Source of the DNA: Gilliamella intestini
GTDB lineage: Bacteria > Pseudomonadota > Gammaproteobacteria > Enterobacterales > Orbaceae
Length of the DNA: 64,000 nt
Reading direction: 5' to 3'
NCBI RefSeq assembly: GCF_900094935.1
Contig: NZ_FMBA01000009.1
Coordinates: 1-64,000 of the forward strand
This document shows, piece after piece, positions 1 to 64,000 of the stretch. Position numbers and translations under genes: made by a program. The first letter of the stretch is position 1. The number at the start of each line of letters is the position of its first letter. Below the pieces are notes generated by a model that made no database searches, was not told the DNA's origin, and was given only the letters and a program-made list of their open reading frames with translations.

Positions 1-97
1 ATTTTTTAATTTATTTAATAAAATCCAAATTAAAAATCCTGTTTATGGTTTAAATAAAAAATAAACCCCGAATTATATCGAGGTTTGTCATCAATCT

Positions 98-122
98 GAC
101 CCTGTTTATCGGGTTTTTTTTA
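98..122 (+). terminator. Intrinsic terminator of a gene left of the window
   Basis: A short stem (ACCC at 99-102 pairing with GGGT at 111-114) is followed directly by a run of T. It would end plus-strand transcription entering from the left edge. A second imperfect inverted repeat (AACCCCGA/TCGAGGTT) lies at 63-84. The stem is short, so strength is uncertain. Confidence 0.45.
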
Positions 123-299
123 TTAAAAATTTGATTTAAGATAATTTATTGTCAATAACTTAACCAAATTTATAACCGCTTTCTATTATTTATTCACTTA
201 ATAAAGATTGTTTTAATTAATTCATTGTGTCAGGAGGTGTTAATTGTGGATCGGCTACACTAATTCATACAACTTTTTTAAGGGGTAAATTAATCACAA

Positions 300-565
300 C
301 TAAAAAAGAACAAATATGAATAAGATTAAACGCAAAAGACGAACATTCAATGATGATTTTAAACACCAAATGGCAAAACTTTACATACTGAGTTTTCTTG
401 ATCCAGACAATCGGTTGTTTGAATGATATTGAGCAGAAAATAAGTACCGTCATTACTTTTTAAAGGTAACACTTCGACCGAATCATCGAATAAAGGTTGG
501 AGTAGCTCATAGGCACGCGGGGTAATGATATGAACGCCAACATCATTTATATCATTAAAATCCAT
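300..565 (-). pseudogene. Degraded Imm11/DUF1629-like immunity gene fragment
   Basis: From the ATG at 565 the first 68 codons encode a peptide with phrases such as IITPRAYELLQPLF, DDSVEVLPLKSNDGTYFLLN and TDCLDQENSVCKV, which resemble the start of the C-terminal domain of DUF1629 (Imm11-type) immunity proteins. The frame stops at 359. The other frames downstream give the pieces FKIIIE and then RLILFIFVLF, as expected if the gene continued before frameshifts. I infer a decayed polymorphic-toxin immunity gene; no toxin is visible in the window. The family call rests on motif recall, not a search. Confidence 0.45.
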
Positions 566-587
566 ATCTGTAGAAATGCCTCGCGTC

Positions 588-622
588 GTTTACAGTAGTT
601 TCTCTAATTCCTGTAAATAACG
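588..622 (+). repeat. Short interspersed hairpin repeat, copy 1
   Basis: TTTACAG (589-595) and CTGTAAA (611-617) form an inverted repeat around a 15-base spacer. About 34 bases here match 20032-20064 at roughly 30 positions, in the same orientation. The function is unknown; it could be an operator, or part of a small repetitive element. Confidence 0.5.
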
Positions 623-704
623 CTAGGAATTCCTTAAAATAATGATTATGTTAATATCAATTAATGCGATTTGAATTATAGATAATAGGGTTAATTTAAT
701 AGTA

Positions 705-731
705 CAATCCCCAATTATATTGGGGGATTTA
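705..731 (-). terminator. Stem-loop after alaA
   Basis: AATCCCC pairs with GGGGATT across an AT-rich loop, 15 bases past the alaA stop. No strong U-run follows on the minus strand, so it is either a weak terminator or a 3'-end stabiliser. Confidence 0.4.
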
Positions 732-745
732 ATTAAAATTTTCTT

Positions 746-1960
746 TTATTGTTTATATTGAGATAAAAACTTAGCAAACCTTCCAATAGCATCTTCAAGT
801 TCACCTAAATAAGGTAAAGCAACCATTCTAACATGATCTGGTTTATGCCAGTTAAAACCAGTTCCTTGCACAAGTAAGACTTTTTCTTGTAATAAAAAAT
901 CTAAAACTAATTTCTGATCATTGTGAATATTAAACTTTTTTTGATCAAGTTTTGGAAATAAATACAATGCACCTTGTGGTTTGGTGCATGAAACTCCAGG
1001 AATATCATTAAGCAAACGCCATGCTAGCATACATTGATCGTACAAACGTCCGCCAGGAGTGATAAATTCATTAATACTTTGGTAGCCGCCTAGTGCTCCT
1101 TGAATAGCATGTTGTAATGGCACATTAGCACATAAACGCATGGATGCAAGCATATTCAAACCTTCAATATAGCCTTTTACATGGTGTTTTGGACCACAAA
1201 GCGCCATCCAACCTTGCCTAAATCCAGCTACACGATATGTTTTTGATAGCCCACTCATGGTAATGACAAATAAATCGGGAGCTAATGCAGCAATGGAATG
1301 ATGCACAGCATCATCATATAAAATCTTGTCGTAAATCTCATCGGCAAAAATTATTAAGTTATTTTGACGAGCTACTTCGGCGATCTCAAGTAATACTTCT
1401 TTACTATAAACTGCCCCCGTTGGATTATTTGGATTAATAATGACAATGCCTTTTGTTTTTGGTGTGATTTTTTGTTTAATATCATCTAAATCTGGCGACC
1501 AATTTGCTTCTTCATCGCAAAGATAATGTACAGCATTACCTCCAGACAAGCTAATAGCTGCTGTCCATAATGGATAATCTGGCATAGGCACAAGTATTTC
1601 ATCACCACTATTGAGTAATGCTTGCATGGACTGAACAATGAGCTCTGATACGCCGTTACCAATATAAATATCTTCAACATCCAAGCTGGTGATCCCTCTA
1701 GCTTGATAATGCTGCATGACCGCTTTTCGTGCAGAATAAAGCCCTTTTGAATCACTATATCCTTGTGAGGATGGCAAATTGCGAATAACATCAACCAATA
1801 ATTCATCTGGTGCGGCAAAACCGAATGGGGCTGGATTTCCAATATTTAGTTTTAGGATTGTTTGGCCTTCTTCTTCTAATCGTTTTGCATGTTCAAGAAT
1901 TGGTCCTCGGATGTCATAACAAACATTATCCAATTTTTTGGATTTTTGGAAATTTACCAT
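746..1960 (-). CDS. alaA: Glutamate-pyruvate (alanine) aminotransferase AlaA
   Basis: A PLP-dependent class I/II aminotransferase that makes L-alanine from pyruvate and glutamate in the cytoplasm. The 404 residues match E. coli AlaA (405) from end to end. GNPAPFGF is at 41-48, NPNNPTG at 176-182, the cofactor-contacting Asp207/Tyr210 in ADEIY, and the PLP Lys240 in SGLSK. The N-terminus (MVNFQKSKKLDNVCYDIRGP) aligns with the family start, so the start is secure. It is monocistronic: debris lies on both sides. The upstream region (1961-2100) is AT-rich without an operator I recognise. Confidence 0.96.
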   Translation of the reverse strand: MVNFQKSKKLDNVCYDIRGPILEHAKRLEEEGQTILKLNIGNPAPFGFAAPDELLVDVIRNLPSSQGYSDSKGLYSARKAVMQHYQARGITSLDVEDIYIGNGVSELIVQSMQALLNSGDEILVPMPDYPLWTAAISLSGGNAVHYLCDEEANWSPDLDDIKQKITPKTKGIVIINPNNPTGAVYSKEVLLEIAEVARQNNLIIFADEIYDKILYDDAVHHSIAALAPDLFVITMSGLSKTYRVAGFRQGWMALCGPKHHVKGYIEGLNMLASMRLCANVPLQHAIQGALGGYQSINEFITPGGRLYDQCMLAWRLLNDIPGVSCTKPQGALYLFPKLDQKKFNIHNDQKLVLDFLLQEKVLLVQGTGFNWHKPDHVRMVALPYLGELEDAIGRFAKFLSQYKQ

Positions 1961-2400
1961 AATATCGCTCTTTTTTATTTTTACTGAAAAAATAATCTAC
2001 TCCTATTTAGATAATTTTTAAAGATATTATTATGATAAGCTTAAAAAATATCATTTATTTGAGTGAAATTTATACATCATAGGGATGTAAAATAATTTTA
2101 AACGCAATAAAACCATCGGTTCGGGAATTAAGCATCTGGTTAAACTTGAAAAAATCCATTGGAGATAAATTAAAACAGTAAGCTAAAGGAGATAACAAAA
2201 CCTACTTGAGAGAAATGCTACAGGTTGATACCAAAGGTTTACCTTTACTTAAAAATAAAACCAAACAGCAAACTAGAGAATTTTTGCTTGTTGGTATAAA
2301 TATGATTTTTTGGTTTTTTACATAAACATAGGGCGTTCCTGAAACTTCTTGACAAAAATGGCGCTGTCTTTGTTGGTTAGATAAATGTTTATGTAGATAA
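1961..2400. other. Intergenic region, probably gene and IS debris
   Basis: It carries the alaA upstream region (to about 2100) and then sequence with only short broken frames on both strands. The 74-codon minus-strand frame at 2202-2426 shows no recognisable family and no ribosome binding site. The plus strand continues into the truncated hydrolase at 2401. Confidence 0.5.
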
Positions 2401-2700
2401 ACTGCGATAACTAGCGTATCAAGCAAAAGTCGACAAAAATCACCTACCTATAAACCAATAGGAAAGCCGTTAAAGGATTATTTTAATCATGAATGTAAAC
2501 AACTCGGCGTTTTTATACCTGATGCAATGCATTTTAGTTTCATGCAAATTTGTAAATCAGGTGCTATAGATATTTTAGAGCAAGAGGCTAAAGGAGAAGC
2601 AATCATTTGTAAAGATGGTGGGAATCGCATAAGGACAGAGATACGCCGTGAAATAACGGATCAAATAATCGATTTTTTAGCTAAGGTGAATTTAAATTAA
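2401..2700 (+). pseudogene. C-terminal remnant of an alpha/beta hydrolase (dienelactone-hydrolase-like) joined to IS-end-like DNA
   Basis: An open frame of 99 codons ends at TAA 2698-2700 but has no credible start. Its second half (IPDAMHFSFMQICKSGA, then AIICKDGGNRIRTEIRREI, ending in IDFLAKV) resembles the C-terminus of predicted dienelactone hydrolases of the alpha/beta fold, where the (A/G)xHFxFL motif carries the catalytic His. The nucleophile-serine half is absent. The upstream part (2474-2518) matches the flank of an IS transposase remnant at 19480-19525, so an insertion followed by decay is the likely history. The family call is from memory. Confidence 0.45.
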
Positions 2701-2712
2701 GTGCCTATTTTA

Positions 2713-2741
2713 GAAATATACTGCGGCAAAAGCCGCAGTAA
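2713..2741 (-). terminator. Intrinsic terminator of pntAB
   Basis: A 9-bp perfect stem (TACTGCGGC at 2719-2727 with GCCGCAGTA at 2732-2740) and a 4-base loop lie 16 bases past the pntB stop. The minus-strand continuation is ATATTTCT, moderately U-rich. Confidence 0.7.
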
Positions 2742-2756
2742 TACTTTTAGTGATAC

Positions 2757-4148
2757 TTAAAGGTTTTGTAGTACTTTTTCAACACTGTCTTTAGCATCAC
2801 CAAATAGCATATAGCTATTTTCTTTAAAGAATAGTGGGTTTTGTACACCTGCATAACCAGTATTCATTGAGCGTTTAGAAATAACAACCGTTTTTGCTTT
2901 CCAAACTTCAAGAACAGGCATGCCTGCTATTGGGCTATTTGGATCTTCTTCTGCCGCTGGGTTGACTGTATCGTTAGCTCCAATTACCCAAACCACATCA
3001 GTATCAGGGAAGTCATCGTTGATTTCATCCATTTCTAATACAATATCATAAGGCACTTTTGCTTCGGCTAATAATACATTCATATGCCCAGGTAAACGTC
3101 CTGCTACTGGGTGAATACCAAAACGAACTTCTATACCCATACCACGTAGTCTTTCAGTAATATTACTTACTGCACCTTGAGCTTGAGCAACTGCCATACC
3201 ATATCCAGGAACAATAATAACTGAGCGGGCTTCTTTTAATGTTTGCGCAACTTCGGCTGGTTGCATTTCACGGTATTCACCTTGTTCTTCATCCGATGAA
3301 CTAGCTGCGCTACCATCGCTACCGAAACCGCCAGCAATAACACTAATAAATGAGCGGTTCATCGCTTTACACATAATATATGAAAGAATTGCGCCTGATG
3401 AACCAACTAATGCGCCTGTTACAATTAATAGATCATTGCCTAACATAAAGCCTGCTGCTGCTGCTGCCCAACCTGAATAAGAATTTAGCATTGAAATAAC
3501 AACAGGCATGTCAGCACCACCAATTGAAGCAACAAGATGGAAACCAAACACGAATGCAATAATTGCCATGATCAACAAACTAATTATTGCACCAGCGCCA
3601 CTTTTTACTTCAACAAAAGTAAACATTAAAATGATAGAAACAACAATTGCTGCTAGATTCCAATAATGTTTATTTGGAATTGATAATGGTTTTGAGCTAA
3701 TGCGTCCATTTAATTTACCAAATGCGACAACAGAGCCGGAGAAGGTTACTGCGCCGATAAAGACACCAACAAAAATCTCTACTAAATGTACAGTTAACTC
3801 ACCACCTTGAAAATTTTGAATGTGTGGATCTAAATAACTGTTTAAGCCAACTAGAACAGCAGCCATTCCAACAAAGCTATGAAGTAGTGCAACAAGCTCT
3901 GGCATTTGAGTCATTTCAACTTTTTTAGCCAAATATAAACCAATTACAGCACCAATAATCATTGCAATAACTATCCAGTGTAATCCGCCTTTAATACTTG
4001 CAACTGCTGCAATAAGTGCGATTACCATACCAATCATACCGTAAATATTACCAGATTTGGCAGATTCTTGGTTGGAAAGACCTCGTAAACTAAAGATAAA
4101 AAGTAATGCAGCAATAACATAGGCTGCTTGAATGATTCCATTACTCAT
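2757..4148 (-). CDS. pntB: NAD(P)+ transhydrogenase subunit beta PntB
   Basis: The membrane subunit of the proton-translocating transhydrogenase, which moves hydride from NADH to NADP+ using the proton gradient. At 463 residues it is the length of E. coli PntB (462). About nine hydrophobic segments (residues 5-265) form the proton channel. The C-terminal NADP(H)-binding domain III has [24 protein letters not shown] and [12 protein letters not shown]. It lies 15 bases after pntA in the same operon and is followed by the terminator at 2713-2741. Confidence 0.97.
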
Positions 4149-4163
4149 AATGTATGCTCTCCT

Positions 4164-5696
4164 TTACTTGCCACGTTGGAACATTTTCAGCATTCTTTGA
4201 GTAACAAAGAATCCACCAAAAATATTGATACTAGCAATCAAAATAGCAACAAAAGCAATTGCCGTAGTTAAGCCATTATCATCACTGACTTGTAATATTG
4301 CTCCGACCAATATAATTCCAGAAATTGCATTAGTTACCGACATTAGTGGTGTATGCAAAGAATGTGTAACATTCCATACAACGTAGTAACCAACAACGCA
4401 AGATAATGCAAATACAGTAAAATGCCCTAAAAAGCTTTCAGGAACGGAGTTTGCAAGCCAGAAGAAAACAATGAGAACTAAAGCTAAAATACCATATTTT
4501 TTGCGAGGATCCATTGGCTTTGGTTCTGGTTTAACAATTGGCTCTGCTGCTTTTTTCTGAGGTTGAGCAGATACTTGAATCGGTGGTGCTGGCCAAGTGA
4601 TTTCTTTATCTTTAACCACAGTTACACCACGAATTACAACATCTTCAAAATTGATATCAATATTACCATCTTTTTCTTTAGCAAGCAGTTTTAATAGGTT
4701 AACAATGTTAGTACCATAAAGCTGTGATGCTTGTGCTGGCATACGATTAGCTAAATCAGTATAACCAACAATTTTAACATTGTTATCTGTTTCGAAAATT
4801 TCACCTGGTTTAGTTAATTCACAGTTACCACCAGTTAACGCAGCCAAATCAACAATAACACTACCCGGTTTCATTGATTCAACCATTTCTTTCGAAATGA
4901 GTTTTGGAGCTGGTTTACCTGGAATTAGTGCAGTTGTTATGATGATATCAACATCTTTGGCTTGCTCTGCAAACAGTGCCATTTCAGCTTCAATAAAGGC
5001 CGCTGACATTTGTTTAGCATAACCGTCACCAGAACCTGCTTCTTCTTCAAAATCTAACTCTAAAAAGTCAGCTCCCATGCTATTAATTTGTTCGGCAACT
5101 TCAGGGCGGGTGTCAAAAGCACGAACAATTGCCCCCAGACTCACCGCTGCGCCAATGGCTGCAAGGCCTGCAACACCTGCTCCAATAACTAATATTTTAG
5201 CTGGAGGTACTTTACCAGCAGCAGTAACTTGCCCTGTAAAGAATCGACCAAATTGATTTGCTGCTTCAATAACTGAACGATAACCAGCAATATTAGACAT
5301 TGAGCTTAATGCATCTAGAGATTGTGCACGTGAAATACGTGGTACACAATCCATAGCCATTACAGTAATATTTTTGGTGGCTAATTTTTCTAATAGCTCT
5401 TTATGTTGAGCTGGATAAATATAGCTAATAAGGGTTGAACCCTCTTTCATTAAAGAAATTTCATCATCGCTTGGCGCATGAAACTTCAAAATTAAATCAT
5501 TTTGCCAAACATCTTGTGTGTTTTGAATTGTGGCTCCAGCATCAATAAAAGCTTGGTCTTCATAATGAGCTGCATGTCCAGCGCCTTGTTCTACGGAAAC
5601 TGTAAAGCCCAGTTTTAACAGTTGTCCAACAGTCAAAGGAGTTGCTGCAACTCTAGCTTCATTGGCTAACCGTTCTTTAGGTATACCGATATGCAT
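4164..5696 (-). CDS. pntA: NAD(P)+ transhydrogenase subunit alpha PntA
   Basis: The NAD(H)-binding subunit of the transhydrogenase. Its 510 residues equal the length of E. coli PntA. The N-terminus ([20 protein letters not shown]) is the alanine dehydrogenase/PNT domain. A Rossmann motif ([15 protein letters not shown]) leads to AFDTRPEV, which contacts NAD. After a Pro/Lys-rich linker (about 370-395) come the C-terminal membrane helices. It is the first gene of pntAB and is divergent from the muk operon. Confidence 0.97.
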
Positions 5697-6025
5697 TTCG
5701 TTACGTCCTTATGTTAGTTTATAGATAGAATGTAGATTGATTTTAGCATAAATAGATTTCTGTGCGAGTAGGGAATCTATTTTTTATTTAACAAATAAAA
5801 ATTTTAAATTACTTTAGTGATATTTATTAGCTAATATTATTATGATGCTATATATAAACAATCATGATTTGAATAATACTGTTTTAATTCTTTCTTCGAA
5901 TTCCATTACAAATTTACTCTATATTGTTATATAATTAGTGCTATTTTTATTTATACCTTGAGCCTTGAGATATAAATGCTATGAGGTATGTTTAGATTTT
6001 ATTCTCCTTGAATTAAGGAAATTTT
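5697..6025. other. Divergent pntA-mukF intergenic region
   Basis: No gene or RNA is recognised in these 329 bases. They hold the pntAB upstream region, the probable muk promoter at 5906-5935, and the mukF ribosome binding site (AAGGA). In E. coli the gene upstream of mukF is the methyltransferase cmoM; it is not here. Confidence 0.6.
5906..5935 (+). promoter_or_regulatory. Candidate sigma-70 promoter of mukFEB
   Basis: TTACAA (5906-5911), an 18-base spacer and a perfect TATAAT (5930-5935) lie about 90 bases before the mukF start. In DNA this AT-rich such matches are common, so confidence is moderate. Confidence 0.4.
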
Positions 6026-7348
6026 ATGATTGATTTTTCCCAATCTGTGCCAGAACTGGTCTCTTGGGCAAAAAAGAATGATTTTTCAATTGCTTTGCCT
6101 GTGGAAAGGTTAGCTTTTTTATTGGCTATTGCTGTATTGAATAGCGAGCGTTTTGACGGTGAAATGACTGAGTCTGAATTAATTGATGCTTTTAGACATG
6201 TTTCACAAATTTTTGAACAGAGTGAAGACACTATTACAGTACGAGCCAATAATGCTATCAATGATTTGGTACGCCAACGCTTAATCACACGTTTTGCAAG
6301 TGAAATGACAGATGGTTTCTCGATTTATCGTTTAACTCCACTAGGAATAGGCATTTCTGATTACTATATTCGTCAGCGAGAATTCTCAACGCTGCGTTTA
6401 TCCATTCAATTATCCATTGTTGCGCAAGAATTAAAACGTGCCGCAGATGCAGCTGTCGAAGGTGGTGATGATTTACATTGGCATCGAAATGTCTTTGCGC
6501 CATTAAAATATTCAGTCGCTGAAATTTTTGACAGTATCGATATTACACAACGAGTGATGGATGAACAACAAGCTGATGTTAAACAAAATATTTCAGCCTT
6601 ATTAAGTCAAGATTGGCAAGCAGCAATTAGTAGTTGTGAAGGATTGTTAACTGAAACATCACAAACATTGCGTGAGCTGCAAGATACTTTAGCTGCTGCA
6701 GGCGATAAATTACAAGCTAGCTTACTTTTAATACAAGATGCGACGCTTGCTAACCCTGATCTTGATAAAATTAATAATGTGGTTATGGACCTACAAGGTA
6801 AGCTTGATCGCATTATTGGTTGGGGGCAAAAAGCGATTGACCTTTGGATTGGTTATGATCGCCATGTTCATAAATTTATTCGTACCGCTATTGATTTAGA
6901 TAAAAATCGGGTGTTTTCGCAACGCTTACGAAAATCGATTCAAGGATACTTTGATTTGCCTTGGTCACTCACTTTTGCTAATGCCGATCGCTTACTAGAT
7001 ATGCGTGATGAAGAATTGGCACTACATGATGCTGAGGTAACTGGAGAATTACCTTCGGAACTTGAATTTGAAATGATTGAAGAGATTCAAGAACATATTA
7101 TTGCCCATATTGAACAAAATTTAATGGTATTCAAGCAAGAAAATAAACCACTTGATATGGGCACAACCATTCATAGCTATTTGTCTCAGTTCCCGCGCGA
7201 ACAACATTTTGATATAGCAAGATTATTTATTGATCAGGCCATTCGCCTCGGTATTGCTGAAGATGATTGGCTTGGAATTCCTGCCGAATGGAAACCTATT
7301 AACGATTATGGAGCTAAGGTACAAGCACATGTCATCAACAGATACTAA
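6026..7348 (+). CDS. mukF: Chromosome partition protein MukF (kleisin)
   Basis: The kleisin of the MukBEF condensin, which bridges MukB heads and binds MukE to compact and segregate the chromosome. At 440 residues it is the length of E. coli MukF. It has an N-terminal winged-helix dimerisation domain, a helical middle and a C-terminal domain that contacts the MukB head. AAGGA sits seven bases before the ATG. Its 3' end overlaps mukE by 20 bases, so mukF, mukE and mukB are one translationally coupled operon. Confidence 0.97.
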
Positions 7349-8126
7349 CGATTTCGAAACACAACAAACTGCACATCATCTTGATGAAGTTATGGGGCGC
7401 ATAGCAGCGAGTTCTCAGGCTTCTATCGATAAATATATGCCCGTTAAGTTGGTCCAAGCAATTGCTAATCCTATCTTTCCTGAGCTGGATAGTTTATTAC
7501 GCTCTGGCCGTCATATTGGTATTGATGAACTTGATCATCATGCTTTTCTAATGGATTTCCAACTTGAACTCGAGCAATTTTATCAACGTTATAATGTTGA
7601 GTTAATTCGTGCGCCTGAAGGATTTTTCTATCTTCGTCCTCGTTCAACAACATTGATTCCACGTTCAGTATTATCGGAACTTGATATGCTTGTTGGCAAA
7701 GTTCTTTGTTATTTGTATTTAAGTCCCGAGAGATTAGCGCATGAGGGGATCTTTACCTTACAAGAATTATTTGATGAACTGGTTTCATTAGCAGATGAAA
7801 GTAAGTTACTCAAATTAGTAAACCAACGTTCAACAGGTTCAGATTTAGATCGCCAAAAACTATTTGATAAAGTGAAAACAGCGCTAAATCGGTTGCGTCG
7901 GTTAGGCATGATTTTTTTTATTGTTGGTAATGACAGTAGCCGTTTTCGTATTAATGAATCAATATTCCGTTTTGGTGCGGATGTACGGAGTAGTGATGAC
8001 GCACAAGAAGCGCAATTACGCCTGATTCGAGATGGCGAAGCAATCAAAATCGAATCATCGCTTATTTTAGACGATAATAATGAAGAACAAAAACAAGATG
8101 AAGACGTTAATGAGGAGACTGAATAA
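7329..8126 (+). CDS. mukE: Chromosome partition protein MukE
   Basis: The MukE dimer binds MukF and regulates MukB ATPase activity and DNA loading. I chose the ATG at 7329 (MSSTDTN...) and not an upstream in-frame start at 7230, because E. coli MukE also begins MSST and the extra residues are only mukF read in another frame. This gives 265 residues, against 234 in E. coli; the extra is an N-terminal insertion (about 30 residues before YMPVKL) and a more acidic tail. The core ([34 protein letters not shown]) is nearly identical to E. coli. Confidence 0.96.
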
Positions 8127-8128
8127 TC

Positions 8129-11100
8129 ATGATTGGACACGGTAAATTTCACTCATTAACTTTGATAAACTGGAATGGTTTTTTTGCACGAACGTTTGAA
8201 TTAGATCAATTAGTTACGACATTATCTGGTGGTAATGGCGCAGGTAAATCAACTACCATGGCGGCTTTTGTTACTGCATTGATCCCTGATTTAACTTTAT
8301 TACATTTTAGAAACACCACAGAAGCAGGTGCTACATCTGGATCACGTGATAAAGGTTTGCATGGTAAATTAAAGCCCGGTGTTTGTTATTCAATGCTAGA
8401 TGTGATTAACTCTCGTAATCAGCGAATTATTTGTGGTGTACGTTTACAACAAGTAGCTGGACGTGATAAAAAAGTCGACATCAAGCCATTTTTACTACAG
8501 GGCCTACCAGTTGGTATTAGTCCAACAGAATTAGTAACCGAACGTTTAAACGATAAACAAGCGCGAATCTTATCGTTACCAGAGTTAAAAGATAAAGCCG
8601 AATCAATGGAAGGCATTATCTTTAAACAATTTAACTCTATTACTGATTATCATTCGGTTATGTTTGATTTTGGTATTTTACCAAAACGCTTACGCTCTCC
8701 ATCCGATAGAAGTAAATATTACCGTTTGATTGAGGCCTCACTTTATGGTGGTATCTCAAGTGCCATTACTCGTTCTCTGCGTGATTATTTATTACCAGAA
8801 AATAGTGGTGTGCGAAAAGCTTTCCAAGATATGGAAGCAGCATTGCGCGAGAATCGGATGACTTTAGAAGCTATTCGAGTAACACAATCAGATCGTGACT
8901 TATTTAAACACTTAATTACTGAATCAACTAATTATGTGGCAGCTGATTATATGCGTCATAATAATGAACGCCGAGTTCATATAGAATCAGTACTTGGCTT
9001 GCGTCGTGATATGTTTAAAACGCAAGATCTGCTTATTAGCAATCAATATCGCCAAGTTGAAATGGCAAAAGAACTTAAAGAACATCAAGATGCGCAAAAT
9101 GATTTGGAAACTGACTTACAGGCTGCTAATGATCACCTCAATTTAGTGCAAACTGCATTACGTCAACAAGAAAAGATCGACCGTTATCAAGCAGATTTAG
9201 ATGATTTAAACTTAAAGTTAGAAGAACAAAACGAAGTAGTGCTTGAAGCAAATGAACAGTACCAAACCTATCGTGATCAAGTAGAACAAACAGAACAAGA
9301 AGTTGACGAAATCAAAACTCAATTAGCTGATTACCAGCAGGCTCTTGATGTTCAACAAACACGGGCAATTCAATACCAACAGGCTTTACAGGCATTAAAA
9401 AATGCTCAATCATTATGCCAGTTACCAAAACTAGGTATTAGTAATATTGAAAATCACTATGAATTGTTTGAAGAAAAGCAAAAAGAGATCACCGAACAAG
9501 TTCTTGAGCTTGAGCAAAAATTAAGTGTATCTGATGCGGCGATTAATCAATTTGATAGAGCTTATCAACTAGTTGTGAAATTAGTGGGTGATGTTACCCG
9601 AAGTGAAGCTTTTGCGGCAGCTAAAGAAGCATTAAGACAATGGCCATCACAATGTTATCAGGCTGAGCAGGCCGAACATTTACAACTACAACTTGATGAA
9701 CTAGAACAACGATTTTTTGAACAAAAAGAAGCTGAATCATTATTAACACAATTTTGTAAGCGTATTGAACGCCAAGTTAATTACGATGAACTAGATGAGT
9801 TAAAGCAAGAGCTCGAATTGCAATTAGACGAAAGTGCCGAACGGGCTAACGAATCAAGTGAAAAGCGTATTGAATTTAGACAAGAACTTGAACAAATTCA
9901 ATCGAAGATTACTGAATATCGACAAAAAGCACCGTTATGGTTAAAAGCTCAAGATGCGTTAATTTCATTGCAAGAACAAACCGGTCAAGTGTTTAGCCAT
10001 AGTCAAGCAGTTACGCAACACATGCAACAACTGCTTGAACAAGAACGCTTACTTGTCACTGAGCGAGACCAAATTAGCTTTAGACGCAACCAATTAGATG
10101 TTCAAATTGAGCAACTAAATCAACCTAGTGGTGTTGATGATGGTCGTTTGTCTTCGTTAGCAGAACGATTTAATGGTGTATTACTTTCTGAAATTTATGA
10201 AGATGTAACAATTGAAGATGCGCCTTATTTTTCAGCATTATATGGCCCATCAAGACAAGCCATTGTGGTGCCAGATTTATCACTAGTTAAACAGCAATTA
10301 GAAAGCCTTACTGCAAGTGATGAAGATTACCCAGAAGATATCTATTTTATTGAAGGTGACCCATCATCGTTTGATGATAGCGTATTTAATTGTGAAGAGA
10401 TGAATAAAGCGGTACTTGTCAAAACAGGTGATCGCCAATGGCGATTCTCAAGCTTTCCTAAAGTACCACTATTTGGTCGTGCTGCTCGTGAGATTCACCT
10501 TGAAAAATTATCTAGTGAACGTGATGAATTACATGAGCGCTATGCAACTATCTCATTTGATTTACAAAAATTACAACGAATTGAACAAAATGTTGGGCAA
10601 TTTATTGGCCAACATTTAGGAGTTGCTTTTGATATCGATCCTGAAGCTGAAGCACAAAAATTAACGACAAGACGCACTGAAATTGAACGACAATTATCGT
10701 CTCAGGAAAGTATTGATAAACAAAATCAGCAACAAGTGACTAATTGCAAAGAACAATTAGCAACCGTAAATCGCTTGGTTGCGCAAATGCATTTATTAGC
10801 TGATGATGATCTGGCTGATAGAGTTGACGATTTACGTGAACAAGTTGCACAAGCACAAGAATCTGTGCAATATGTTAGCCGTAATCGCAATACCGTTTCA
10901 GAACTTGAACCAATTTTAGCTGTTTTACAAAGTGATCCAGAGCAGAACGAAGCATTACGTGAACAATACAATACGGTTAAAGCACAACAACAGACCATCC
11001 GCCAACAAGTTTTTGCCTTAACTGAAGTAATGCAACGTCGTGCCCACTTTAGCTATGAAGACTCGGCAGGTATGTTAAATGAAAATAGTGATTTAAATGA

Positions 11101-12547
11101 AAAATTACGTTCTCGATTAGAAGTTGTCGAAATTCAAAGAACTGAAGCACGCAGTCAGATGCAACAGTATCAAGACAAATACAATCAATATAATCAAACG
11201 CTAGCTTCGCTTAAAAGTGCATTTGAAACCAAGCGTGATATGTTGCATGAGCTACAAAAAGAAATTGAACAAATTGGGGTAAAAGCCGATGCGATCACTG
11301 AAGAACGTGCTCGATTACGTCGTGATGAAATCCATCAAAAATTAAATAACAATCGTCAACATTGTACATCGCTTGAAAAGCAACTCATTATGTGCGAAAG
11401 CGAAATGACACAATTGCAAAAACGGCTAACTCAAACACTGCGAGATTATAAGCAACTACGCGAACAGGTAGTACAAGCCAAAGCGAGGTGGTGTTTAGTC
11501 TTAAGGCTTGTTAAAGAAAATAGTGTTGAACGGCGTTTACATCGTCGTGAACTTGCCTATTTAAGTGCTGATGAGCTACGTTCTATGTCAGATAAAGCAT
11601 TAGGTTCCTTACGTTTAGCGGTTAATGACAATGAACATTTACGGGATGTATTGAGACTATCAGAAGATCCAAAACGCCCAGAACGTAAAATTCAATTCTA
11701 TATCGCTGTTTACGCACATTTGCGTGAACGAATTCGCCAAGATATTGTTAAAACTGACGATCCAATTGAAGCCATTGAACAGATGGAAATTGAATTGTCA
11801 CGCTTGACAGAAGAACTCACTTCGCGTGAACAGCAACTGGCAATTAGCTCGAAGAGTGTATCGAATATTATTCGTAAAACCATACAGCGCGAACAAAATC
11901 GTATTCGTATGCTTAACCAAGGATTACAAGCAGTGGCATTTGGTCAAGTTAATGGCGTGCGTTTAAATGTCAATGTTCGCGAAGCTCATTCAACTCTTTT
12001 AGCTGCACTTGCCGATGAGCAAAATGAACATCAAGATCTATTTAGTAATAATCGTATTACCTTCTCAGAAGCGTTAGCTAAACTCTATCAACGTTTAAAT
12101 CCACATATTGATATGGGACAACGAACGGCTCAAAATATTGGTGAAGAACTGCTAGATTATCGAAATTATCTTGAAATGGATGTTGAGGTGAATCGAGGTG
12201 CAGATGGTTGGTTACGTGCTGAAAGCGGTGCATTATCGACGGGTGAGGCAATTGGTACAGGTATGTCAATTTTACTTATGGTGATTCAAAGTTGGGAAGA
12301 AGAATCCAAGCGACTTCGAAATAAAGATATTTTACCATGTCGTTTGCTATTCTTAGACGAAGCAGCTCGACTAGATGCCAAATCCATTGCAACACTGTTT
12401 GAACTTTGTGAACGATTAGAAATGCAATTAATCATTGCTGCTCCAGAAAACATCAGTCCTGAAAAAGGAACAACCTATAAACTAGTACGTAAAGTTATCA
12501 ATAACCAAGAGCATGTGCATGTAGTTGGTTTGAAAGGCTTTGCTTAA
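8129..12547 (+). CDS. mukB: Chromosome partition protein MukB (SMC-like ATPase)
   Basis: The large SMC-like subunit of the MukBEF condensin, 1472 residues against 1486 in E. coli. Walker A is GGNGAGKST near residues 34-42. Long coiled coils, rich in Gln and Glu, flank a hinge near 640-800 ([20 protein letters not shown], then [10 protein letters not shown]). The C-terminal head has the signature [10 protein letters not shown] and Walker [12 protein letters not shown]. It starts two bases after the mukE stop. It ends at GLKGFA, so the short tail that follows this point in E. coli is missing. Confidence 0.98.
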
Positions 12548-12566
12548 TATTCGATTATTTTTTGCT

Positions 12567-12595
12567 TTTTCGCCGACAATTGTCGGCGAAATTTT
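12567..12595 (+). terminator. Intrinsic terminator of mukFEB
   Basis: TTCGCCGACAATTGTCGGCGAA (12569-12590) is a perfect palindrome, followed by ATTTTGG. It lies 21 bases past the mukB stop. The U-tract is short, but the GC-rich stem stands out from its AT-rich surroundings. Confidence 0.6.
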
Positions 12596-12684
12596 GGTTG
12601 AAAATACAAACAAACTATGAGTTTCTTAAATTCAGTTAAATTATATAAAAAGAAGACCCAATGGATAAATTAAGAGATTACTGA

Positions 12685-12786
12685 TTATTCTTGCTGGTTC
12701 TTCTCTTGACTCTTATGCTCTTTCGATTCTTTAATTTTTTTTACATTTTCAGTTGCTACAGATGCCATTCTAACCCATAGTGTCCC
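12685..12786 (-). other. In-frame reading extension past the LemA-like stop
   Basis: After the TAA of the LemA-like gene (12787-12789) the same frame stays open for 33 codons to TAA at 12685. It includes an ATG at 12768 followed by ASVATENVKKIKESKEHKS and a Lys/Glu-rich end. The composition looks like a charged C-terminal tail. It may be the former end of the upstream gene, cut by a nonsense change, or a 27-residue small protein. No ribosome binding site precedes the ATG. Confidence 0.3.
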
Positions 12787-13308
12787 TTAAAATTTTGCCA
12801 TCATCAGTTTTAAATGATGGAAGTTGCCTATTCCATTTTCATCTACTTCAAAATAGGTGGCTGCAACAAAACCAAGTTTACTTGCATAAAATAAATGAGG
12901 AATACTACCACGGGTTGAATTATAAATTTGAACAGCAGCGTTATAAGCCTCTCTTCTTTCTAAAATAGTATTTTCAATTTCATCAAGCTGTGTCATCAAT
13001 TGTTGATAAGTTGAATTCGCTTTTAAATCAGGAAAACGGTTAGCCATCATCTGGACATTGCCTATAATACGTGATGTTTGAGAGGATGTAATATTTGCAT
13101 TAGAAACACTGTCGCTCTCAGTAATAGTGAAATGAACTAACTTTTCGTGATCACCATAATTAGATGCTATATCATGTCTTTTCTTTACTGTTACATAAAT
13201 ATTTGATTGTTTTTGTTTAACATTTTCAGCTAAATGTCTAAGCTTATTGTATGCAAAAAATAACCAAATTAAAGCTAGAATTAATACTAGGAGAAAATTT
13301 ATTAACAT
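12787..13308 (-). CDS. LemA family membrane protein
   Basis: 173 residues with one N-terminal transmembrane helix (about 3-20) and a LemA-type helical bundle. Recognisable parts are FAYNKLRHLAENVKQKQSNI near the start, then ANRFPDLKANSTYQQLMTQL and ERREAYNAAVQIYNSTRGS, which is the family core. LemA proteins are membrane-anchored, with unknown biochemical function. The expected helix between them carries an unusual Ser/Asn-rich stretch (ITESDSVSNANITSSQ). It is monocistronic and convergent with mukB. An in-frame extension past the stop is listed separately. Confidence 0.85.
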   Translation of the reverse strand: MLINFLLVLILALIWLFFAYNKLRHLAENVKQKQSNIYVTVKKRHDIASNYGDHEKLVHFTITESDSVSNANITSSQTSRIIGNVQMMANRFPDLKANSTYQQLMTQLDEIENTILERREAYNAAVQIYNSTRGSIPHLFYASKLGFVAATYFEVDENGIGNFHHLKLMMAKF

Positions 13309-13742
13309 AAAGTAAAAAATTCCTTATAATCGAATTTCTATATTTTTATTGTTTGACATATTACATTAAAGGGGGAGGCCAAAATTTTCTGTTGTTTATT
13401 GGTCTCTAATAGGTTATTTATGATTCAATTGTAGTGTATATTTTTATAGCCCTTTATGTATATATTCCTGATTTTATTTAGCTAACATATTTAAAATAAT
13501 TGCAAGCAAGCTAAATTTTACGTAACATAAATTTATTCATTTTTCAATTCATTATAAGATGGTAAATTATTTTTAGATGTTGTAGAAATTACGCTAATCT
13601 AGTAAAAAGGTGTTTATCAAATTGTAAATAAAGTTTTTCAATAAGACTTTTACCTATAAATAAGATAAATTATTACACTAACCATTCTTTTAGTTTTTTA
13701 GAAAATAACTTTTATTGTTCAAAAAGGAGAGGTAGTTAAAAT
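13309..13742. other. Intergenic region, lemA-like to dciA-like genes
   Basis: These 434 AT-rich bases hold no convincing gene. An inverted repeat, GAGGCCAA (13375-13382) with TTGGTCTC, lies about 70 bases upstream of the LemA-like start and could be an operator or leader hairpin. A strong ribosome binding site (GGAGAGG) precedes the next gene. Confidence 0.5.
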
Positions 13743-14204
13743 ATGCGTTATAACGAACCAAAAATGTTAACGTCAATAGTGACGCATGCCTCTTGTTTGT
13801 CTAAAATTCAAGATAGAACTAATGCATTAAAAACATTATCTAAAGTCGTTAGTGATTTATTACCCTCACCACTGAGTGAACAATGTCGTGTAGCTAATTA
13901 TCGCCAAGGCATTTTAATTTTAGAAGTAAGTACCGCTGGCTGGCTGGCTAGATTGAAATATGAACAAAGTAATTTAATCTCAGAGATACGAAAAACTGTT
14001 TTGCCATCCCTGTCATCTATTCAATATTTGATTAATCCAAATATAGCGGTAAAGTTATCACAGCGGCAATTCCAAACATCTAACTCATCGTTAGCTTCGA
14101 GTGTGATGACAATTAAAAGTTCAATGTTTTTATATGCATTAGCAGAAAATGCACCAAACAAGTTAAAAAAACAATTGATAAAACTTGCCAACCATGCAAA
14201 ATAA
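13743..14204 (+). CDS. dciA: DUF721/DciA-like protein (probable replicative helicase operator)
   Basis: 153 residues. The first 105 match the DUF721 fold: a helix with LKTLSKVVSDLLPSPLSEQC, then strands VANYRQGILILEVSTAGWLARLKY in the usual order, ending in RKTVLPSLSSIQY. DUF721 members of the DciA type help load the DnaB helicase in bacteria that lack DnaC. The C-terminal 45 residues are low in motifs. GGAGAGG precedes the ATG. It stands upstream of zapG but has its own gap. The helicase role is inferred from the family. Confidence 0.7.
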   Translation: MRYNEPKMLTSIVTHASCLSKIQDRTNALKTLSKVVSDLLPSPLSEQCRVANYRQGILILEVSTAGWLARLKYEQSNLISEIRKTVLPSLSSIQYLINPNIAVKLSQRQFQTSNSSLASSVMTIKSSMFLYALAENAPNKLKKQLIKLANHAK

Positions 14205-14256
14205 GAACTGATAACAATACATTAATTTTATATCTTAAAGACACAAGGAGTGAGTT

Positions 14257-14661
14257 ATGGATAAACATATGTTTATTTATCTTATAATTGGGTTAGTAAT
14301 TGGCTTTATTTTAGGCTACATTTTTATGAATATTATTAGTCCTAAGGCTCGTAAATATACGAAAATTAAACAGGAGCTAGATCAAACAAAGGATGAATTA
14401 GTTGAACAAAAACAAATGATTGCCAAACATTTTTCTCACAGTGCGGAAATATTGGATAATATGGCAAAAGAGTTTCGCCGTCTTTATCAACATATGGCTG
14501 AGAATTCTACTCAATTTATTCATAGTGATAAAGGATCATCTTTGGATTTTGACTCTACCTCTGATTCAGATGAGTCAAAAGAAGCTATGCTTGATAAGCA
14601 ACCAAGAGATTATTCAGATAATTCATCTGGCTTATTTAAAACAGATGAAAACAAATCTTAA
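14257..14661 (+). CDS. zapG: ZapG/YhcB family cell division and envelope protein
   Basis: 134 residues, like E. coli YhcB (ZapG, DUF1043, 132). One N-terminal transmembrane helix (about 5-28, IYLIIGLVIGFILGYIF) is followed by a cytoplasmic coiled coil (KIKQELDQTKDELVEQK) and the conserved HFSHSAEILDNMAKEFRRLY. The acidic, Ser-rich tail varies in the family. ZapG links cell division with envelope synthesis. It sits immediately before degQ-degS exactly as in E. coli. AAGGAG precedes the ATG. Confidence 0.9.
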   Translation: MDKHMFIYLIIGLVIGFILGYIFMNIISPKARKYTKIKQELDQTKDELVEQKQMIAKHFSHSAEILDNMAKEFRRLYQHMAENSTQFIHSDKGSSLDFDSTSDSDESKEAMLDKQPRDYSDNSSGLFKTDENKS

Positions 14662-14684
14662 CTAAGATTAACTGTGATAATTTT

Positions 14685-14716
14685 ATTTGCCATTAACTAA
14701 TGGCAAAATATTTTTA
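14685..14716 (+). terminator. Intrinsic terminator after zapG
   Basis: TTTGCCATTA (14686-14695) pairs with TAATGGCAAA (14698-14707) and is followed by ATATTTTTAT. It separates zapG from degQ. Confidence 0.7.
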
Positions 14717-14752
14717 TAGAGATTAATTTTTTGTAAAAGTGAGAGTTATAAA

Positions 14753-16126
14753 ATGATTGATTCATTAAAAAAACAAAAAAAATTGTTAAGTATTATGGCA
14801 TTAAGCTTAGGATTGAGTTTATCTGCTCTTCCAAATGCTTTTGCTTCTTTTCCTCCTATCTCAACTGATAATAATGCACAGCAACCAAGTTTAGCCCCTA
14901 TGCTTGAAACGGTATTACCTTCAGTTGTCAGTATTAAAGTTGAAGGCACTGCGCAAATGCAAAACAATATGCCAGAGGAATTTAGACGATTTTTTGGTTA
15001 TCCGGATAGTCAATCAAGGGCTTTTTCAGGCTTGGGGTCAGGTGTGATTATTGATGCTGAAAAAGGCTATGTGGTCACCAATAATCATGTTATTGATAAT
15101 GCTGATAAAATAACAGTTTCATTAAATGATGGTCATGAATATAAAGCAAAACTTATTGGTAAAGATCCACAAAGTGATATAGCTTTACTTAAACTTGAAG
15201 ATGCAAAAAAATTAACCGCAATTAAACTTGCAGATTCAGATGAGTTACGTGTTGGCGATTACGTTGTTGCAATTGGTAACCCATTTGGTATTGGTCAAAC
15301 AGTTACTTCTGGAATCATTTCAGCGCTTGCTCGAACAGGGCTTAATATGAATGGTTTTGAGAATTTTATCCAAACTGATGCATCAATTAATCAGGGTAAC
15401 TCAGGTGGTGCGTTGGTCAACTTGAATGGTGAGTTAGTTGGTGTAAATACCGCAATTATTGCTCCTAGCGGAGGTAATGTTGGTATCGGTTTTGCAATCC
15501 CAAGTAATATGGTAAAAAATCTAACTTCTCAACTTATTGAATATGGTGAAGTGAAACGTGGTGTACTTGGTATAAAAGGTAATGAGTTAACTTCTGATAT
15601 TGCAAAAGCATTTGGTTTAGATATTCAAAAAGGTGCATTTGTTAGTGAAGTTCTTGATGATTCAGCAGCAAAAGTGGCTGGAATTAAGTCAGGAGACGTT
15701 ATCGTTTCAATGGATGGTAAGCCAGTAGATAGTTTTGCTGAACTACGAGCTAAAATTGCAACAACGGGGGCAGGCCGAACAGTAAAATTAGGATTAATTC
15801 GAGATGGTAAAGAGATAACAGTTGATGTTAAATTGAAAAATAGTGACGAAACCACAACTGAAGCAAAATCATTGCATTCTGCTCTTGATGGTGCAACGCT
15901 TATCAATGGAGAAATTAAAGGGCAAAAAGGTGTTTTAATAGAAAATATTGCTAAAAATTCCTCTGCATCTCGACTCAGCCTACAAGAGGGTGATCTTATT
16001 ATTGGTGTTAATAAAGAACGAGTAACAAATATTACAGATCTTCGTAAAATTATTGATAGTAGCCCATCGGTAATTGCATTGAATATAATTCGTGGTGATA
16101 GTCGTTTATATTTAATTTTACGCTAA
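14753..16126 (+). CDS. degQ: Periplasmic serine endoprotease DegQ
   Basis: An HtrA-family protease that degrades misfolded periplasmic proteins. It has 457 residues (E. coli DegQ 455). A signal peptide (cleavage likely near residue 32, after NAFA) is followed by a trypsin-like domain with the triad His112 (TNNHV), Asp142 (SDIAL) and Ser217 (GNSGGA), then PDZ1 (about 260-350) and PDZ2 (about 370-457). The short LA loop points to DegQ and not DegP. degS follows 112 bases downstream after a hairpin, as in E. coli. Confidence 0.96.
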   Translation: MIDSLKKQKKLLSIMALSLGLSLSALPNAFASFPPISTDNNAQQPSLAPMLETVLPSVVSIKVEGTAQMQNNMPEEFRRFFGYPDSQSRAFSGLGSGVIIDAEKGYVVTNNHVIDNADKITVSLNDGHEYKAKLIGKDPQSDIALLKLEDAKKLTAIKLADSDELRVGDYVVAIGNPFGIGQTVTSGIISALARTGLNMNGFENFIQTDASINQGNSGGALVNLNGELVGVNTAIIAPSGGNVGIGFAIPSNMVKNLTSQLIEYGEVKRGVLGIKGNELTSDIAKAFGLDIQKGAFVSEVLDDSAAKVAGIKSGDVIVSMDGKPVDSFAELRAKIATTGAGRTVKLGLIRDGKEITVDVKLKNSDETTTEAKSLHSALDGATLINGEIKGQKGVLIENIAKNSSASRLSLQEGDLIIGVNKERVTNITDLRKIIDSSPSVIALNIIRGDSRLYLILR

Positions 16127-16142
16127 TTAACTTATTTTTATA

Positions 16143-16166
16143 TTGTCGATGCTTTGGCATCGACAA
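16143..16166 (+). terminator. Stem-loop between degQ and degS
   Basis: A perfect 10-bp stem, TTGTCGATGC and GCATCGACAA, with loop TTTG. No U-run follows on the plus strand, so it may be a weak terminator or an mRNA 3' stabiliser for degQ. Confidence 0.45.
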
Positions 16167-16238
16167 AAACTCCAATTTTAACCTTTATACTTATGTGTTA
16201 AAATCTTTACTATTCATCTCATTATAACTCTAAAATTA

Positions 16239-17291
16239 ATGCTCAAAAAAATTCTATGGCCAATCTTAATTGGTGCTGTTTTAGCTATTGTTTTATTGAT
16301 TATTTTCCCATCTTTACAAAAAGGAACTCAATCAAATTTTCCAAACTCAATTTTTAGTGATAACCCATTAAGTTATTCTAGTGCTGTTAAAATTGCAGCC
16401 CCTGCTGTAGTTAATATTTATAGTCGCTCAATTAATTCTTTATCTCAAGGATCACAAAATAGTGCAATAACTCCGCTTGGTTCTGGGGTAATTATGAGTA
16501 AGCAGGGATATATTGTGACTAATTACCATGTTATAGATGGTGCAGAACAAATTATTGTTGCATTACAAGATGGACGAATTTTCGAAGCGCTGTCTGTTGG
16601 TTCTGATAAGCTAGTGGATATTGCGGTGTTAAAAATTGAAGCAACTAATCTTCCAACTATATCCATAAACCTGAAACGTGAACCAAAGATTGGTGATGTG
16701 GTTTTAGCAATAGGTAATCCTTACAATATAGGTCAAACCATTACACAAGGCATTATTAGTGCCACTGGTCGTGATGGGTTAAGTCCTTATCGAAGACAAA
16801 ATTTTATTCAAACTGATGCATCAATAAATCATGGTAATTCTGGCGGAGCACTAGTTAATACCAAAGGTGAATTAATGGGGATTAATACTCTCACCTTTGC
16901 AAAAAATTTAGGGAACGATGTTCCAGAAGGTATTGGATTTGCGATTCCAACTTCTTTAGCTGTAAAAATTATGAATAAATTAATCCAGGATGGAAAAATT
17001 ATTCGTGGTTATATTGGGATTGATGGTTTAGAGTTTGCGCCAACTCAAAATCCAAGTGATATACCGGTGGTATTAGGTATTTTAGTCACCAATACTGAAG
17101 GTCCTTCGTTACAAGCAGGCGTACAAACAAATGATATCTTGATTATGGTAAATAACAAACCCGTTAAATCAATAGTTGAAACAATGGATGAAATTGCTGA
17201 GTTGAAACCTGGCACAACAGTCCCCATTATTGTATTGCGAAATGGTGAAAAAGTTGAGTTACAAGTAACAATAGGACAGTTACCTGTTTAA
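16239..17291 (+). CDS. degS: Inner-membrane serine protease DegS (site-1 protease of the sigma-E pathway)
   Basis: DegS senses unfolded outer-membrane porins and starts RseA cleavage, which releases sigma-E. It has 350 residues (E. coli 355). An N-terminal anchor helix (about 5-24) is followed by a protease domain with His97 (TNYHV), Asp127 (VDIAV) and Ser201 (HGNSGGAL), and a single PDZ domain (about 250-345). The single PDZ plus the membrane anchor separate it from DegQ. No strong ribosome binding site precedes the ATG, but the alignment supports this start. Confidence 0.95.
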   Translation: MLKKILWPILIGAVLAIVLLIIFPSLQKGTQSNFPNSIFSDNPLSYSSAVKIAAPAVVNIYSRSINSLSQGSQNSAITPLGSGVIMSKQGYIVTNYHVIDGAEQIIVALQDGRIFEALSVGSDKLVDIAVLKIEATNLPTISINLKREPKIGDVVLAIGNPYNIGQTITQGIISATGRDGLSPYRRQNFIQTDASINHGNSGGALVNTKGELMGINTLTFAKNLGNDVPEGIGFAIPTSLAVKIMNKLIQDGKIIRGYIGIDGLEFAPTQNPSDIPVVLGILVTNTEGPSLQAGVQTNDILIMVNNKPVKSIVETMDEIAELKPGTTVPIIVLRNGEKVELQVTIGQLPV

Positions 17292-17306
17292 TTATCCTTT
17301 TGTAGC

Positions 17307-17335
17307 TTGATTATTTAACCTTTAAGGCATATAAT
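17307..17335 (+). promoter_or_regulatory. Probable rpmE promoter
   Basis: TTGATT (17307-17312), a 17-base spacer and a perfect TATAAT (17330-17335) lie about 100 bases before rpmE, leaving room for a 5' leader. Confidence 0.65.
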
Positions 17336-17362
17336 TTGCAGCCTTATCATGTTTTTTAGCCC

Positions 17363-17412
17363 TCGTATGGTGTATAGATTTTGCTTTTATAGCCATTTAT
17401 ATAGCGATACGA
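17363..17412 (+). ncRNA. Candidate structured 5' leader of rpmE
   Basis: TCGTAT (17363-17368) pairs with ATACGA (17407-17412), enclosing a further partial pairing (TATAG with CTATA). It sits between the promoter and the ribosome binding site of rpmE. L31 genes of gammaproteobacteria are known to be autogenously controlled and to carry leader RNAs. I cannot confirm that this fold matches the known leader. Confidence 0.4.
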
Positions 17413-17432
17413 ACAAACTTTAGAGGTTTATT

Positions 17433-17648
17433 ATGAAAGAAGGTATCCATCCAGAATATACTGCAATTAATGCAACTTGCTCTTGCGGTAACGTAATTAA
17501 AACTCATTCAACTATTGGTCATGATATTCATCTTGACGTATGTGGTGAATGCCATCCGTTTTATACAGGTAAACAACGTGATGTTGCAACTGGCGGACGT
17601 GTAGATAAATTTAAACAACGTTTTGCTATGGTTGGCGGTAAAAAATAA
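17433..17648 (+). CDS. rpmE: 50S ribosomal protein L31 (zinc-binding type)
   Basis: 71 residues, the size of E. coli L31 (70). The zinc site is visible as Cys16 and Cys18 (TCSCGN) and Cys37/Cys40 (CGEC), so this is the C+ form and not the zinc-free paralogue used under starvation. The C-terminus ([13 protein letters not shown]) is the conserved ribosome-contacting part. AGAGG lies before the ATG. It is monocistronic between its own promoter and a strong terminator. Confidence 0.97.
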
Positions 17649-17673
17649 TATTGCAATAAGCAATAATAAAAAG

Positions 17674-17702
17674 GCAGGCGCTTAATGCGCCTTTTTATTT
17701 TT
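17674..17702 (+). terminator. Bidirectional terminator, rpmE and metJ
   Basis: AGGCGC (17676-17681) pairs with GCGCCT (17687-17692) and is followed by TTTTATTTTTT. Read from the other strand, the same stem is followed by GCCTTTTTATT, so it can also end metJ transcription. Confidence 0.85.
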
Positions 17703-17734
17703 TAAGACAAAGTTAATATTAGAAAGATAATCTT

Positions 17735-18052
17735 TTACTCATCAATTAAGCTAGGATCGATACCTAAGTTTTGCATTATTTTTTGCGTTTTCATCGGAAT
17801 ACCATCTTCTCGGTCTTTTCGCAAATCTTCATCACCAGGTAAAGGTTGACCTGTGTAAGCATGAAGAAACGCTTCACATAATAATTCACTATTTGTTGCG
17901 TGACGCAAATTATTCACTTGTCTACGAGTACGCTCATCAGTTAGTATTTTTAATACTTTAAGTGGAATTGACACTGTGATTTTTTTTACCTGCTCACTTT
18001 TTTTACCATGCTCTGCATAAGGGCTTATGTATTCGCCGTTCCATTCCATCAT
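17735..18052 (-). CDS. metJ: Methionine repressor MetJ
   Basis: A ribbon-helix-helix repressor of methionine biosynthesis that uses S-adenosylmethionine as corepressor. The 105 residues are nearly identical to E. coli MetJ through residue 75: the DNA-binding strand [19 protein letters not shown], helix [20 protein letters not shown]. The tail beyond residue 80 diverges. The start could be Met1 or Met2 (two ATGs in tandem). It is divergent from metB, with met boxes between them, so it should repress metB and itself. Confidence 0.98.
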
Positions 18053-18087
18053 TGTTCACCAAAATTACATCACAAATAATGTGGGTA

Positions 18088-18116
18088 ATTTTATCTTTTT
18101 TTTCAGATTACTGCAA
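18088..18116 (-). promoter_or_regulatory. Candidate metJ promoter
   Basis: On the minus strand, TTGCAG (18116-18111), a 17-base spacer and TAAAAT (18093-18088) lie about 36 bases before metJ. The met boxes begin 12 bases upstream of this -35. Confidence 0.45.
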
Positions 18117-18127
18117 TCTACACATCA

Positions 18128-18159
18128 AGACAGTTAGACGTCTAGACATGTTGACGTCT
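18128..18159. promoter_or_regulatory. Four tandem met boxes (MetJ operator)
   Basis: Four contiguous 8-base units: AGACAGTT, AGACGTCT, AGACATGT and TGACGTCT. The second is a perfect copy of the MetJ consensus AGACGTCT. They cover the -35 region of the metB promoter, so MetJ bound here should block metB. Confidence 0.93.
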
Positions 18160-18178
18160 TTTTTTTATGTGTTATGCT
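18151..18178 (+). promoter_or_regulatory. Candidate metB promoter
   Basis: TTGACG (18151-18156) lies inside the last met box, with a 16-base spacer and TATGCT (18173-18178). The overlap with the operator explains repression by occlusion. Confidence 0.55.
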
Positions 18179-18226
18179 TAAAGGACTAATCTTATATTAA
18201 ATAAAATATTGTTTGAGGGCATTATC

Positions 18227-19393
18227 ATGACTATTCAAACTGAAAACTTAAGTCAAGGGACTATTGCTGTTCGCGGTGGATTAAATACTGATGATCAATA
18301 TGGCAGTGTTGTTCCCGTTATTACTCCATCTACTTGTTATCGCTATGAAGCATTTGCTAAACCAAGAGAGTTTGACTACGCTCGAAAAGCCAATCCTAGC
18401 CGTCGCTTGGTAGAGCAAACAATTGCTAAACTTGAAGGTGGCATTGATGCCATTTTAACTAATTGTGGTATGTCTGCTATTCATTTAATCAGTGTTGCAT
18501 TACTAACGCCTAATGATTTAGTTGTGGCACCACATGATTGCTATGGTGGTAGTTACCGTATTTTTAATAGTTTAAGTCAACGTGGTTATTTTAAAGCCAA
18601 ATTTGTTGACCAATCCGATCCTATTGCATTAAAAGAAGCACTTAGTCTTCGCCCTAAATTAGTATTAATTGAAACACCAAGTAATCCTTTATTACGGGTT
18701 GTTGATATTCAAGAAATTGCAGAGCAAGCCCATCAAGTCGAATCATTAGTTTTAGTCGATAATACCTTTATGACGCCGATATTACAAAAGCCTTTGGAGC
18801 TTGGTGCTGATATTGTCAGTCATTCTTGTACTAAATTTTTAAACGGACATTCAGATTTATTAGCGGGAATTTTAGTCTTTAAAGATCAGCAACTAGCTAC
18901 GGATGTTTTATGGTGGGCTAATAATATTGGCACGATGACATCATCATTTGATAGTTATCTTCTGTTACGTGGATTAAGAACGCTATCAGCGCGGGTAAAA
19001 TTACAGCAGGACAATGCACAAAAAGTTGTTCAGTTTTTAGCTAATCACCCCAAAATAGCTAAAGTTTACCACCCATCTTTACCGTCAAACCTTGGGCATG
19101 ATATAGCCCAAAAACAGCAAAAAGGCTTTGGCTCATTACTTAGTTTTGAATTAGTAGGTGATGCTGATACCATGCCAACGTTTTTACAATCGCTTAAAAT
19201 TTTCACCTTAGCTCAATCACTTGGTGGTGTTGAAAGTCTTGTATGCCATCCTGCAACGATGACTCACTCAGGCATTAGTGCTGAGGCTCGAAAAACAGCG
19301 GGTATTTCCGATCAGTTATTGCGTATTTCTGTTGGGTTGGAAGATATTGCCGATTTACTTGCTGATTTAAAACAAGCATTAGCAAAAGTTTAA
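18227..19393 (+). CDS. metB: Cystathionine gamma-synthase MetB
   Basis: A PLP enzyme that joins O-succinylhomoserine (or another activated homoserine) and cysteine to form cystathionine. I start at ATG 18227 (MTIQTEN), seven bases after GAGGG; an in-frame TTG at 18209 would add six residues and has no support. The 388 residues match E. coli MetB (386): TNCGMSAIHL, APHDCYGGSYR, and the PLP Lys203 in SCTKFLNGHSD, then GGVESL. metL does not follow, unlike in E. coli. A terminator hairpin lies 30 bases downstream. Confidence 0.93.
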   Translation: MTIQTENLSQGTIAVRGGLNTDDQYGSVVPVITPSTCYRYEAFAKPREFDYARKANPSRRLVEQTIAKLEGGIDAILTNCGMSAIHLISVALLTPNDLVVAPHDCYGGSYRIFNSLSQRGYFKAKFVDQSDPIALKEALSLRPKLVLIETPSNPLLRVVDIQEIAEQAHQVESLVLVDNTFMTPILQKPLELGADIVSHSCTKFLNGHSDLLAGILVFKDQQLATDVLWWANNIGTMTSSFDSYLLLRGLRTLSARVKLQQDNAQKVVQFLANHPKIAKVYHPSLPSNLGHDIAQKQQKGFGSLLSFELVGDADTMPTFLQSLKIFTLAQSLGGVESLVCHPATMTHSGISAEARKTAGISDQLLRISVGLEDIADLLADLKQALAKV

Positions 19394-19422
19394 TTTTTAA
19401 GTTTTATCTACAGTTAGCTATT

Positions 19423-19463
19423 TGGATTAATGAAATAGGTTTATTTCGTTAATCCTATTGTTT
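19423..19463 (+). terminator. Intrinsic terminator of metB
   Basis: GGATTAATGAAATA pairs with TATTTCGTTAATCC with one mismatch, followed by TATTGTTTTTATATT. Confidence 0.65.
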
Positions 19464-19479
19464 TTATATTCTTTGAGAT

Positions 19480-19611
19480 GTAGAAAAACGTCGGGTTGTT
19501 TGCACTTCATGATTAAAATAATCCTCTAAACGCATAAGGTGTTTTCCCAAAAATCGTTTTGGACGGTTTAACGGTATTATGAAAGTTAATAAATCTATAA
19601 AGTTTTGTTTT
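19480..19611 (-). mobile_element. Remnant of an IS transposase C-terminus and IS end
   Basis: On the minus strand a frame with no start (19611 down to the TAA at 19513-19515) reads KTKLYRFINFHNTVKPSK, then IFGKTPYAF. The NTVKPxK...GKTPY pattern is the end of the integrase core of IS3/IS481-type transposases. The 46 bases from 19525 to 19480 recur at 2474-2518 with about 90 percent identity, as expected for the end of the same IS. The N-terminal part of the transposase is gone. Confidence 0.6.
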
Positions 19612-19739
19612 TTATAATTTAAACCGCTAAATATTTGCTAGTTATGCCATATTTTAATTTGAAATACATATTACTCTTTTGATTTTTTTAATTTCCAAAC
19701 GGTATAGACTCCTGAATATTTTTTACAAAAATATAATCT

Positions 19740-19776
19740 AAAAAGCTCACAATTGAGTAATTACTCAATTGTGAGC
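19740..19776 (-). terminator. Terminator of the cit operon (perfect 32-bp palindrome)
   Basis: GCTCACAATTGAGTAA (19745-19760) is followed immediately by its exact reverse complement (19761-19776). On the minus strand the stem is followed by TTTTTAG, so it terminates transcription from the cit side. It lies about 300 bases past the citX stop. Confidence 0.7.
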
Positions 19777-20031
19777 ACAGCTTACCTAAAAAATTACGTC
19801 GTTTATTTTAGTTTTTTATGTTAATCGCAGTAATGTTATTTAATGTCATGTGAGCTTTTGAGAGTTATAAATAGCATGTTCTAGATAGACGCTTGGCCTC
19901 GATATGTCGTATTTTTCTAAGATAGATTTTTTATAGCGTTTAGCAAATCAGTAGCAGTTATTTTTTTTATGATATCAGCACCATATTGCTTGTCTGTGAT
20001 ACTGGGGATGTTGTTTTTTTTATGTACATTT

Positions 20032-20064
20032 ATTACAGTAGTTTCTCAAATTACTGTAAACAAC
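20032..20064 (+). repeat. Short interspersed hairpin repeat, copy 2
   Basis: TTACAGTA (20033-20040) and TACTGTAA (20052-20059) form a perfect 8-base inverted repeat. It is the second copy of the element at 588-622, and lies 18 bases past the citX stop. Confidence 0.5.
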
Positions 20065-20081
20065 GTAATTAATTTCTACGT

Positions 20082-20639
20082 CTAATACATTGGCTTGCTA
20101 AAATAGTCGTTTGTTATTTTTTCAATGGCAGAAAAGACCTCATCAATAGTGTGTTTTCTGCTTCGACTACATACTTTAGCCATTTCTTGGCAGACTAAAC
20201 ATTGTCTTGAGTGGTGATCAAATTTAGCGCGAGAAATACTTTGTTGGGTTATTGGGTCTATGACATCAATATCCCACAGGCGACCTAAAGGATGATTATC
20301 TTCGATATTAATACAGTACTGCTTTAGTACATCGGCAGCGCATTTTGCGATAATAATGGCTTCATAGCCAGTAATGTGATGAAATTGGATTTCATGTATT
20401 AATGGAATGCTGTTTTTTGATAAGCTGTTGTGTATAGTGGCAATGGCCTCTTTAAATAATCGACTGGCGCCACTACTATTTTTTATTGGGCCGGGAATAA
20501 CTAAGCTTAATGAAATAAGCGGATAATGATAACGTTTTATTGCTTCTTGTTGGCTTTGTACACGTTTTTCTTTAGCCAAGAGCATCTGTTCAAGTGTGAT
20601 AGGGGTGCCATCATCAAATTTAATTAATAGATCATTCAT
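20082..20639 (-). CDS. citX: Apo-citrate lyase phosphoribosyl-dephospho-CoA transferase CitX
   Basis: Transfers the 2'-(5''-phosphoribosyl)-3'-dephospho-CoA prosthetic group to the CitD carrier protein. I prefer the start at 20639 (MNDLLIKFDDG) over 20663, because the longer form runs into the hairpin at 20652-20681 and adds eight residues absent from E. coli CitX. This gives 185 residues (E. coli 183). VIPGPIKNS, HPLGRLWDIDVIDP and the pair of cysteines RQCLVCQE are family hallmarks. It is the last gene of the operon. The gene that makes the prosthetic group, citG, lies elsewhere (36282-37175). Confidence 0.9.
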   Translation of the reverse strand: MNDLLIKFDDGTPITLEQMLLAKEKRVQSQQEAIKRYHYPLISLSLVIPGPIKNSSGASRLFKEAIATIHNSLSKNSIPLIHEIQFHHITGYEAIIIAKCAADVLKQYCINIEDNHPLGRLWDIDVIDPITQQSISRAKFDHHSRQCLVCQEMAKVCSRSRKHTIDEVFSAIEKITNDYFSKPMY

Positions 20640-20651
20640 AATGAAAAATAA

Positions 20652-20681
20652 GTAGCATGACATCGACTAATGCCATGCTAC
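20652..20681 (-). terminator. Intra-operon hairpin between citF and citX
   Basis: GTAGCATG (20652-20659) pairs with CATGCTAC (20674-20681), extended by CAT/ATG past one mismatch. On the minus strand it is followed by TTATTTTTC. It could be a partial terminator, lowering citX expression relative to citDEF, or an mRNA-processing or stability element. Confidence 0.55.
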
Positions 20682-20692
20682 CTTGTGGTTAA

Positions 20693-22222
20693 TTAGTCCT
20701 TAACTTGACGAACCACATCAATGACTGAACCATCACGGAAATGGACAATACCAATGATTTTATCATTAAATTCAATTGGTTTTGGTTCACCCGTTAAGGA
20801 AACAGCACGTTGATATAGCTCTTCAATACTCATGACTGGCAAATTAGCCGCTTTTAATCGTTCTGCAATTTCAGGGCGAGCAGGGTTAACCGCTATACCA
20901 TGGTCAGTAACAAGAACGTCGACACTTTCACCCGGCGTTACAACTGTTGTCACTTTCTTAATTACAGTAGGGATTCGGCTACGAATAAGTGGCGCAACAA
21001 TAATAGTTAAATTTGCACCAGCAGCGGTATCACAGTGACCACCTGATGCGCCACGCATAACACCGTCAGAACCAGTTAATACATTCACATTGTAATCAAG
21101 ATCAATTTCTAAAGCACTTAAAATAACAATATCAAGTTCATCAACACTTGCACCTTTTGATGCTGGGTTTGCATAGACATTCGTTGAAACTTCGATATGA
21201 TCTTTATTTTTACCTAAAGATTGCCCCGCAGTGCCGTCAAAACTTTGAGTATCTAATAAACGTTTAACTAATCCTTTTTCGTGAAGATCAACAATACTTG
21301 CTGTAATACCACCTAAAGCAAATGATGCAGTGATATTTTTCGCACGCATGCGATTTTCAAGGAAACGAGTTGCTGCAGTTGACGATGCACCAGAACCAGT
21401 TTGGATTGAAAAACCATCTTTAAAATAACCAGAGTGTTCAATAACATCAGCTGCATAACGAGCGATCATCAGTTCGCGTGGATTGCTAGTTATACGCGCT
21501 GCGCCCACACTAATTTTAGTTGGATCACCCACTTCATCAACTTTAACAATATAATCAACTTGATCTTGACGAATACTTGCTGGGTGATTAGGGTAACCAA
21601 CGATATCTTCAGTCAGTAATACCACTTTTTTAGCAAACTGAGCGTCAACCATGGCATAACCAAGAGCACCACATTGTGATTTACCTGATACACCGTTAGC
21701 ATTACCTTGTTCGTCAGCTGTTGAAACCGCTAGGAATGCGATATCAATATCAATTTCACCACTTTGGATTAATTTTACACGCCCGCCGTGAGAATGAATA
21801 TGAACAGGGTTTTCCATTAAACCGTGTGAAATGGCATCAGCTAATTTACCACGCAAACCTGATGTATAGATCTTGGTAATCACACCTGATTCGATATGAG
21901 GGATAAGTGCTGCATTACAACTTAATAAAGAACTTGACGCTAATGTTAGGTTTTTAATTCCTAATTTGCTAATCGTCTCAACCACTTTGTTGATAACCTT
22001 ATCGCCTTCACGAAATGCATGGTGAAAAGAGATAGTCATACCATCACGCAATTCACATTTTTTAATTGCTTGCTCAATAGAATCACACAATTTACGCGTG
22101 TATTTAGACTCATCTTTTAAATATGGAGTTGTTGCGTTAGCATCAACAAAAGGCTTAATATTCTTGAGATCAGGGTGCTGTTTAAGCAAATCATCAATTT
22201 TTTTGTTTATAGAAGTAGTCAT
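20693..22222 (-). CDS. citF: Citrate lyase alpha subunit CitF (citrate-ACP transferase)
   Basis: Exchanges the acetyl group on the CitD carrier for citrate, giving citryl-ACP and acetate. The 509 residues compare with 510 in E. coli CitF. Recognisable stretches include GMTISFHHAFREGDKVINKV, IHSHGGRVKLIQSGEIDIDI and GASGGHCDTAAGANLTII, typical of the CoA-transferase fold. It starts 12 bases after the citE stop with GGATTG as a weak ribosome binding site. Confidence 0.96.
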   Translation of the reverse strand: MTTSINKKIDDLLKQHPDLKNIKPFVDANATTPYLKDESKYTRKLCDSIEQAIKKCELRDGMTISFHHAFREGDKVINKVVETISKLGIKNLTLASSSLLSCNAALIPHIESGVITKIYTSGLRGKLADAISHGLMENPVHIHSHGGRVKLIQSGEIDIDIAFLAVSTADEQGNANGVSGKSQCGALGYAMVDAQFAKKVVLLTEDIVGYPNHPASIRQDQVDYIVKVDEVGDPTKISVGAARITSNPRELMIARYAADVIEHSGYFKDGFSIQTGSGASSTAATRFLENRMRAKNITASFALGGITASIVDLHEKGLVKRLLDTQSFDGTAGQSLGKNKDHIEVSTNVYANPASKGASVDELDIVILSALEIDLDYNVNVLTGSDGVMRGASGGHCDTAAGANLTIIVAPLIRSRIPTVIKKVTTVVTPGESVDVLVTDHGIAVNPARPEIAERLKAANLPVMSIEELYQRAVSLTGEPKPIEFNDKIIGIVHFRDGSVIDVVRQVKD

Positions 22223-22234
22223 TTTTCAATCCTA

Positions 22235-23122
22235 TCAAATTTCTTTACGTACACCGGAATATTTTGCTAACTCAATCACCTTTCTGGCACGAGCGATAAT
22301 CGGAGCATCAATCATTTTGCCATTTAGAGAAATTACACCAAGACCTTTTCTTTCACCTTCTTCAGCAGCTTCAACTACTTTTTGGGCATTTTCAACTTCA
22401 GCAGCAGTTGGCGCATAAGCATTATGTAACAGTTCAATTTGTCTTGGATTGATAAGTGATTTACCGTTATATCCGAGTTTTTTAATTAGGCTGACTTCTT
22501 TTAAAAAGCCTTCATCATCATTAACATTTGAATACACCACATCAAAGGCATCAATGCCAGCTACACGCGCAGCATGTAAAACGGCACAACGAGCATAAAA
22601 TAACTCAGTACCATCGCCACGTTCAGTTTGCATATCAACAAGATAGTCAAATGCCGCCAGTGCAATACCAATTAAACGAGGTGAAGATTGAGCGATCGAA
22701 ACCGCATTAACCACACCTTGAGCAGATTCAATTGCAGCCATTAATTTAGTGCTGCCTACTTCGCGTCCACACTCTTTTTCAATTCGTTCTACATGCGCTT
22801 CTAGCTCATGGATATCTTCAGCGCTGTTGGTCATTGGTAAACGCACAACATCAACACCAGCTCTTACTACTGCTTCAAGGTCTTTTAAACCAAATGGAGT
22901 ATCAAGCGCATTGATTCGTACTACTGTTTCAATTCCATGTTCTTTATAAACAGGAAGAAGTAAAGTTTGTGCAACTAATAAACGAGCTGAATCTTTTTCT
23001 TTGATTGAAACCGCATCTTCAAGGTCAAACATAATTGAATCGGGTTTATAAACAAAAGAGGTTGATAACATTGCTGCATTTGCGCCAGGAAGAAATAGCA
23101 TACTTCGACGTAATTTTTTCAT
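22235..23122 (-). CDS. citE: Citrate lyase beta subunit CitE (citryl-ACP lyase)
   Basis: Cleaves citryl-ACP to acetyl-ACP and oxaloacetate. A Mg2+-dependent TIM barrel of the HpcH/CitE family, 295 residues. The N-terminus [43 protein letters not shown] and [12 protein letters not shown] match the family; the Glu in AAIES and the Asp in IALAAFDY are the expected metal ligands. Its ATG overlaps the citD stop (ATGA), so the two subunits are translationally coupled. Confidence 0.96.
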
Positions 23123-23409
23123 AGTAGTTTACTCCAATCTAAGTTTTCTTCTTCTGCGCCACGTAATACAGCACATTGAATTCTTGCTTTAATAGCGCAA
23201 TCAAGTGCGCCTTTGTCATCAATAATAATTAGGCCATCGGTTACATTTAAGTCTTGTAATGTTTGCTCAACCACAGCGCGAATTTGATCGCCAAATTGCT
23301 TATTAACATCACTATTAATAACAATTTCAATCCCGGTATTAGGTATAACTTTGACTAACAAATCACTTGATTCGAGAGTCCCTGCCATGGCTTCTTTTTG
23401 TATTTTCAT
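23119..23409 (-). CDS. citD: Citrate lyase acyl carrier protein CitD (gamma subunit)
   Basis: The acyl carrier of citrate lyase, 96 residues. [11 protein letters not shown] near the start contains Ser14, the residue that carries the phosphoribosyl-dephospho-CoA group in characterised homologues. [13 protein letters not shown] and [18 protein letters not shown] are the family core. It follows citC by 21 bases and overlaps citE by four. Confidence 0.96.
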
Positions 23410-23430
23410 TTTGTTACCTTTTAAAATGTA

Positions 23431-24465
23431 TTAAATTTTAAATTGATCCAAATTAGCTGAAAGGTAATTCCACGTTGTTGGTGGAACTAGTTTTTTTACC
23501 TGCTCATATTGCTTAGATGCTAATAATTTCCTCACTAATGAGGCCGATACAATAGTATCGTCTTCGGTTATTCGTGGAACTTCAACCACATTTATCACTG
23601 ATTGAGCAGTGACTTTTTTATCTTCAAGCCAATAGCGCATTGCTTCATTATAAGCTTTAGTCACTTCATCATAAGGTTCAGTCCCAACAAATCGATAGGT
23701 AATGTTAAGCGCTGGCGCAATATAATTTCGGAATATAAGAAGATCAATCCCCATATAAGCTTGATCTATTTTTGTCTTATCTTTTAAAAAATAAGTAGGA
23801 AACGTAGCTCTTGAAATGATATAAGGCGAGCTTGCATGCACTGTAACATTTTTTATTTGTCTTGTGCCATCTTTAACTAACTTTAAGCGCGTATCAAATG
23901 AAAATAACGAAGCATTTTCATTGACGACAAAAACATGCAACCAATCGCATTGACTTGCAGCATATTGAATAAGATATTGATGGCCTTTAGTGAAAGGATT
24001 AGCATTCATAACAATGCTACCGATTTTACTCCCTTCTTTTTGTTGCAGACTTAGTTGTTTACAATATTGTCTTATTCCAACTGGATTGTTTTCCATTAGG
24101 ACAACAAGATCTGTTATTTCAACAATAGGATAGAACCCACATCCCTTAAAAAAATCTATATTTTCGGGTTTTGTATATAGAAAAAGATGAAAATAGCCGT
24201 TTTCATTGGCATATTTTATTGCATGATCCATCAATGTCAGATTTAGCTGATTACCGCGATAATTAGGATCGATAGCAACACATTTAATAATATTGCGATC
24301 AATACCTGCACAAGCAATAATTTGTTCACTAACTTTCGCTACCATAAAAATAGTAACTTGTGAATCAAGATCAAGTTCAGAGCGAGATAACAACTGTTTA
24401 ATTTCTTGATAATCTTGTTCTGCTTTAGAAATATCAACAACGGTATAATCAACTAAATCGTACAT
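23431..24465 (-). CDS. citC: [Citrate (pro-3S)-lyase] ligase CitC
   Basis: Activates citrate lyase by ATP-dependent acetylation of the CitD prosthetic group. 344 residues (E. coli 352). It has an N-terminal GNAT-like domain (about 1-130; CAGIDRNIIKCVAIDPNYRG) and a C-terminal nucleotidyltransferase domain with the HxGH-type motif in IVMNANPFTKGHQYLI, then FVGTEPYDEVTKAYN and SASLVRKLL. It sits between the FAH-family gene and citD with short gaps. Confidence 0.95.
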   Translation of the reverse strand: MYDLVDYTVVDISKAEQDYQEIKQLLSRSELDLDSQVTIFMVAKVSEQIIACAGIDRNIIKCVAIDPNYRGNQLNLTLMDHAIKYANENGYFHLFLYTKPENIDFFKGCGFYPIVEITDLVVLMENNPVGIRQYCKQLSLQQKEGSKIGSIVMNANPFTKGHQYLIQYAASQCDWLHVFVVNENASLFSFDTRLKLVKDGTRQIKNVTVHASSPYIISRATFPTYFLKDKTKIDQAYMGIDLLIFRNYIAPALNITYRFVGTEPYDEVTKAYNEAMRYWLEDKKVTAQSVINVVEVPRITEDDTIVSASLVRKLLASKQYEQVKKLVPPTTWNYLSANLDQFKI

Positions 24466-24475
24466 AAATTCACCT

Positions 24476-25315
24476 CTATTCAGCTACTACATAATTAGTT
24501 AGTCGACCAATTCCTGTAATTTCGACTTCAATTTTATCGCCATCTTTCATAAATACTGGAGGATTACGTTTTTTACCAACTCCACCAGGTGATCCAGTAA
24601 GAATAACATCACCCGGTGATAAATGGGTAAATGTACTAATATAAGAAATTAATTCAGGAACAGTATGCACAAGATTGTTGACTGAATCATGTTGCATTTC
24701 TTGACCATTTAAATAAGTAGTTAAAGATAATACTTTTGGATCAGAGATTTCATCGCTTGTTGTAATGCATGGACCGAAAGCACCAGTGCTAGGCCAGTTT
24801 TTACCTGCAGTAAACCAAGTGTATTGCCAGTCACGAATTGAACCATCCATATAACAGCTATAACCTGCTATATGAGACAATGCATCTTCTTGGCTAATAC
24901 GAAAACCTGCTTTACCAATAATAATAGCTAATTCACCTTCATAATCGAACTCATTAGTAATAGCTGGTTTAATAATGTTGGTTTTATGACCTGTTTGAGA
25001 ATCAGGGAAACGAACAAAAAGCGTTGGTGCGGAGCTAGTTTCATTAAATTCAGCGCGTTTTTCAGCGTAATTCATACCAACACACAAGATTTTATTTGGA
25101 TTTGGAATAACGGGTAAATAAGTAATGTCTTGTTCATCAATGTCACTTCGGGCATTAAGGTAGGTTTTGGCAATAGATAGTCCTTCTTTATCGGCAAGTA
25201 GTGATTTTAAATCGGCATATTTATCACCTAATTTTTGCTTTAAATCAACAATACCGTTGTGAGTAAGAAGACCAAAACTTGCTCTACCAGAGACAAGATA
25301 ACTGACAAGCTTCAT
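24476..25315 (-). CDS. Fumarylacetoacetate hydrolase (FAH) family protein, possible oxaloacetate decarboxylase or tautomerase
   Basis: 279 residues with an FAH C-terminal domain (about 70-275). ILCVGMNYAEKRAEF, the metal ligands Glu126 and Glu128 (DYEGELAIIIG) and Asp157 (YMDGSIRDWQ), and ILTGSPGGVG are visible. FAHD1-type members decarboxylate or tautomerise oxaloacetate; others act on acylpyruvates. It is the second gene of the cit operon, between the transporter and citC, 10 bases before citC. No oadGAB genes are nearby, so a role in disposing of the oxaloacetate made by citrate lyase is a reasonable inference, not shown. Confidence 0.85.
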   Translation of the reverse strand: MKLVSYLVSGRASFGLLTHNGIVDLKQKLGDKYADLKSLLADKEGLSIAKTYLNARSDIDEQDITYLPVIPNPNKILCVGMNYAEKRAEFNETSSAPTLFVRFPDSQTGHKTNIIKPAITNEFDYEGELAIIIGKAGFRISQEDALSHIAGYSCYMDGSIRDWQYTWFTAGKNWPSTGAFGPCITTSDEISDPKVLSLTTYLNGQEMQHDSVNNLVHTVPELISYISTFTHLSPGDVILTGSPGGVGKKRNPPVFMKDGDKIEVEITGIGRLTNYVVAE

Positions 25316-25402
25316 GAAAACTCCTTAAAAGCTATTTTGTTAATATTAAATAAAAATAAACAACCTTAGTATAAACCAAGGTTGTTATTTAATATGTAAA
25401 AT

Positions 25403-26782
25403 CTATACTAAGAAATTGCCGAGAATAAGTAATGATACAGATACATTGATTGCACCACCAATACGAGTTGCAATTTGTGCAAACGGCATAAGTTCCATAC
25501 GTTCTGCTGCAGTTAAGATTGCCACGTCACCAGTTCCGCCTTGACCACTTTGACAACAAGAAATAACAGCAGCATCAACAGGATACATACCAAGTTTTTT
25601 AGCAACAAAGAAACCAGTAGTAACCAAACTAACAACTGTACAAACAATAACAATTAGGTTTGTGATTGTGAATGCATCTACAATTTTTTCCCAAGGCGTG
25701 ATTGCAACACCCACCGCAAATAAAATTGGGTAAGTAACAGAAGTTTGGAAAAATTTATAAACAACTTGTGAACCACTTAATACTTTAGGTGAAACACCTG
25801 ATACTAATTTAACAAAAACTGCTGCAAATAGCATTCCTACTGGCGCTGGAATACCAGTCTCTTTGTGACCAATCATACCAACCATATAAAGAATAGCTGC
25901 TAATAATACACCTGAAGCGAATGTAGTTACATCAATAATCGATTCAGTTTTAGCTGCTTTTTTATCAGCAACTTCATCATCTGCTGGTAATAGTCGACCG
26001 TTACCAGTTAAGTGCGGATAAGCTTTACCAATACGATTTAAAATACCACCACAAATAATACCAGTTAAACCACCTAACATTACGATTGGTAAAACACGAC
26101 CAAGCGCATCACCTTGTTCCATACCTAAGATTGAAGCGTACCCGATTGAAAGTGGAATTGCACCTTCACCAACACCACCAGCCATAATAGGTAATACTAA
26201 GAAGAAAAATGTTTCAAATGGTGTTAAACCAAGTAAATAACCAACGCCAACACCAACAAGCATACCAACTATTTCGCCACATACCATTGGGCCGAAGATT
26301 TTTAAGAATCCTTGGATAAGTGTTTTCTTATTCATATTCATAATACTACCCACGATGATACAACAGATATATAAATAAAGAATATGTGTATCTTTATAGA
26401 ATTTTTTTGTTGCAACAACGACAGGTTCAGGAAGAATACCATAATAAACTAATGCAGAAGGAATAAAGGTCGCACAAATTGCTGCAGCACCCATTTTTCC
26501 AACGATAGGTAAACGTTTACCTACCTCACCACATAGAAAACCAAAAAAAGCACAAGTAACTACCATTACAACGATTTCGCTAGGTAATTCTCCTGTTACT
26601 AACACTTCAGCAAAAATAAAAATACCTGCGATAATAAATAATGGAAGTGGGATGACACCAATTTTATAATTATCCATTAGTCGCCACCAATTATATGGCC
26701 AACCTGTTAAATTTTCTGTAACAGTATTACCCGTTGATTCTTTTCCATTAATGTTTTTCTCAAATGAGTTAAAATTCACCAT
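25403..26782 (-). CDS. 2-hydroxycarboxylate (citrate/malate) transporter, 2HCT family
   Basis: A secondary transporter of the CitS/CimH/MaeN family for citrate or malate with Na+ or H+. I start at ATG 26782 (MVNFNSF), nine bases after GGAG; the frame upstream begins only with TTG. This gives 459 residues. About eleven hydrophobic segments are present, with the two family reentrant-loop motifs GGVGEGA (near 205) and GQGGTGD (near 420), and RIGGAINV close to the end. The second motif resembles CimH more than Klebsiella CitS. It heads the cit operon and is divergent from the citrate sensor gene. Confidence 0.92.
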   Translation of the reverse strand: MVNFNSFEKNINGKESTGNTVTENLTGWPYNWWRLMDNYKIGVIPLPLFIIAGIFIFAEVLVTGELPSEIVVMVVTCAFFGFLCGEVGKRLPIVGKMGAAAICATFIPSALVYYGILPEPVVVATKKFYKDTHILYLYICCIIVGSIMNMNKKTLIQGFLKIFGPMVCGEIVGMLVGVGVGYLLGLTPFETFFFLVLPIMAGGVGEGAIPLSIGYASILGMEQGDALGRVLPIVMLGGLTGIICGGILNRIGKAYPHLTGNGRLLPADDEVADKKAAKTESIIDVTTFASGVLLAAILYMVGMIGHKETGIPAPVGMLFAAVFVKLVSGVSPKVLSGSQVVYKFFQTSVTYPILFAVGVAITPWEKIVDAFTITNLIVIVCTVVSLVTTGFFVAKKLGMYPVDAAVISCCQSGQGGTGDVAILTAAERMELMPFAQIATRIGGAINVSVSLLILGNFLV

Positions 26783-26857
26783 TAATTTTTTCTCCAAAAT
26801 AAGTTGATTTATTCGAAATTATTGGCGGGTATATTTACAAAAAATTAATGATTTTTT

Positions 26858-26873
26858 TGTGATATAAATCATA
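26858..26873. promoter_or_regulatory. Candidate CRP (or FNR-like) site in the divergent cit control region
   Basis: TGTGA-TATAAA-TCATA matches the CRP half-sites at nine of ten positions. The same bases read as GTGAT-ATAA-ATCAT match the FNR palindrome less well. It lies 76 bases before the transporter start and 93 before the sensor start. Citrate fermentation in enterics is under CRP control, which suits the position. Confidence 0.45.
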
Positions 26874-26965
26874 AATTAACTGTGGTTTTTATGGTTTTAA
26901 AGGATATATGTTTTTTATGCTGTGATAGACTTATTTGAACTTAATTTGAAAAGCAAAATACAAAA

Positions 26966-28555
26966 ATGCGAAGGAAAATCCACTTATCATTTACCACAAA
27001 ACTTTTTTTATCGCTTTTGCTCTTTTCGTTGACTGTTCTTGCGCTATTACAAAGCTACATTTGGAATACAACAGAAAGTAATTTATACAGAAGCCTAGGC
27101 GAAAAGGCTCAAATTCAAGCAAAAGAGTTATCTGTTTTACCAAATTTAATTCAGTATGTCGAAGACAAAGACATTAATAAAATAGCCATTTTAATTAAAG
27201 AAATATTTGAACAAAGTGATGCTAGCTATATTGTTATTGGTGATGAGAATGCAAATCGCCTATTTCATACATCTGGTAGATCTTTATTTTCGCCCATGAT
27301 TGGCAATGATAATCAGGAGGTTCTTAATGGCAATAGTAGTATCACCATTAGCGAAGGATCTTTAGGGTTAGCACTAAGGGGTAAAGCACCAATTATTGAA
27401 CATGATAAAGTTGTAGGAATTGTTTCAGTTGGTTATCTGATTGATGATATTTATGCATTGCGTATAAAGCAATTTATACCGTTTATCGTTTTTTGTTCTT
27501 TATTGTTTTTAGCATTATTTATTTTTTCATACTTTTTTTCAAAAGCGATTAAAAATCAGATGCTTAATCTAGAGCCTAAAGCAATTGCACTACTTGCAAA
27601 AAGCCAAAAGTCGATCATGGAATCGATTTTTGAAGGTGTTATTGCAATCGATCTTAATTATAAAATAATCAATATTAATCAATCTGCTCGCACAATGTTA
27701 GATATTAAGATAAATGATGACCAGTTACATAAACATGATTTAAGCGAATTTATCACCTCAAGTGACTTTATCTATAAAAAAGAAAATCAAACTGAAGACA
27801 TACACGATCATATATGCTATTTCAATAACATGATTGTTATTGCCAGCCGAGTTCGAGTGGTTATTGATGATAAAATTCAAGGCTGGGTAATTACTTTTCG
27901 TAATTTTGATGATATTAATGTATTAAGCATGCAATTAACGCAAGTAACTAAATATGTTGATAATTTACGCACATTAAGGCATGAACATCTTAACTGGTTA
28001 GCAACGTTATCTGGTTTAATATATATGAAACGGTATGACGAAGCGCAATCATTTATTGCATTGCATTCTGCCGATAACCAAACTAATTTAGACTTTATCA
28101 CCAAACATTTTAATATGCCAGCTATATGTGGTTTATTAATTGGCAAATATTCAAAAGCACACGAAATTGGCTTAAATCTAGTATTTGATCCAGCATGCCA
28201 ATTAAATGTATTACCTTCACTTATCACCGAAACAGAATTTATGTCAATTTTAGGTAATTTACTTGATAATGCTTTCAACGCTAGCTTAAAAAATGAACAT
28301 GGTGATAAAACAATTTACTTATATCTTAGTGATGCAACAAACGAAATAGTCCTTGAAATTAGCGACCAAGGTTGTGGGATCGATCAAGGTATTCGTAGCT
28401 CTATCTTTGAACCTGGAGTTACCTCTCAAGAAGGTAAAGAGCACGGTATTGGCTTACATCTTGTTTCAACCTACATAAAAAAAGCCAATGGTTATATTAC
28501 ATTTGAAGATAATACTCCGTATGGAACAATTTTTTCTGTATTTATTCCCAAATAA
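26966..28555 (+). CDS. dpiB: Citrate-responsive sensor histidine kinase (CitA/DpiB family)
   Basis: A membrane sensor kinase of 529 residues. A helix at 12-30, a periplasmic PAS domain (about 35-165), a second helix (171-190), a cytoplasmic PAS domain (about 215-315) and a kinase domain follow. Arg98 and His101 (RLFH) and Arg138/Lys140 (SLGLALRGKAP) fit the citrate-binding positions of CitA. The phospho-acceptor is His339 in RTLRHEHLN; N box LGNLLDNAF, G1 DQGCGID, G2 GKEHGIGLHLV. It is cotranscribed with the regulator 15 bases downstream and divergent from the cit operon. Confidence 0.92.
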   Translation: MRRKIHLSFTTKLFLSLLLFSLTVLALLQSYIWNTTESNLYRSLGEKAQIQAKELSVLPNLIQYVEDKDINKIAILIKEIFEQSDASYIVIGDENANRLFHTSGRSLFSPMIGNDNQEVLNGNSSITISEGSLGLALRGKAPIIEHDKVVGIVSVGYLIDDIYALRIKQFIPFIVFCSLLFLALFIFSYFFSKAIKNQMLNLEPKAIALLAKSQKSIMESIFEGVIAIDLNYKIININQSARTMLDIKINDDQLHKHDLSEFITSSDFIYKKENQTEDIHDHICYFNNMIVIASRVRVVIDDKIQGWVITFRNFDDINVLSMQLTQVTKYVDNLRTLRHEHLNWLATLSGLIYMKRYDEAQSFIALHSADNQTNLDFITKHFNMPAICGLLIGKYSKAHEIGLNLVFDPACQLNVLPSLITETEFMSILGNLLDNAFNASLKNEHGDKTIYLYLSDATNEIVLEISDQGCGIDQGIRSSIFEPGVTSQEGKEHGIGLHLVSTYIKKANGYITFEDNTPYGTIFSVFIPK

Positions 28556-28570
28556 TAGGAAGGTAATTGT

Positions 28571-29272
28571 ATGAACGAATTTCAAGAAAACACCATTAAA
28601 GTGCTTATAGTCGAAGACGAACCAATTTTAGCCGAATTAAATGCAGAGTTTATTCAAAAAGATACCAAAGTTAAAGTCATTGGAATAGCTTCAACACTAG
28701 AAGAAGCTAAAATAATGGTAGAAAAACTAAAACCGACCTTAATATTACTCGATAATTATTTACCTGACGGCAAAGGAATAGAATTATTTGAATACATCAT
28801 AAATAATCATCTAGATTGCTATGTTATTTTTATTACAGCCGCAAGTGATATGGATACTTGTAGTAAAGCGATTCGTTATGGTGCGTTTGATTATTTGATT
28901 AAACCCGTCTCTTATCAACGATTAAAACATTCACTTGAGCGTTTTGAACTCTTTCTATATCGACAAAGTTTACAAAAACATGTCAATCAACGAAAAATAG
29001 ACGAACTTTTCAATTTGCAAACTAAAGATTTTGTTGATATGAATCGCCACTCAAAAGGAATTGAAGAAATCACGCTACAAAAAGTCAAAGACTTATTTAT
29101 GCAAACCGATAAAGCACTCACTGTTGACGAAATAGTCGAAAAAGCCAATATTAGCAAAACGACCGCTAGGCGATATTTAGAATATTGTGTACAAATCAAA
29201 TTATTAACAGTCGAACTTAATCATGGAAAAATTGGACGACCAGAAAGGCTATATAAACGTTTAGGAAAGTAA
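28571..29272 (+). CDS. dpiA: Citrate response regulator (CitB/DpiA family)
   Basis: 233 residues. The receiver domain (about 8-125) has the acidic pocket VEDEP (Glu15, Asp16) and the phospho-acceptor Asp61 (ILLDNYLPDGKG), then the switch Thr (FITAAS) and Lys (LIKPVSY). The C-terminal part (about 160-233) is a winged helix-turn-helix, EIVEKANISKTTARRYLEYC, ending GKIGRPERLYK as in CitB/DcuR regulators. It should activate the divergent cit operon in response to citrate. AGGAAGG precedes its start. Confidence 0.92.
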   Translation: MNEFQENTIKVLIVEDEPILAELNAEFIQKDTKVKVIGIASTLEEAKIMVEKLKPTLILLDNYLPDGKGIELFEYIINNHLDCYVIFITAASDMDTCSKAIRYGAFDYLIKPVSYQRLKHSLERFELFLYRQSLQKHVNQRKIDELFNLQTKDFVDMNRHSKGIEEITLQKVKDLFMQTDKALTVDEIVEKANISKTTARRYLEYCVQIKLLTVELNHGKIGRPERLYKRLGK

Positions 29273-29436
29273 TATATTGGCTAAGGTCTTTTTTATATAG
29301 TGATTTATTTTCTATATAATTGATAATTATATAAATATGCTTATTAGTTATTTTATCTGCAAAATGTTTGATGCTAGATTGAACTAAATTATCAGATAGT
29401 TAAATTTTGCAGTACCAAATAATAAGGGGTAAGCAT

Positions 29437-30408
29437 ATGTCTTTAGTTATAGGAAAGATCGTTACTACTGAAAATAATGAGATTGACAAAAATGGAGCAT
29501 TTGTTCGCCAGACAAATCGTTTTATTACACCATTTGGCGATGAACCTGGACAACTACCGGTTGAAGCAGGCCGTTATCGCTTAATTTGGGCGGCTATTTG
29601 CCCTTGGGCGCATCGCTCAATGATTGCTATTAAATTATTGGGATTAGAAGATGTAATTAGTGTTGGAAAAGTAAGTCCGATTAGAACCCCCTATGGTTGG
29701 GAATTTTCGCTTGATGCGGGCGGTGTTGATCCTGTACTAGGTATTCGTTATCTACCTGAAATCTACGCTTTAACTGATCGTGAGTATGACGGCAGGGCGA
29801 CAGTGCCAACGGTTGTCGATGTAAAAACAGGCAAAGTCGTTAATAATGATTATTTTAAACTGACCTATTATTGGGAAACCGCATTTAAACCTTTCCATAA
29901 AAAGGGTGCACCTGACCTTTATCCAGAAAAATTACGAGCGGATATTGATGAACTAAATCATGTGATATTCCATGAAGTAAATAATGGTGTGTATAAAGCA
30001 GGTTTTGCACGTTCGCAAAAAGCTTATGAAGATGCATACAACCTTGTTTTTAATCAATTGGATAAGTTAGAACAGCGTTTGAGTCAGTCACGTTACTTAT
30101 TTGGTGATAAGATAACTGATTCTGATATTCGCCTCTATGTGACATTAGTTCGATTTGATGTTGCCTACTATTGTGCTTTTAAAACCAATCGTAATCGAAT
30201 TATCGACTACCCTAACTTGTGGGCTTATGCTCGAGACCTTTATCAAATCCCTGCTTTTGGTGAAACTACTGATTTTGAAGCAATAAAGAAAGGCTATTTT
30301 TTGGGTGATAATGCGCATAATCCTTATGATATTTTACCTTTAGGCCCAGATGTGAGTAATTGGCATACACCACATAACCGAGATAAACAGTTTAGTTCAA
30401 GTCACTAA
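29437..30408 (+). CDS. Glutathionyl-hydroquinone reductase (Xi-class glutathione transferase)
   Basis: Reduces glutathionyl-hydroquinones, like E. coli YqjG. I start at ATG 29437 (MSLVIGKIV), which AAGGGG precedes; an upstream in-frame start adds ten unsupported residues. The 323 residues carry the catalytic Cys55 in IWAAICPWAHRS, TVPTVVDVKTG, and the helical C-terminal domain with LFGDKITDSDIRLYVTLVRFD, all family hallmarks. It lies 22 bases before the ABC transporter genes, suggesting a shared transcript and perhaps a sulphur-related role. Confidence 0.9.
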   Translation: MSLVIGKIVTTENNEIDKNGAFVRQTNRFITPFGDEPGQLPVEAGRYRLIWAAICPWAHRSMIAIKLLGLEDVISVGKVSPIRTPYGWEFSLDAGGVDPVLGIRYLPEIYALTDREYDGRATVPTVVDVKTGKVVNNDYFKLTYYWETAFKPFHKKGAPDLYPEKLRADIDELNHVIFHEVNNGVYKAGFARSQKAYEDAYNLVFNQLDKLEQRLSQSRYLFGDKITDSDIRLYVTLVRFDVAYYCAFKTNRNRIIDYPNLWAYARDLYQIPAFGETTDFEAIKKGYFLGDNAHNPYDILPLGPDVSNWHTPHNRDKQFSSSH

Positions 30409-30430
30409 TTTAATTAATGGGATAATTATA

Positions 30431-31171
30431 ATGCCAAATATATTAGATATTGGATTAATCTTTACTCAAATCCCAATGTTACTTGCTTATTTGCCTGTAA
30501 CACTTTTTATTACTTTTTTCTCAATGTTACTTGGGGTAATACTCGGCCTGATTATTGCTATCATCAAAATGAATAAAATACCGATATTATCACAAATAGC
30601 AGCGGTATTTGTCTCTTTTATAAGAGGAACGCCATTATTAGTACAGCTCTATTTAAGCTTTTATGGTATTCCTATCTTATTGCGTTATATCAATTATTTT
30701 TATGATACTCACTATAATATTAATGGTATATCCCCAATGTTTTTTGTGTTAATTGCCTTTTCGTTAAACGAGGCAGCTTATAATTCAGAAACAATCCGCG
30801 CAGCATTACAGTCTGTGAATAAAGGTCAGATTGAAGCTGCGCAATCATTGGGCATGACCTATAGCCAATTGTTACGAAGGATTGTGATCCCTGAAGCCTT
30901 TATTGTGGCATTACCTAATTTAGCGAATGCGCTGATTGGTTTACTAAAAGGCACATCATTAGCATTTGTTTGTTCGGTGACTGAAATGACTGGTAGAGGG
31001 AAAACTTTAGCAGGGCATAGTTACCGCTATTTTGAAGTTTATATCTCATTGGCTTTAATTTATTGGGCATTAACCATCATTATTGAGCTAATCATAAAAC
31101 ATTTAGAAAAGCGTTTAACCATTTCTGAAAGTGTTGACACTCCAAGTTATCGCCGAGGAAAATTATTATGA
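30431..31171 (+). CDS. Polar amino-acid ABC transporter permease (HisM/TcyL-like)
   Basis: 246 residues with about five membrane helices. The motif EAAQSLGMTYSQLLRRIVIPEA is the EAA loop that contacts the ATPase; FIRGTPLLVQLYLSFYG and NEAAYNSETIRAALQSV are typical of the HisM family, and particularly of cystine permeases. Its stop overlaps the ATPase start by four bases. Substrate is not shown; cystine or a related polar amino acid is likely. Confidence 0.88.
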   Translation: MPNILDIGLIFTQIPMLLAYLPVTLFITFFSMLLGVILGLIIAIIKMNKIPILSQIAAVFVSFIRGTPLLVQLYLSFYGIPILLRYINYFYDTHYNINGISPMFFVLIAFSLNEAAYNSETIRAALQSVNKGQIEAAQSLGMTYSQLLRRIVIPEAFIVALPNLANALIGLLKGTSLAFVCSVTEMTGRGKTLAGHSYRYFEVYISLALIYWALTIIIELIIKHLEKRLTISESVDTPSYRRGKLL

Positions 31172-31920
31172 TTAATGTTCAAAATTTAACATTATCTTTT
31201 CATCATAATCTTATATTGAATCAACTTAACTTTCACATTCGCCCCCATGAAATTGTTGCGATTATTGGAGCATCGGGAGCGGGTAAATCGACACTTTTAC
31301 GTTGTCTAAATTTATTAGAAAAACCACAGCAAGGAAAGATCCGTATTGATAATTTTGAATTTGATGTCAGCTGTAGAAAACGGCATAAAGTAGTAGCGTT
31401 TCGCCAGCAAACAGCAATGGTGTTTCAACAATTCAATTTATTTCAACAAAAAAATGCTTTAGAAAATGTCATGGAAGGACTAATGATTGTAAAAAAATAC
31501 TCAAAGGATAAGGCAAAACAGATAGCATATGAAAAACTAGTTCAGGTCGGTCTTGCTGAGCGAATTTATCATTATCCAAAACAGTTATCAGGAGGACAAC
31601 AGCAACGGGTCGCAATTGCTAGAGCATTAGCTATGGAGCCGAAAGTTTTGTTGCTTGATGAACCAACCTCGGCACTTGATCCTGAGCTAGTGGGAGAAGT
31701 GTTAGCAACAATAAAAATAGCAGCTAAGTTAGGTATCACTATGATTTTAGTTTCTCATGAAATGAGTTTTGTTCATGACATTGCAACTCGGGTGCTATTT
31801 TTAGATAAAGGAAAAATCATTGAAGATGATTCACCGCAGCAAGTGTTTTCAAATCCAACTCAGCAAAGAACTAAAGATTTTTTAGCCAGATATTATTCGG
31901 CAGTTGATTATGAAATTTAA
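31168..31920 (+). CDS. Polar amino-acid ABC transporter ATP-binding protein (GlnQ/TcyN-like)
   Basis: 250 residues. Walker A GASGAGKST (near 35-43), Q-loop MVFQQFNLF, signature LSGGQQQRVAIARAL, Walker B VLLLDEPTSALDPE and the switch His in ILVSHEM are all intact. The length and spacing fit the amino-acid importer class. It is translationally coupled to the permease. Confidence 0.92.
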   Translation: MINVQNLTLSFHHNLILNQLNFHIRPHEIVAIIGASGAGKSTLLRCLNLLEKPQQGKIRIDNFEFDVSCRKRHKVVAFRQQTAMVFQQFNLFQQKNALENVMEGLMIVKKYSKDKAKQIAYEKLVQVGLAERIYHYPKQLSGGQQQRVAIARALAMEPKVLLLDEPTSALDPELVGEVLATIKIAAKLGITMILVSHEMSFVHDIATRVLFLDKGKIIEDDSPQQVFSNPTQQRTKDFLARYYSAVDYEI

Positions 31921-31934
31921 TAAATGGAGTATGA

Positions 31935-32360
31935 ATGAATATTATTATTCAACAAAATTGTGATGGTATTAATTGGCAAGACGTCGCAGATTTACTTGCT
32001 TTTTATGGACTTAGTTCATTGGATGCTAAAATGCAAGAACTAGTGTTTCGTAATAGCTATGCCGTTGTATTTTTACTGGACCAAGAACGCATTGTTGGTG
32101 TTGGGCGTGCATTATCTGATGGTGTTTGTCAGGCGGCTATATATAACATTGCATTGGCAAAACATCTACATGGGCAACAGTATGGAAGGCTGATAGTTGA
32201 TAAGCTTGTTGAGCAGGTAACACAGTGCAATATTATTCTTTACACCCACCCACAAACCGTCGAGTTTTATAAAAATTTAGGCTTTGAAGTAATGAAAACG
32301 GGCATGGTTCGTTATCAATCCGATCATCTAACTGAAATGAGAAACATGGGTTTTATTTAA
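31935..32360 (+). CDS. GNAT family N-acetyltransferase
   Basis: 141 residues with a compact GNAT fold. VVFLLDQERIVGVGRALSDG is the strand pair, IALAKHLHGQQYGRLIVDKLV holds a degenerate acetyl-CoA loop (H-x-Q-x-Y-G-R in place of Q-x-x-G-x-G/A), and FYKNLGFEVMKTGM is the C-terminal strand. It lies inside the ABC transporter operon, 14 bases after the ATPase gene. Acetyltransferases next to cystine transporters acetylate S-substituted cysteines in Bacillus (the ytm locus); the same role here is an inference. Confidence 0.82.
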   Translation: MNIIIQQNCDGINWQDVADLLAFYGLSSLDAKMQELVFRNSYAVVFLLDQERIVGVGRALSDGVCQAAIYNIALAKHLHGQQYGRLIVDKLVEQVTQCNIILYTHPQTVEFYKNLGFEVMKTGMVRYQSDHLTEMRNMGFI

Positions 32361-32429
32361 AATGTAGATAAAAACAGTTCAATCAATCCGTTGGCAAGAT
32401 TAAGTCAAATTTAAGGAGAAAATAGTGTT

Positions 32430-33251
32430 ATGAATTACAAAAAGTGGTTAAATATTTTATTAGTAGGAACTTTATTTTTAACTGGCTGTGATAATCAAAA
32501 TAAAGATACGCAAGCAAAAGGTAAAGAAAAAATTATTATTGCAACATCTGGGGCCCCAAGTCCTTTCACCACGGTAGATAAGAAAGGTGAGCTAATGGGG
32601 TATGATATTGATGTGGTAAAAGCAATATTTGCAAATCTACCTCAATATGAGATTAGCTTTGAAATTACTGAATTTCCATCAGTTTTAGCGGGGCTCGATT
32701 CGCAGCGTTATCAGGTAGGGGCTAATAATTTTGCCATGAATGAAAAACGGAAAGAAAAGTATTTCTATTCTGATCCTATTTTTAAAAATCAATATGCTAT
32801 TGCAGTTGCAACAAAAAATAACAATATTAAACAGTTTACCGATCTTAATGGCAAATCAACCGAAGTGACGCCGGGACTGAATTATGCTACCGCATTAGAG
32901 TTATATAATGAACAACATCCAAATAATCCTGTTAAAATTGTTTATAGTGAAGCTGATTTATTGCCTGTACTTCAGCATGTTGAAACTGGACAATATGATT
33001 TTCAATTAATCGATAAAGTGATGCTATCGCAATTGATTACTGAATATAATCTTAATCTAAAAATAATAGAATTAAACCAAGATGATACTGATCGTATTGG
33101 TTCGCCATACAGTTATTTATTGATCAGTAAAGATGCTAAAGGTGAACAGTTAATTAAAGATATTAACCAAGGGATACAACAAATTATCAATAATGGCAAG
33201 TTGTCGAAAATTAGTGAACATTATTTTGGTACAGATTATTCACCTAAATAA
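32430..33251 (+). CDS. Amino-acid ABC transporter substrate-binding lipoprotein
   Basis: 273 residues. Lipobox LTGC (Cys20) after a hydrophobic signal, so the protein is lipid-anchored. It then has the SBP_bac_3 fold: GELMGYDIDVVKAI, LAGLDSQRYQVGANNFAMNEKRKEKYFYS, which is characteristic of cystine-binding proteins of the FliY/TcyA/TcyJ kind, and NGKLSKISEHYFG at the end. It follows the acetyltransferase by 69 bases and completes the transporter (no second permease is seen; the permease would form a homodimer). Confidence 0.88.
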   Translation: MNYKKWLNILLVGTLFLTGCDNQNKDTQAKGKEKIIIATSGAPSPFTTVDKKGELMGYDIDVVKAIFANLPQYEISFEITEFPSVLAGLDSQRYQVGANNFAMNEKRKEKYFYSDPIFKNQYAIAVATKNNNIKQFTDLNGKSTEVTPGLNYATALELYNEQHPNNPVKIVYSEADLLPVLQHVETGQYDFQLIDKVMLSQLITEYNLNLKIIELNQDDTDRIGSPYSYLLISKDAKGEQLIKDINQGIQQIINNGKLSKISEHYFGTDYSPK

Positions 33252-33288
33252 TCAATTTTCTACTCTTTTAAATTGATAATCAATTTTT

Positions 33289-33690
33289 TTATGCTAATGG
33301 CAGATAAACATCGGTTATCATGCCTTGTGATCGAATATTAGGAATTACATTTACATAATGGAAAATTAGCGGAAAGTAACCATTTACTTCCTATCTTGTG
33401 TAGACGTATTGTGAATAAGTAAATAATAGCTTGATTATTTTTTCTTGAGCAGGCGTCCTTAGCATTAGCTCAGTGTAGTGGTAGTATGGTCTTATTGATA
33501 ACATCATAAGGATTTTCCGCAATTGGTCTATCAATTGATATGACAAAATCAATATACTGTTTATCTTACAACGAAGTGGTATTAGGATTGGGATAGTAAA
33601 TGCGATAACTTTGGTATTTATAGCAATCTAACATATTGTTATCTTGTTGCTGTTTAACCAGTTTATTGACCGTTTTATATTATAATAAAG
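33289..33690 (-). pseudogene. Broken AraC-family regulator, GyrI-like effector domain
   Basis: Minus-strand pieces in order: LDCYKYQSYRIYYPNPNTT, a stop, DKQYIDFVISIDRPIAENPYDV, INKTILPLH, a stop, ANAKDACSRKNNQAIIYLF, then after a frameshift LIFHYVNVIPNIRSQGM and TDVYLPLA with a TAA at 33289. This is the layout of the GyrI-like domain of AraC-type regulators, whose usual end is hYxNxxP...TDIYLPL. At least two stops and one frameshift break it, and the DNA-binding domain is not visible. Confidence 0.65.
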
Positions 33691-33703
33691 GTGAACTATA
33701 ATG

Positions 33704-33892
33704 TTAATAATGACTAATTGTGTCATGGAAAATTGTACAATTTTTACCTTCATAAGTTACTCCCAAGAATTCAGCTTTATTGAATATTATTATCTTTTCA
33801 TTAAGTAGAAAATCATTTGAATCAATGGAATTCAAATCGTAATAGAGATTAGTGCAAAAGTAATATTTACCATCGATTATTGGTTTAATTTC
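33704..33892 (-). pseudogene. Unidentified gene remnant without a start
   Basis: A 62-codon open frame on the minus strand reads EIKPIIDGKYYFCTNLYY, then DLNSIDSNDFLLNEK and FLGVTYEGKNCTIFHD before TAA at 33704. The amino-acid balance (charged, aromatic and few rare residues) looks like real protein, but no ATG or ribosome binding site starts it. I do not recognise a family. It lies between the AraC remnant and the RNA-repair promoter. Confidence 0.35.
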
Positions 33893-33915
33893 TTAATTAA
33901 TTATTACAATTAAAC

Positions 33916-33944
33916 TTGACAAATAATTAACAGCCGTTAATAAT
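33916..33944 (+). promoter_or_regulatory. Strong sigma-70 promoter of the RNA-repair operon
   Basis: A perfect TTGACA (33916-33921), a 17-base spacer and AATAAT (33939-33944). Transcription would begin near 33951, leaving a leader of about 190 bases before the ligase. No sigma-54 element is seen, unlike rtcBA. Confidence 0.7.
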
Positions 33945-33990
33945 GGCGCCGTTTTTTAACCTTAAACTTTAATTTTAATGAGGTGGCAAA

Positions 33991-34017
33991 ATGCCTTTAG
34001 TTAACACTTTATCTTAA
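33991..34017 (+). CDS. Candidate leader peptide MPLVNTLS
   Basis: An eight-codon reading frame (ATG at 33991, TAA at 34015-34017) has a strong ribosome binding site, GAGGTGG, a few bases upstream. Its position between the promoter and a structured segment suggests a leader peptide that could couple translation to folding of the downstream RNA. There is no run of one amino acid, so classical amino-acid attenuation is not indicated. Confidence 0.35.
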   Translation: MPLVNTLS

Positions 34018-34018
34018 T

Positions 34019-34110
34019 GCCGACATGGTACCTTCTATCATATTGTCTTTTGCTTAGTATTATCTAAGCCCCTTCGTCACAATTCAATCTATAGATTTTT
34101 GCCTTGTCGG
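34019..34110 (+). ncRNA. Structured 5' leader RNA of the RNA-repair operon
   Basis: CCGACA (34020-34025) can pair with TGTCGG (34105-34110), closing a domain that contains a perfect hairpin, GCTTAG (34052-34057) with CTAAGC (34064-34069), and a self-complementary AATCTATAGATT. TTTTCCCTTATTTTTTT follows, so the outer stem could act as an attenuator. This is a reading by eye; no known riboswitch family is recognised. Confidence 0.35.
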
Positions 34111-34139
34111 TTTTCCCTTATTTTTTTGGAGAAAACATC

Positions 34140-35003
34140 ATGACAATGGAATCTTATATTCAAAATTTAGAATTAATTAAATATCCACGAACACCGCACC
34201 TAGAAAGCTCACGCCTACAGTTTGGTGATAGTGAACATGGGCAACGTCCTTATAGCCTACTTGCAGGTAAATATATTGTTGTTGAAGAAAAGCTGGATGG
34301 CGCAAATTGTGCAATTAGTTTTTCTGCTTATGGTGAATTATTATTACAATCACGAGGGCACTATTTATTGGGTGGTGCAAGAAAACGACAATTCAACCTA
34401 CTAAAACACTGGGCAGTGGTACATGAACGTTGGTTACTTGAGCGTTTAGAAGATCGTTATATTTTGTATGGCGAATGGTTACATAAAAAGCACGCTATCT
34501 TTTATGATGCTTTACCGCACTATTTTTGTGAATTTGATATTTGGGATAGGCAACAAAACTGTTTTTTATCGACTTTAAAGCGACATAAGTTATTGGCTGG
34601 TGGTCCTATTTTATCGGTACCTGTGCTATTTGCAGGGATTGCACCTTCTAAATTGAGCGATTTATTGGCATTAGTCAAGCCATCTTTAGCTAAAACAGCC
34701 AATTGGCGTACTTGCTTTGAACAAATGGTGATGCGTGAAAAGCTTGACTTAAGCAAAGCTTGGCAACAATGCGATAACTCTGACTTGATGGAAGGGTTAT
34801 ATCTTAAAATCGAATCGGAAGAACAAACCATTGATCGATTAAAATGGGTTAGGCAGGATTTTGTTCAGGCGATTTTAGATGCAGGGCAACACCATAGTGA
34901 ACAGCCTTTTATTCCAAACCAATTGGCTCAACATGTTGAGTTATATACACCTCAATTAACAGTGAATTGGAATAATGGATGCCTAAACGGAGGTAAATTA
35001 TGA
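34140..35003 (+). CDS. ATP-dependent RNA ligase family protein
   Basis: A nucleotidyltransferase-type RNA ligase of 287 residues that should seal 5'-phosphate and 3'-OH ends. I start at ATG 34140 (MTMESYIQN), 13 bases after GGAG; a TTG-led extension to 34104 is not supported. Motif I EEKLDGANCAI carries the AMP-accepting Lys51, then the conserved SRGHYL (near 71), motif III LYGEWL (109-114), motif IV LMEGLYLKIE (216-225) and motif V RLKWVR (233-238). All ligation motifs are present. Its stop overlaps the next start by four bases, so the two genes are coupled. Confidence 0.88.
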   Translation: MTMESYIQNLELIKYPRTPHLESSRLQFGDSEHGQRPYSLLAGKYIVVEEKLDGANCAISFSAYGELLLQSRGHYLLGGARKRQFNLLKHWAVVHERWLLERLEDRYILYGEWLHKKHAIFYDALPHYFCEFDIWDRQQNCFLSTLKRHKLLAGGPILSVPVLFAGIAPSKLSDLLALVKPSLAKTANWRTCFEQMVMREKLDLSKAWQQCDNSDLMEGLYLKIESEEQTIDRLKWVRQDFVQAILDAGQHHSEQPFIPNQLAQHVELYTPQLTVNWNNGCLNGGKL

Positions 35004-36142
35004 ATTACCAAGCACTAAAACAACAAATAGCAAGTACGTTGGCAACAGATGATTTTAGCCCATGGTTAACCTGTATTCCTGAATTGAATAGTTTGATAAT
35101 AACGCCACAAGATCCCTCGCATCATGGAGAGGGGAACGTTTGGGTTCATACGCAAATGGTTGTGCGTGCATTATTAACGCAAGAAGAGTTTACCAACGCA
35201 ACAGAAGATGAGCAGTTTGTATTATTTATGACTGCTTTATTACATGATATCGCTAAGCCAGAAACCACCGTCATAGATGAGTTGACAGGTAAAATTACAC
35301 AACCAAGGCATTCCAAAAAAGGCGAGATCCGTAGTCGTATATTATTATGGCGAATGGGGGTGCCATTTGATTTGCGGGAACAAATCTGCCGAATCATTAG
35401 TGTACATCAAGTGCCTTTTTTTGCTTTAAGTGATAGCGTAAGAAATAAATCACCCGAATATTTAATTCACCGTTTATCGTGGCAATTGCCTATTTGGATG
35501 TTGTGTTTACAAGCTAAAGCAGATATGGAAGGTCGTATTTGTGCTGATAAAAAAAGATCGCTTGATGAAGTTGAATTATTTAAACAGTTGGCCTTTGAAG
35601 AAGGATGTTTATATCACCCTCGCCAATTTGTTGATGATTATACTCGCATTCAATATTTTCGAGGCAGTAATGTATTACCTGATTATGCATTATATCCTCA
35701 AGAAGGATCTATGGTGATTATGCTAGCTGGTTTACCTGCATCGGGTAAAAATAGTTGGGTGAGTAAACATTATCCAACATGGGATGTTGCTTCTTATGAT
35801 GATGCTAGATCTGAGCTAAAACTAAAGCACGGTGAAAACGAAGGGCTGGTTATTCAGTTTGTGTTAGCAAAGGTTAAACAGTGGTTAAGAACAAAACAAC
35901 CTTTTATTTGGAATGCGACCCACTTATCGCAAGAGATGCGTCAAAAAGCACTCGATTTGCTTTATGCTTATCATGCGAATGTGGAAATTGTCTATCTTGA
36001 ACAACCAGAAAAAGAGTTATATCGCCGTAATTCAGCACGAGATACTACGCTGCCAAATAAAGCAATTCAGCGGTTATTAAATAAATGGGAAGTTCCTCTA
36101 CCGACTGAAGCACATAAGGTGAGCTATTTTATTAATCAATAA
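35000..36142 (+). CDS. HD-Pnk: HD phosphoesterase and polynucleotide 5'-kinase, RNA end-healing
   Basis: 380 residues with two domains. The N-terminal HD domain (about 40-200) has His41/His42, His50 (WVHTQM), His82-Asp83 (LLHDIAKPE) and later SVHQVP, as expected for metal-dependent 2',3'-phosphoesterase activity. The C-terminal kinase domain (about 236-380) has the P-loop GLPASGKN (244-251), SYDDARSE, and an Arg-rich lid (LYRRNSARD). The same architecture in characterised HD-Pnk (Runella) heals broken ends to 5'-phosphate and 3'-OH, the substrates of the ligase encoded just upstream. Confidence 0.88.
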   Translation: MNYQALKQQIASTLATDDFSPWLTCIPELNSLIITPQDPSHHGEGNVWVHTQMVVRALLTQEEFTNATEDEQFVLFMTALLHDIAKPETTVIDELTGKITQPRHSKKGEIRSRILLWRMGVPFDLREQICRIISVHQVPFFALSDSVRNKSPEYLIHRLSWQLPIWMLCLQAKADMEGRICADKKRSLDEVELFKQLAFEEGCLYHPRQFVDDYTRIQYFRGSNVLPDYALYPQEGSMVIMLAGLPASGKNSWVSKHYPTWDVASYDDARSELKLKHGENEGLVIQFVLAKVKQWLRTKQPFIWNATHLSQEMRQKALDLLYAYHANVEIVYLEQPEKELYRRNSARDTTLPNKAIQRLLNKWEVPLPTEAHKVSYFINQ

Positions 36143-36162
36143 TTATTACTCATCTTTGGTTA

Positions 36163-36199
36163 TATTAATTGGGGCCGATATTAAAGCCCCAAAATTAAT
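36163..36199. terminator. Bidirectional terminator between HD-Pnk and citG
   Basis: TTGGGGC (36169-36175) pairs with GCCCCAA (36186-36192), with AT-rich arms (ATTAA/TTAAT) outside. It lies in the 139-base gap between convergent genes. Confidence 0.6.
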
Positions 36200-36281
36200 T
36201 GGAGAATAGTGTTAAATATTAAATTCTGTTATTTTTAATTACTTTTTATATCAATAAATCTTATCTTTTTATTGCCTTGTT

Positions 36282-37175
36282 TTATCCATTATATTGAGAC
36301 AAAAACCAAGTAATTGCAATTAAATCCGCCGATCCGCCAGGGCTTAAATTGCGTTTTATTAATTCACTATCAAGTTGATATAAATTTTCTCGTACTTTTG
36401 GATTGATTATGCCACCTTGTTTGATGAGATTTTTCGCTTGTTCTTGTACAAAGGCCAAGCCATCAAGTCCACCTCGAGAAACTACATTAGTGTCTTGATT
36501 AAAAGCAAGTAAATGTAACATCGCTTGTAATAAGCAAGTTTCTTCATCATAGCTGTTCTTTTGCATTTGTTGAAAGATAGGCAGTGAGATATTTCTAACT
36601 GTTGCATAACCTGATTCTGCTTCTCCTCTTGCTCCTGTAAGGTTATGGCGTTTAAATAACTTTTCACCTACAGAGTTTGTTAGATTATTTTGTTTTAGCT
36701 CGCTTTGAACAATGCCTTGGCAAATGGATGAAACTTCGTTACAAATGCTTTGTATATTGATTGGTAAGTTTAATTGCTCTAACTTGCCAATAGCACCGAG
36801 TAGCAAACCAAAGGCAAATATCCCGCCTTTATGAGTATTAACTTGATTGGTGGCTTTAAACATCGCTTGTTCGCACTCAATACCAATAGGTCTAATACCA
36901 GCTAAAAATAGGTTGTTATCGTGCAAAGCTGATGTTTTACCATATTGGTAAAAACGTTCAAACCAGACACAAATAGCACTAATACTTTGAATAAAGGTCT
37001 GGAAATCCATATCACGATGTGCACCACTATTATTCATATCAACTAATCCGGGTTTTGGTGATAAGCAAATTTCTTTGATTAATGCTTTGGTTGCTAATTG
37101 CGCAGGTAAACATCGGTTAGAGTCATTATTGAGTTGTAATTCTAATAATGCTACTTGCTGAGAATAATCACTCAT
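36282..37175 (-). CDS. citG: Triphosphoribosyl-dephospho-CoA synthase CitG
   Basis: Makes the precursor of the citrate lyase prosthetic group from ATP and dephospho-CoA; CitX then attaches it to CitD. 297 residues (E. coli 292). The family motifs EICLSPKPGLVDMNNSGAHRDMD, NTHKGGIFAFGLLLG, NLTGARGEAESGYATV, DTNVVSRGGLDGL and SPGGSADLIAITWFL are all present. It is about 14 kb from citX, downstream of ftsK on the same strand, and not part of the cit operon. The ftsK-citG gap is 99 bases. Confidence 0.93.
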   Translation of the reverse strand: MSDYSQQVALLELQLNNDSNRCLPAQLATKALIKEICLSPKPGLVDMNNSGAHRDMDFQTFIQSISAICVWFERFYQYGKTSALHDNNLFLAGIRPIGIECEQAMFKATNQVNTHKGGIFAFGLLLGAIGKLEQLNLPINIQSICNEVSSICQGIVQSELKQNNLTNSVGEKLFKRHNLTGARGEAESGYATVRNISLPIFQQMQKNSYDEETCLLQAMLHLLAFNQDTNVVSRGGLDGLAFVQEQAKNLIKQGGIINPKVRENLYQLDSELIKRNLSPGGSADLIAITWFLSQYNG

Positions 37176-37274
37176 TATTATTGGTTACCTATAGGGATTT
37201 AATTTAATTAGTTTGCATGATGCTATGATGTAAACACCAAGCCACTCGCTTAAATGGATTGGCGTGTGATAAAA

Positions 37275-40200
37275 CTAATAATCGTTATGTGTTGATACAG
37301 CTAGTACTTCCCGATTTCCATTATGGCTTGGGGCGCTAATAATGCCTTCTACTTCCATTTGTTCGACAATTCGAGCTGCTCGGTTGTAGCCAATTCTAAA
37401 TTTTCGTTGTACGCTAGAGATAGAAGCTCTTCGTGTTTCTATGACAAAAGCAACAACTTGATCAAATAATGGATCGAGTTCTTCATCTGACGAGTTTGAA
37501 TTGCCATTTTCGCTATCATCGGCCGCAACAGTGACATTTTCAACGTATTTTGGTGTGCCACGAGCTTTCCAATCTTGCACAACGGCGTGCACTTCTTCAT
37601 CACGCACAAATGCACCGTGAACACGAATTGGAATGGAGCTATTAGGGGCTAAATAAAGCATATCCCCCATACCAAGTAATGATTCTGCTCCCATTTGATC
37701 TAAAATAGTGCGAGAATCAATTTTGCTTGATACTGTAAAAGCGATACGAGTTGGTATATTCGCTTTGATTAAGCCCGTAATGACATCCACCGATGGACGT
37801 TGTGTGGCTAAGACTAGATGAATACCTGCTGCTCGCGCTTTTTGAGCAAGCCGTGCAATTAGTTCTTCGATTTTTTTACCGACAGCCATAATCAAATCAG
37901 CAAACTCATCGACCATGACCACAATATAGGGTAATTTTTCGAGTGTCGGCATATTAAGATCCATACTATCAGTTGGTTTCCAAAGTGGATCGGGAATTGG
38001 TCTGCTCATTTGTTCTGCTAATTTTATTTTTTCGTTATAACCAGCAATATTACGCACACCTAATGCTGACATTAGACGATAGCGTCGTTCCATTTCGTTA
38101 ACACACCAATTTAATGCATTAGCGGCATCTTTCATATCAGTAACCACTTGTGTTAATAAATGTGGTATTCCTTCATAAATAGATAACTCTAGCATTTTTG
38201 GGTCAATCATAATAAACCTGACATCTTCAGGTTGTGATTTATATAAAATACTTAAAATCATCGCATTAACACCAACTGATTTACCCGAGCCAGTAGTGCC
38301 AGCAACAAGTAAATGAGGCATTTTAGCAAGATCAGCAACCACTGATTGCCCAGCGATATCTTTCCCTAATACGACAGTTAACGGCGATTGAGCATCTTTA
38401 AATTGAGGGCTATCTAAAACTTCTCTAAAATAAACTGTTTGACGATTTTTATTGGGTAATTCAATACCTACATAAGGTTTTCCCGGAATAACTTCAACTA
38501 CACGAACCGATGGCATTGATAATGATCGCGCTAAGTCACGATCTAGCGTTGAAATTCGTGCTGCTTTGATACCCGGTGCAAGTTCAATTTCAAATCGAGT
38601 AATCACTGGTCCTAGTAAATAATCGACCACTTTAGCCTTAACTCGATAATCCGACAAACTTTTTTCAATCATTTCCGACATTGCGTTTAAGGCACCATGA
38701 TCGACTTCGATTCGAGCTGTTGGTGGTGCAGTTAATAAGTTCAGTGACGGTAGTGGCGTAGTCGGTTTAGGTAACGGTTTATCATTACGTCTTAATAACG
38801 GATGAATTAAGCTATCTTCGTCATTTTCATTGAAATGATTATGCTGAATATCTTCAACACGATCTTCTTCAGGATAGATATCGTCAATAATTGGATTTGC
38901 TTTTTTTAGTGCTTCAGTGTCAACATATTCTAGTTGCTCTACGTCTGCTTTCACTTCTTTTATTTCAGTTTCAGTCTTTGTATCTGTTATGTTTTGTGTA
39001 TCTTCTATAGATGCAGTGTCTTTTGTACTTGTAATAACCTGTGGTTCTTGAATAAATGGTTGTTTGGTTTCAGTTGTTTCTATAGCTGAAAGGTTGATGG
39101 ATGATTCAAACGGTGTTTGTTCATTAGTAAAATTAATTTTGGGTTCGTTGTGTACTGGTGTAAACAGTGGTTTACTTGGTGCATCTGAAATTGTGTATTT
39201 TTCTGGTTCATCGAATGGTAATTTTTCTTCTGATTTTTGTGTTTGTATTACCTGTTTTATTTGTTCTATTGATGAAGACAAGGTTTGCTCTTGATCTGGA
39301 GTAGCTTTGTTTCCATTCATGTTTTGAATAATTGATTCAAGGCGAGATAAAATCTCGTTAGGATCGAGCTCTTTATTTTGTGGATTATCACTTGTTAGAG
39401 GCGCTGTTGTTGACTGCGGTACTTGAGTATCTTTGTGGGATGATTTGATTAATTCATCGGTTGTTTTTATTGAGATTGTTTTATCTTCAGCTGGTACGAT
39501 AGTATTTGCAGTCTGATTTTGAGCTGTTTCAGCACTAGAGATAGCATTTGATGTTGGAATGATATTGGTATTATCATCTGATTTTTTATCTAGTTTTGTA
39601 TCAAAAGGTATTGTAAATTGAGGATCTTTTGTTTCCTCATTAGTCTGCGCTATTGGTTTTTCATTTAGAGGATCTGGCTGTTCAAATTTATCGGTTGTGC
39701 GAGGCTTAATTAACCATCTAATCGGTAGTAGTAAAATCATGACAAAAGCACCTAATTTTTCAATTAGATTCAACCATGATAATCCAGTTAATAATGTGAC
39801 ACAGGCCAAGCAAGTTCCAAGAAGAATTAAGGATAAAGTAATACTATCTATAATTGGTAAAAGGCTTTCGATGACTATCGCACCTAAATAACCGCCCGCT
39901 TCAAATTGTTCAGAATCAGCAATATTTAAAGCAAAAAATCCTGTAGCACTAAATATAAATGCTAAAACACCAATAATCCGAAATGAAAGACTAAAGTAGT
40001 TTATAGGATCATTAGCATGTTTATAAAAATAAACGATTGACTGTAAACAAATAAAAATAGCGATAAAAGGTAGGCTATAAGCAATAAAGCCTAAAAATTG
40101 AAAAAGAACGTCACAGATGTATGCACCAATATAACCGCCAAAATTACTAATAGGGTAGTGCCAAGCCGTACGAGACCAACCAGGATCAGATGGATCGTAA

Positions 40201-40298
40201 CTGAATTGTGATAAAAATAAACAAACAGATAAACCTATTATTGTTAGTAGAATCAATTGAGTGATGATCTGTTTTTTTGTCATTTTGGGCTTTTTCAA
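37275..40298 (-). CDS. ftsK: DNA translocase FtsK
   Basis: A septal DNA pump that clears the chromosome and activates XerCD at dif. 1007 residues, against 1329 in E. coli, mainly through a shorter linker. Four N-terminal helices (about 12-205) anchor it. A Thr/Gln/Glu-rich linker (about 205-490) follows. The RecA-like motor has Walker A GTTGSGKS (667-674) and Walker [10 protein letters not shown] near 787-796. The last 65 residues form the winged-helix gamma domain that reads KOPS ([20 protein letters not shown]). Confidence 0.96.
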
Positions 40299-40403
40299 AC
40301 AAGTACCTAAAAACTATTGCTATTAAAATAGCTAGCATTTTATCATAAATTGTGCTTGCTCACAGAGCCAATACCGTCTAAAACGCAATTTATTGTTGGG
40401 TTA

Positions 40404-40925
40404 TTATGCAACAGGAAGTAGGGTAGTTTTAAATCTTATACCATTTTGTACATACCGCTGTGCATTAGTGATATTTGCTGTAATTTCAGCCTTAGTTAAT
40501 TTGCGAATAACTTTTGCGGGCGATCCCATAATTAAACAACCTTCTTCATAAGGTATAGTGTGTGTTACTAGCGAGTTGGCACCAACAAGGCAATTTTTTG
40601 CAATTTTGGCATTGTTTAATACAGTACTACCCATACCAATTAATACATTATCTTCAATGGTGCAACTATGTAGGATGACATTATGCCCAATAGTGACATT
40701 CTCGCCAACAATACAAGGGATATCTGTTTCAATATGGATGGTAGTATTATCTTGCACATTGCTATTTTTACCAATATGTATGGGAGCAATATCACCGCGT
40801 AAAACAGCGTTGAACCAAATAGAAACACCTTTGGCTAAGGTGACATCGCCAATAATATCGGCCGATTTTGCAATAAAACAGTTTGTGTCGATTTTGGGGT
40901 GTAAATTGTCTAGTTGATAAATCAT
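40404..40925 (-). CDS. Gamma-carbonic-anhydrase-like hexapeptide-repeat protein (YrdA/PaaY family)
   Basis: 173 residues with a left-handed beta helix of hexapeptide repeats from about 15 to 140 (IIGDVTLAKGVSIW, IGKNSNVQDNTTIH, IGHNVILHSCTIEDNVLIGMGS). The three metal-binding His residues of the family fit IH in DNTTIHIE, GHNVILH and the preceding His. The catalytic activity of YrdA-like members is uncertain. It is 105 bases upstream of ftsK on the same strand. AGAGG precedes the start. Confidence 0.88.
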   Translation of the reverse strand: MIYQLDNLHPKIDTNCFIAKSADIIGDVTLAKGVSIWFNAVLRGDIAPIHIGKNSNVQDNTTIHIETDIPCIVGENVTIGHNVILHSCTIEDNVLIGMGSTVLNNAKIAKNCLVGANSLVTHTIPYEEGCLIMGSPAKVIRKLTKAEITANITNAQRYVQNGIRFKTTLLPVA

Positions 40926-41009
40926 GCTTGACCTCTTTCAGATTTTTTATGCTTAAAATAATGCTAATGTAATAAGATTACATAAAGTCATAGCTAGTCA
41001 TTATTAATA

Positions 41010-41699
41010 TTAGTTAAATGAATCAATTTCATTTTGTGTAAGTGGTCGATATTCACCTTCAGGTATATCAACAATTACCTTGCCTATTTGTTTACGATGC
41101 AATTCAATAACATGATTATTGACTGCTGCAAACATGCGTTTAACTTGATGATATCGTCCTTCACTAATAGTTAATTCAGCGTGAAAGTCATCAATAATAT
41201 TTAATTTTGCTGGTTTGGTAAGTGATTTCTCATTTTTTAATTGGATACCATTTTTAAATATATCAATCAGTTCAATACATAATGGCTGTTCAACCGTTAC
41301 TAGATAGACTTTTTCGCAATGGTGTTTGGGTGATGTAATACGGTGTGACCACTTACCATCATCAGTAAGCAGAACAAGTCCTGTAGTATCAAGATCAAGC
41401 CTACCTGCTGCATGCAATTTTTCAGGCATAGGTTCATCAATAAAATAAAGTATAGTAGGGTGGTCAGGATCGTCAGTCGAGCAGACATAGCCTTGCGGTT
41501 TGTTGAGCATGAAATAGCGTTGAGCTGTAATTTGCTCAATTTGGTAACCATCATATTGAACAATCTGCTCTGGCGATAATTGATAAGCACCTGATTTTAT
41601 AATTTCACCATCGACAGTCACTTTTTTAGCTTTGAGTTCTTTGGTTACAATAGTGCGGCTAGCGCCTAAGTGATGAGCGAGAAATTTATCTAATCGCAT
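41010..41699 (-). CDS. rsuA: 16S rRNA pseudouridine(516) synthase RsuA
   Basis: 229 residues (E. coli RsuA 231). An N-terminal S4-like domain ([16 protein letters not shown]) is followed by the catalytic domain with [10 protein letters not shown], in which Asp102 is the nucleophile, and by [19 protein letters not shown]. The match to E. coli Rsu[21 protein letters not shown], is long and nearly identical. It follows rsmJ by 21 bases. Confidence 0.96.
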
Positions 41700-41720
41700 A
41701 ATTTAAACAATATCCTTGTA

Positions 41721-42473
41721 TTACTCTAAAGGTGTATATATATCAAAACGGTGATTTTTAGTTTTAACTTCGGCCGTTGGTTTTTGATTAGCTAAAAACG
41801 GTGCATAATCGGGTCTTTTTACTACAACTCGTTTTTTTGCTAATTTTCTTGCTGGTTCTAATAGGCTATCTGCATCATTATCACTGCCCACTAATTGTTG
41901 AAAAATGCGCATCTCTTTTTTGACAAGTGCACTTTTTTGTCGATGTGGAAACATTGGATCGAGATAAATAACATCAGGTTTTTCAGGGTAAGTACTCAAT
42001 CCCTCAATGCTTGAATGATAAATTAAACGCAAATGTTGCTCAAGCCAACTACCGATTTGGGGATCTTGGTAGGCACGCTGCAAGCCATCTTCTAGCAATG
42101 CAGCAACAACAGGATGTCTTTCAAACATAGTGACATGGCAACCGATTGATGCTAAAACAAATGCATCTCGACCAAGCCCTGCCGTGGTATCAAGAACTGT
42201 AGGTAAATACTCACCTTTGATACCTACCGCTTTAGCAATCGCTTCGCCACGTCCACCACCAAATTGGCGACGATGAGCCATTGTTCCAGAAACAAAATTT
42301 ACGCATATTGCCCCTAGTTTTGGTTCGTCAGTTTTTTGTAACTGAAGTTGATTGTTTTGGGTAACAAGAGTGAATGGAAGAGCAACATGTGTGGATAACC
42401 ACTGCTCAGCTAACAATTTTAGCTGAGCTAAGTTAGGACTAGTGGATACCATAATGACGGAGTAATGCTTCAA
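41721..42473 (-). CDS. rsmJ: 16S rRNA (guanine1516-N2)-methyltransferase RsmJ
   Basis: 250 residues, as in E. coli RsmJ (YhiQ). [19 protein letters not shown], the SAM site [15 protein letters not shown], and [20 protein letters not shown] are hallmarks. I use the start at 42473, which gives the family length and overlaps the prlC 3' end by 35 bases, as prlC-rsmJ are coupled in E. coli. A second Met at 42452 is possible. Confidence 0.95.
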
Positions 42474-44466
42474 GTTGAGGTTCGCGACCTCGGAAGTTTT
42501 TGAATAGTGTCATTGGTTCATCGCTACCGCCTTGCGATAAGATGTTATCAAGAAATGCATTGCCTGTTTTAGCGTTGAAAATTCCTTCTTCTTCAAAACG
42601 TGAAAATGCATCAGCAGATAATACTTCAGCCCATAAATAGCTGTAATAACCTGCAGCATAACCACCAGCAAAGATATGACTAAAAGCATGCGGGAATCGA
42701 CCCCATTCAACAGTAGGCACAACAGCGACTTGCTTTCTTACTTCGGCTAATGTGTTTAAAATATCTGGATCTTTTTGTGTATGTAATTTAAAGTCAAAAA
42801 GACCAAATTCCAATTGGCGTAAAATAAATAGTGCTGCTTGATAGTTTTTAGCATCTAGCATTTTTTCTAACATATTAGTTGGTAGCGGTTCACCAGTTTG
42901 ATAATGCCCAGATATAAATGCAAGCGCTTCAGGCTGCCAGCACCAGTTTTCTAAAAATTGACTGGGTAATTCAACAGCATCCCATGGCACCCCATTAATA
43001 CCAGAAACTGATGAAGTATCAATTTCGGTTAACATGTGGTGTAAACCATGACCAAATTCATGAAAAAGGGTTGTGACTTCGTCGTGTGTAAATAGTGCTG
43101 GTTTATCACCAACAGGGCGATTGAAGTTACAAGTTAAATAGGCAACAGGTTTTTGTACATGACCATCAGCAAAACGCATACGACCAATACAATCATCCAT
43201 CCAAGCACCGCCACGCTTATGTTCACGTGCATATAAATCAAGATAGAAACTACCTTTTAACTCACCGTTTGCGGAAAAGAGATCATAGAATTTAACTTCA
43301 GGATCCCAAACTTCAACGCCTTGTCGCTCTTTGGCTGTAATACCAAAAATGCGATGCACTACTTCAAATAAACCATTAATAACTCGTTGTTGAGGGAAAT
43401 AAGGACGCAATTCTTCATCGTTGATAGCGTACAAATGCTGTTTCTGCTTTTCACTATAATAAGCTATATCCCATGGTTTGATATCACTTGCGCCAAAAAA
43501 CTCATAGGCATAACGTTTAAGATCTGCTAACTCTTTTTCACCTTGTGGTTTAGCTTTAGTGGCTAAATTGTTCAAAAACTCAATTACTTGAGTGGTTGAG
43601 CTTGCCATTTTTGTTGCTAGTGATTTATTAGCATAATTATCGAAGCCTAGTAGTAGTGCAAGCTCATTACGAAGCGTTAAGATTTGTTTGATAATTTCAG
43701 TGTTATCCCACTTACCTGCGTTTGGTCCTTGATCTGACGCGCGAGTATTATAGGCTTGGTAAAGTTCAAATCGTAAATCACGATTATCACAGTAGCTCAT
43801 CACAGGAAGATAACTTGGTATATCTAAAGTTAATAACCAACCCTCTTTATCTTTTAATTTAGCCTGCTCTTTTGCGGCAGAAAGCGCACTTTCAGGTATG
43901 CCAGATAGTTCTTTGATATCGGTAATTAATTTTGACCATCCCATGGTGGCATCTAGCACATTGTTACTATATTTTGAGGATAATTCTGATAATTTTGTAA
44001 CAATTTCACCGTAACGTTTCTGTTTGTCATCAGGTAAGCCAATTCCAGATAATTCAAAATCACGTAATGCATTATCAACCACTTTTTTCTGTGCTTTGGT
44101 TAAAGTAGCATATTGTTCGCTCTCTTTGAGTTGCTTATAAGCTTGATATAAAGGTCTATGTTGCCCAACCCATGTGCTGTACTCAGATAGTAATGGCAGA
44201 CAAGCTTCATAAGCCTCACGTAATTCAGGGCTATTTTTAACTGAATTAAGGTGGCTAATAGGTGACCAAGCGCGACTAAACTTTTCGTCTGCTTCATCAA
44301 TTGGTTGAATTAAGTTATCCCAAGTATATTCGCTGTTTTGCTTTAATACTGCTTCAATGGTATTTCTGCAGTTTTTTAAAGTTTCTTGTATAGCAGGCAA
44401 AACATGTTCGGGTTTAATTTGTGAAAAAAGGGGTAATGGTGCATCTGTTAATAATGGATTAGTCAT
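42439..44466 (-). CDS. prlC: Oligopeptidase A (M3 metallopeptidase) PrlC
   Basis: A cytoplasmic zinc oligopeptidase that degrades signal peptides and small peptides. 675 residues (E. coli 680). The zinc motif [13 protein letters not shown] lies near residue 467, with the downstream Glu ligand in [11 protein letters not shown]. The N-terminus ([20 protein letters not shown]) supports the start. rsmJ overlaps its 3' end; ibaG lies 96 bases upstream. Confidence 0.96.
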
Positions 44467-44562
44467 GTAGCGATACCTTTATACAAATGGTGTTGTCTAT
44501 TGATACAACATAATATGGTGGCGAAAACAATTAATTCAAGGGATTATCATGCTAAGAAATGG

Positions 44563-44820
44563 TTATAATCCCATAAGTTTGCGTTCTCGTTGCCATTCAG
44601 TGGGGGTATAAGTCTTTATAGAAAGCGCATGAATACGGTTATCATTAATAAATTCAGCTAAAGGGGCATAGATTGCTTGTTGTTTTTTCACTCGATTTAA
44701 ATCGGCAAATAATTCTCCTACAGCAATAACTTGGAAATGGCTTCCATCATCGGTTAGGACATGTACATCATCAAGTTCAAGCGAATTTTTTAATTTGTTT
44801 ATAATTTCTTGTTTATCCAT
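44563..44820 (-). CDS. ibaG: BolA family protein IbaG
   Basis: 85 residues of the BolA/IbaG family, likely an iron-sulphur partner of monothiol glutaredoxin. [30 protein letters not shown] contains the invariant His of the fold, and [14 protein letters not shown] is the typical end. It follows mlaB with a 93-base gap, the same order as mla-ibaG in E. coli, but murA is absent downstream. Confidence 0.93.
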
Positions 44821-44913
44821 TATTCATACTCATCATTAATGTAAATTATGGGGGGTATTTTTTGTTAAAAAGTTTCAGGTAACTATGTGTTTAAGTATAA
44901 AAATTAAAATTTT

Positions 44914-45186
44914 TTAAATATCAATTACAGGTTGTAGATCATACAATGTAATTAATGTTTGTAGCTGAGGATTAATACCTTTGAGCTTTACATGATATTT
45001 ATTGCAAAAATAAATTAAAGTTGCGAGCCCTGAAGAATCAACTCGAGTAAGTTGCGCAACATCAATGCATTTTACACCATTTAAAATAGTATTTTGTGTT
45101 GACCACAAATCGTTTAAAGAGTGAACATCAAGTTCACCCTGTAAACACAATATATCTTGTTGCTGTTCTGTTTTGATTCGCGACAT
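44914..45186 (-). CDS. mlaB: Phospholipid transport STAS-domain protein MlaB
   Basis: 90 residues forming one STAS domain, a cytoplasmic partner of the MlaFEDB complex. CLQGELDVHSLNDLWS and CIDVAQLTRVDSSGLATLIYF, with the conserved DSSGL, are visible. It is the last mla gene, six bases after mlaC. Confidence 0.9.
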   Translation of the reverse strand: MSRIKTEQQQDILCLQGELDVHSLNDLWSTQNTILNGVKCIDVAQLTRVDSSGLATLIYFCNKYHVKLKGINPQLQTLITLYDLQPVIDI

Positions 45187-45192
45187 TATCGA

Positions 45193-45837
45193 CTAACCTT
45201 TTTGTTTAGCATTTGGATCAATATTGCGATTTGAAAGATCAGTTAATTGCTTAGTTAATGCATCAATACCGTTTTGACGTAAAATAGTTGACCATTCATT
45301 TTGTTTTGTGGTGATCATGCTTACACCTTCAGCAACTAAATCATAAGCTTTCCATTCGCCAGTGACAGAGTTTTTACGCCATTGAAAATCAATACGTAAT
45401 GGTTGTTGATTTTTATCCGGTTGATTTAATAAAACACGAATGGAAATAAGTGTTTTGCCAGTTAAATCTTTTGGCGATTCAACTTGATAGGTTTGACCAT
45501 TATACATAGATAATGCTTGAGCAAAAGCTTGTACCAGATAGTTTTCAAAAGCCGCGAAATAAGCTGTGCGTTGTGCCTCTGTTGCACTTTTATAATAATT
45601 ACCTAAAATCAATGCGCCAGCATATTTGACTTGTACATAAGGTAATAGATCCGATTTTACAATCTCTTTGAGTTTGTTAGGGTTTGATTTTAAAGCTGCA
45701 GATTGTGCATTCATGGTGCTAAAAATCTTATCAGCAGCAACTTGCATTTCTTTATAGGGATCGTTTTCAGCAAAAGCTGTAGAACTAAACAATAAAGCTA
45801 ATACTAAAAAAATGGTTGTTTTAAATTTGTTTAACAT
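45193..45837 (-). CDS. mlaC: Phospholipid-binding protein MlaC
   Basis: A periplasmic shuttle that carries phospholipids between the outer-membrane MlaA and the inner-membrane MlaFEDB. 214 residues with a signal peptide (cleavage near residue 23, after TAFA), then SDLLPYVQVKYAGALILGNYYKSATEAQR and YDLVAEGVSMITTKQNEWS, which are the MlaC core. GTTAACTCC upstream and a 9-base gap after mlaD indicate one operon. Confidence 0.94.
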   Translation of the reverse strand: MLNKFKTTIFLVLALLFSSTAFAENDPYKEMQVAADKIFSTMNAQSAALKSNPNKLKEIVKSDLLPYVQVKYAGALILGNYYKSATEAQRTAYFAAFENYLVQAFAQALSMYNGQTYQVESPKDLTGKTLISIRVLLNQPDKNQQPLRIDFQWRKNSVTGEWKAYDLVAEGVSMITTKQNEWSTILRQNGIDALTKQLTDLSNRNIDPNAKQKG

Positions 45838-45846
45838 GTTAACTCC

Positions 45847-46443
45847 TTAGTTTTCAATTGTATCTTCTTTTTTATCTTTGTTGGCTTTGTCTTTATCTGA
45901 TGAGCCTCCTATACTGTAAAGGAATTTACCAATGAGATCTTCTAAAACTAGAGCAGGTGTAGTGTTTTGCACAACAAAACCTTCGAGTAAATATGGCGGA
46001 GTTTTATTTTTTTCTGCTTTAGCTTTAGCTAAAACAGCTGGATCAACGCCTGATGCGTCAATACTAAATTCTGTTTCTCTATCAACGCCTATATTGATAT
46101 CAATAAACTGTTCTCCAAGTATTCCAGATGTCTTAATTGAAAGTGAACTTGAACTTGGAATTTTATTATATTGTGCATCAATATCCATGGCTACATAAGG
46201 TTTGTATTGATTGCCATTTGACGAATTTAGCGAAATATTACTGACGCGACCAATGACTACCCCACCAATTTTGATAGGAGAACGTGCTTTTAATCCCCCA
46301 ATATTATCAAATACAGCATAAACTCGATAGGAATTATGGCTAGCAAATGATGTTGGATCGGTTACTTTAAAACATAAAAATAGCACTGAACAAATGACCA
46401 GTACCATAAATAATCCTACTGTAATTTCGATTTTACGACTCAT
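45847..46443 (-). CDS. mlaD: Phospholipid transport MCE-domain protein MlaD
   Basis: The membrane-anchored MCE ring protein of MlaFEDB. I start at ATG 46443 (MSRKIEITVGLF), nine bases after GAGG; the extension to 46458 would start with TTG. 198 residues (E. coli 183). One N-terminal helix (about 7-25), then FDNIGGLKARSPIKIGGVVIGRV, SLSIKTSGILGEQFIDINIG. A loop of about 15 residues (VLAKAKAEKNKTPPYLLEGF) is longer than in E. coli, before MlaD-typical PALVLEDLIGKFLY. Confidence 0.93.
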   Translation of the reverse strand: MSRKIEITVGLFMVLVICSVLFLCFKVTDPTSFASHNSYRVYAVFDNIGGLKARSPIKIGGVVIGRVSNISLNSSNGNQYKPYVAMDIDAQYNKIPSSSSLSIKTSGILGEQFIDINIGVDRETEFSIDASGVDPAVLAKAKAEKNKTPPYLLEGFVVQNTTPALVLEDLIGKFLYSIGGSSDKDKANKDKKEDTIEN

Positions 46444-46454
46444 GTTTAATGACC

Positions 46455-47234
46455 TCAATGACTAAACATTAATGCGGTTAAAATAAAATCTAACCCCAAA
46501 ATAACTAATGATGAATAAACAACAGTACTTGTTGTTGCTCGACTAATTCCTTCTGATGTTGGTACACAATCATAACCATTGAAAAGTGCAATCCAAGTGC
46601 TGGCAATGGCAAATGCAAAGCTTTTTACAAAACAGTTACCTAAATCATGCCACCAATCAACATTACTTTGAATAGATGACCAAAAAAAGCCTGCATCAAT
46701 ACCTTTCCAATCAACACCTACAAGCGCACCACCTAAAATACCAACGGTAACAAAAATTGCAGTTAAAAATGGCATACTGAAAAAACCAGCCCAAAAACGA
46801 GGTGCAATAATACGTCGTAATGGATCAATTGCCATCATTTCTAAACTTGATAATTGTTCAGTGGCTTTCATTAAACCGATTTCAGCCGTTAATGCAGAGC
46901 CAGCACGACCTGCAAACAGCAAACCTGCAACAACAGGACCTAACTCTCGGAGTAAGGCAAGGGCTACCATCATTCCAAGGCTGGCTTCAGCACCAAAAGT
47001 GGTCAGAATAAAATAACCTTGCAAGGCCAAAACCATGCCAATAAAAAGACCAGAAACAATAATAATAGTGAGTGATTGTACTCCAACAAAATAAAATTGC
47101 TTAATGAGTAATGGAAATTGTTTATTAAATTGTGGCTTACCAATTAATGCCCTAAAGAGCATCACACCAGAACGACCAATCATCGCAATGATATCAATAA
47201 ACCATTGTCCTAATTTTGCCAGTAAATTTAACAT
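46455..47234 (-). CDS. mlaE: Phospholipid ABC transporter permease MlaE
   Basis: 259 residues, the permease of MlaFEDB. MSGLF-type helices and the conserved stretches [43 protein letters not shown] and [21 protein letters not shown] identify the MlaE family. Its start overlaps the mlaF stop by one base (TAATG), and its end lies 12 bases before mlaD. Confidence 0.96.
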
Positions 47235-48049
47235 TATTTTGTACCTCTGCTTAGGTCTAATTTGTAATCTTCAGCAGGATAATGAAAAGGTACTGGACCA
47301 TCAGCCAATCCGTCAAGGAATTGCTTTACTCGTAAATCATCATTATCACGCAATTGCTGTGGTGTACCGCCTGCAATAATATGCTGTTCAGCTACAATAT
47401 AAGCATGATCTGCAATACTGAGTACTTCGCTCACATCATGGCTCACAACAATGCAGGTTAATCCTAATGATTGGTTTATTTCAGATATCAGTTTAACAAT
47501 AACACCCATAGATATAGGATCTTGCCCAGCAAAAGGTTCATCAAACATAATTAAATCAGGATCAAGCGCAATGGCTCTAGCTAAAGCGGCTCGCCTGGCC
47601 ATACCACCTGATAGTTCGGCTGGCATCATTTGAGCTGCACCACGTAAACCAACAGCTTGTAATTTCATTAAGACTAAATTATGCAATATAGGTTCAGGTA
47701 ATTTGAAGTGCTCACGTAGCGGGTAAGCAACATTGTCAAATACAGTTAGATCAGTAAATAAAGCCCCCGATTGGAATAACATACTTATGCGTTTGCGTAC
47801 TTCATAAAGTCGGGAGCGAGACATGCTTGGAATGTCTTCACCATCGAATAAAATTTTTCCTGACTGCGGTTTTAATTGACCACCAATGAGCCTTAGTAGT
47901 GTGGTTTTACCAATTCCTGAAGGTCCCATGATTGCTGTCACTTTTCCTTTAGGGACATTCAAACTCATATTTTTATAAATAGGCCTTGTTCCACGATAAA
48001 AAGACATATCGTGAATTTCAACCAAATTTTGTTGTAATGCGTTTGTCAC
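47234..48049 (-). CDS. mlaF: Phospholipid ABC transporter ATP-binding protein MlaF
   Basis: 271 residues. Walker [10 protein letters not shown] (near 42-50), Q-loop [14 protein letters not shown], signature [15 protein letters not shown], Walker [14 protein letters not shown] and the switch His in VVSHDVSEV are present. [11 protein letters not shown] distinguishes MlaF from importers. First gene of mlaFEDCB-ibaG; the upstream gap to metI (286 bases) holds the operon promoter region. Confidence 0.96.
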
Positions 48050-48264
48050 ATTGATTTCCTAGATTACTAGAATGGTAAAATTTTGTTTATTTTACTTGAT
48101 ATTTGTAAATAAAGAAATCAATTAAACGTATTGCCTATTTGTGTATAACTGGTAAATAAACAGTTTTTATACTCGATAGTTGATTTTTATAGGCAAATAG
48201 AGGTTTTACGTAAAATATCTTATTAGAGAGATAAAAGATAATTAAGGTTATTTTTCTAAATAAC

Positions 48265-48300
48265 AAATGGGGAAAGTTATATTTTAGCTCCCCCATTTTT
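48265..48300. terminator. Terminator between metI and the mla operon
   Basis: AAATGGGG (48265-48272) pairs with CCCCATTT (48291-48298) and is followed on the plus strand by TTTTAC; on the minus strand by GTTATTTTT. It fits the 3' end of metNI (minus strand), 36 bases past the metI stop. Confidence 0.6.
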
Positions 48301-48335
48301 TACTCATCATGCATAACTAAAAGTGATTATGTGTT

Positions 48336-49034
48336 TTATTCATGCCGTGCTTTACGGGCTAAGTAATTACCGGTGCTTTGAATAAATTGTATAGCGATAA
48401 CTAAGATCAAAACGCAGATATAAGTAACAGTATTATCAAAACGTTGATAACCGTATGACACAGCTAAATCACCAATACCTCCAGCACCAATAGCACCAGC
48501 CATCGCTGTAGCACCAATTAAACCTATAGTAGCAGTTGTAAGCGTTAAAATTAAAGAGCTAAATGCCTCTGGTAACATAAAATACCAAATAATTTGTATT
48601 GGTGTCGCTCCCATTGATTGAGCCGCTTCAATAATACCACTATTCACGTCAAGTAATGAATTTTCAACTAATCTAGCAATGTAAGGAGCAACATAAAATG
48701 TTAACGGAACAATTGCTGCTATAGTGCCAATAGAGCTATTTACAATGACCTTTGTCAAAGGTTGGATAGCAACTAATAAAATAATAAAAGGCAATGAGCG
48801 AACTATATTAATAATCGGGTTGATAATACGAAACACTCGACGATTTTCTAATAGTCCATAAGGTCTTGTTGTAACTAAGCAAATACCAAGTGGAATTCCG
48901 ATTAATGAACCTAAAATTAAGGAGAAAACTACCATAATTAGGGTGTCATAGGATGCTTGAACAAATTGTTCAGTGGTTACTGATGTTGCAAAGCAAGAAG
49001 CCAAATAGTCAATTATAGTATTAAATATTTCCAT
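48336..49034 (-). CDS. metI: Methionine ABC transporter permease MetI
   Basis: 232 residues with about five membrane helices. The EAA loop is EAAQSMGATPIQIIWYFMLPEAF; RSLPFIILLVAIQPLTKVIV and AMAGAIGAGGIGDLAVSYGYQRF are near-identical to E. coli MetI. Its start overlaps the metN stop by 14 bases. Confidence 0.95.
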   Translation of the reverse strand: MEIFNTIIDYLASCFATSVTTEQFVQASYDTLIMVVFSLILGSLIGIPLGICLVTTRPYGLLENRRVFRIINPIINIVRSLPFIILLVAIQPLTKVIVNSSIGTIAAIVPLTFYVAPYIARLVENSLLDVNSGIIEAAQSMGATPIQIIWYFMLPEAFSSLILTLTTATIGLIGATAMAGAIGAGGIGDLAVSYGYQRFDNTVTYICVLILVIAIQFIQSTGNYLARKARHE

Positions 49035-50079
49035 TTTTACTCATCTCCCAATGTTTAATTTCAGTGACTTGAACACCGCGCTCACGTAAGTAATGTACTG
49101 ATTGTTTGATATTACTATCGTTACCTTTTAGTTGAACAAACATACTACCTAAAACCGTTTTTTCGATTTCTGACATATGGGCAAACAAAATATTGACGAT
49201 AACTTTTTGTTGCAGTATAAGGGAATTCATCACGGGTTCTGACGCAGATCGCCCTAAGAATTCGAGCTTAAATAATTTAATATTGTCTTTTTTACCTTCT
49301 ATTTCTAACAGATTTTCTACAACACCATTTGGAATTTGATTGTTGATCACTGAGCTAACAAAATTTTGAGTAGTTTGGTGTTTTGGTTGTCCAAATACCT
49401 CAAGTACATTACCTTGTTCAATGATTTTGCCTTTTTCCATTACTGCAACTTTATGGCAAATTTGTTCAATTACATGCATTTCGTGAGTGATTAACACGAC
49501 TGTTATTTTATATTTTTCATTAATTTTTTTGATTAAATCTAAAATAGCTTGAGTGGTTTGTGGATCAAGTGCTGAAGTTGCTTCATCACATAGTAAAATA
49601 TCAGGATCGTTGGCTAATGCTCGGGCGATACCAATGCGCTGTTTTTGTCCACCAGAAAGCTCTTTGGGATAGCTGTTAGCTTTATCACTTAATCCAACAA
49701 ATTCCAAAAGTTCATAGACTTTTTGTTTAATTGAATGTTTATCTTTTTTGATTAAAATTAAAGGAATAGCAATATTTTCAAATACGGTTTTTGATTCAAG
49801 CAAATTAAAATGCTGAAAGATCATACCGATTTTTTGGCGGGTTTGACGTAATTCAGTACTAGATAATTGATTTAATACTTTATTTTGAATAATGACATTG
49901 CCTTGTGTTGGCTTTTCAAGAAAGTTAATTAAGCGCACTAAGGTACTTTTACCTGCACCGCTGTAACCAATAATGCCATAAATATCACCTTTACTGATGG
50001 TTAAATTAATATCGTTTAAAGCTTGTGTAGTGACGCCATTTCTTTCATATTGTTTTGAGACATGTTCAAATTTAATCAT
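49021..50079 (-). CDS. metN: Methionine ABC transporter ATP-binding protein MetN
   Basis: 352 residues. Walker A GYSGAGKST (near 37-45), signature LSGGQKQRIGIARAL, Walker B LLCDEATSALDP and ITHEMHVIEQI in the ATPase domain; the C-terminal 85 residues form the NIL domain (LGRSASEPVMNSLI) that binds methionine for transinhibition. It is divergent from metQ. No met-box pair with the AGACGTCT consensus is seen in the intergenic region. Confidence 0.96.
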   Translation of the reverse strand: MIKFEHVSKQYERNGVTTQALNDINLTISKGDIYGIIGYSGAGKSTLVRLINFLEKPTQGNVIIQNKVLNQLSSTELRQTRQKIGMIFQHFNLLESKTVFENIAIPLILIKKDKHSIKQKVYELLEFVGLSDKANSYPKELSGGQKQRIGIARALANDPDILLCDEATSALDPQTTQAILDLIKKINEKYKITVVLITHEMHVIEQICHKVAVMEKGKIIEQGNVLEVFGQPKHQTTQNFVSSVINNQIPNGVVENLLEIEGKKDNIKLFKLEFLGRSASEPVMNSLILQQKVIVNILFAHMSEIEKTVLGSMFVQLKGNDSNIKQSVHYLRERGVQVTEIKHWEMSKNGNI

Positions 50080-50095
50080 TGTTCATCACCTATTT

Positions 50096-50197
50096 ATTTT
50101 GTTCTAGTTGAATAAGTGCTTGCTTAGGCAATTTGGCTGAATCATTTATTGCAGGTGTTTTTATAGCATATTCAACGATTGACAATAATTGATATAT
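50096..50197 (-). pseudogene. Unidentified frame remnant upstream of metN
   Basis: A 33-codon open frame (after a TAG at 50198-50200, ending TAA at 50096) reads IYQLLSIVEYAIKTPAIN, then SAKLPKQALIQLEQ. The composition is protein-like, but no start is present and I do not recognise the family. It may be the C-terminus of a gene lost from here, or chance. Confidence 0.2.
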
Positions 50198-50348
50198 CTA
50201 ACGGTATCACAGGTTAAATTGTTGCTCTAATAATCGTTTTTTATATCTTATTCCATATAGTTATAAGATAGAATTACTTGGAATAAATAAATGCTTTTTT
50301 CTGTGCTAGAGTGTATTTAATGCTTATAGCTTATAGAGGATAGCTAAA

Positions 50349-51197
50349 ATGAAAAATGCGTTTATCAAACAAAAAATATTTAAATACATATCAGTCGTTT
50401 TAGTTGCTAGTTCAGTGTTTTTGACCTCTGGTTGTGATAATTCGTCTAAACAAGTCGATAATCAGACAAAAAAAGAAATTAGCATGGGCGTATCACCAGG
50501 TCCATATAACGATCTTTTTAATGATGCTGTTAAACCCATACTTGAATCAGAGGGTTATAAGGTTAAATTAGTGAATTTTCCGCATTTACTTGAATCAGAT
50601 GTAGCTTTAAGTGAAGGTAGTATTGATTTAACCGTCGCACAGCACACAGCTTATATGAATGTATTTAATGCCCAGCGTAAAGCAAATTTAAAACCGGTTG
50701 TGCATGTACCATCGGTACCTGCGGCAATATTTTCAAATAAGTTCACCTCACTAACGCAAGTTTTTTCAGGAGCAAAAGTTGCTATTCCACAAGATGCTTC
50801 TAATGCTGCTCGTTCATATAATCTACTAGAAAAAGCTGGTTGGATAAAATTAAAAAATAATACCAACCCAATTATTGTTAGTAAAAATGATATTGCTCAA
50901 AATATTGCAGGTATTGAAATTATTGAAATGGATTCGGCCAATATTCCTAGAGTGCTTAATGAATTAGATTTTGCGGTAATTCCAGGTAGCATTGTTTATT
51001 CTGCTAATATTGACTCGAACAAAGCATTACTTTCTGAAACCATCATTCCTGACTTGGAAATTATGGTTGTAGTGAATGAAGGAAACGAAAATAGTCGATG
51101 GGCTCAAGATGTGAAGCGTATTTATCAATCTCAACAATTTAAAGATTATATGAAAACGCATAACCAAAATGGTTATTGGGTGATGCCTCAAGAATAA
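50349..51197 (+). CDS. metQ: Methionine-binding lipoprotein MetQ (NlpA family)
   Basis: 282 residues. A hydrophobic signal ends in LTSGC (lipobox Cys near residue 29). The NlpA domain follows: ISMGVSPGPYNDLFNDAVKPIL, GSIDLTVAQHTAYMNVFN, VAIPQDASNAARSYNLLEKAG and ELDFAVIPGSIVYSAN, as in MetQ. GAGGAT precedes the ATG. In E. coli metQ ends the metNIQ operon; here it is divergent, with 269 bases between the starts. Confidence 0.93.
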   Translation: MKNAFIKQKIFKYISVVLVASSVFLTSGCDNSSKQVDNQTKKEISMGVSPGPYNDLFNDAVKPILESEGYKVKLVNFPHLLESDVALSEGSIDLTVAQHTAYMNVFNAQRKANLKPVVHVPSVPAAIFSNKFTSLTQVFSGAKVAIPQDASNAARSYNLLEKAGWIKLKNNTNPIIVSKNDIAQNIAGIEIIEMDSANIPRVLNELDFAVIPGSIVYSANIDSNKALLSETIIPDLEIMVVVNEGNENSRWAQDVKRIYQSQQFKDYMKTHNQNGYWVMPQE

Positions 51198-51228
51198 GCA
51201 TAGCAAGGTAAAGTAAAGTAATAAAGAA

Positions 51229-51256
51229 AAGCCCGTTTGATAACGGGCATTTTAGT
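51229..51256. terminator. Bidirectional terminator, metQ and rhodanese gene
   Basis: GCCCGTT (51231-51237) pairs with AACGGGC (51242-51248). ATTTT follows on the plus strand; on the minus strand TTTTCTTTATT follows. It reaches the stop codon of the convergent rhodanese gene. Confidence 0.8.
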
Positions 51257-51581
51257 ACCTTGTCATCTGTTTATCAATTGTTAGCGCCCAAGCATCAATC
51301 CCTCCTGTAAGATTATAGAGAAAGTTAGGATCAAACCCGTTTTCTGCTAAATAATGAGCAACAGTTAGGCTACGTCTGCCGTGATGACAATAAATAACAA
51401 TATCGATTTCATCTGGAATTTTATCTAGATATAAAGGGAGCATATTCATTGGAATATGAGTTGCGTTACCAATACTGCAAATGGCTATTTCATTGGGTTC
51501 TCGTACATCGAGCAGAAATAGATTATCTTGCTGATTTAATTTTTGTGCAAGTTCTGTGGGAGTGATTTCTTTTATTGTCAT
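51252..51581 (-). CDS. Rhodanese-like single-domain sulfurtransferase
   Basis: 109 residues, a single rhodanese domain. LFLLDVREPNEIAICSIGNATHIPM is the CDC25-like entry, and the active-site loop is YCHHGRRS with catalytic Cys65; LTGGIDAWA is the family end. The C-H-H-G-R-R-S loop differs from E. coli GlpE (CYHGNSS), so I do not assign glpE. Thiosulphate or another sulphane donor is the usual substrate. No operon partner is evident. Confidence 0.85.
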   Translation of the reverse strand: MTIKEITPTELAQKLNQQDNLFLLDVREPNEIAICSIGNATHIPMNMLPLYLDKIPDEIDIVIYCHHGRRSLTVAHYLAENGFDPNFLYNLTGGIDAWALTIDKQMTRY

Positions 51582-51704
51582 TATTTAAAACTTATTAAAG
51601 TAATTGTAAAAAAGTTTCAGGAAACTATACGTTTTAGTATAAAACTTCAATTTTAAATTTATTAATAGCATCCTGCAAGGATATTGCAGGATGCTAGTTC
51701 TTAC

Positions 51705-54338
51705 TTAGGCTTCTAGTGCCTTGTTAATTTTTTCAAATAAATCTTTAGATAAATTTTCAATTTTTAGCAATGCTTCAAGTGCTTTTTGCATCTGCTGTTG
51801 ACGCTTTTTGTCATAACGTTTTAATCGAATTAGAGGATCGATAAGCCTTGCTGCAACTTGCGGATTTTTTTGGTTTAACTCAGTGAGAATCTCAACTAAG
51901 AATTGATAACCACTGCCATCTTCAGCGTGAAATGCCACAGGGTTATTATTTACAAATGCTCCAATTAATGCACGAATCCGATTTGGGTTGCTGAGTGTAA
52001 ATGAACGGTGAGTTAATAATTTTTTCACGGTAGCAAGAACATTCTTTTCTGGGCTTGTTGCGTTTAGTGCTAACCATTTGTCCATAACAAGTCCATCTTG
52101 ATGCCATTTGTCATCAAAGTTAGCCAATAACTCAGTTCGACAATCAAGTTCAGCTTTTACGGCTACACTCAAGGCGGCTAAACAATCAGTCATATTATTT
52201 GCTTGATAATATTGTTGGTTAACCAATGTATTGGCGTGCGAATTATCATCGGCATGAGCTAATAAAGTTAAACAACAGTTTTTAAGTGACCGCTTAGCAA
52301 TGTCATTATGTTTAATTTGATATTGTGATGTTTTATTGTGGTGATAAATGGCTAATAATTCATCATAAAGTTCGTTTGCAAAATGAGTTAACAAAAATAG
52401 ACGCACTTGATGAATTGCGATTGGATCAACCACAGTAAATAAATTCGCCAACTCGTTTTCAGATGGCAAGGTTAAGATTTGTGCAATAAGGAAAGGGTCA
52501 GTTTTTTCTGATAACAATACGGCTCTAAATGCATCTAATACTGAATCAGGCAACATTAAATTTTGATTTTCTTGATAATTTTTTACATTCAAGCGAACAT
52601 ATTTTGCTAATAACATTTGAGCTGCATCGTAACGGCTAAATGCGTTAGTAGCGTGTTGCATTAAGAAAATAAGATCATTATCTTGATAATCATAAGTTAA
52701 CTTAACAGGTGCTGAAAAATCACGTAATACTGAGATAATCGGTTTTTGAGTTACGTTATCAAAGATAAATTGTTGTTTTTTTTGTGTTAAATTTAAAACA
52801 TGGTGAACAGATTTGCCTTGGTATTGCAGTGGAATTATTTCACCATTATGTTGATATAACTCGATATCAAGTGGAATATGCAAAGCTTGTTTTTGCGCTT
52901 GATCTTGAGTAGCTGGCGTATATTGTTCTACTGTTAAAGTATATTGTCGATTTTTCTCATCATAATTATCGGTAACGGTTAATTCAGGTGTTCCTGATTG
53001 GCTATACCATAATTTAAATTGAGTTAAATCGATACCTGAGGCATCTTGCATGGCTGCAACAAAATCATCACAAGTTGCGGCACTACCATCATGGCGTTTA
53101 AAATAAAGTTTCATCCCTGCTTGGAATTTATCTTCTCCTAATAAAGTATGCATCATTCGAATAACTTCAGCGCCTTTTTCGTACACGGTGACTGTGTAAA
53201 AGTTATTCATTTCTATTACTTGTTCAGGCCGAATAGGGTGAGACATTGGGCTAGCATCTTCGGCAAATTGAACGGTGCGCAAAAGTTTGACATCTTCAAT
53301 GCGTTTTACTGCACGAGATCCCATATCAGCGCTAAATTCCTGATCTCGAAATACAGTTAATCCTTCTTTTAAACTAAGTTGGAACCAGTCGCGACAGGTT
53401 ACCCGATTACCAGTCCAGTTGTGAAAATATTCATGACCAATTACACCTTCAATACCTAGATAGTCATCATCTGTTGCTGTTTGTGGTTTGGCAAGCACAT
53501 ATTTTGAATTAAAGATATTTAATCCTTTGTTTTCCATTGCTCCCATATTAAAAAAATCAACTGCAACGATCATGAATATATCTAAATCATATTCAAGTCC
53601 AAAGCGTGTTTCGTCCCAACGCATGGCATTTTTTAAGCTTGTCATTGCCCACTGCGAGCGATCTAAATTACCTTTATCAACGTAAATTTCTAAATCAACT
53701 TTCCGTTTTGATTGCGTGATAAACTGATCTTTTAAAATATCAAAATCACCAGCAACTAATGCAAATAAGTAAGCCGGTTTTGGAAAAGGATCTTGCCATT
53801 GTACCCAATGACGTCCATCAGATAGATCGCCTTGCGCTATGCGATTACCGTTCGAAAGTAGATAAGGATAATGTTGTTTATTGGCAGTAATACGTGTTGA
53901 AAAGCGAGCAAGAACGTCAGGTCTGTCAAGATAATAGGTAATATGGCGGAATCCTTCTGCTTCACATTGAGTACAGAGTGCTTCGCCTGATACATATAAT
54001 CCTTCAAGTGCTGTATTATCAATTGGTTTGATTTCGTTAACAATCGTTAATGTAAATTCTGCTGGTACACGCTGAATGATTAAACCGGTGTTTGTGAGTT
54101 GATAATCATGCCATGGTTGTTCGTCAATATTAACAGAAATCAATTTAAGGTCTTCACCATCTAAAATTAAATTGTCCGCTTGATTATTTTTTTTAACAAC
54201 ACGGCTGCGAGCTGTGACGGTTGTTATTTCGGGTGCTAAATCAAAATCAAGATCAATGTCGGTAATGGTAAAATCGGGTGATTTATAATCAAGACGATTT
54301 TTGGCAATAGGCTGCGATTCAGGTGTTTTTATATTCAT
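51705..54338 (-). CDS. pepN: Aminopeptidase N PepN
   Basis: An M1 zinc aminopeptidase, 877 residues (E. coli 870). The GAMENKG substrate motif (near 272) and the zinc site HEYFHNWTGNRVT (near 305) with the distal Glu in SLKEGLTVFRDQEF are intact. A C-terminal alpha-helical domain fills the last 370 residues. It is divergent from pncB, as in E. coli. Confidence 0.97.
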   Translation of the reverse strand: MNIKTPESQPIAKNRLDYKSPDFTITDIDLDFDLAPEITTVTARSRVVKKNNQADNLILDGEDLKLISVNIDEQPWHDYQLTNTGLIIQRVPAEFTLTIVNEIKPIDNTALEGLYVSGEALCTQCEAEGFRHITYYLDRPDVLARFSTRITANKQHYPYLLSNGNRIAQGDLSDGRHWVQWQDPFPKPAYLFALVAGDFDILKDQFITQSKRKVDLEIYVDKGNLDRSQWAMTSLKNAMRWDETRFGLEYDLDIFMIVAVDFFNMGAMENKGLNIFNSKYVLAKPQTATDDDYLGIEGVIGHEYFHNWTGNRVTCRDWFQLSLKEGLTVFRDQEFSADMGSRAVKRIEDVKLLRTVQFAEDASPMSHPIRPEQVIEMNNFYTVTVYEKGAEVIRMMHTLLGEDKFQAGMKLYFKRHDGSAATCDDFVAAMQDASGIDLTQFKLWYSQSGTPELTVTDNYDEKNRQYTLTVEQYTPATQDQAQKQALHIPLDIELYQHNGEIIPLQYQGKSVHHVLNLTQKKQQFIFDNVTQKPIISVLRDFSAPVKLTYDYQDNDLIFLMQHATNAFSRYDAAQMLLAKYVRLNVKNYQENQNLMLPDSVLDAFRAVLLSEKTDPFLIAQILTLPSENELANLFTVVDPIAIHQVRLFLLTHFANELYDELLAIYHHNKTSQYQIKHNDIAKRSLKNCCLTLLAHADDNSHANTLVNQQYYQANNMTDCLAALSVAVKAELDCRTELLANFDDKWHQDGLVMDKWLALNATSPEKNVLATVKKLLTHRSFTLSNPNRIRALIGAFVNNNPVAFHAEDGSGYQFLVEILTELNQKNPQVAARLIDPLIRLKRYDKKRQQQMQKALEALLKIENLSKDLFEKINKALEA

Positions 54339-54496
54339 GTTGTTATGACCTTTTGGTTTGAAATCAATTTATATTTTATACTGATCGATATTATAGTCGA
54401 TTAAAAACAATCTTATTACATAATTAATCTATATCTTCATTATTATTCTGCTATAATCTTTGAAATTTTTATTTAAAGCAATAGCACTAAATTTAC

Positions 54497-55690
54497 ATGT
54501 TACCAGCAATAATTACATCAATATTAGATACTGATGCTTATAAGTTGCATATGCAGCAAGCTGTATTTCATTACTACCCTGAGGTAACTGTCGTTGCGCA
54601 GTTTCGTTGTCGTAGTGATGATTTATTGGGACAATATGTTGATGAAATAATACATCAAGTGAAATTAATGGAATCATTAGCGCTGTCTGATGATGAATTT
54701 AACTATTTATCAAATATTTCCTTTTTTAAATCTGACTATTTAAATTGGCTTAAAAAATGGCGTTTCAATAGTGATTTGCTCACTATAAAAAATGAAGATG
54801 GAGTGCTTTCTATTACAATTGAAGGTAAATGGCTAGATGTTATTCTATGGGAAGTGCCATTACTTGCCGTTATCAGTGAAATTGTTCATAAAGATCGTTC
54901 GCCTAATATTGGTGTCCCTGAAGCACTAGCTCGGCTAAAAGATAAATTGGCGTTGTTTAATGAAAAAACAGCTAATATGGATATGTCGGGCTTTAATTTA
55001 ATGGATTTTGGTACGCGTAGGCGTTATTCGTTTGTGGTGCAAGAGGCAGTTGTCAGTTATTTGAAAAACCATTTCACTAATTTTCATAGTACGAGTAATT
55101 ATTTACTGGCTTATCGTTTAGGGCTGACTCCTGTTGGAACGCAAGCACACGAGTGGTTTCAAGCTCATCAACGTTTAAGTGCTAATCTTCAAGATTGCCA
55201 AAGAAATGCTCTTCAGGTTTGGTTAGATGAATATCCTCATGACTTAGGAATAGCATTAACAGATTGTATTACAATGGATGCATTTTTACGCGATTTTGAT
55301 TTGCATTTTGCTTCTCATTATCAAGGGCTCCGCCACGATTCTGGTGATTCAATTCAATGGGGTGAAAAAGCGATTGCTCATTATCAGCAATTGGGCATAG
55401 ATCCACAAACTAAACTTTTGGTTTTTTCTGATAGCTTAAATTTTGATAAAGCGATTAAAATCTATCAACATTTTAATCATCGCGTAAAATTATCTTTTGG
55501 CGTTGGCGGTTTTTTAGCTTGTGATATTCCATCTAAAGATGCCAATACCAAAGCATTAAACATTGTGCTTAAATTAACGGAATGTAATAATCAATCCGTA
55601 GCTAAACTATCAGATAGTCCAGGTAAAACAATATCTCAGGATTTAGATTTTATTGATGAATTAAAACGAACTTTTAGTGTTAAACAATGA
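54497..55690 (+). CDS. pncB: Nicotinate phosphoribosyltransferase PncB
   Basis: Converts nicotinate to its mononucleotide in NAD salvage. 397 residues (E. coli 400). [25 protein letters not shown] at the N-terminus, [26 protein letters not shown] and [20 protein letters not shown] are characteristic. It lies between pepN and asnS, the same order as in E. coli. No strong ribosome binding site is seen; the alignment fixes the start. Confidence 0.96.
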
Positions 55691-55851
55691 TAATAATTCA
55701 TATTTAACTTATTATTAATACTAGAAAATAAAAATTAGTAATAAGAAACAACTTATTCAAGAATTCCATTTAGTTATGGGATAGTCTTTAGAATATATCT
55801 GTATTACTTTAAATATTACTTAAACAAATTAATGTAGAGATGGATAATTAA

Positions 55852-57255
55852 ATGACTTCAGTTGCACCTATTGTTGATGTGTTACAAGGCAAAATTGCTG
55901 TTGGTAGCACTATTTCAGTTCAAGGCTGGGTAAGAACTCGCCGTGATTCTAAAGCAGGTATTTCATTTTTAGCTGTTTACGATGGTTCCTGCTTTGATCC
56001 TATTCAAGCTGTTATTGAAAATAATTTACCTAATTATGAACAAGAAATCTTACGTCTAACAGCTGGTTGTTCGGTTAAAGTCACTGGTAAAGTAGTGGAG
56101 TCACCAGGTCAAGGTCAAAAATATGAATTACAAGCAACGCAAGTTGAAGTGTATGGCTTTGTTGACGATCCCGAAACTTACCCAATGGCAGCAAAGCGCC
56201 ATTCAATTGAATATCTTCGTGAAGTGGCTCACTTGCGTGCAAGAACCAATATTGTTGGTGCGATAACGCGTGTACGCCATACGCTTGCGCAAGCAATTCA
56301 TCAATTTTTTAATGATCGTGGCTTTTATTGGCTATCAACTCCTATTATTACCGCATCAGATACTGAAGGGGCGGGCGAAATGTTCCGCGTTTCAACACTT
56401 GATATGCTAAATCTGCCTAAATCTGATAATGGTAAAGTTGATTTTGATAAAGATTTCTTTGGTAAAGAAGCTTTTTTAACCGTTTCTGGACAATTAAACG
56501 CTGAAACTTATGCTTGTGCACTTTCTAAAGTTTATACTTTTGGTCCAACATTTAGAGCAGAGAACTCAAATACTACTCGCCATTTAGCTGAGTTTTGGAT
56601 GATGGAGCCTGAAGTAGCGTTTGCTGATCTAGATGATAACGCTAAGCTTGCTGAGGATATGTTGAAATATGTGTTTAAAGAAGTGCTAGAAAAACGTGCT
56701 GATGATATGCAATTTTTTGTCCAGCATGTCGATAAAGAAGCCATCAATCGTCTTGAAAACTTTATTAATGCTGATTTTGCTCAAGTGGATTACACTGATG
56801 CTATTACTATATTACAAAATTGTGATGCTAAGTTTGAAAATCCAGTTAGTTGGGGAATTGATTTAGCTTCAGAACATGAGCGTTATTTAGCTGAACAACA
56901 TTTTAAAGCACCAGTGGTAGTAAAAAACTATCCGAAAGATATTAAAGCGTTTTATATGCGTATGAATGATGACGGTAAAACGGTAGCGGCAATGGATGTT
57001 TTAGCGCCAGGAATTGGTGAAATCATTGGTGGATCTCAGCGTGAGGAGCGCTTAGATATGTTGGATAAGCGCATGGAAGAATTGGGACTCAAAAAAGAAG
57101 ATTATTGGTGGTATCGTGATTTACGTCGATACGGTACTGTACCGCATTCTGGTTTTGGTCTTGGTTTTGAACGTTTAATTGTTTATGTAACAGGCGTTCA
57201 AAATGTACGCGATGTGATCCCATTCCCAAGAACGCCGCGTAATGCAAACTTTTAA
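55852..57255 (+). CDS. asnS: Asparaginyl-tRNA synthetase AsnS
   Basis: A class II aminoacyl-tRNA synthetase, 467 residues (E. coli 466). An OB-fold anticodon-binding domain (about 18-105; [20 protein letters not shown]) is followed by the catalytic domain with motif 2 [21 protein letters not shown] (near 238) and motif 3 [15 protein letters not shown] near the end. The [15 protein letters not shown] segment is the ATP site. It is followed by the porin genes, as asnS-ompF are in E. coli. Confidence 0.98.
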
Positions 57256-57540
57256 GTTGATTAAAATCCCTAACAAGAATTTATTGAGAGTTACAAAAGG
57301 TAGATATTAATCTGTTTTAGTTTAAAAAACAACCAAACAGGCTTGAATTTAGACTTAGACACTACATTTAATGAAAAGTTCGCTTGATTTTAAAAAAAAT
57401 TTATACATAATTTACACTACTGTAAAAAGTGGATAAAGATAATCAAAATATAATTATCTTTTGGATGAATAATTTTTAAACAAAATTGACACTAAACTTA
57501 TGGGATGTGTCTTTTTAAAAAATAACCATGAGGGTAAAAA

Positions 57541-58689
57541 ATGAAACGTAATCTATTAGCAATCGCTATCCCTGCTCTTTTAGTAGCAGCTGGTGCAAAT
57601 GCATCTATCGAAGTATGGAACAAAGATGGTAATAAAGTTGACTTTTACGGTCGAGTAAAAGCAGCTAACAACATTACTGACCGTGGTCAAGTTGGTGAAG
57701 GTGATGATACTTCAGCTCGTTTAGGTATGTCAGGTCAAACTCAAATCACTGACAGTGTAACTGGCTACGGTCGTTGGGAATATGAAGCAAAAGCAGGTAA
57801 AAATTCTGATAACGAAGTACGTTATGCATTTGCTGGTTTGAACTTTGGTGATGCAGGTTCATTCGATTATGGTCGCAATGACGGTGTGTTAAAAGCAATT
57901 ACTGCTTATACTGACGTTTTACCACAATTTGGTGGTGATGCATCAAATAACGATTGGAACGTTCTTTCAGCTCGTACTAAAGCTGTTGCAACTTATCGTA
58001 ACAACAACTTCTTTGGCTTAACTGACGATTTAAGTTTTGCATTACAATATGCTGATAATGGCGATAACTCAAATGGATTTAGAGAAGATGCTATCAGAGG
58101 TGAATCTCGTGAAGCTTGGGGTGCAAATGTTCAATGGAATATTTTTGACACTGGTTTAACTGCCGGTGCAGGTTACGCTCAAACTTCTGGTAGTGATAAT
58201 CGTCAAAGCACTTGGGCAGGTGGTCTTAAATACGATAATTATAATTTATATTTAGCAGCTAACTACTTCCAATCTAAATTTAAAGATGTATTGTCATATG
58301 GACCGACGCATAGAGGTACTTATAAAACTGCTGATGGTAAAGTTAGAGGTTTTGAATTAGTCGCTCAATATGGTATTGATTTAGAAGTGGGTCGTATTAC
58401 TCCATCTTTAGCTTATGTTCAACATAAAGTTAAAGCTGATGGCGTGAATTTTGTCGAAGATAATATTCGTTACCACAATAGCGGATTCAGCTCACCTGTA
58501 ACTAAATATGTATCTTTAGGTGCAACTTACGATCTAAACAAAAACTTCAGTGCAATTGTTGAATATAAATTCAATCTTCTTGATCGTAAAGACTATGGCG
58601 CAGCGAAAAATACTGCAAATTCACGTGGTGAAGGTACTAAACCAGGTACTAAAGATGTGTTAGGTGTTGGTTTAATTTACCAATTCTAA
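57541..58689 (+). CDS. General porin OmpF/OmpC family, first of two tandem copies
   Basis: 382 residues. A signal peptide ends near ANA-SIEVW (residue 21), then a 16-stranded porin barrel begins IEVWNKDGNKVDFYGRVKA. It has the constriction-loop motif GRNDGVLKAI... and ends with a C-terminal Phe (VGLIYQF), required for outer-membrane assembly. The mature N-terminus and repeated girdle motifs match enterobacterial OmpF/C. GAGGG precedes the ATG. A terminator and 257 bases separate it from the second copy. Confidence 0.95.
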   Translation: MKRNLLAIAIPALLVAAGANASIEVWNKDGNKVDFYGRVKAANNITDRGQVGEGDDTSARLGMSGQTQITDSVTGYGRWEYEAKAGKNSDNEVRYAFAGLNFGDAGSFDYGRNDGVLKAITAYTDVLPQFGGDASNNDWNVLSARTKAVATYRNNNFFGLTDDLSFALQYADNGDNSNGFREDAIRGESREAWGANVQWNIFDTGLTAGAGYAQTSGSDNRQSTWAGGLKYDNYNLYLAANYFQSKFKDVLSYGPTHRGTYKTADGKVRGFELVAQYGIDLEVGRITPSLAYVQHKVKADGVNFVEDNIRYHNSGFSSPVTKYVSLGATYDLNKNFSAIVEYKFNLLDRKDYGAAKNTANSRGEGTKPGTKDVLGVGLIYQF

Positions 58690-58706
58690 TCTCTTAATAT
58701 CTTATA

Positions 58707-58732
58707 AAAAGGCACTTAGGTGCCTTTTTTTC
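58707..58732 (+). terminator. Intrinsic terminator of porin copy 1
   Basis: AAAGGCAC (58709-58716) pairs with GTGCCTTT (58720-58727) across TTA, followed by a T-run. The same stem-loop type ends the second porin gene (GGCAC-TTCG-GTGCC). Confidence 0.88.
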
Positions 58733-58989
58733 ACCTTTTAAATTTATTCCTATCTAAAAAAATATTTTATGACTAAAAAAAGTCATAATAAGTATTAAAA
58801 TTTTCGAAAATTCGCAGATTTAATCTAAATTCCATTGTTAAATAGGCAATGTGACATTAGAGCCATGTTTATTAGGCAATAATGGCTATCACAGTAATAA
58901 TATAATTGCTAATTATTAGCAGTTATTTATTAAACCAGAGCAAAGTAATTTGCATCTTTAATAATATAAAATACCTTTGAGGGTAAAAA
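58733..58989. promoter_or_regulatory. Upstream region of porin copy 2
   Basis: No gene seen. TATAAAAT (near 58965) is a plausible -10, and AGCCAT (58860-58865) pairs with ATGGCT (58880-58885) in a possible leader hairpin. Operators for OmpR are not evident to the eye. Confidence 0.3.
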
Positions 58990-60132
58990 ATGAAACTTAA
59001 TCTATTAGCAATCGCTATTCCTGCACTTTTAATTGCAGGTACAGCAAACGCTTCTATCGAAGTGTGGAATAAAGATAGTAATAAAGTCGACTTTTATGGT
59101 CGAGTTTATGCTTTAAACTATATTACTGATCGCAATAACCAAAATGGTGAAGGTGACAAGACCACTGCACGTTTAGGTATGTCAGGTCAAACACAAGTGA
59201 CCGACAGCGTAACAGGCTATGGTCGTTGGGAATATGAAGCAAATACAGGTAAAAATGCTGATAATGAAACGCGTTATGCCTTTGCAGGTTTAAACTTTGG
59301 TGATTTTGGTTCATTCGACTATGGTCGCAATGATGGTGTGTTAAAAACATTAACATCTTACACTGACGTTTTACCAGAATTTGGTGGTGATGCTTCAGAT
59401 AATGATCTTTATGCGTTAACAGCTCGTACTAAAGCCGTTGCTACTTACCGTAATTCAGATTTCTTCGGTTTAGTAAATGGTTTACGTTTTGCCGTTCAAT
59501 ATGCGGATAACGGAGATAACAGCTCAACTCGTCATTTCGGTAATTATACTCTTAATGATAAACGCAATAGTGCTGAAGCATGGGGTTCAGTTGTTGATTG
59601 GGATGTGCTTGATACAGGTTTATCTGTTGGTGCTGGTTATGCACAAACTGGTGGCCATAAAGATGCTAAAGCATGGTCTGCGGGTGTTAAATATGACAAC
59701 GACAACCTTTATTTAGCTGCGTTATATATTCAGGGTAAACAAAAATATGGCTGGGATAATGCATCAACAACTCGTAGCGCTGATGATTTAAAAACCAAAG
59801 GCTATGAATTAGTTGCTCAATATGGTATTGACTTTGAAGTAGGACGCTTAACGCCATCTGTTGCTTATATCCAACATAAAGTTAAAGACGCATCTAATTA
59901 TTCAAGTGATGCAGGGCTTAAAGGTAATGATTTAGCTAAATATGTTGATGTCGGTTTAACTTATGACTTTAACAAAAACCTACAAGCTATTATCGATTAT
60001 AAAATTAACTTGTTAGATAAAGATGATATCGGTGCACGCCGTGCTTTATATGAAGATGGTTCATTTACTAAATCACAAATCAAGGGCACAACAAAAGACA
60101 CAGTAGCACTTGGTTTAATTTACCAATTCTAA
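58990..60132 (+). CDS. General porin OmpF/OmpC family, second of two tandem copies
   Basis: 380 residues and a clear paralogue of the preceding gene: the first 20 codons differ by few bases, and the two proteins share long blocks (SGQTQVTDSVTGYGRWEYEA, FAGLNFGD...GSFDYGRNDGVLK). External loops differ most, e.g. SSTRHFGNYTLNDKRNS here. It ends LGLIYQF, with the C-terminal Phe. GAGGGTAAAAA precedes the ATG, identical to copy 1. Tandem duplication followed by loop divergence is the simplest history. Confidence 0.95.
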   Translation: MKLNLLAIAIPALLIAGTANASIEVWNKDSNKVDFYGRVYALNYITDRNNQNGEGDKTTARLGMSGQTQVTDSVTGYGRWEYEANTGKNADNETRYAFAGLNFGDFGSFDYGRNDGVLKTLTSYTDVLPEFGGDASDNDLYALTARTKAVATYRNSDFFGLVNGLRFAVQYADNGDNSSTRHFGNYTLNDKRNSAEAWGSVVDWDVLDTGLSVGAGYAQTGGHKDAKAWSAGVKYDNDNLYLAALYIQGKQKYGWDNASTTRSADDLKTKGYELVAQYGIDFEVGRLTPSVAYIQHKVKDASNYSSDAGLKGNDLAKYVDVGLTYDFNKNLQAIIDYKINLLDKDDIGARRALYEDGSFTKSQIKGTTKDTVALGLIYQF

Positions 60133-60153
60133 TTGATTGTATCTTTATTTTTA

Positions 60154-60178
60154 AAAGGCACTTCGGTGCCTTTTTTTA
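60154..60178 (+). terminator. Intrinsic terminator of porin copy 2
   Basis: AAAAGGCAC pairs with GTGCCTTTTT across the TTCG tetraloop. It is a strong stem with a long T-run. Confidence 0.92.
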
Positions 60179-60264
60179 TTATCTATTATCAATTAAATAA
60201 CCCTTGCGCTTTGATTAATACTCTGTTAAAAATTAAAAAAATATAATAATGAATTAGGATAACA

Positions 60265-60726
60265 ATGATGCTATATACCACACGTAAATTACTGGCTAAA
60301 AAAAATATTGCTTTAGTTGCTCACGATCACCTGAAAGATTCTCTATTAAATTGGTGTAAAAAAAATCGTGAAGAGCTTTCTCGTCATAATTTATGTGGCA
60401 CGGGCACTACTGGAACATTAATAAAGCAAGAAACAGGACTAAATATCACACCAATGCTAAGTGGTCCGATGGGGGGAGATCAGCAGATAGGTGCATTAAT
60501 TGCAGAAGGTAAAATTGATATCTTAATCTTTTTTTGGGATCCACTTAATGCTGTACCTCACGATCCAGATGTGAAAGCGTTATTACGATTATCTACTGTC
60601 TGGAATATTCCTGTTGCCACTAATCAAGCCACCGCCAATGCATTGATTCAATCCGCTATTTTTACGCAAGAAGTTGATATTGAAATTCCTGATTATCAAA
60701 GATATTTAACTCAAAGAGTTAAATAA
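60265..60726 (+). CDS. mgsA: Methylglyoxal synthase MgsA
   Basis: Converts dihydroxyacetone phosphate to methylglyoxal and phosphate, a bypass of lower glycolysis when sugar phosphates build up. 153 residues (E. coli 152), with Met1 or Met2 as start. [14 protein letters not shown] and [20 protein letters not shown] hold the catalytic aspartates (Asp71 and Asp101 if Met2 is used). It is immediately followed by mdtH, whose ATG touches the stop codon. Confidence 0.96.
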
Positions 60727-61938
60727 ATGCCAATACCATCTCAAATTCGTAAAACAGGTCGGCAAATACTTCTACTTGATAATCTGTTTATTGTCTTAGG
60801 TTTTTATGTTGTGTTTCCGCTTGTTTCAACCCACTTTGTTAGTCAAGTTGGTTGGAGTGCACTCTTTGTTGGTTTTGCGTTAGGATTTCGGCAATTTGTT
60901 CAACAAGGTTTTGGTATTATTGGTGGTGCTATTGCCGATCGCTTTGGCGCAAAACCTATGATTGTTGCAGGTATGTTTTTACGCTGTGTTGGTTTTATTT
61001 CTATGGCGATTGCTAGTGAGCCTTGGTTATTATTACTTTCTTGCTTACTTTCAGCGTTAGGCGGATTACTATTTGATCCGCCTCGTATGGGACTGACTAT
61101 TAAATTTACTCGTCCACATGAGCGAGGTAAGTTCATATCACTGTTGATGATACAAGATAATGCCGGAGCTGTAATAGGGGCTCTTATTGGTGGAATTTTA
61201 ATTGATTATGACTTCCATTTAGTATGTTGGTGTGGTGCTTTTATTTTTTTCTTATGTGGAATTTTTAATTTTTTCTTCCTGCCAGCTTACCATATTGCTA
61301 TTGGCAAAGCGCCTATTATTAATGGCATGAAAATGGTTATCAAAGATAAAAAGTTCACCCGCTATGTTCTTACGTTAACTGGTTATTATGTACTATGGGT
61401 GCAAATAATGTTGATGTTACCTTTAACAATCACAAACGTATCAGGTAGCCCAAGTTATGTAAAATGGATGTATGCTATACAAGCTTCTATTTCTCTCGTA
61501 CTGCTTTATCCACTTGCTCGATGGAGCGAAAAATATTTCAGATTAGATCAGCGTCTTAAATTTGGTTTATTTTTGATGTCATTTGCTTTTATTATTATTG
61601 GTTTTACATCACAATTAATCGTATTATTATCACTTATTGCACTGTTTTACTTTGGCGCAATTATTGCTGAACCTGCCCGTGAAACCTTGTCGACAGTATT
61701 AAGTAATCCCAAAGCAAAAGGCAGTTATATGGGATTTAGTCGTTTAGGGCTTGCGCTTGGTGGATTTATTGGTTATACCGGTGCTGGTTGGTTATATGAT
61801 ATTGCTATGCAAATAGGATTTGCGCACCTTCCATGGATAGTGCTTACCACAATTGGACTATTAACTTTAAGTTATCTGCATCATCAATTTAAAAATGAGT
61901 CGCCAATGCATCCTATTAAAATGCGGAAGATTGGCTAA
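60727..61938 (+). CDS. mdtH: Major facilitator superfamily drug transporter MdtH
   Basis: 403 residues (E. coli MdtH 402) with twelve hydrophobic segments. The conserved stretches [15 protein letters not shown] (cytoplasmic loop 2-3), [33 protein letters not shown] and [15 protein letters not shown] fit MdtH. The TAA of mgsA touches its ATG. Its 3' end overlaps that of the convergent yafJ by 23 bases. Confidence 0.92.
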
Positions 61939-62695
61939 TTTCGCCATCTTTAAATAAAATCGCTTCGCCAGTATTAAGTTTTTGCCATATCTCATTTGAA
62001 GTTAATGGTAAGGTTGAAATGATAGTAACAATATCATTGGGTGTTGTATGTTTTTGAAAATCAATTTCTACATCTTCGTCCAGTAATTTTGCTTTGCCAA
62101 ACGGTGCTTTACGGGTTATCCAATGTAAATTAGTTGCGCAATAGGCAAATACATATTGCCCATCAGAAAGTAGCATATTGAATATGCCTAGTTGGCTTAA
62201 TTGATCGGCACATTGCTTAATAAAATTAAATAGCTCAAGATCATCGACAGGTTTTTGTGAATATTTTTGCTGTAATTGATTAATTAAATAGCAAAAGGCA
62301 GATTCGCTATCGGTTTCTCCAACAGGTTGAAAAAGCCCTGTATCTAAATTTTGATAATTGGTTAATTGCCCATTGTGGGCAAAAGTCCAATTTTTACCCC
62401 AGAGTTCGCGGGTGAACGGGTGAGTATTTTCTAGTGCGACACCGCCTCGATTTGCTTGTCGAATATGAGCAATCACAGCTTTAGATTTGATGGGATATTC
62501 TTTCACCATTTTAGCAATAGGCGAATAGCTACAAGGCTCCGGATCTTTAAATGTTCGGCAACCTTTTCCTTCGTAGAAAGTAATTCCCCAACCATCTTTG
62601 TGAGGACCTTTGTCCCCACCTCGTTTAATTAAGCTAGTAAAACTAAAGCAAATATCGGTTGGCACATTAGCACTCATACCCAATAATTCACACAT
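61916..62695 (-). CDS. yafJ: Class II glutamine amidotransferase YafJ
   Basis: 259 residues (E. coli 255). I start at ATG 62695 because the next codon gives Cys2 (MCELLGM), the nucleophile of class II amidotransferases after removal of Met1; an upstream start adds eight residues and would bury the Cys. [31 protein letters not shown] and FAHNGQL are hallmarks. The exact physiological substrate is unknown. It is cotranscribed with gmhA, as gmhA-yafJ in E. coli. Confidence 0.93.
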
Positions 62696-62696
62696 A

Positions 62697-63275
62697 TTAT
62701 TTTGCCATCTCTTTTTCAATTAACAGAATAAGAATATGAATAACTTTGATGTGGATTTCTTGCACACGATCGGCATAACCAAAATGTGGAACACGAATAT
62801 CAACATCAGCAAGTCCATTCATCTTACCACCATCTTTACCAGTTAACGTAATAATTTTCATCCCTTTTTGTTTTGCTGCTTCAATTGCCTTAAGCACGTT
62901 AGCTGAATTCCCTGAAGTTGAAATACCCAAAAGTACATCACCTATCTGGCCTACACCTTCAACATAACGTGAAAAGATAGAATCAAATCCAAAATCATTA
63001 CCAACACACGAAATGTGACTTACATCTGATATGGCAATCGCTGGATAAGCAGGGCGATTATCACGATAACGGCCTGTTAATTCTTCAGCAAAATGCATAG
63101 CATCACAATGAGAACCACCATTACCACATGATAAAACTTTACCGCCATGTTTAAAAGAATCAGCAATTAAAATGGCAGCTTTTTGGATTTGCTGGAGATT
63201 TTTATCGTCTGAAATAAAATTAGTTAATACGTCAATAGCTTGGTTTAATTCATCACGAATATTGTCAATATACAC
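62697..63275 (-). CDS. gmhA: Sedoheptulose 7-phosphate isomerase GmhA
   Basis: First step of ADP-heptose synthesis for LPS inner core, or related heptosides. 192 residues, the length of E. coli GmhA. A SIS domain with [37 protein letters not shown], the substrate site [15 protein letters not shown] and the C-terminal [13 protein letters not shown] carry the active-site Glu and His. It ends two bases past the yafJ start. Confidence 0.97.
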
Positions 63276-63676
63276 AGGTATTTCTCCATCAATAATAAAT
63301 AAATTTATAGACTATTGTAGTTTGTTCAAAATTGCTTGCAAGCGATAAAAATAAGATTCCTTATTCTGACAAAAGATTTTAGAAAGTATGTTGTTAAGTG
63401 TAAAAATAATGATTGAAATAAAAATAAATTAAGATTATTTCTAATCATAATGGTTGAAATAACAACAAAATTTAAATTAATTTTAAACTTAACAAATAAT
63501 ACATTTGCAATAGTTAAATTCTTTGCGTTTATTTTAAATAATATATTGGGTAGAACTTGGTCGTAACGCTATTTGCCAATAGGATAAGTCTTTAATTCGT
63601 GATACAATTTACTAAGTATTTTTTCACGCAAAACAGAGTGAAATGGCATTTAAAATAAAATCAATAAGGAATTTAT
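63276..63676. other. Divergent gmhA-ribH intergenic region
   Basis: 401 AT-rich bases with no gene. I see no FMN riboswitch and no clear promoter. An AAGGA ribosome binding site (63666-63670) precedes ribH. Confidence 0.6.
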
Positions 63677-64000
63677 ATGCAAACAATTGAAGGTAAAGTA
63701 GCTGCGCCGAAAGCCAAAATTGCAATTGTGGTGGCACGTTTTAATCATTTTATTAATGATAGCTTAGTCAGCGGTGCAATTGATGCATTAACGCGTATTG
63801 GGCAAGTCGATGATAAGAATATTACAGTTATCTGGGTTCCAGGTGCTTATGAAATTCCACTTACCGCCAAAATTGCTGCGCAGTCAAAAAAATATGATGC
63901 AATTGTGGCATTAGGTACTGTTATTCGTGGAAGTACTGCACATTTCGATTTTGTTGCTGGTGAATCAAGCTCAGGATTATTAAGTGCAAGCTTAGATAAC
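63677..64000 (+). CDS. ribH: 6,7-dimethyl-8-ribityllumazine synthase RibH (5' part, cut by the window)
   Basis: The penultimate step of riboflavin synthesis. The first 108 codons are here, of about 156 expected. [20 protein letters not shown], then [32 protein letters not shown], and [19 protein letters not shown] with the active-site His of RGxTxHF are present. The ATG follows AAGGA. It continues past the right edge. Confidence 0.95.

Follow-up and report, generated by a model that had tools for sequence, protein, structure and literature searches.

The window analysed here, a stretch of 64,000 nt of Gilliamella intestini DNA, was shown to contain two coupled genes on the forward strand, the first predicted to encode an RNA ligase and the second an HD phosphoesterase-polynucleotide kinase (HD-Pnk), with the start of HD-Pnk overlapping the end of the ligase gene by four bases (ATGA). 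The first-pass annotation of this DNA had proposed the same pair with the same overlap, and both the coordinates and the Pfam matches confirmed it. The cassette lies between a gene for a substrate-binding protein (32430-33251) upstream and CitG (36282-37175) downstream, and the following features were assigned to it and to its leader:

33916-33944, forward strand: sigma-70 promoter TTGACA-N17-AATAAT, kept in the aligned Gilliamella-type leaders
33945-33951, forward strand: G+C-rich stretch GGCGCCG, directly after the promoter
33980-33986, forward strand: Shine-Dalgarno (SD) sequence of the leader ORF, GAGGTGG, from sequence and conservation
33991-34017, forward strand: leader ORF of 8 codons, MPLVNTLS, stop TAA, with an ORF of 7-9 codons similarly placed in all 77 proteobacterial loci among the best 80 of 395 relatives
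34019-34025, forward strand: 5′ strand of helix P1, GCCGACA, one base past the ORF stop, with compensatory changes across genera
34027-34104, forward strand: apical domain closed by P1, with inner pairs GGUA/UGCC and UCUAU/AUAGA and a variable hairpin
34105-34111, forward strand: 3′ strand of P1, TGTCGGT, of which 34108-34111 are common to the helix that hides the ligase ribosome binding site (RBS)
34108-34142, forward strand: RBS-hiding stem, predicted by folding with a ribosome at the ORF stop
34140-35003, forward strand: RNA ligase, ATP-type, 287 aa, from Pfam PF09414, an alignment of 32 sequences and the predicted structure
35000-36142, forward strand: HD-Pnk, 380 aa, from Pfam, alignment and the predicted structure

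The ligase, with its ATG at 34140, matched RNA_ligase PF09414 (E 7e-34) and carries the nucleotidyltransferase lysine of the KxDG motif as K51 within EEKLDGAN, and K51 and D53 were found to be invariant across 32 aligned ligases. The predicted structure (pLDDT 89) was closest to nick-sealing RNA ligases of the Rnl2/Rnl5 type, with the Naegleria RNA ligase as the best match and T4 Rnl2 lower, and resembled these in predicted fold and nucleotidyltransferase motifs, except that the query TM-scores were only about 0.4-0.5 and that a profile of the ligase gave no match among PDB sequences at E 0.01. HD-Pnk showed an N-terminal HD domain with an HD motif and a C-terminal P-loop kinase; the kinase matched AAA_33 PF13671 (E 2e-17), and the match to HD PF01966 stayed under the Pfam cut-off (19.9 vs 22 bits). 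Residues H82, D83, G249, and K250 were invariant in 30 aligned HD-Pnk sequences, and the Walker A motif, GLPASGKN, ends in N, where S or T is usual. In structure comparisons the kinase half of the HD-Pnk model (pLDDT 94.5) resembled polynucleotide kinases. By predicted activity, the first gene product is an ATP-dependent RNA ligase and the second an HD-Pnk, and together the two should mend broken RNA. HD-Pnk and its part in RNA repair have reportedly been studied by Shuman, and by Burroughs and Aravind; to our knowledge, neither the trigger nor the purpose of bacterial cassettes of RNA ligase and HD-Pnk has been established.

In the window, the leader ORF reads ATG CCT TTA GTT AAC ACT TTA TCT TAA. 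A promoter scan was by itself no better than chance (3 found vs 3.1 expected), and the promoter was accepted because it is conserved. The leader was shown to fold better than its shuffles (z -2.35; 3 of 200 shuffles equally good), in agreement with the structured leader that had been described earlier. In the predicted RBS-hiding stem, positions 34110-34117 pair with 34128-34136 and 34108-34109 with 34141-34142, and the stem contains the ligase SD GGAG (34128-34131) and part of the AUG. An Rfam search of the leader region of the window at E up to 10 gave only four sub-threshold matches to eukaryotic families, and no match at the leader was obtained from 17 loci searched at E up to 1; a known riboswitch or leader was rejected on these grounds.

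The ligase was found in 18 of 35 genomes of the genus (own included), with one copy broken. A covariance model of the leader matched 19 of 44 genomes of the family at 130-192 bits, with one strong site per genome, adjoining the ligase, and all 19 genomes were found to carry the cassette. Because the model had been built from 18 of these 19 leaders, the informative part of this result is the 19th leader, together with the absence of the leader elsewhere. The 19th match was from G018, the genome with the broken ligase, in which the leader ORF starts with TTG in place of ATG. In the 25 other genomes of the family the best leader-model score was 22.3 bits, under the stricter filters that a covariance search over 40 genomes applies; G030, among these genomes, retains a fragment of HD-Pnk only. 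Across the 18 aligned Gilliamella-type leaders, CTTGACAA and the ATAAT of the promoter were invariant; the TTGACA-N17-AATAAT promoter, reported previously from the window, was thus present and conserved, as was the G+C-rich stretch after the -10 box. Besides, the SD of the leader ORF was GAGGTGG, with one GAGGTAG, and the ORF had exactly eight codons in all 18, encoding MPLVNTLS, MPVVNTLS, MPVINTLS, MPVFNTLS or MPVTYFLS. The stop is followed by one base and then by GCCGACA or a near form, with the partner TGTCGGT invariant, and the stem GTTTTCCC..GGAGAAAAC, or a near form, covers the ligase SD. Alignments A1 and A2 and one RNAalifold run excluded the locus with the broken ligase (L022).

Contigs of more distant relatives were scanned, and the best 80 of 395 relatives were taken as loci. 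They came from Gilliamella, Pseudomonas, Pectobacterium, Achromobacter, Burkholderia, Wohlfahrtiimonas, oxalobacters, comamonads and relatives of these, and three were from actinobacteria or so labelled. HD-Pnk was located downstream of the ligase in 78 of these 80 loci, the remaining two contigs ending first. Among the best 80 of 395, all 77 proteobacterial loci contained a leader ORF of 7-9 codons before the ligase, at a distance of 122-342 bases from the ligase gene. For 69 of the 80 loci the automatic scan proposed a candidate, the choice in L131 being wrong and replaced, and for the three actinobacterial loci it proposed none; the ORFs of the 77 loci were obtained from the automatic scan in 68 cases and by reading in nine. 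In the same 77 loci (best 80 of 395), the ORF had eight codons in 50, nine in 25 and seven in two, started with GTG in 47 and ATG in 30, and encoded P as the second residue in 53 and S in 19. Of the 77, 68 had an SD of at least four letters before the ORF, and in 68 the stretch at the ORF stop was predicted to form a firm helix, of the strength set for the strict test described below, with the last 85 bases before the ligase, the helix at the stop being weaker in the other nine (L139, L140, L147, L155, L160, L162, L168, L172, and L173). The possible eight-codon ORF with a strong ribosome binding site, proposed from the window alone, has a layout that is kept across the proteobacterial loci. 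Of 25 genomes of a Pectobacterium-like genus, 20 carried the ligase, which was in pieces in two of them, and the ORF was kept in all 20 aligned leaders. The Gilliamella-type model, searched against 40 loci, reached only one of the distant leaders, L116, and this weakly (E 0.43); a single model for all leaders was dropped, and, because just this one distant leader was reached, it is layout, more than sequence, that connects the clades.

Genomes were also drawn evenly, with no ranking by similarity. An even draw of family f134 contained the ligase in 15 of 299 genomes, with the ORF in 14 of the 15 when the candidate lists were read (L179 is without it, and L195 is without a clear P1). Judging by its leaders, f134 appears to be beta-proteobacterial. 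An even draw of the class showed a ligase match in 5 of 369 genomes; three of these (L180-L182) match over no more than about 160 residues, and the sequence immediately before them looks coding and has no leader of this kind. When the order was drawn evenly and searched by HD-Pnk, 12 of 295 genomes matched, with five loci outside the family of the window, of which L044 and L045 have the leader and L046, L047, and L048 do not. L046 is an Enterobacterales ligase-Pnk pair with a ligase 59% identical to that of the window; it has no such P1, and the short ORF that it does have, of 5 codons and about 370 bases upstream, was rejected as the same leader for its different geometry and excluded from the counts. 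Given the lack of the leader in L046-L048 and L180-L182, this layout is a trait of a single branch of ligase-Pnk pairs and is not general among them.

A strict test, run automatically, asked for 7-9 codons, an SD of four letters and a helix of set strength at most ten bases from the stop; it was passed by 42 of 58 chosen loci, compared to 124 of 5800 shuffles (2.1%) and 72 of 2009 control windows (3.6%), the latter being other windows of the same loci. The 58 loci, like the 38 used for folding, peptide and repeat counts, were hand-picked to span clades, with near-duplicates omitted. For P1, 32 of the 38 leaders had a run of six pairs and six had none; 22 began with the wanted pattern and gave 13 distinct helices, which were picked for their matching start, a choice leaning towards pairing, and which changed on both sides at position 1 (G-C, A-U), position 3 (C-G, U-A) and position 7 (G-C, A-U). 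At the level of these alignments, P1 shows compensatory changes across genera. Both conservation and covariation of the leader, whose joint absence from relatives had been put forward in the first-pass annotation as grounds for discarding the idea, were hence found. The leader peptides after the start include PYASQHA, PCTSAPH, LVALINA, SAIRQFA, PRFFAITC, PRRTASC and others; no sense codon past the start was common to all 38 listed ORFs, and no run of codons for one amino acid was seen. The expectation that the peptide MPLVNTLS would be conserved did not hold, as the peptide varies and the length and stop position are constant; from these comparisons, the peptide is apparently free to vary and the ORF length and stop position are conserved. 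Judged by conservation alone, the leader ORF looks translated.

For the folding, three regions are of concern: region 2 is the 5′ strand of P1, at or directly after the ORF stop, region 3 is the 3′ strand of P1 with the stretch after it, and region 4, the ligase SD and start, would compete with region 2 for region 3. Each of the 38 chosen leaders was folded with 31 bases masked as occupied by a ribosome, and the opening energy of the ligase RBS was calculated. In 34 of 38 leaders, opening the RBS was predicted to cost more when the ribosome stood at the last sense codon or stop than when it stood at codon 3; the difference between stop and codon 3 exceeded 2 kcal/mol in 24 of 38, the RBS was easier to open in three of 38, and the mean was +3.28 kcal/mol. 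When region 2 (12 bases after the ORF stop), the apical part or the RBS was shuffled, the means were +0.34, -0.05, and +0.78 kcal/mol, respectively. Rank tests gave p-values of 4e-7 to 2e-12, which overstate independence because the loci are related and share ancestry. In the window leader, predicted RBS opening rose from 5.1 kcal/mol (codon 3) to 10.4 kcal/mol (stop), the increase falling between P-site codons 5 and 6; in L139 and L145 the rise came already at codon 4, and in L119 and L126 at the last codon only. The sign was kept with footprint edges of +11 to +17, with the SD only as target and with the gene cut at +3, and these alternative footprints and RBS definitions gave means of 1.95-3.18, with 29-35 of 38 leaders higher and 3-5 lower. 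Compared to the ribosome-free fold, the stop state was tighter in 23 of 38 and looser in five (mean +1.46); the ribosome-free fold was predicted to be open in Gilliamella leaders and closed in Pseudomonas leaders.

The two predicted folds are plain in L124, in which the alternative to the pairing GCUGACGACA/UGUCGUCAGC is that its 3′ strand closes the SD and AUG. A direct repeat of region 2 in region 4 was rejected as the general basis of a switch (mean shared word 4.37 vs 4.02 letters in shuffles); a repeat of at least six letters was found in five of 38 leaders and was clear in L124, L145, and L152. The opposite sign was shown by both Pectobacterium-type leaders (-1.2 and -2.2) and by L161 (-0.6), and the effect was near zero in L122, L143, L146, L136, L147, and L156. 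A long apical domain is partly common to the Pectobacterium-type leaders, L161, L143, L146, and L156, from both beta- and gamma-proteobacteria; L158 also has a long apical domain, yet its masked-folding value was +2.2. The ill-fitting leaders with an apical domain suggest either a second sensing part or a fold that is missed by the energy model.

We propose that the leader is a translational attenuator that raises the synthesis of RNA-repair enzymes when ribosomes stall early on the ORF, a reading to which we give a probability of roughly 0.6. The amount of repair enzyme made would then depend on how the ribosome moves over the eight-codon ORF. A ribosome at the stop would cover about nine bases downstream, that is, region 2, and region 3 would therefore close the ligase RBS. 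Stalling within the first codons, in contrast, would leave region 2 free, so that P1 would form and less energy would be needed to open the RBS. Since ORF length and stop position are constant and the peptide is not, what the leader senses is most likely early elongation generally and not one amino acid. A ribosome on the first codons would free P1 and one at the stop would cover it, from which we infer why length, and not sequence, is kept. In the cell, cut tRNA or damaged ribosomes might stall the leader ribosome and lead to more ligase and HD-Pnk, which would heal and seal the RNA. Both the comparison of loci and the modelled folding back regulation by the leader, as had been supposed in the first-pass annotation.

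It is unlikely that the leader instead acts as a transcription attenuator, with P1 as the terminator stem and the ribosome position on the ORF deciding read-through, as in armZ or trp. Although the stretch after P1 is U-rich in leaders of Gilliamella, Pseudomonas, Burkholderia and the Pectobacterium type and the armZ leader is described as a transcription attenuator (PMC13041342), the U-run was absent from the Janthinobacterium, Pseudoduganella and Pelomonas leaders read. P1 was also found to enclose 42-254 bases in the 77 loci (best 80 of 395), which we judge long for a terminator loop, and no intrinsic terminator was found at P1 by a scan of the window leader, which covers loops of 3-8 only. 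A riboswitch-like role, in which the domain enclosed by P1 senses a ligand, a protein or an RNA end directly and the ORF sets the baseline only, is likewise doubtful: no apical sequence was seen to be common to all clades, none of the loci scanned with Rfam had a match at its leader, and the ORF is present in each of the 77 proteobacterial loci among the best 80 of 395 relatives. In favour of such a role, Pectobacterium-type leaders share a long, strongly conserved apical domain that is met again in the beta-proteobacterial L161, L185, L156, and L158, and several leaders with this domain are among those unexplained by masked folding.

That the leader is unregulated, the ORF and helix merely protecting the mRNA or lowering translation with no signal involved, appears highly improbable. 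The RBS opening energies are predictions, which leaves room for this explanation, but ORF length and stop position are kept in many genera, P1 has compensatory changes, and the effect of ribosome position was largely lost in the three shuffled controls. A ribosome at a stop codon is short-lived, a point that counts against the attenuator reading.

The attenuator proposed here shares several traits with known systems. In erm-type attenuators, a stall caused by macrolides on a leader ORF opens a downstream translation start (PMC11264731); both systems have a short leader ORF, competing hairpins and a start opened by stalling, which is predicted here. Mutually exclusive folds set by ribosome position were likewise predicted for 34 of 38 chosen leaders. 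In contrast to erm-type leaders, where macrolide drugs cause the stall, no conserved stalling peptide was found, the peptide differing between clades, the ORF has only 7-9 codons and the genes controlled are predicted to mend RNA. In the PA5471.1-armZ system of Pseudomonas aeruginosa, stalling in a leader ORF likewise controls the downstream gene, switching it on, as it also does in a mutant of the tRNA CCA-adding enzyme (PMC13041342); that system differs in using transcription attenuation and in serving an anti-repressor gene for drug efflux, and both genes and leader are different here. By analogy, the leader may act like the erm and armZ leaders, but serve RNA repair. The regulated RNA-repair route met in the literature searched is that of the RtcR protein, which controls the rtcBA operon and responds to tRNA fragments (PMC7790460). 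The rtcBA operon is also an RNA-repair operon induced by RNA damage, but with a protein activator and the enzymes RtcB and RtcA, where the present cassette has an RNA leader, an ATP-type ligase and HD-Pnk; at the locus itself the RtcR/RtcB layout was not seen, the ligase belonging to PF09414 and the neighbours being of other kinds. The Deinococcus operon DRB0098-DRB0100 contains an end-healing enzyme with HD and kinase parts beside a ligase gene, as here, but this gene is predicted to encode an ATP-dependent DNA ligase, a third gene is weakly similar to macro domains, and no such leader is mentioned in the excerpt of the source (PMC1997131). No description of the present leader was found among the papers listed in searches of open-licence literature, and papers inspected for their mention of RNA ligase employ the enzyme as a reagent.

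A wider reading can be offered tentatively, with somewhat less than even confidence: the leader could be a self-contained, RNA-only damage sensor of beta- and gamma-proteobacteria, in which any early failure of elongation, whatever the codon, turns on repair synthesis in place of a protein regulator and so links broken tRNA or rRNA to the making of the enzymes for its repair; another type of leader would carry a conserved apical domain as well. If so, a leader that reads ribosome stalling would name the trigger of cassettes of RNA ligase and HD-Pnk, would be a second, protein-free route by which bacteria sense RNA damage besides RtcR, and would represent attenuation governed by the geometry of the ORF, with the peptide sequence irrelevant. 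The leader also provides an address tag by which further such cassettes can be found.

The hint of a defence role in the first-pass annotation was not borne out: PADLOC gave no match for the ligase or HD-Pnk, the label of defence system was rejected for the cassette, and the cassette was found with the same upstream neighbours in two other Gilliamella-type loci read (L009 and L014). A tRNA remnant considered at about 33463 was rejected, as no tRNA was found and the stretch lies within a gene relic. The decayed gene that had been noted beside the cassette is real, and was shown to be this relic; the gene is GyrI-like, and a relative has an intact copy.

In two relatives the cassette was found in a decayed or divided state. 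The ligase gene in G018, a family genome represented by loci L018 and L022, was broken and the HD-Pnk frame was open, and its leader had lost the ATG of the short ORF and carried an altered RBS stem (the helix over the ligase SD and start). In Pectobacterium sp. CFBP8739 (locus L149) the HD-Pnk frame was in two pieces (3376-4545), adjoining an open ligase frame and the leader. The Walker A motif was shown to be GKN in the HD-Pnk of the window (35000-36142) and in the other aligned HD-Pnk proteins except for that of locus L045, which had GKD (4 proteins aligned), whereas S or T is usual after GK.

Upstream of the cassette promoter, on the minus strand, lies the relic of a further gene:
33285-33755, decayed GyrI-like gene
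At the equivalent position, relative locus L009 contained an intact ORF (731-1219, minus strand; Pfam GyrI-like, E 2e-20) and L014 a broken one. A tRNA-like stretch at about 33463 falls inside this relic and was rejected as a chance resemblance.

A second leader type, marked by a long apical domain, was observed at loci L075, L161, L185, L156, L158, and L143. This domain, GCAGC..UCG..GGCGC-GUCUGCGCC..GGCUGCGGYAC, was complete or partial depending on the leader and was common to Pectobacterium and several beta-proteobacteria leaders. Besides, locus L046 contains, at 180-210, a 5-codon ORF that encodes MNMKI and is preceded by the strong SD AGGAGG. This ORF lies about 370 bases upstream of a related ligase and is perhaps a different kind of leader. 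In the window itself, Rfam identified a ribosomal protein leader:
17364-17427, L31-Gammaproteobacteria ribosomal protein leader (40 bits)

The Gilliamella-type cassette was also present on three contigs labeled Snodgrassella alvi (L099, L101, and L106), which are perhaps mixed assemblies of bee-gut origin.
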